A DNA stretch of 28,478 nucleotides from a virus: positions 1 through 28,478 of IMG/VR virus record IMGVR_UViG_3300005663_000170; one strand, given 5' to 3'. Of the stretch, positions 1-28,478 are shown piece after piece. The translations under genes were made by a program, and so were the position numbers. Numbering within the stretch: the first letter of the stretch is position 1; the number at the start of each line of letters is the position of its first letter. A model generated the notes under the pieces. That model was not told the DNA's origin and did not search any database. It saw nothing but the letters and a program-made list of their open reading frames with translations.

Positions 1-204
1 AAGGCGTACAAAGCATTCGTCGCCGGGCTCGATGAAGAACTATTGATCGCCGAGGCCGAGGCTAATGCTGACGCCATGGGAAAGATCGCAGATCGCGTTG
101 CCAAAAAGAAAGAGCTGGCTGTGGACCTGAAGCACAAGCTTAGCGTGCTGGCCCGGTTCGCTTTGGCCAAGGCAATCAGCATCGCGTCTCACGGGATACT
201 CTAA
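1..204 (+). CDS. 3' end of an unknown gene (5' truncated by window)
   Basis: Frame 1 is open from the first base to a TAA at 202-204 and gives 67 residues with no start in view except an internal Met. The peptide is almost wholly alpha-helical in character, rich in Ala, Leu, Lys and Glu, and ends in SHGIL. No motif, cysteine cluster or membrane segment is visible, so I cannot name it. It converges on the resolvase gene, whose stop on the other strand begins two bases later, and no terminator hairpin lies between them. Codon use resembles the neighbouring structural genes. Confidence 0.6.
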   Translation, partial: KAYKAFVAGLDEELLIAEAEANADAMGKIADRVAKKKELAVDLKHKLSVLARFALAKAISIASHGIL

Positions 205-205
205 G

Positions 206-757
206 CTATTTGGACGACTTCTTTCGGACCCGAGCTTTCTTGGGCTCTCGACCAACGAAGGGGTAGCGCTTCAATCGCTTCACACGCTTGAGAAGCTTCC
301 CCTTTTCGTTTAGCTTTCCTTCCATCGTATACACAGCAATGGCGAGCGCGTCGGCCTCGTGTACACTGAGGTGGTTGAAATGCGATTTCATGGTCTCGAC
401 CCTACCGTAGCGGCTGTTCAGGTAGTTCTTCCACGAAGCGGAAGTAATTAGCTCTGTGGGGATTCCTCTGCTAGAGTTTACCGTGCAGAGAATACCCAGC
501 ATGATGTTGATGTACTCGCCCACCACTCCGCCGTTGCTTCCGGGTCTGGCCATGAATCTCTCCGCCACGACCAGATCAGGCTTGTGCTTCTCCAACAGAG
601 TAAAATAGCGGTTCCTGAAGCCCTTCGATTCCTTCTCGAAAGCATCCCGCTTCAAGTCCTTGATGCACAGGATGTAACCCGCTTCCAGAACCTTCGTGTC
701 CTCCATTACGGCGAACGCGAAATTTATCTTGCCTGGGTCTAGTGCTAGGATCTTCAT
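206..757 (-). CDS. RuvC-like Holliday junction resolvase
   Basis: The 183-residue product looks like a RuvC/RNase H-fold nuclease, which resolves branched DNA so that replicated phage genomes can be packaged. Visible motifs are the first strand LALDPGKINFAFAV with Asp7, a central strand LVVAERFMARP with Glu66, the SASWKNYL segment near residues 106-113 that matches the conserved RuvC lysine region, and HEADALAIAV with His133 and Asp136 as the C-terminal acidic site. The length fits the family (about 150-190). The last 30 residues are a strongly basic tail, probably for DNA binding. It is the only convincing minus-strand gene and is divergent from the gene at 843. Family assignment is fairly secure; the exact subfamily is not. 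Confidence 0.8.
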   Translation of the reverse strand: MKILALDPGKINFAFAVMEDTKVLEAGYILCIKDLKRDAFEKESKGFRNRYFTLLEKHKPDLVVAERFMARPGSNGGVVGEYINIMLGILCTVNSSRGIPTELITSASWKNYLNSRYGRVETMKSHFNHLSVHEADALAIAVYTMEGKLNEKGKLLKRVKRLKRYPFVGREPKKARVRKKSSK

Positions 758-784
758 GTGATGGTTATCCAGCCCGGTTTGACA

Positions 785-801
785 CTCATACTAAAGATAA
801 C
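785..801 (-). promoter_or_regulatory. promoter-like element for the resolvase gene
   Basis: Read on the minus strand, bases 801 to 785 give GTTATCTTTAGTATGAG, which contains a TAGTAT -10-like hexamer 31 bases upstream of the resolvase ATG. It resembles motifs upstream of three plus-strand genes (1451, 10228, 13395). No good -35 box is present at the standard distance, so this is a tentative call. Confidence 0.25.
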
Positions 802-842
802 CGTAGGGGTGGGGTACTTTTGATTACACTCTTGGAGAAAGA

Positions 843-1442
843 ATGTCAGGAAAATCAGTAGCTTCAGAGCTGGGGCAAATTCTTCGCAGCCTGCCCCAGA
901 TGAACGCTGAGGAACGAGAGATCGCAGTAGAGCGGCTGGCAATTTTCGGGGTAGAACCCCCAGAGGGTCCTGTGCGTCGTCCGGGCGTGGAGTGCCCTTT
1001 TACGCAAATGCAGGTCGTAAGTCCCTGTAATTTAACGAAATGCAAGTATCACATTGAAAACGAGTGGTCTAGGAACTGCCTACTGGAGTACCTTGAGGTG
1101 CAAGGTAGCGAGTCTCTGGCTGTGGAGGAGATTGCGTTCCTGTATAGCACCCCAACCGAGAAAGTCGAAGGCGTAATTAAGCAAGCGATGCTGCAACTAC
1201 GCGAAAACTCTAAGGAAACTATGGGTATCGTGGGGGGCTTTGAGAAGTCCGAGACACCCGATATTCAGGTGAATTTGGAAGAGGATGACGATTTCGTCAT
1301 TACTGCCGCGACCTTAGCGCCCCAGTTCCTAGAAAAGGTGAATGTTGCTCTGGAATCGGCCGCGCCTGCGGCTGACGTTTTCAACCACCCCGCCATTAGA
1401 CTTTTGGGCATACTTGACACTATTATTGGCGAACTAGACTAA
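843..1442 (+). CDS. Cys4 plus sigma-region-4-like HTH protein, putative transcription regulator
   Basis: The product is 199 residues; its ATG follows a good ribosome site (GGAGAAAG). It has four cysteines at 51, 62, 67 and 79 with spacing that could hold a metal. These are followed at about residues 90-122 by a segment of the form LAVEEIAFLYSTPTEKVEGV, which looks like the helix-turn-helix of sigma factor region 4. The C-terminal third (130-199) is acidic then helical. The combination suggests a DNA- or RNA-polymerase-binding regulator, and its place at the head of the late genes would suit a late-gene activator, but that role is inference. A structural zinc protein with a chance HTH resemblance is the alternative. 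Confidence 0.5.
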   Translation: MSGKSVASELGQILRSLPQMNAEEREIAVERLAIFGVEPPEGPVRRPGVECPFTQMQVVSPCNLTKCKYHIENEWSRNCLLEYLEVQGSESLAVEEIAFLYSTPTEKVEGVIKQAMLQLRENSKETMGIVGGFEKSETPDIQVNLEEDDDFVITAATLAPQFLEKVNVALESAAPAADVFNHPAIRLLGILDTIIGELD

Positions 1443-1450
1443 GAAGAGAC

Positions 1451-1468
1451 CTTATTATCTACATGTAG
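1451..1468 (+). promoter_or_regulatory. promoter-like motif overlapping a 10-bp palindrome
   Basis: The 57-base gap between two genes holds CTTATTATCTACATG (1451-1465), with a TATTAT hexamer at 1453-1458, and this overlaps the perfect palindrome CTACATGTAG at 1459-1468. The first part resembles the elements at 10228 and 13395. The palindrome could be an operator half-site pair or a short mRNA hairpin. No clear -35 element is present. Confidence 0.3.
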
Positions 1469-1499
1469 GAGTCTAACGCACTTGCGGGGAGAGAACTGT

Positions 1500-2300
1500 A
1501 TGTCTAATTCCGACAACTCGATTGATCGAGAGCAGCGAATGCTAGCTCGCCTTCGAGGTAAGATGGCCAGCAAGGTAGGACACCGGGCTGATCTGTACCT
1601 CGGTGATTACCGAACCATCAACCAGACCACGGCCCAGATCCTCATTGGTTACGGAGACCGTTTTGGCATTCCCACGGGAAATGACCTCACGGATTTCATG
1701 GTCAAGAGTTTCGCTGGACAGATTGTCCCGCAAATGGCAACCGCCAAGGTCCACGGTGATATCGAAGCAATTTCGGTTGTAGCTGAGATCTACCGCCCCA
1801 CTCGTCGTCTCGAAGAGGCGAACTCGATGACGGCCATCGCCAGCACCCAGTATGTCGATTCCGATATGGGAGAGACCTGGGAAGTGATGGGAGACGAGGA
1901 AACCAAGTACCTCGCTCGTGTCATGAAGGACGACATTGGGGCGATTCTTCAGGAGCGCCGCAACCGGATGACATCGCAGTTCACCGGCAAGGTCTGTCTA
2001 GCTAACGCGCTATCGGCTGGTATCAATCAGGTCGAGCAGGGCGCTCTGGTCCGCTTCTACTGGAACAGCTCAGTCCTACAGGGCGAGGTTACCCAGGTTC
2101 AGGAGAATGGCATCAAGATCAACGCCGAGGATGGCGGCACCTTCACGGTGCCCCGCGAGGCGGTGACTGAGGTTCTTCGCTGGAGCAGCAAGACCGAGAA
2201 CAACCTGAAGGAAACCCTTGGCGATTATTTCGAAAAAGCCTACGGTTTCGAGGATTACGGTCAGCAGCTAGCGAGAGACCTTAACGGCAGGTACAGATAG
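1500..2300 (+). CDS. unknown conserved-looking protein with a possible SH3-like barrel
   Basis: The start is placed at the ATG at 1500, giving 266 residues. The sequence GGGGAGAG just upstream is a strong ribosome site for it and would lie inside the gene if the TTG at 1482 were used. The N-terminal two thirds are mixed helix and strand with no catalytic motif I recognise. Residues of about 195-230 (ALVRFYWNSSVLQGEVTQVQ onward) alternate hydrophobic strands and a Gly turn like a small SH3/Tudor-type barrel. It lies in the run leading to the terminase, so a packaging or head-completion role is possible. I do not recognise the family. Confidence 0.65.
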   Translation: MSNSDNSIDREQRMLARLRGKMASKVGHRADLYLGDYRTINQTTAQILIGYGDRFGIPTGNDLTDFMVKSFAGQIVPQMATAKVHGDIEAISVVAEIYRPTRRLEEANSMTAIASTQYVDSDMGETWEVMGDEETKYLARVMKDDIGAILQERRNRMTSQFTGKVCLANALSAGINQVEQGALVRFYWNSSVLQGEVTQVQENGIKINAEDGGTFTVPREAVTEVLRWSSKTENNLKETLGDYFEKAYGFEDYGQQLARDLNGRYR

Positions 2301-2323
2301 ACTTCTTAGGGACAGGGAACACC

Positions 2324-2860
2324 ATGTCCGATGAGCGAGCTTTATCTAAGCCCCCTATTCTGCCTAAGGTTCCGACGGTTGATGCGCCTCCGCAACTCTC
2401 TCCCATTCCCCCGGTGGAGTTGCTTGATCGTCCTGACCTCTCAGACCAGAAGCTAGAGAACCGCCCAGAAATGGACGACTCTTTGCGCGGTAAGCGTGGG
2501 GGTGAGTTCAAGTCACCCTATATGCACAACCTACGCCGGGACCCGTCTCGCCAAAAGCGTGAAGATACGGAGCAGAGAGATCAGCTCCACGATCTAAGGA
2601 AGCAGCGCAAAGAGATCGACAAGCAGATCAACGATATCCGAAATCAGGATACTAGGATCAACCCCTACAACGTCAATACACATGTAGCGATTACGACCGA
2701 TGCTATCATTGCCGACTTGCGTAACATGGAGCAATCACCGTGGAGCGGCGAGCTTAGCACGCAGCGTGGCTACTCTCCGCTGCATACGTTGTTCAACGAC
2801 CAGTTCAGCGTGTCAGAAGAAGATGAGGAGTGGGAAAATGAACTACTTCTTGACTGCTGA
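2324..2860 (+). CDS. unknown proline-rich, coiled-coil protein
   Basis: The 178-residue protein starts at an ATG after an AGGGA ribosome site. Residues 1-45 are rich in proline (KPPILPKVPTVDAPPQ) and probably disordered. Residues of about 70-110 are a highly charged helix (KREDTEQRDQLHDLRKQRKE) likely to form a coiled coil. The C-terminus is acidic. No enzyme motif is visible. Its 3' end overlaps the next gene by 23 bases, so the two are probably translationally coupled. A small structural or packaging accessory protein is a reasonable guess from position only. Confidence 0.65.
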   Translation: MSDERALSKPPILPKVPTVDAPPQLSPIPPVELLDRPDLSDQKLENRPEMDDSLRGKRGGEFKSPYMHNLRRDPSRQKREDTEQRDQLHDLRKQRKEIDKQINDIRNQDTRINPYNVNTHVAITTDAIIADLRNMEQSPWSGELSTQRGYSPLHTLFNDQFSVSEEDEEWENELLLDC

Positions 2861-3185
2861 TGACATTAAGACTGGGCGGAAGTGCCTTCTTAACGGAAGG
2901 ATCGTAACACCTATTGGCATGCGCGGACGCAAAGTAAAGCTTGCTGAGGACGGACAGTGGCATCTCCACACTTTACTACAACCTCTTACGCAGGACCAGA
3001 TACGAGAAGAACTAATCTCCACAATGGCTGATTTGGTAGAGGGCAAGAGCATCTCCACCATGAAGGCTAAAGGGAGGGGAGTGGAGTTTGTTCTTAATGA
3101 CAATACACGGGTAGGGCTTACTATCACTGCGGGAGAAAATCTGGAGCTTAGCGTGCTCGATTCCGACGGCAAAAGGATACTGTAG
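2838..3185 (+). CDS. unknown 115-residue protein
   Basis: The ATG at 2838 was chosen because GAGGAG lies a few bases upstream. The longer open frame back to 2700 reads through the preceding gene in a different frame and gives an Arg/Ser/Cys-rich peptide with no protein-like character. The product begins MNYFLTADDIKTGRKCLLNG and ends in a series of short strands with charged turns, suggesting a small beta-rich domain. No family is recognised. It overlaps the upstream gene by 23 bases, and its stop codon abuts the ATG of the next gene, so it belongs to the same tightly packed operon. Confidence 0.65.
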   Translation: MNYFLTADDIKTGRKCLLNGRIVTPIGMRGRKVKLAEDGQWHLHTLLQPLTQDQIREELISTMADLVEGKSISTMKAKGRGVEFVLNDNTRVGLTITAGENLELSVLDSDGKRIL

Positions 3186-3815
3186 ATGCCCAGACCCAAA
3201 AGGACGCCGAAGGACAAAGACGCAGCCTCGGAGGCTCTACTGGACAACCTCACGAAAAAGGGTCAGGTCAAGGAAGAGCGTGACGAAGCTAACGATGACC
3301 CGTTTCTAGACCAAGACGGTGACATGCGTGTAGTCCCAACAAATGCGGATCTGTCGGGTCTGGTTTCGGACGAAGCCTCTATTAACTCTCTCCCGTTCAA
3401 AGAAATTCTCCGAAGAAATCTACAGGTTACACTGCGCGCCACCGAAATGGCCGAACTTGCTTACCACGCCAATCCTCGGCAGGGTACTGCTACAGCCCTA
3501 ACCTCGATGCAGAATTTGGCAACGGATCTCATCAAGGCCATCGAGGAGCGTCAAGATCCTATGGACTTGGCTTCTGAGGTTGAGGAAGCTGTTATCCAGC
3601 CCATGATTGCAGAGTTCATCAAGATTCTAACGTCCGAGGCTGAGCGCAAGCGTTCCGCTTTGATGGCTATTACACCCGCCGAGAATGCTGGTGTCGTTTC
3701 ACACGAGATGCGGGATCTTCTGGCAGGCATCAGAGGTGGTATGGACGAAGCATACGATGATGGTCGCCGAAAGCTAGAAGACCTCCTGTGCTCCAAGATC
3801 AAGAAGACTAAGTAA
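3186..3815 (+). CDS. unknown helical protein directly before the large terminase
   Basis: The 209-residue protein begins immediately after the preceding stop codon and ends in TAATG, sharing one base with the large terminase start. Residues 1-55 are charged and probably disordered. Residues 70-205 are nearly all helical (for example LPFKEILRRNLQVTLRATEM). Helical proteins in this position are often the small terminase subunit, which recognises phage DNA, but no helix-turn-helix is clear, so this is only a positional guess. The C-terminus is very basic (KIKKTK). Confidence 0.6.
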   Translation: MPRPKRTPKDKDAASEALLDNLTKKGQVKEERDEANDDPFLDQDGDMRVVPTNADLSGLVSDEASINSLPFKEILRRNLQVTLRATEMAELAYHANPRQGTATALTSMQNLATDLIKAIEERQDPMDLASEVEEAVIQPMIAEFIKILTSEAERKRSALMAITPAENAGVVSHEMRDLLAGIRGGMDEAYDDGRRKLEDLLCSKIKKTK

Positions 3816-5809
3816 TGGCGAAGGCTGCGGCAGAACAATGGTCACCGTCAAGTATGGTGGATGCGGCCCTGGCTTCTGACCTTGACCCTGGAATTTTCTC
3901 TACCATTGATGAGGGAGATGTACCCAAGTCTGGGAACTTTCTTGACTTCTGCATTAACAAGAAGTTCCTTAACGTACTGCCCTACCCCAGACAGGTCGAA
4001 GTGGGACTAATGTTCTTCGAGGAATATTGTCCCGACTGCTCGAACCCTGCTTGGCTTTTTGGTGACGAACGGGATCTAGATCTGTTCGACCAACCAATGG
4101 GAGAGATCCTAGAAAACATCAAATTGCTTGAGTTTGGCGTGTGCCCTAAATGCGGGCAGAATCGTAATGACTTCGTAAAGAAGGGATACTTCCATAACCC
4201 ATACGAACTGGCTGGATGCGCTGGACAGCGTTCCGGCAAGTCCGCAGTTATCGCCATGATTGCTGCCTATGTCCTTCATAGGTATTTGTGCATTCCTGAT
4301 CCTATTCGCACCTTAGGTCTGCTGTCGTCCTCTCAGCTATACATGAGTATGACCGCCATTTCCGCCGGTCAGGCCGAAGCGTCCTTGTGGACTCCCTTCA
4401 AGGAATACGTCGATCAGGCTCCTTGGTTTGTGGAGTACCACAAGCTTCTAGCTGATACAGGAGAGCGTCTAGGGACGGAACTACTACATCGACCTAGAAC
4501 ATTCCTCGTGTACCAACACAAGCGCATCGCTTGTATGTACGAAGCACCTAATAAGCGTCGTCTTCGTGGTAAGACTCGTTTCTTCACTGCAATTGATGAG
4601 ATCGGATGGATGGAGGCGGATGCCGCCAAGCAGTCTGTAACTATGTCTGCTGACGAAATTTCCGCTTCTCTAGACAACTCTTTGCGAACCGTCCGATCTA
4701 TGGTCGAGACCCTGCGCGAAAAGCGTAATCTCTTCAACCTACCAGACGGCTACGCCTGCAACATCTCCAGCCCCTCCGACAAGAACGACCGTATCATGCG
4801 GTCTGTGCGTTCCGCTCGCACCAATCGGAAGATCTACGCTTACCATTACCCGACCTGGGAAGCAAACCCATTCATTTCCCGTGCCAGCCTACAGCCCGAG
4901 TACGACAAGAGCAAGATGGTGGCCGAACGAGATTTCGGTGCCGTACCCCCGTTGGCAAATGATCCGTTCATTGACAACCCGAATTGCGTCGATCTTATGA
5001 TCGTGCCGGATCACAAGCACAATCTGATTCAAGTCAAGATGGCATATAACACGGACGACTTTGGCAACAAGACGAAGTACGCCTCCGTGAAGGTCCCACA
5101 CATCGACAAGCGAAAGCCTAGAATGCTTCTCGTGGATGCTGGAGAGAAGCGTAATCACTTTGCCGTTATGCTTATGACCTGGGACACGAAGATGAACCGT
5201 GCCCGAGTCGATTACGTTTTCGATGTTCCGCCGGAGGAGGGTATTCCGATCAATTTCGCTTTGATGTGGGAGCACTGCTTCCTACCGCTGGTACAGGGCT
5301 TGCTCATCAAGCACATGTTCTCGGATACATGGAACAGCACGGACTTGGTACAGAAGCTCCGACAGCACAAGGTAATGTCAGAGCAATACACTTTGAAATT
5401 CATGGACTTAATAGAGATAGCTGCACGTCTAAGCTCCGGCGAGCTGATGCTACCGAAGCCCGAGCTTCCCGTAGAGGATCTGAGGCTGACCTACGAGAAT
5501 CCGACCGAGTTCGTAGACGGGAAGCCCATTCTTGGTCTGATTTTACAGATGTTGACGGTTAGGCAGGTAGGACGACGGGTCGTAAAGCCAGTAAATGGCG
5601 AAGATGATATGTTCCGAGCCTTGGCTTTGGGCATGTATCACATCATCCGACCGGAGATCAAGAGGATCTACGCTGTGGATGCCGCAGGCGGGGCTGGCGG
5701 CAATCTGGGGGTTATCTCTAGTAGGAGTGCGGGGTCTGCCGGAATTGACCCAAGAAAACGCACATCAGGCGCTATTTTAGCGACAAAGCGCGGTTATCGC
5801 AACCGATAG
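3815..5809 (+). CDS. terL: terminase large subunit with zinc-binding insertion
   Basis: This 664-residue protein is the DNA-packaging motor and headful nuclease. The ATPase half has a Walker A motif GQRSGKS (137-143) and a Walker B motif FFTAIDE (256-262), with the catalytic Glu262. The nuclease half has the RNase H-like acidic residues Asp441 (MLLVDAGEKRNHFAVM) and Asp504 (HMFSDTWNS). Two CxxC pairs, Cys72/Cys75 and Cys110/Cys113, flank about 35 residues ahead of the Walker A and look like a zinc ribbon inserted in the N-terminal part. The gene starts in TAATG overlap with the upstream gene. It is slightly longer than typical TerL proteins because of the N-terminal region. Identification is strong; the zinc role is inferred. 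Confidence 0.92.
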   Translation: MAKAAAEQWSPSSMVDAALASDLDPGIFSTIDEGDVPKSGNFLDFCINKKFLNVLPYPRQVEVGLMFFEEYCPDCSNPAWLFGDERDLDLFDQPMGEILENIKLLEFGVCPKCGQNRNDFVKKGYFHNPYELAGCAGQRSGKSAVIAMIAAYVLHRYLCIPDPIRTLGLLSSSQLYMSMTAISAGQAEASLWTPFKEYVDQAPWFVEYHKLLADTGERLGTELLHRPRTFLVYQHKRIACMYEAPNKRRLRGKTRFFTAIDEIGWMEADAAKQSVTMSADEISASLDNSLRTVRSMVETLREKRNLFNLPDGYACNISSPSDKNDRIMRSVRSARTNRKIYAYHYPTWEANPFISRASLQPEYDKSKMVAERDFGAVPPLANDPFIDNPNCVDLMIVPDHKHNLIQVKMAYNTDDFGNKTKYASVKVPHIDKRKPRMLLVDAGEKRNHFAVMLMTWDTKMNRARVDYVFDVPPEEGIPINFALMWEHCFLPLVQGLLIKHMFSDTWNSTDLVQKLRQHKVMSEQYTLKFMDLIEIAARLSSGELMLPKPELPVEDLRLTYENPTEFVDGKPILGLILQMLTVRQVGRRVVKPVNGEDDMFRALALGMYHIIRPEIKRIYAVDAAGGAGGNLGVISSRSAGSAGIDPRKRTSGAILATKRGYRNR

Positions 5810-5819
5810 GAGGGCTCTC

Positions 5820-6131
5820 GTGGACGATTTCGTATCCAAGGTAGCGCAAAGACTAAAGCTTTCTAAGGACCAGACACGTAAACTTCGCACCACTGCGCAG
5901 GTTGCGGGTGTTGACTCCGAGAAGAAAGTGGAGGCTGTTCTAGCAGGTATTCAGCGGGGCGAGGCTAATGTTGCTGCGGCGAATCAGGCCCTTGTTCAGC
6001 CGGTGGAGTATCCGTCTCGCGTAGACGAATGTCCGATCTGCTATGCACGGATGACACCTGTAACCATTGCTGGCGCGAGACCTGCGTTCTTTTGCCCCGT
6101 CCACAACGTCTGCATGCCGACGACCGAGTAA
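5820..6131 (+). CDS. small zinc-finger protein between terminase and portal
   Basis: The 103-residue product uses a GTG start at 5820, supported by a strong AGGAGGG ribosome site at 5808-5814. The first 60 residues are helical and basic (VAQRLKLSKDQTRKLRTTAQ). The C-terminal part has DECPICYARM and, about 17 residues later, FFCPVHNVCMP, giving a likely four-ligand zinc site from two CxxC-like pairs. No enzyme motif is present. Position between TerL and portal suggests a packaging or head-vertex accessory role, which is inference. Confidence 0.7.
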   Translation: MDDFVSKVAQRLKLSKDQTRKLRTTAQVAGVDSEKKVEAVLAGIQRGEANVAAANQALVQPVEYPSRVDECPICYARMTPVTIAGARPAFFCPVHNVCMPTTE

Positions 6132-6134
6132 TCA

Positions 6135-8159
6135 ATGAAGTTTCATTTTGGACAAGGACGCGCCCGGACACCCCACGGAAGCCCCGGGGGGCGTATTGGC
6201 AAGACCAGGACTGCAACTGCTGGTGTTAGTAGTGGTAGTGGCATTGGTCCCGGCAGCGGTGGTGGTGGCGGAGGTTCAGGCTTCGGCGGAGGCGGAAACT
6301 ATGATGTTTCTCGCTTCAATCCTGTCCACGACAATCTAGAAATTGGATCGGTAATTGAAGATTGGATGCCCCGAGACCAAACTGGTCTCAACCAGATGTG
6401 GCGTCTGATTTATTTGCGCGACGCAATTGTTGGTCCGGCAGTCGATCTCTACTCCAACCTGCCGTACTCTGAGTGCAGGTTGACGGGTATTGACGATCCG
6501 GCTATCATGCGCGTCTATCAGGATACCATGGAGCGCCTGGACATCGTAACGATGATGCCAGAGCTGGTCCGTGAATTCCTCATGATTGGGCGATTCTGCT
6601 CATCCCTCATCTTCGACCGGCGTCAGGGCGTGTTCACGGACTGGACCACCCACGACCCGGACTTCCTGCGCATCGAGCCCATCCCTGTTCGTGGCTTCGA
6701 CCCCAAGATTGACCTTGTAGCGTCTCCGGCGCTAAAGAACTTTCTCCATTCTATGGACCCACGGGACATGGCGGTAAGAGACAACCTCCCGCTTGAGTTC
6801 TTCGATGAGTTCGAGAAGACGGGGACCTACAAGCTGAATCCTCTGAACACCTTGTTTGTGCCACGGCGCGCGAACCCCTACGATTACGTCGGTACGTCGT
6901 TCTTGACCCGTATCGTTAGTTTTTGGGCATTGGAGAAGTCTCTCATCGAGAGCACAGTAACCAATGCCCGACGCCGCACACGTTCTATCCTTCACGTCAC
7001 AGCGGGCCTTGACAACATGTGGGAGCCCACAGAAGACGAGTTGGAGGCTATATCCGGTCTATTTATCCAGGCTGACGAGGACCCGGTAGGCGCTGTTGTA
7101 ACCACCCGCACAGGTGTCGAGACTAACGAGGTCAAGGCGGGTATGGACTTCTGGAAACTCTCCGATGAGTGGGCCTTTCTTACAGAGGGCAAGATGCGCG
7201 CCCTCGGTATCTCGGACGCCTTTCTTAGTGGTGACGCGACCTACAATAACATGGAGACCGCCCTGTCGGTGTTTATGGAGTCTCTACGGACCCTGCGAGC
7301 CTACATGGACCGTCGCGTCTTCTACGAGAAGGTCTTTGCCACTATCGCCCGTGTTCACGGATTCATCAAGCCCGATGCCAGAAGTCGCCATCTCCGAGGC
7401 CCACGTATTGGTCAGACGCTAGAGTACAAGAACGCTATCAAGATCCCCCGCGAAGACCTTCTCATGCCAAAGATCGTCTGGGACAAGAAGCTCCAGCCCG
7501 AAGGCGATATGAACTTCCTTGAGATGCTTCAGTCAGCCGATGACGCTGGCGTTCCGGTCACGTTGAAGCAGTGGGCCTCTGGTGCCGGTCTCAACCTAGA
7601 AGAGATGATGGAAGAGTTGGAAGAGGACTCTCGCTACCGCAAGATGACAGCGGAGTGGCGCAAGCAGTTCACGGGAGACCAAGCCCTAGAGCAGGAAGTG
7701 ATGTCCAGCCTTGGACTCCGCTCGATCCCTGTGTGGGACGATCAGCACAACTTTCTGATATTGTCCTCTGACGAGGCCCTAGACGTTATTGAGCACTTCA
7801 CAAAGAGCCGACGTAATCTAGCCAAGCTCCGCAGTCCCGACGAAACCATGCGCACAATTAGTAGCCTGTTGGACGGAAATTCTATGAAGACTGAGCTTAT
7901 GGGTTATCTTCTAAGGCGGCTAGGAATCGGTAAAGCCCTCCCTATGGAGGACAATACCTACGAGGCTATTTCCGAGCACCTGTTCAAGATTGGTACACAA
8001 ACGGAGAGCGGCAAAAAGAAGAAGGCGGTACACGCTGAGTTCGAGACATTGGCGAAGATGATGACACCTCAGTTTTCCGACGGAGAGAAGAGCAAGCTTC
8101 TCGCCACGGCGACTAGGGATGTCTCACCGTTCTCTGCAAGTTCCGTGACGGGGAGTTAA
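6135..8159 (+). CDS. portal protein
   Basis: The 674-residue protein directly after the terminase genes has the features of a portal, the dodecameric ring through which DNA enters and leaves the head. The core starts near residue 75 with NQMWRLIYLRDAIVGPAVDL followed by a Tyr/Ser-rich strand, a pattern typical of portal clip and wing domains, and a long helical region lies in the second half. Residues 32-54 are an extreme Gly/Ser linker that separates a short basic N-terminus (residues 1-30) from the core. The C-terminal 80 residues are charged and helical. No strong ribosome site precedes the ATG, so translation may be coupled to the upstream stop three bases away. Identification rests on position, length and the N-terminal core pattern. 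Confidence 0.8.
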   Translation: MKFHFGQGRARTPHGSPGGRIGKTRTATAGVSSGSGIGPGSGGGGGGSGFGGGGNYDVSRFNPVHDNLEIGSVIEDWMPRDQTGLNQMWRLIYLRDAIVGPAVDLYSNLPYSECRLTGIDDPAIMRVYQDTMERLDIVTMMPELVREFLMIGRFCSSLIFDRRQGVFTDWTTHDPDFLRIEPIPVRGFDPKIDLVASPALKNFLHSMDPRDMAVRDNLPLEFFDEFEKTGTYKLNPLNTLFVPRRANPYDYVGTSFLTRIVSFWALEKSLIESTVTNARRRTRSILHVTAGLDNMWEPTEDELEAISGLFIQADEDPVGAVVTTRTGVETNEVKAGMDFWKLSDEWAFLTEGKMRALGISDAFLSGDATYNNMETALSVFMESLRTLRAYMDRRVFYEKVFATIARVHGFIKPDARSRHLRGPRIGQTLEYKNAIKIPREDLLMPKIVWDKKLQPEGDMNFLEMLQSADDAGVPVTLKQWASGAGLNLEEMMEELEEDSRYRKMTAEWRKQFTGDQALEQEVMSSLGLRSIPVWDDQHNFLILSSDEALDVIEHFTKSRRNLAKLRSPDETMRTISSLLDGNSMKTELMGYLLRRLGIGKALPMEDNTYEAISEHLFKIGTQTESGKKKKAVHAEFETLAKMMTPQFSDGEKSKLLATATRDVSPFSASSVTGS

Positions 8160-8160
8160 C

Positions 8161-8299
8161 ATGCGAATTTGTAGTATAGACGGATGTGAGCGCAAGCATT
8201 ATTTACAAAGAATTGAAGAGGTGCGAAATGGTATGTTCTAACTGCCATCGAATGAGAACGTATTCTAGATATGAGCAGCTTGAGCTTGGGGGGCTCTAA
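8161..8299 (+). pseudogene. remnant of a zinc-type HNH endonuclease, frameshifted and internally deleted
   Basis: Two short frames together read as the two ends of a small HNH endonuclease. Frame one, from ATG 8161, gives MRICSIDGCERKHY and then LQRIEEVRNGM before a stop at 8239-8241. The overlapping second frame, from 8228, gives MVCSNCHRMRTYSRYEQLEL and ends in TAATG at the next gene start. The CxxxxGC start and the xxEExxxxxxVCSNCHRxRTY end are typical of phage zinc-HNH proteins. The central His/Asp catalytic block is missing, and a one-base frame change separates the halves. Two independent tiny genes are possible but less likely. Confidence 0.5.
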
Positions 8300-9279
8300 T
8301 GCAACCGAAACACTACAAATTTGAAAATTTGGAATCTTCCCTCAGCACCAAGATGTTCGAGGATCACTGGAAGCTCTATGAGCGAGCAGTGGAGAGCCTG
8401 AATGAGACCATGACAAAGCTATCCAACCCGTATGACCCGGAGCGCCTCCGCTCTGCCTCTACGGCTTCTGGTGAATGGCGCGACATCGAGAACGACAAGA
8501 CAAGCCTGTCGAACTCTGCAATGCTTCACGAGCTATTCTTCGAGAACGTACTCATGCCCCCGCAGAGCGCCCCGATGCCTGCCGGACCTATGTTCACCTC
8601 GTTGGTACAGTCTGAGTTCCCTCACGTCAAGGCTACTGATTTCTGGTCGCATGTCATCAAGCCCACAGCTAAGGCTGCTCGCGGCTGGTGCATTGTTGGC
8701 TGGGATACGGTGAACTCCAAGATGGACGTTACCATGATGGACGGGGACTTCGGTCCGTGTCTCGTGGGCCTGTACCCCATTTTGGTGATAGACACCTCCG
8801 AGCACGCTTATGCACCGCAGTATGGCATTGACAAGGGCACGTACCTTGAGCATATCGCCAAAAGCATCAACTGGAGCATCATTGAGCACCGTGTCGGTGT
8901 CATCCACAGCGCCTCTGAGCTGATGCGAACAGCTATCCCCGAGCAGGCCGAAGACTACGTTCGAGACATGCTGGAAGAGCAGAAGGACGATTTCGGGTTC
9001 CCGGACAAAGAGTCCTACAACGAACAGGGCCTACCGCCCGCAGTCGGGCTGGATTCGCGAAACGAGAAGTCTATTTCACCCAATCCCCGAGTTCAGAGTT
9101 CTGTAGCAGACGGCCAGGGTGGCGTAACGTTGGCTGACCTAGAAGCAGCTAGGGACAGGATTAAGGCACTTGCCAAAGTAACCTTCAGATCCGAAGACTC
9201 CATGTATGACGAGGAAGTACGCGGGAAAAGCGCGGACTTTCGGGAGGCTCTATGGGACAGGCTTCGAGAGGAAGAGTAA
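8299..9279 (+). CDS. protein with Fe/Mn superoxide dismutase-like domain
   Basis: The first 200 of 326 residues match the Fe/Mn superoxide dismutase fold. The N-terminal hairpin contains His23 (MFEDHWKLYERAV), the second helix His77 (MLHELFFENVL), and the C-terminal domain runs from ARGWCIVGW to VIDTSEHAY, with Asp165 and His169, then YLEH and INW. These four are the expected metal ligands. Glu168, which bridges the dimer in known enzymes, is also kept. The Trp of the usual DxWEH motif is Ser167, the second Tyr after EHAY is Ala, and the outer-sphere Gln/Asn region reads MMDGD, so classic activity is uncertain. Residues 200-326 are a charged helical extension absent from normal SODs. It lies between portal and protease, starts in TAATG overlap, and may be a virion protein. 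Confidence 0.75.
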   Translation: MQPKHYKFENLESSLSTKMFEDHWKLYERAVESLNETMTKLSNPYDPERLRSASTASGEWRDIENDKTSLSNSAMLHELFFENVLMPPQSAPMPAGPMFTSLVQSEFPHVKATDFWSHVIKPTAKAARGWCIVGWDTVNSKMDVTMMDGDFGPCLVGLYPILVIDTSEHAYAPQYGIDKGTYLEHIAKSINWSIIEHRVGVIHSASELMRTAIPEQAEDYVRDMLEEQKDDFGFPDKESYNEQGLPPAVGLDSRNEKSISPNPRVQSSVADGQGGVTLADLEAARDRIKALAKVTFRSEDSMYDEEVRGKSADFREALWDRLREEE

Positions 9280-10227
9280 ATGAGCAATCAATCAGACATC
9301 AGGAAAATTACGGAATTGGCTGGCGCAGCTATCGTTCTCGGGTTTGCAGAAGATATTGTAACCCTGAATGAGGTTCTGGCTTTTGATATGCGGTTCAATC
9401 TCCGACACCCCAAGCTGGCAGCTATCTACATGCTTGAAATCCCCATCAATGGGTGCAACTTCGAGGTCGTAAAGCGAGATGGTCAGCGTTACCACGTAGG
9501 CGGTGACATCGCTGGCAAGATTCTTGGCGAAGAGAAGGCATACATGGGCACGCTGGAGAATGTAGCGACGCAGGCCAAGGAGCAGTCCGGCCTCATAAAG
9601 CAGTTCTGCCGCAAGTGTGACCTGTTTAACCAGCTCTATCCCCAGGAAGCGCTGGAGCAGGCACAGAAGGATCGGGCTAAGGCTATGGAGGAGCAGTATC
9701 TTCAGCAGGCAGGAGGAGTCCTGTCCCGTCTAGCGAAGGCCGATAAGAAGCTCCCAGAAATGCCCGTCAACCCGGCCAAGCCGTCTCCGGTTTCGGCTGC
9801 TGTGGCGGACCGTCTTCGCTCGAAGCTCCGAACGAACTGTGAGATCCAGTACACTGTAGCACAGACTCACCTGGGAAAGTGGCTAGATTTTCTTCGTAGC
9901 AAGCGTGGCCAGGTTCTCAGCAAGACCGAGAATTTCCGGGATTCTGATCCCACGGGTACCCTGAAGTTCGAGGCCGTAGGTGGCAAGCTGGTGCTGTCCC
10001 GAGAAGGAGAAAAACTGGGAGAGTGGGATGATTACGCCGAGGCGTACAAATTCATGCGATTGGGAGCCAATACGCTCCCGAATATCATGCTCCCTCTGAC
10101 GGATGAGTCCTACGAGAGGACGATCTCCAGTATCCCTGTAGAGGAAGACATGCTGCGGCAGGCCATTGGAACCCAGGTTACCGAGAAAATCTGCACAGCT
10201 TCTCTGTGGGAAAGGCTGAATTCGTAG
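9280..10227 (+). CDS. unknown 315-residue head-region protein
   Basis: The ATG directly follows the stop of the SOD-like gene and is preceded by GAGGAAGAG. The N-terminal 100 residues are mixed alpha/beta. A CRKC pair lies near residue 110, next to a charged helix (residues of about 115-150, with EQAQKDRAKAMEEQYLQQ). A Pro-rich linker near 155-175 leads into a C-terminal domain of mixed character. I recognise no family. Its location between the SOD-like gene and the maturation protease makes a virion or assembly role likely, but nothing in the sequence proves it. Confidence 0.6.
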   Translation: MSNQSDIRKITELAGAAIVLGFAEDIVTLNEVLAFDMRFNLRHPKLAAIYMLEIPINGCNFEVVKRDGQRYHVGGDIAGKILGEEKAYMGTLENVATQAKEQSGLIKQFCRKCDLFNQLYPQEALEQAQKDRAKAMEEQYLQQAGGVLSRLAKADKKLPEMPVNPAKPSPVSAAVADRLRSKLRTNCEIQYTVAQTHLGKWLDFLRSKRGQVLSKTENFRDSDPTGTLKFEAVGGKLVLSREGEKLGEWDDYAEAYKFMRLGANTLPNIMLPLTDESYERTISSIPVEEDMLRQAIGTQVTEKICTASLWERLNS

Positions 10228-10240
10228 CTTATATTCTAAG
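10228..10240 (+). promoter_or_regulatory. promoter-like motif before the protease gene
   Basis: CTTATATTCTAAG starts at the stop codon of the previous gene and carries a TATATT hexamer at 10230-10235, 27 bases before the protease ATG. It resembles the elements at 1451 and 13395. The -35 region at standard spacing (TGGGAA) is poor. Confidence 0.3.
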
Positions 10241-10262
10241 TACCAGCCGCTAGGGGGGGAAA

Positions 10263-11003
10263 ATGGCAGATAACGAGCCCACTATCGTACACGGTTCGGT
10301 CGTTACGGCCGAATCTAGTATCGAAGCCCACAAGAAGTCATACCAGTATGACAAGGGACGTGGCGTTACGGCTAGTGTTCTTCAAGGTAAGGAAATCTCC
10401 AGTAACTTCAAGCGAGACATTGACGTGTCTTGGCTTCAGGCTGCGGCGGACACCTACCGGATCAGTGGTGACATCAATGATTACGTCATTGTAGACATTC
10501 CGTCGGTAACGATTGACATCCCGAATCGAAATCTCCAGGCGTTCCCATACGAAGAGGTTTCATTTTTCGACAACATGCAGGGTTCGCTAGTGTATCAGAC
10601 GTTCACTGGACGCCCGACGCACGTTGACCATCAGAATTCTGACCCCCTTGAGGCTAAGGGCGTCCATTTTGACTCTACCCTCCAGTTCGTTCCTGCATAC
10701 AACGTATGGAAGATTAGGACTCTTGCTGGTTTCGACCGCACAAAGGACCAGAAGCTTGTATCCGACATCTTGACTGGTCGCCGAAATGGCTACTCGATGG
10801 GTGCGCTGGTACAGAACTTCGTGTGCTCCAACTGTGGCGAGGTCGAGGTCATCAAGAAGCCTTGCCGGTGCATGGCTATGGGCAAAGGCTCTATCGTGGA
10901 TGGTCGCCTTGTATATCAGCTTTGCGCCGGAGTACAGTTCTTTGAGCAGTCCTCAGTAGAGGACCCGGCAGACCCTACGGCCGTGACAGACTCGGTTAGG
11001 TAA
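10263..11003 (+). CDS. capsid (prohead) maturation protease, T4 gp21-like
   Basis: This 246-residue serine protease would cleave scaffold and capsid N-termini during head maturation. It shows the family pattern in order: a strand with NRNLQAFPYEEV (89-99), FTGRPTHVDHQNSDP with the catalytic His (120 or 123), a core of strands, then GRRNGYSMGALVQNF with the catalytic Ser178, and a C-terminal GVQFFEQSSVEDPADPTA. A CxxC...CRC cluster (Cys188, 191, 201, 203) after the serine is a zinc-knuckle seen in T4-like phage relatives. The start has a strong ribosome site (AGGGGGG). Position upstream of scaffold and capsid genes agrees. Identification is strong. Confidence 0.88.
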   Translation: MADNEPTIVHGSVVTAESSIEAHKKSYQYDKGRGVTASVLQGKEISSNFKRDIDVSWLQAAADTYRISGDINDYVIVDIPSVTIDIPNRNLQAFPYEEVSFFDNMQGSLVYQTFTGRPTHVDHQNSDPLEAKGVHFDSTLQFVPAYNVWKIRTLAGFDRTKDQKLVSDILTGRRNGYSMGALVQNFVCSNCGEVEVIKKPCRCMAMGKGSIVDGRLVYQLCAGVQFFEQSSVEDPADPTAVTDSVR

Positions 11004-11007
11004 CGAT

Positions 11008-11775
11008 ATGCCGTGGCAAAGTAAAAAGCAGCAGCGGTGGGGACATAGCCCCGCAGGCAAGAAAGAACTGTCCAAGAAGGAAATCAAGGAATTTGATGAC
11101 GCTACGGATTTCGATTCCCTGAAGGATGAGGCTACTGGGGGTAAGGGACCTACACGACGACAAGGAAGCGGACAGAAGACGCCGGAGTCTGTAAAGAATC
11201 TGCGGCGATCTAGTCGCGAGATCCACAAGGACGTAAACCAGAACAGTGCTGGCCCCCAGACCTCCAAGAAGGGCGACAGGGGTTATAACCGCAAGCAGAA
11301 GCACAAGAATAGTGACGACGAGACGATTAGCGAGGAGCTTACAATGGTGGATGAGACATATCGTGGCGTAGGTTTCCCGATGGCTGAGACACTGAGCTGG
11401 AAGACCTCTGCGCGCAGGGGCAGCGGAACTTCTTCGGCTGGCGACGACGACGAAACCCCGGTAGTTGACACACCCGGTTTCCCGCCTACCAAGGAAGGTG
11501 GCGGCGATGTTCCCGACGATGGGGCGGCGTGGGGCTCTTCAATAGCAGCAGACCTTACATGGTCCACACACAAGTCTGAGACATTCAACGACGACGGTGA
11601 AAAGGGCGGTGTGTCATCCTGGGGCCTGAAATCCATTATCGACCGTGGCGTCAAGACCCACGAGAAGCCCTCTGGGGCAAAGCGTATTGAAGACGCCGAG
11701 AACCAGACTACGAAGCGCGAAATTCCGGGAAAGCAGTTCAAGTCCTACTCGATGGTTGGAGCGTTTTACTGGTAA
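11008..11775 (+). CDS. highly charged, probably disordered scaffold-like protein
   Basis: The 255-residue product begins MPWQSKKQQRWGHSPAGKKE, a start seen in small head-region proteins of many phages. It then consists mostly of Lys, Glu, Asp, Ser and Gly with few hydrophobic residues, so most of it is probably disordered. Short aromatic blocks near residues 120-135 and at the end (YSMVGAFYW) may be binding motifs. It lies between the protease and the intein-bearing gene, where scaffold or internal core proteins are usual. The stop codon shares one base with the GIY-YIG start. Function is inferred from place and composition only. Confidence 0.6.
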   Translation: MPWQSKKQQRWGHSPAGKKELSKKEIKEFDDATDFDSLKDEATGGKGPTRRQGSGQKTPESVKNLRRSSREIHKDVNQNSAGPQTSKKGDRGYNRKQKHKNSDDETISEELTMVDETYRGVGFPMAETLSWKTSARRGSGTSSAGDDDETPVVDTPGFPPTKEGGGDVPDDGAAWGSSIAADLTWSTHKSETFNDDGEKGGVSSWGLKSIIDRGVKTHEKPSGAKRIEDAENQTTKREIPGKQFKSYSMVGAFYW

Positions 11776-12485
11776 TGAGTGAAGAGAAGCCTTACGGGAT
11801 TGTTTACGTGCTGACTTCGCCTAGCGGGAAGCAGTACGTGGGCCAGACAGTCAAAACTTTGAAGCACCGTCTCCGAAAACATAGATCCCTAGCAGAAGGT
11901 AGGTTTCAAAATTCAGCTATTGCTGGGGCTGTTAGGAAGTACGGTATAGACGCTTTTGAAAGTTGTGTAATAGCAATAGCATCTTCGCAAAGGGAGTTAG
12001 ACGCTCTAGAGATTCGCCATATTGCAGAACAGGGTACTATTGCTCCCAATGGTTATAATCTTCTCGCTGGCGGCTCTGGTGGTCGTGTGCATCATAAAGA
12101 CACGAGAGAAAAGCTTAGAAAGGCTGCCACAGGTAGAAAGGCTTCTGACGAAACTAGACGTAAAATGTCTGAGTCCAACAAGGGCGATAAGAACGGGTTT
12201 TACGGAAGGAAACATTCCGAAGAAACAAAATTGAAGATGCGCGTCCACAAAAGAACACCAGAGCACGCAGCTAAACTGGGTTCCGCCAAAGCAGGTACAG
12301 TTCTAACACAGGAACATAAAACCAAAATAGGTGAAGGAATTAGGAAATTTTGGGACGAGAAAGGTAGAAGCCCCCTAAATCACAGCACATACGCAGGGTA
12401 CCGAAAGGGCTGCAAATGCCGTCCCTGCCTAGACGCTAATTCTTCTTACCACAAAGCACGGAGAGAGCGAAAGCTCGCTGAGTAA
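11775..12485 (+). CDS. free-standing GIY-YIG homing endonuclease with NUMOD3 repeats
   Basis: The 236-residue protein has the GIY-YIG nuclease domain at residues 7-100: GIVYVLTSPSGKQYVGQT, the conserved Arg in LKHRLRKHR, the metal-binding Glu in ALEIRHIAE, and GYNLLAGG. Residues of about 105-195 hold NUMOD3-type repeats (ASDETRRKMSES, HSEETKLKM), which bind DNA. The last 40 residues have GYRKGCKCRPC, a Cys-rich motif resembling one common in actinobacterial phage proteins. Its A-rich codons (AGA, AAA) differ from its neighbours. It starts in TAATG overlap and ends one base before the intein-bearing gene, as expected of a mobile gene inserted between two late genes. Confidence 0.85.
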   Translation: MSEEKPYGIVYVLTSPSGKQYVGQTVKTLKHRLRKHRSLAEGRFQNSAIAGAVRKYGIDAFESCVIAIASSQRELDALEIRHIAEQGTIAPNGYNLLAGGSGGRVHHKDTREKLRKAATGRKASDETRRKMSESNKGDKNGFYGRKHSEETKLKMRVHKRTPEHAAKLGSAKAGTVLTQEHKTKIGEGIRKFWDEKGRSPLNHSTYAGYRKGCKCRPCLDANSSYHKARRERKLAE

Positions 12486-12486
12486 T

Positions 12487-13377
12487 ATGGACAACAAAAC
12501 GCTAGCACACAGATTGAACTGGAAGGTTCTTGGTTACGGACATGGCGGGTATCATTATAACCCACATGTGTGTATAGCACAAGGGTCTTTAGTGTACACA
12601 CCAGAAGGAACAATTTCTATCGAAGAATGCGTTCCCGGAATGCTTGTTTTTCAGTGTGATGAAGAGCGAATGTGTCTCAGCACCACGACAGTTAGAACAG
12701 TGTACAGTCACGGCATTCAGTCAGTATTTCGTGTCATTTCTGAGACGGGAGACGAGATTACAGCTACAGTAGACCACAAGTTTTTGTTTGAAAATGGCTG
12801 GTTGTCCTTGAAAGAAGCCGTGGGCCTAACGGACGATGAGTTTCCTCACGCCACTAAATACCCGAAATTCCAGATGTTGTCGGCGAGGGGGGACATTGTT
12901 GTCACGAAGATGATTAGCGTGGAATTTGTAGGAAACGTCCCTGTTTATGATATTGAGGTGGAGTCAGAGTACCATAATTTCATCTGTGAAGGTTATGTGA
13001 CTCACAATTCAAAGCCCGTAGCCCTCGAACCCATTGGTGAGGAAGGCGGATATTCATATTTCGGTCCGCCCCCAGATGGCGGCTTCAGTTACGGATTATT
13101 TTCCGACGGCGAAAACACCATAGCTTCACAGATGGCCCTAGAGGTATTCAGCCCTCATAATGGGAAGCTCATGAAGTACCGGGGACCCGTCCCTTTTGAG
13201 GAAGTGCAGAAGGCAATGAGCGGCTCTAAGTTCGCGAATTTGCTGCATTCTTGCGGAACCTGCTCATCCTCCTACGTAACATCTTCCGATCACGCCCAGA
13301 ACTGCCACTGCCCATCCTGCGGGACATTGAGTGACTATGGCAGTGCCTTGATGCGCGGTCGTAAAAACAGACGATAA
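12487..13377 (+). CDS. small zinc-ribbon head-region protein interrupted by an intein
   Basis: The 296-residue precursor has a 28-residue N-extein, an intein of 146 residues (29-174) and a C-extein of 122 residues. Spliced, the product would be about 150 residues. The C-extein has a Gly/Phe-rich part (SYFGPPPDGGFSYGLF) and near its end CGTCSSSYVTSSDHAQNCHC followed by PSC, a likely zinc ribbon, then a basic tail. No enzyme motif is present in the exteins. The gene sits between the GIY-YIG endonuclease and the large scaffold-like gene; no clear ribosome site precedes its ATG, so coupling with the upstream gene is possible. The extein function is unknown. Confidence 0.75.
   Translation: MDNKTLAHRLNWKVLGYGHGGYHYNPHVCIAQGSLVYTPEGTISIEECVPGMLVFQCDEERMCLSTTTVRTVYSHGIQSVFRVISETGDEITATVDHKFLFENGWLSLKEAVGLTDDEFPHATKYPKFQMLSARGDIVVTKMISVEFVGNVPVYDIEVESEYHNFICEGYVTHNSKPVALEPIGEEGGYSYFGPPPDGGFSYGLFSDGENTIASQMALEVFSPHNGKLMKYRGPVPFEEVQKAMSGSKFANLLHSCGTCSSSYVTSSDHAQNCHCPSCGTLSDYGSALMRGRKNRR
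12571..13008 (+). mobile_element. mini-intein without endonuclease domain
   Basis: The encoded segment starts with Cys29 (CIAQGSLVYTPEGTISIEEC) and ends in VTHN followed by Ser175, the expected N-terminal Cys, C-terminal His-Asn and +1 Ser of an intein. The block B motif is TVDH (94-97), and block F is VPVYDIEVESEYHNFICEGY. At 146 residues it is only the Hint splicing domain, with no LAGLIDADG or HNH insert. The DNA is more A+T-rich than the flanking extein code. All splicing residues look intact, so protein splicing is likely. Confidence 0.88.
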
Positions 13378-13406
13378 TTTACCCTTTTTGGGTGCTTATC
13401 TATAAT
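13378..13406 (+). promoter_or_regulatory. candidate sigma-70-type promoter for the large scaffold gene
   Basis: TTTACC (13378-13383) lies 17 bases before a perfect TATAAT (13401-13406), just after the stop of the intein gene. It would start a leader of about 115 bases ahead of the ATG at 13527. The -35 box is weak (three of six consensus bases), the -10 box is perfect. It is the best promoter candidate in the window. Confidence 0.45.
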
Positions 13407-13436
13407 AGAGCAGCAAAGCCCGCCTGCTATGACAAA

Positions 13437-13492
13437 GGCTCGGGTGTGGGTCCATTGATTCCTCATCTGAAAACGCAAAGCGATCCCGAGCC
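13437..13492 (+). promoter_or_regulatory. leader stem-loop with 8-bp perfect stem
   Basis: GGCTCGGG at 13437-13444 pairs perfectly with CCCGAGCC at 13485-13492 across a 40-base loop. A second small hairpin, AGAAC/GTTCT (13496-13508, loop TAA), follows directly before the AGAGG ribosome site at 13513-13517. Together they suggest a structured leader for the large scaffold-like gene, perhaps for mRNA stability or translational control. There is no U-tract, so it is not a standard terminator. Confidence 0.4.
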
Positions 13493-13526
13493 CAGAGAAC
13501 TAAGTTCTAAAAAGAGGAAAAACACA

Positions 13527-15974
13527 ATGGCTTCAGAAAGAATGAATTTGAACAAGATTCGAAAGGCCCTCGGCAAGCAGGTAGTTGCTGGTGATCCGGG
13601 CGCGCTAGACCCCGCAGTCGGTCCCGGCGGCGGCACACACAACACTGATATCGAGATTGCAGATGACGTGGTAAAGCTGGTTGACACCAACTCTCCTAGC
13701 ACGCCTGATCTCGAAACTCGCGCCTACGAAGGTGGCACAGAGGATGACGGCTCTGCCGACACCCCGCCCTACGACGGCGACGCCTCTGTAGACGGCAACC
13801 CCGTGATTCCCGACACGATGGCAGCAACCGGCGGACGTGGCAACACGAAGCTTGGTGGCCCCATTGGCGGTGAGCCTCAGGGTGTAAATGAAGATGCAAA
13901 CGCCATCGAAGCTCAGGAAGATGCTGACGCAGGCGACGCACAAAAGAATAGTGGCGGCGGCGGACCGAGCGTTCAGCTTCCCGATACTCTGGAGGACGAC
14001 CTTTCCGTGGCTCCCAACGACCCTCACGCTTCTGTACAGGCTCTCACGACCGACGACATCGCTGACCTCCGCAAGATCGTGGCGGAAGATGCCGAGTCCA
14101 ACGTCGCGAAGGCAGTCAAGGCCCTCCAGTGGCTTGACCGCAACCCTAACCACGCACAGCGACAGCAGGTTCGCGCTGGCATCGACGCCTGGAAGCCCCG
14201 CCCCGAGATCGCTCGCGAAGCTCAGGCCCGATATGGCTTTGCATTCCTGCACACCGAAGCTGCTGCTGCTCCAGAGAGCGCAGATTACACCCGCAAGGTT
14301 CTATCCTGGCTCAAGAAGTTTGTGACTGCTCGCAAGATCACGATCGCTTCTGAGTTCCTCAAGAGCAAGGACGCCCAGGCCGAACCCAAGCTTGCTTCTC
14401 AGATTCAGTCTTGGTTGGTTAAAGCTGTGGATCAGGTTCGTGAGAACAGAGAAGATGTTGGCATTGATGACATCACCCTTTACGGTCCCCAGAACGACTC
14501 CCCATCCCACAAGCCTGCCGCTTCTGACGATGGTTTCGATGAGCCCAAGGTTGTGAGCCTAGACGACGTTCCGTTCCTCGACCCCGAGCGCCATCCTGCA
14601 CAGGCTGGTTCTGAGGTTGACGAGCAGTCCGGCACTCCGGCACAAGACGGAAACGCTGTAGATGGCGACTCTTTCGACGCCAAGGGCCACGATCGCGCCA
14701 AGGAGAGCAATCTCCCGACCGCCGGTCACAAGGCTACGGCAATGCCCCCGACGGACCCGATGGCTCAGCCCCCGGCTCCGGTAGAGGCTCCCCCGGTTCC
14801 CGGAATGCCTGACCCGATGGCTGACCCGCTTGGAATGCCCCCGGCTCCCGGAATGAACCCGATGGCTGACCCGATGGCTATGGACCCGATGGCTATGGAC
14901 CCGATGGCTATGGACCCGATGGCTATGGAGGCACCGCCCGAGATGCCCATGGGTGACGAGATGATTCCTGGGATTCCCCCGGTTCTGCCCGAAGGCGAGC
15001 CTGAGCTTCCGATGGAAGGAATGGGCGGTGAGATGGGTGGCGGCGGAATGCCGATGGCCCCAGCCGCTGGCCCTGACGCCGGTATGGAACAATCCCTTGA
15101 AGAGTGGCTACAGCAAGAGCTTATGGCCCCGGAGGTAGGTATGGACCCCGCCCAGTCCGCTCATGTTGAAATGCTCTCGAACTTCGAGGACATCGGAATC
15201 GTCGCCGCAGAGGACGTAGTAATGTCCCTCTACAACGCCGATCAGGAAAACCCGCACTGGAACATCGACATTAACGGTCGCCCCGTTGCCCGCGTCGAGC
15301 TTGCTGCTCAGCCGAAGCCTGAGGAGGTCCGTTCGACGTTCCTCTCCGGTCCCTACGCTGAGAACATTGCTCAGGCGATGGCCAAGGTCGGCGTTGTTGA
15401 CGTTCTGAGTGCAATCAACGCAAAGCCTTACGCTGCGAAGATTGAGGTTGGTAAGTTGGCCAAGAAGATCCGAGCCAAGGTTGAGGAAGAGATGGAAGAG
15501 AAGCTGGCTGAAGCAGTCGGTACCCTCCGAGATCGTTTCCTTACCGCCGCACGAATCGCCCTCGCCGGTTACAACAACAACTTCTTCCGTGGCGAAGATC
15601 ATCAGCTCAAGGCTGCGATCTGGAGCGAGCTTGGACGCATTGGTGTCCGGGACGCTGCTGGCCTCATTGAGGCTAGTTTCGATGAGGGGTCCGTACCCTT
15701 CTTCGAGTCGGTCATGGCGAAGGCTGAAGAACTCATGGACCTGCCCGACGAAGCGCGTGACGCAATCGCCAAGGCAATCCCTGAGAGCAACTCCCTTGTG
15801 GAGGCAGGTGCCTCGACTGGGAACAACCTGCCCATGCACGAAGACATGGCATCACAGCTCGAAGCGGGAAATATGCCGTTCACGAACCCGGCAGCGCCGG
15901 TCGTGGCATCCCGAGGCGACGTGACTGCCGGTCTCCGAAAGCGGGTACGATTGTCAACATTCCGGTCCAGCTAA
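13527..15974 (+). CDS. large scaffold-like head protein with Met-Asp-Pro repeat linker
   Basis: The start is placed at ATG 13527 because AGAGGAAA lies just upstream and the structured leader precedes it; the longer frame from 13392 would put the promoter-like TATAAT inside codons. The product is 816 residues. Residues 25-170 are acidic and low in complexity. A helical region lies at about 190-310. A Pro/Met-rich linker at about 410-510 includes nearly four tandem DPMAM repeats (449-469). The C-terminal part has a small alpha/beta domain, then a long charged helix at about 640-672 (KKIRAKVEEEMEEKLAEAV) and more helices. It lies between protease and capsid, where T4-type phages carry the scaffold core, so I infer scaffold or internal head protein. 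It is long for a scaffold. Confidence 0.65.
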   Translation: MASERMNLNKIRKALGKQVVAGDPGALDPAVGPGGGTHNTDIEIADDVVKLVDTNSPSTPDLETRAYEGGTEDDGSADTPPYDGDASVDGNPVIPDTMAATGGRGNTKLGGPIGGEPQGVNEDANAIEAQEDADAGDAQKNSGGGGPSVQLPDTLEDDLSVAPNDPHASVQALTTDDIADLRKIVAEDAESNVAKAVKALQWLDRNPNHAQRQQVRAGIDAWKPRPEIAREAQARYGFAFLHTEAAAAPESADYTRKVLSWLKKFVTARKITIASEFLKSKDAQAEPKLASQIQSWLVKAVDQVRENREDVGIDDITLYGPQNDSPSHKPAASDDGFDEPKVVSLDDVPFLDPERHPAQAGSEVDEQSGTPAQDGNAVDGDSFDAKGHDRAKESNLPTAGHKATAMPPTDPMAQPPAPVEAPPVPGMPDPMADPLGMPPAPGMNPMADPMAMDPMAMDPMAMDPMAMEAPPEMPMGDEMIPGIPPVLPEGEPELPMEGMGGEMGGGGMPMAPAAGPDAGMEQSLEEWLQQELMAPEVGMDPAQSAHVEMLSNFEDIGIVAAEDVVMSLYNADQENPHWNIDINGRPVARVELAAQPKPEEVRSTFLSGPYAENIAQAMAKVGVVDVLSAINAKPYAAKIEVGKLAKKIRAKVEEEMEEKLAEAVGTLRDRFLTAARIALAGYNNNFFRGEDHQLKAAIWSELGRIGVRDAAGLIEASFDEGSVPFFESVMAKAEELMDLPDEARDAIAKAIPESNSLVEAGASTGNNLPMHEDMASQLEAGNMPFTNPAAPVVASRGDVTAGLRKRVRLSTFRSS
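14873..14932 (+). repeat. 15-bp tandem repeat, about 3.9 copies
   Basis: The unit GATGGCTATGGACCC is repeated at 14873, 14888 and 14903 without change, and a fourth copy at 14918 diverges in its last bases. It encodes repeated DPMAM in the linker of the scaffold-like protein. Copy number could change in frame by slippage. Confidence 0.9.
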
Positions 15975-16006
15975 GCTAGACCACAAGGATAAAAGGAAAT
16001 TAAATC

Positions 16007-16759
16007 ATGGGATACGATCTAAAACGATCTCACTTCAGCCTAGTGCTGGAGAAAGTAGTTCAGGCTGGTCAGGTTATCACGGAAGAGGGTGTACTGCTCT
16101 ATGCCGCTCTTGACGCTGCCACGGGTACGGAAGTTGTTCTTCCGTCCGACGAGAGCGCAGGGGTTATCGCAGGCTTTGCCATTCGCGACAACGCTGACCA
16201 CGCCACCACGTCCGAAGTAGAGAGCATCACGGTTCCGGCCAGCGCTCCCTATCAGGTTCAGCTTCGCAACAACAACCTTGTTGCATCCACCCCGGCTGAC
16301 GGTTCGACGGCGCAGCTATCGGCTATTCTGGACGATGGTACTACCCAGATGACCAACGCAAATGATAGCTCTGGTGGAGCTAACTCCGTTGGTGTCGATG
16401 ACGTGACTGGTCTTCTGGACTTCGACGTGGCTCGTGCTGGTGAAACTATCGTGGTGACCTATCGGTACAACCTCACGGTTGCTGAGAGCCGCCTCAAGTT
16501 CTTCCAGCGCAACATCAATAACGAGGCTTCCACCCTGTTCGGTCAGGTTGGTGTCGGTATGGGACACGGTGAGATCTTCACCGACCAGTTCGACGCTACC
16601 GTCGAATGGAGCACTAGCCCGACCATTGCGTCCGGTGCAGGTGGTACTCTTACCGTAGGCGGTTCCGGTGCTGTTCTTGACGCTCGCGTCATCAGCGTGC
16701 CGAACGTGAACAACCCGCTTCTCGGAGTCAGCTTCGACATCGGCGGCTCTGTCGCGTAA
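16007..16759 (+). CDS. putative capsid decoration or head surface protein
   Basis: The 250-residue protein follows an AAGGA ribosome site and lies directly before the major capsid gene. It starts with a region of small strands (VQAGQVITEEGVLLYAALDA) that looks like the beta-tulip or lambda gpD-type pattern of decoration proteins. It then has alternating Thr/Val/Ala-rich strands and Gly/Ser turns to the end, with no catalytic motif and no cysteine. Position and beta-rich composition suggest a protein on the capsid surface. A fibre or minor head protein is also possible. Confidence 0.55.
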   Translation: MGYDLKRSHFSLVLEKVVQAGQVITEEGVLLYAALDAATGTEVVLPSDESAGVIAGFAIRDNADHATTSEVESITVPASAPYQVQLRNNNLVASTPADGSTAQLSAILDDGTTQMTNANDSSGGANSVGVDDVTGLLDFDVARAGETIVVTYRYNLTVAESRLKFFQRNINNEASTLFGQVGVGMGHGEIFTDQFDATVEWSTSPTIASGAGGTLTVGGSGAVLDARVISVPNVNNPLLGVSFDIGGSVA

Positions 16760-16777
16760 GTCGTAGTGTAGCAATAT

Positions 16778-16805
16778 AGCGGGACGGTCGGAAGGCCGTT
16801 CCGCT
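16778..16805 (+). terminator. 12-bp hairpin with GGAA loop after the decoration gene
   Basis: AGCGGGACGGTC (16778-16789) and GGCCGTTCCGCT (16794-16805) form a 12-bp stem with two G-U pairs around a GGAA tetraloop. No U-tract follows (TGATAC), so it is probably a partial terminator, RNase-resistant end or processing site, not a full stop to transcription. Confidence 0.5.
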
Positions 16806-16818
16806 TGATACACCCTTA

Positions 16819-16838
16819 CCTCCCCTGAGCGGGGGAGG
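16819..16838 (+). terminator. second hairpin ahead of the capsid gene
   Basis: CCTCCCC (16819-16825) pairs with GGGGAGG (16832-16838) across a six-base loop, followed by CTGATTTAT. It lies 14 bases after the first hairpin and about 85 bases before the capsid ATG. The weak T-rich tail makes strong termination unlikely; modulation of capsid mRNA level or stability is plausible. Confidence 0.45.
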
Positions 16839-16923
16839 CTGATTTATCTCGGATTATTTGAACGCTCACGGTGTAAAGAAATTTCAGACTTACTAACTCT
16901 TGGACTACTATAGGAGAAAACAA

Positions 16924-18057
16924 ATGTCTAAGAACCCCTATCTAGCTCGCCCGGCATACGTCGGACGCAACGGGGATGCGCTCGTAGATGGTGGCCATAA
17001 AGCTGGCCGCGTTTCGCGAGCAGGCACCGTGATTCAGTCAAATACTGAGTCTGCTGTTGCAGGTAATGGCGAGATCAACGCAGGAAGCAAGCGTGAGCTG
17101 ATGCAGGCCATCAGTTCGCTACAGCGCGCGGTGTCAGTCGGTGAAGTCCGACAGGCTTCGCAGCAAGAGCAGTACGGCGATGTCGTACAGGCTCGACGTG
17201 AGCTGGTCGAGGCTGCCTACGCCGACAAGAACGGTGAAGGTTGGCAGGTACTCGGCGAGGTAATCGGTGAAGAGATCTGGGAGACCCTAGGTCGTGAAGG
17301 CTTCGCCCGCAAGACTCTTCTCATCAAGCCCCTGGGCAAGGGTGAGACTGGTCGATTGCGCGTCCGCCGCAAGGATGTGATTTCGTTCTTCGCCACAAGC
17401 GATCCGAACGTCATTGCTTCCAGCGTCCGACAGTTCTACATCTACCCGCCCGAGTTCTACTTGATCGCGCACATTACGATCGAGGACAAGGAGATTGAGC
17501 AAGCTTCTGGCGATCTTCTGGACGACAAGTACCAAGACGGTCTTGAGCAGATCATGGTCAACGAGGATAACGTTTGGCGTAACCTCATCAATGCTGCCGC
17601 TGGCGCATCGAATGACCTGTTCCTGTTCAACACCTTCACGCCCACGGTATTCTCCACCATGCGTACACAGATTGCGCGTTGGGGTATCCCGGTAACTGGT
17701 GCGGTCATCGCCTTCGACCTCTGGGACGACATCATTGCTGACACTGAGTTCAGCACTTGGTTCGACCCGGTATCGAAGCACGAGATCGTTCTTGAAGGTT
17801 CCCTCGGCAGCATCCTTGGTGTTAATCTCATCACGGACGCCTTCCGCCACGATACCTTGCAGGTGTTGCAGCCCGGTGAAGTTTACTTCGTCGGTGCCCC
17901 GCAGACCCTCGGTGGTATTACGCAGCGTAAGGAACTCGCCACTGAGAGCATCAACAAGTACAACCAGGGCAAGCCGGAGCGCGGCTGGTTCATGGAGACC
18001 ATAGAGGGAATGTCAATTGTGAATTCCCGAGCAGTTACACGCGGTAACCGCGTATAG
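16924..18057 (+). CDS. major capsid protein, HK97 fold
   Basis: The ATG at 16924 follows a strong AGGAG at 16912-16916; the frame extended to 16900 would contain that site. The 377-residue protein has a helical, charged N-terminal region (about residues 45-95, KRELMQAISSLQRAVSVGEV) like the delta domain that the maturation protease removes. It then shows HK97-like elements: a long spine helix (about 190-225), strands around the A-domain, and a C-terminal part ending GWFMETIEGMSIVNSRAVTR, typical of T4-like and jumbo-phage capsid proteins. It is followed by a strong terminator and preceded by a two-hairpin leader, fitting a heavily expressed gene. Identification rests on place, length and C-terminal pattern. 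Confidence 0.85.
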   Translation: MSKNPYLARPAYVGRNGDALVDGGHKAGRVSRAGTVIQSNTESAVAGNGEINAGSKRELMQAISSLQRAVSVGEVRQASQQEQYGDVVQARRELVEAAYADKNGEGWQVLGEVIGEEIWETLGREGFARKTLLIKPLGKGETGRLRVRRKDVISFFATSDPNVIASSVRQFYIYPPEFYLIAHITIEDKEIEQASGDLLDDKYQDGLEQIMVNEDNVWRNLINAAAGASNDLFLFNTFTPTVFSTMRTQIARWGIPVTGAVIAFDLWDDIIADTEFSTWFDPVSKHEIVLEGSLGSILGVNLITDAFRHDTLQVLQPGEVYFVGAPQTLGGITQRKELATESINKYNQGKPERGWFMETIEGMSIVNSRAVTRGNRV

Positions 18058-18119
18058 TTGCTGGTCCGTGTAATAACAGTTACGACTGTAGTTGCACATT
18101 CCATTTGGTTCCAAAAGAG

Positions 18120-18151
18120 GAGGCCGGAGGCAGTGCCTCCGGCCTCTTTTT
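18120..18151 (+). terminator. strong rho-independent terminator after the capsid gene
   Basis: GAGGCCGGAGGC (18120-18131) and GCCTCCGGCCTC (18135-18146) form a perfect 12-bp GC-rich stem with an AGT loop, followed by TTTTT at 18147-18151. This is a classic intrinsic terminator on the plus strand and closes the head transcription unit. Confidence 0.93.
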
Positions 18152-18175
18152 GTTGCAGTACACTAAAGTAACCTC

Positions 18176-18868
18176 ATGGATGAATTGAAGTTTTGTAGAG
18201 GTTGCTCCCAAGATTTACCAAAGGCCGAGTTTGCCAAGCGTGCAGATCGACCACTAGGTACGTCGAGCCGATGCAAGAAATGTCTCAGTGCGGACCTCAG
18301 GAAGAAGTACCAAGACCCCGAATTCGCAGAGAAGGACATAGCAAGAGCTTCCAAGTGGGCTAAGGACAACCCAGAGAAGCATGTAGCCAGAACTACAAAC
18401 TGGAAGAAACAGAACCCGGAAAAAGTGTCCAAGCAGCAAAAGCGCTGGTACGACGACAACAAAGAAAGAGTCAGAGACAACCAGAGAACCTACGAGAAAG
18501 AGAGATACAACACAGACCCGAACTACATGCTCCGAAAGCGTCTCAGAAGCCGAATGTACGACATTTTCAGGTCTGAGACAAGGAACGGAAAGAAAGCAGG
18601 ATCGCACGTAAGAGACCTAGGGTGTTCTATAACACAGCTTATCTCTTACATGGAGGACAAGTTTACACCAGAAATGACCTGGGACAACCACGGAGCACTC
18701 TGGGAGATAGACCACGTTGTACCGCTGGCCAATTTTGACTTGACGGACAGGAACCAGTTTCTAGAGGCGTGCCACTTTACCAATTTACAACCCTTAGGAA
18801 TTGATGAACACTTGGAAAAGACCACAAGAGAATTGGCGGACACATGCAACCTTTCAACTGGTCAATAA
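18176..18868 (+). CDS. free-standing HNH homing endonuclease
   Basis: The 230-residue protein has two N-terminal CxxC pairs (CRGC and CKKC), a long basic linker with repeated W(K/A)K..NPEK units (about 60-115) that probably lies in the DNA groove, and a C-terminal HNH core: WEIDHVVPLANFDL, then FLEACHFTNLQPL. These match phage HNH homing nucleases. The Asp-His and the Asn of the metal-finger are present, so it may be active. It lies just behind the capsid terminator with no good ribosome site and A-rich codons (AGA, AAG) unlike its neighbours, as expected of an inserted mobile gene. Its end overlaps the next gene by 25 bases. Confidence 0.87.
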   Translation: MDELKFCRGCSQDLPKAEFAKRADRPLGTSSRCKKCLSADLRKKYQDPEFAEKDIARASKWAKDNPEKHVARTTNWKKQNPEKVSKQQKRWYDDNKERVRDNQRTYEKERYNTDPNYMLRKRLRSRMYDIFRSETRNGKKAGSHVRDLGCSITQLISYMEDKFTPEMTWDNHGALWEIDHVVPLANFDLTDRNQFLEACHFTNLQPLGIDEHLEKTTRELADTCNLSTGQ

Positions 18869-19083
18869 AGGCATTCAACTTTGGTTCTAAAGATGGCTCG
18901 TACAAGCTGAGAATTGAGGAAGCAGAAGACAACATTTCTATGGGTGTAGAGATGTTGAAAAGGGTCAAGCAGTCGGGTGCGCCCGAGGCTACCTCTGAGC
19001 AGATTGAACAGATAGCAGGTGAACTTAGTTCTACCTTAGACAAACTTCGCCAACTACGTACCAACATGAAATCCATGATATAG
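18844..19083 (+). CDS. small coiled-coil protein
   Basis: The 79-residue product starts inside the last 25 bases of the HNH gene, in another frame. The first 25 residues are mixed; residues 25-79 are helical with heptad-like spacing (SEQIEQIAGELSSTLDKLRQ). The small size and helical repeat suggest a small virion or assembly protein. No family is recognised. The start could be slightly later. The gap to the next gene is ten bases, so the two are likely co-transcribed. Confidence 0.5.
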   Translation: MQPFNWSIKAFNFGSKDGSYKLRIEEAEDNISMGVEMLKRVKQSGAPEATSEQIEQIAGELSSTLDKLRQLRTNMKSMI

Positions 19084-19093
19084 GAGACCCAGA

Positions 19094-19411
19094 ATGACTC
19101 GGGCACAAAGACTTCTTACATTGGCCTACAAGGCCCACCAGCGCGGCGAGGAAACCATCGCAGCACGCATTACTGCGTTTGCTTTTGCCGAGCCGGATTC
19201 AGCACAGATTTTCGAGAAGATTACTTCTGATAAGACCTCGGGGACCTCCGAGGTTGATCGTGCTGAAGCTACAATCCGAGCTGCCGAAGCTACTACTAAG
19301 GGTGCTATCTTTAGTGGTAGAGGGAGCAATGCGCTCTTGGCAATCGCGGAGAAGGCCCACAGAGACGGTCTTCCCAAGATAGCCGCAGCAATCGCTAACG
19401 CAGCCAGATAA
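19094..19411 (+). CDS. small helical protein with an internal duplication
   Basis: The 105-residue protein starts after a GGAGA site. Its two ends resemble each other: residues 7-31 (LLTLAYKAHQRGEETIAARI) and residues 80-105 (LLAIAEKAHRDGLPKIAAAI) share the pattern LLxxAxKAHxxGxxxIAAxI. Each copy looks like a helical hairpin, separated by a Ser/Thr/Glu-rich linker. No catalytic motif is visible and the function is unknown. It lies between the head genes and the fibre genes. Confidence 0.65.
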   Translation: MTRAQRLLTLAYKAHQRGEETIAARITAFAFAEPDSAQIFEKITSDKTSGTSEVDRAEATIRAAEATTKGAIFSGRGSNALLAIAEKAHRDGLPKIAAAIANAAR

Positions 19412-19432
19412 TCGGTCTGCCACCCTCTCTAA

Positions 19433-20509
<1,077 letters not shown>

Positions 20510-20524
20510 AGAACTGGAGACTGA

Positions 20525-26993
<6,469 letters not shown>

Positions 26994-26994
26994 G

Positions 26995-28467
26995 ATGGCT
27001 CATCGTCACCAAATCATCATCATACCCAATGTAATAGACATGAAGGCCCTGGACTTTGATGGAACTGAACAGTTGCTTAACTCCTCAGACAACCCACTTG
27101 GTATCGCTAATGAGTGGAGCATTCAGATAAACGCCAATCCCGGTAGCGATTCTAACGATATTTACTTGTTGCGTATTCAACCGATTACCGGGTTTGGTAA
27201 TCAAATAGCTATTCATTTAAGAGGAGATCAAGCTAACGACCCGATTAGCGTACGGATTTTGCGTGCTAATGGAAATTCCCTGAAAGATTATGAATGGGAC
27301 AGCACCTACACCGTAGGGACAAAGGTTTCCTATATTGTCACCTGGGACGGCACGGATTTGCTGCTCTACATAGACGGAGTGCTAACTGCGGCTGATACTT
27401 TGATCTCCGATTTCTCCTCAGCAATGACCGCAACAGACAGAAGAGTTTCTGTGGGGTCAGCGCTGGGTGGTGTGCCCTGGGTAGGTTTGATTCATTCAAC
27501 TTCTGTGTGGAATGTGGTGCTTACCCAAGCAGAGATTACTACTCTTCAGAACAGCGATTCCCCGGAAAATATAGACAACAGATTCAACTCCGGTGACTAC
27601 TTTAGTTCGGCGAACCTTCAGCATTACTGGCGTCATGGGTTGGATGCAGCAGATATAGGCAAGGATTCAGGAAAAGCATCAACGCTCATCGACATCGGTG
27701 ACAACGCCACGGGCATCACAGCAGATGATATCGTGGAATACACCTCGGGAGTTGAAGATACGAAGGCCCTGGATTTCACTACAGGTGAACATCTTAGAAA
27801 CACCACAGAGCAAGCAATAGGTATAGCTAATACTTGGTCTATTCAAGCAAACTATGAGCCTTCAAATGTTGCATTTGAGTTCTCGGTGATGGGAATCGGA
27901 ACCAACAACACTAACAAAGATATGATTCGATTTGATCTTATAGGGAATGTAGCAAATGATCCTTTGCGCATAATTCTAACCGAGAATGACACCACAGTAA
28001 TCAAGCAGTATGATTGGGAGAGTGTTCATACCCTCGGTGTCAAAATAAGTGTGATCGCGACATGGGATGGCACCAATCTTGTCGTGTATATAGATGGGGT
28101 AGAAACCGCTGCTACCACCAAGACTACAGACAATGCAGGGTCTCAATTAGCCACTGTACGGTCAGTAGCAGTAGGCGGTAGAACTGTCGGCTCATTTTCC
28201 TTCTCTGGGGATATTCATTCGGTTTCTGTGTGGGATTCAGTCCTCACTCAAGCAGAGGTGACTTCCCTTCAGAATTCAAGCTCACCGCAGAGCATCGACA
28301 ATCGCTTTGACTTTGGCAGCTATGCAAGCTCATCCAACCTTCAGCACTACTGGCGCTGCGGGTTCGATGCCACAGATATTGGCAGGGATTACGGCAACGC
28401 TTCCACGCTCATCGACATCGGTGACAACGCCGAGAACATCACAGCAGATGATATTGTGACCTACTGA
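26995..28467 (+). CDS. tandem double LamG-domain protein, likely fibre tip or adhesin
   Basis: The 490-residue protein is an internal duplication of about 241 residues. Both halves begin KALDF, continue with IANxWSIQ, a VTWDGT or ATWDGT strand with LxxYIDG, and SVWxxVLTQAEITTLQNS, and end with SSxNLQHYWRxG and TLIDIGDNA...ITADDIV. These are LamG/concanavalin A-like (Laminin_G_3 type) jelly rolls, a fold used for glycan or protein binding. The same module with its SSANL tail is present once in the preceding gene. It has no collagen repeat and no signal peptide. The ATG follows two bases after the upstream stop. It probably acts as a separate binding subunit of the fibre array. Confidence 0.8.
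   Translation: MAHRHQIIIIPNVIDMKALDFDGTEQLLNSSDNPLGIANEWSIQINANPGSDSNDIYLLRIQPITGFGNQIAIHLRGDQANDPISVRILRANGNSLKDYEWDSTYTVGTKVSYIVTWDGTDLLLYIDGVLTAADTLISDFSSAMTATDRRVSVGSALGGVPWVGLIHSTSVWNVVLTQAEITTLQNSDSPENIDNRFNSGDYFSSANLQHYWRHGLDAADIGKDSGKASTLIDIGDNATGITADDIVEYTSGVEDTKALDFTTGEHLRNTTEQAIGIANTWSIQANYEPSNVAFEFSVMGIGTNNTNKDMIRFDLIGNVANDPLRIILTENDTTVIKQYDWESVHTLGVKISVIATWDGTNLVVYIDGVETAATTKTTDNAGSQLATVRSVAVGGRTVGSFSFSGDIHSVSVWDSVLTQAEVTSLQNSSSPQSIDNRFDFGSYASSSNLQHYWRCGFDATDIGRDYGNASTLIDIGDNAENITADDIVTY
27682..28431 (+). repeat. long coding tandem duplication with 27-bp identical block
   Basis: ACGCTCATCGACATCGGTGA and the next seven bases (27682-27708) recur exactly at 28405-28431. The offset of 723 bases (241 codons) equals the LamG repeat length. 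Most of the rest of the two copies has diverged, so this block may have been kept by selection or recent gene conversion. Confidence 0.85.
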
Positions 28468-28478
28468 TGGCTGGCAAT
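28467..28478 (+). CDS. first four codons of a further gene (truncated by window)
   Basis: TGATGG at 28465-28470 gives a stop-start overlap of one base, as between several other genes here. The frame reads Met-Ala-Gly-Asn up to the window end. Nothing can be said about its function. Confidence 0.4.

Follow-up and report, generated by a model that had tools for sequence, protein, structure and literature searches.

A superoxide dismutase-fold protein with a conserved metal site, encoded among the head genes of a jumbo-phage clade

Results

Location of the gene in a phage head module

The DNA analyzed here, referred to throughout as the window, is the whole stretch of 28,478 nucleotides that makes up positions 1 to 28,478 of IMG/VR record IMGVR_UViG_3300005663_000170. 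In it, the terminase gene is followed in order by a small zinc-ribbon-like ORF, the portal gene, the relic of an HNH endonuclease, a gene for a superoxide dismutase (SOD)-like protein, a gene designated g315, the protease gene, more ORFs, and a head protein gene. The landmarks are as follows.

3815-5809, + strand: terminase large subunit (phrog_17415, E 1.4e-145)
6135-8159, + strand: portal protein (phrog_16240, E 1.2e-123)
8161-8299, + strand: HNH-type homing endonuclease relic in the portal-SOD gap; frameshifted, 46 codons, identified by motif recognition only
8299-9279, + strand: SOD-fold head-module protein; intact ORF with ATG start, 326 amino acids
9280-10227, + strand: g315, partner gene adjoining the SOD gene
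10263-11003, + strand: head maturation (prohead) protease (phrog_18299, E 7.8e-56)
16924-18057, + strand: major head protein (phrog_2522, E 2.9e-65)

The portal belongs to the PaBG/BcepSauron/Vibrio GR7B type (32-38% identical), and 139 nt separate its end from the first base of the SOD gene. The gap is occupied by the HNH relic, which translates as MRICSIDGCERKHY... and ...MVCSNCHRMRTYSRYEQLELGGL, and which was found by comparison of the junctions to be missing from the relatives. A preliminary description of this DNA had placed the SOD gene in a head module, and this location is upheld by the PHROG assignments of the portal and the protease, as well as by the same gene order in five contigs. 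The gene does lie between portal and maturation protease as described, but g315 also lies between it and the protease; likewise, the reported one-base overlap is real (TAATG), but its partner is the HNH relic and not the portal. In the window, the SOD gene and g315 abut (TAA followed directly by ATG), while in three relatives (L003, L010, L020) the two overlap by one base. The g315 product, 315 amino acids long, has a conserved CRKC motif and belongs to no recognized family; the gene was encountered only where the SOD gene also occurs, in exactly the five contigs of the SOD clade described below, and no homolog was found in 50,697 public phage records.

Several mobile and repetitive elements were also seen in the window. 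An intein is located at 12487-13377 (Pfam Intein_splicing, E 4.8e-11), and the homologous ORF of L003 (13462-13914) is free of it; GIY-YIG-like and HNH-like homing endonuclease ORFs are located in the head region at 11775-12485 and 18176-18868. The region 19445-28467 encodes a series of collagen-like proteins (Gly-X-Y, GETGATG), some with extra domains, which are likely fibers.

Relatives of the gene

Only 2 differences from the window were counted over 20,978 compared bases of the contig IMGVR_UViG_3300005253_001115 (266,640 bp), which was therefore regarded as effectively the same virus. Four further distinct contigs carry the gene, with protein identities to the window of 81% over the full length (L003), 59% (L019), 57% (L020) and 56% (L010). 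The slot, comprising portal, SOD, g315 and protease, is identical in all five members of this clade, which are uncultured phage contigs, and Pfam search revealed one SOD in each, bearing in mind that the contigs may be incomplete. The five-member SOD clade is monophyletic (UFBoot 100), and within it the window and L003 form a clade of their own (UFBoot 100). For this pair dN/dS was about 0.05 and dS was nearly saturated; the low ratio indicates that the SOD gene of the window is under purifying selection and not decaying.

In the PaBG-type phages examined and in L013, no SOD-like gene was annotated or seen between portal and protease, and Pfam search found no SOD anywhere in the L013 (portal 44% identical) and L026 contigs. 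Similarly, the protein that follows the portal in Phage NCTB (P0001) and Vibrio GR7B (P0002) contained no SOD motif. Since phages with related portals (L013, PaBG, GR7B, JA11, PhiXhv-16, and others) build heads without an SOD gene, the protein is not a universal head part. No member of the SOD clade was found on a search of bacterial genomes. As a separate observation, the portal genes of the clade differ in intein-like insertions, of which there is none in the window, apparently one in L003 (6625-9999), and apparently two each in L019 (1219-5997) and L020 (1257-6011).

The SOD domain and its C-terminal extension

The protein is divided into the following parts.

8299-8898, + strand: Fe/Mn-SOD domain, residues 1-200 (AF2 and Foldseek)
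8899-9276, + strand: C-terminal extension, residues 201-326, conserved in the clade alignment
9049-9105, + strand: motif LDSRNEKSISPNPRVQSSV in the disordered linker of the extension, partly conserved across the clade (alignment, AF2)

The proposal that the N-terminal 200 residues adopt an SOD fold was confirmed by profile search, sequence search and structure prediction. Sod_Fe_C (PF02777) matched residues 124-198 of the window protein with an E-value of 4.3e-12 and 46.4 bits, above the curated cut-off of 20.9, and matched all five clade members. The best solved relative in phmmer was 1coj, the Aquifex SOD (E 1.2e-20, residues 2-209). The N-terminal α-hairpin family PF00081 had no match in the window at E<=1 and weak matches in three of the five clade members (best 0.011); the AF2 model contains a helical hairpin (helices 17-41 and 59-84). 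No PHROG match was obtained for the ORF. When AF2 was supplied with an alignment of 65 sequences, consisting of the window and proteins of the fetched loci, the pLDDT was about 95 over residues 1-200 (per block) and 84.9 overall, whereas a three-sequence alignment gave only 36. With this model as query, Foldseek again placed 1coj at the top (TM 0.86, target-normalized; rmsd 2.6), and all 50 PDB matches that it listed were Fe/Mn SODs. By virtue of the pLDDT and the matches to solved SODs, the Fe/Mn-SOD domain of residues 1-200, with its two-domain fold, can be considered established by prediction.

The C-terminal extension had no convincing Pfam match. In the AF2 model it consists of helices, a disordered linker and further helices, the helices being predicted at residues 192-212, 215-229, 278-295, 299-307 and 312-324, and the low pLDDT at 244-273.

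Conservation of the metal site

The window sequence was aligned with 80 cellular SODs and with the clade, and the residues of the metal site were located as follows.

8365-8367, + strand: His23, metal ligand 1
8527-8529, + strand: His77, metal ligand 2
8791-8793, + strand: Asp165, metal ligand 3
8800-8805, + strand: Glu168 (dimer bridge) and His169 (metal ligand 4)

Each of these columns is invariant in 80 of 80 cellular SODs and in 5 of 5 clade members, such that the four ligands and the dimer-bridging Glu, all named in the preliminary description, are indeed intact. The close match of the model to solved SODs suggests that the four ligands converge on one site, and it is reasonable to assume that the window protein binds a metal and that it may dimerize.

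Departures in the outer sphere

The cellular set was fetched by two alternative patterns, one covering the LHEL(Y/F)F region and the other the D-x-(Y/W)-(E/K)-H region. In this set of 80, 23 columns were conserved in at least 95% of the sequences, although at the pattern columns, including 167, this conservation is partly built in because the patterns chose the set, and the window departs at five of them (29, 30, 73, 150, 167). The positions of Tyr34 and Gln/His, as well as position 73, fall outside both patterns. All five departures are at or beside active-site outer-sphere positions, while the ligands, Glu168, Trp130 and Trp192 are kept among the conserved columns. The departures are listed below.

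8383-8388, + strand: Arg29-Ala30, replacing Gly-Tyr34 of the substrate gateway (cellular: Gly 77/80, Tyr 79/80)
8515-8517, + strand: Ser73, where Gly or Ala is conserved, four residues ahead of ligand 2 (cellular: Gly/Ala in 78/80)
8746-8748, + strand: Asp150, replacing the water-coordinating His/Gln (cellular: His 66 and Gln 14 of 80)
8797-8799, + strand: Ser167, replacing the Trp/Tyr cage residue (cellular: Tyr 63 and Trp 17 of 80)

Position 73 is the site of the N-terminal active-site Gln in some Fe-SODs. Two of the substitutions had been recognized earlier, namely Ser167 at the usual Trp (Trp/Tyr) position, and the MMDGD sequence of the Gln/Asn region, in which Asp150 sits at the Gln/His position; the changes of Tyr34 to Ala30, Gly to Arg29 and Gly/Ala to Ser73 had been missed. 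Ala172, which had been listed as a replacement of the usual Tyr, is not diagnostic, as any of F, Y, M, L, V or A can occupy this position in cellular SODs. The position of His30 also carries no weight, because most cellular relatives in the set already have Leu or Tyr at this site.

The sister sequence, L003, has M, S, S, D and H at columns 29, 30, 73, 150 and 167. The window and L003 therefore lack all three of Tyr34, Gln/His and Trp/Tyr, having A and S, respectively, at position 30, D in both at position 150, and S and H at position 167; no such triple loss occurs among the 80 sampled cellular SODs. The other three clade members (L010, L019, L020) retain Tyr30 (the Tyr34 equivalent), His150 and Tyr/Trp167. 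Since the window and L003 form a clade, the triple loss maps to one branch, and this is the only branch on which a loss can be placed, because the placement of L010 among the clade members is ambiguous.

In MnSOD, His30, Tyr34 and Gln143 constitute a proton relay (PMC5836015), and the same review states that SOD activity is abolished by mutations at either Gln143 or Tyr34. In natural Fe/Mn SODs (SodFMs), second-shell changes are known to shift the metal preference (PMC10172142); that survey covers changes at Gln/His and at XD-2, but not Asp together with loss of Tyr34.

SOD genes in other phage lineages

A scan with cellular and clade SODs retrieved 49 viral contigs. About half of them belong to a separate phage group with a mostly canonical SOD near thymidine kinase, dCMP deaminase or DnaE. 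Other, distinct lineages have the gene in their head modules: in L132 the SOD comes after a phrog_2522 head protein (E 2.8e-53) with one long ORF between, in L159 it is followed by a small ORF and then by a phrog_2522 head protein (E 3.8e-71), and in L151 it is flanked by an SPP1-type portal and a MuF-like protein, both of which are weak matches. The same SOD as in L151 is carried by L152, whose sister, L155, has an SOD (1303-2058) beside a head-morphogenesis gene; its ligands are kept, but the residues at the Tyr34, Gln/His and Trp/Tyr positions are now H, G and H. A single phage clade of all head-module SODs was considered and set aside due to weak support (UFBoot 58-65, FastTree 0.78).

The scan also turned up unusual architectures. 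A Peptidase_Mx zincin interrupts the SOD domain in L144 (4071-7019), L157 (3837-5510) and L147, and the L144 protein additionally has a DRAT-like ADP-ribosyltransferase domain. In the phage group of L115 and L117-L143, the SODs have N-terminal extensions and a recurring leader-like motif (e.g., KKVIRDTLG, KLIRESL), which is common to neighboring ORFs and might be a packaging signal. Lastly, SOD-like matches in public Enterococcus, Listeria and Staphylococcus ‘phage’ records, unannotated and mostly short, were set aside as likely host sequence; the public records OR846594.1, OR846937.1 and OR850395.1, unannotated and mostly short, have bacterial-looking SODs and are probably host DNA.

Discussion

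A probable captured enzyme in a head module

We lean toward the view that a captured SOD was fixed as a head-module protein in this clade and that, in the subclade of the window, it retains the metal site but probably has little or no dismutase activity. An ancestor of these jumbo phages would have captured a cellular Fe/Mn SOD, which gained a new C-terminal extension and became established, together with its partner g315, between the portal and prohead protease genes. The product would most likely act in or on the head, as a prohead component, a portal-vertex protein, or a packaged protein; it is the gene order that suggests its presence in the particle. In the window subclade, the metal site and the dimer Glu are retained and the substrate-gating, water-orienting and cavity-lining residues are absent; because of this combination, the metal is probably still bound, but a poor or inactive dismutase is to be expected, in which the metal may be structural or serve another reaction. 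A structural or assembly role with a kept metal site fits the conserved slot, the extension, the partner gene, the sequence constraint, and the loss of the relay. The SOD genes in head modules of other lineages (L132, L159, L151) also speak for it.

Several facts argue against this reading. Gene order is no proof of a structural role, and auxiliary genes can sit in late operons. A working enzyme would agree with the finding that all of the catalytic residues checked are present in three of the five clade members, and Asp150 might still orient the water. Moreover, most viral SODs elsewhere adjoin nucleotide-metabolism genes and not head genes.

The main alternative, to which we accord a distinctly smaller but real chance, is a working SOD, i.e., an antioxidant made by the phage or carried in its particle that protects the DNA, the virion or the host against superoxide, with the second-shell changes altering only metal preference or rate, as they do for preference in natural SodFMs (PMC10172142). 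It draws on the intact ligands of the window, on the complete Tyr34, His and Trp/Tyr set in L010, L019 and L020, and on the canonical SODs of other jumbo phages beside thymidine kinase, dCMP deaminase or DnaE. For the window itself, this is opposed by the joint loss of three residues in a combination absent from the 80 cellular SODs, by the abolished activity of the Gln143 and Tyr34 mutants of MnSOD (PMC5836015), and by the scope of the SodFM survey, which concerns Gln/His and XD-2 and not Asp plus Tyr34 loss. The preliminary description had left two possibilities, a real antioxidant or a reused, metal-bound protein. The latter is favored for the window because Tyr34, Gln/His and Trp/Tyr are gone in both it and its sister, while the former may still apply to L010, L019 and L020, in which these residues are kept; L019 and L020 likely encode an active enzyme.

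It is improbable, but worth stating, that the metal center was repurposed for another reaction, such as that of a hydrolase or another oxidoreductase during assembly or entry, in which Asp150 would be a newly acquired active-site residue. A change of this kind would be expected to leave the metal site in place within a modified pocket, Asp150 is common to the window and L003 under strong constraint, and L155, also beside a head-morphogenesis gene, lost the same residues in its own way. However, residues 30 (A/S) and 167 (S/H) differ between the window and L003, and there is thus no new conserved catalytic set beyond Asp150. A cargo (moron) gene that came to lie in the late operon by accident and has no part in the head or its assembly is very improbable. 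In its favor, phages with related portals lack the SOD, and phages are known to carry SOD genes as cargo, such as sodC and sodA on Salmonella prophages (PMC11332146). Against it, all five clade members have the gene in the same slot even at 56% identity, no other group has the conserved extension and the partner gene, and translation looks tightly coupled.

Overall, with the metal-binding residues kept, the residues needed by the enzyme lost, and the gene located among head genes, the results suggest the capture of an antioxidant enzyme that is now changing into a metal-holding protein of the particle or of its assembly. We propose more tentatively that the Fe/Mn-SOD fold was recruited into phage head modules more than once and has become a non-dismutase head metalloprotein in the window subclade; if true, the steps from enzyme to structural part could be read across living relatives. 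Homologs with and without an intact catalytic shell occur side by side in one gene slot of this clade, and therefore the question of how an enzyme becomes a structural part, for which a direct approach is usually difficult, is testable with five natural sequences. It also raises the question of what need a phage head would have for a redox-metal protein.

Comparison with known systems

No Fe/Mn SOD was found in a head module in 50,697 public phage records, no precedent was found in an isolated phage, and no report of one was found in the literature, which was searched mostly outside subscription journals and preprints. Fe/Mn SOD is among the viral auxiliary genes given in one metagenome paper (PMC12542629). 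Viruses are not mentioned in the large SodFM survey (PMC10172142). Structure comparison retrieved two ‘superoxide dismutase’ entries of uncultured Caudovirales, A0A6J5L953 and A0A6J5L7W0, as phage proteins of SOD fold, with TM-scores to the window model below those of solved SODs.

Viral SOD homologs are also known in the poxviruses, in which vaccinia A45R is a virion component and the leporipoxvirus homologs are described as catalytically inert decoys (PMC9282662, PMC4379559). Unlike the window protein, for which the model predicts an Fe/Mn-SOD fold, these are Cu/Zn SODs of unrelated fold in animal viruses. The Cu,Zn-SOD of Megavirus chilensis and SOD in giant-virus particles are cited in PMC9405923; they resemble our reading in linking a viral SOD to particles, but differ in being typical enzymes of the Cu/Zn fold. 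The prophage sodC and sodA genes (PMC11332146) are phage-borne as well, but are cargo that serves the lysogen.

The SodFMs, such as 1coj (the Fe-SOD of Aquifex pyrophilus), share with the window protein the fold, the four ligands, the bridging Glu, and the structural Trp and Gly residues; the window protein is unlike them in its lack of Tyr34, Gln/His and the Trp/Tyr cage, its 126-residue extension, and its place among phage head genes. PAP4/FSD3, subunits of the plastid RNA polymerase complex, offer a parallel as Fe-SOD-fold subunits of a large assembly, but are organelle proteins of an unrelated machine; PAP4/FSD3 chains are named in PDB entries 8qma, 8r5o and 9epc among the relatives of the window SOD.
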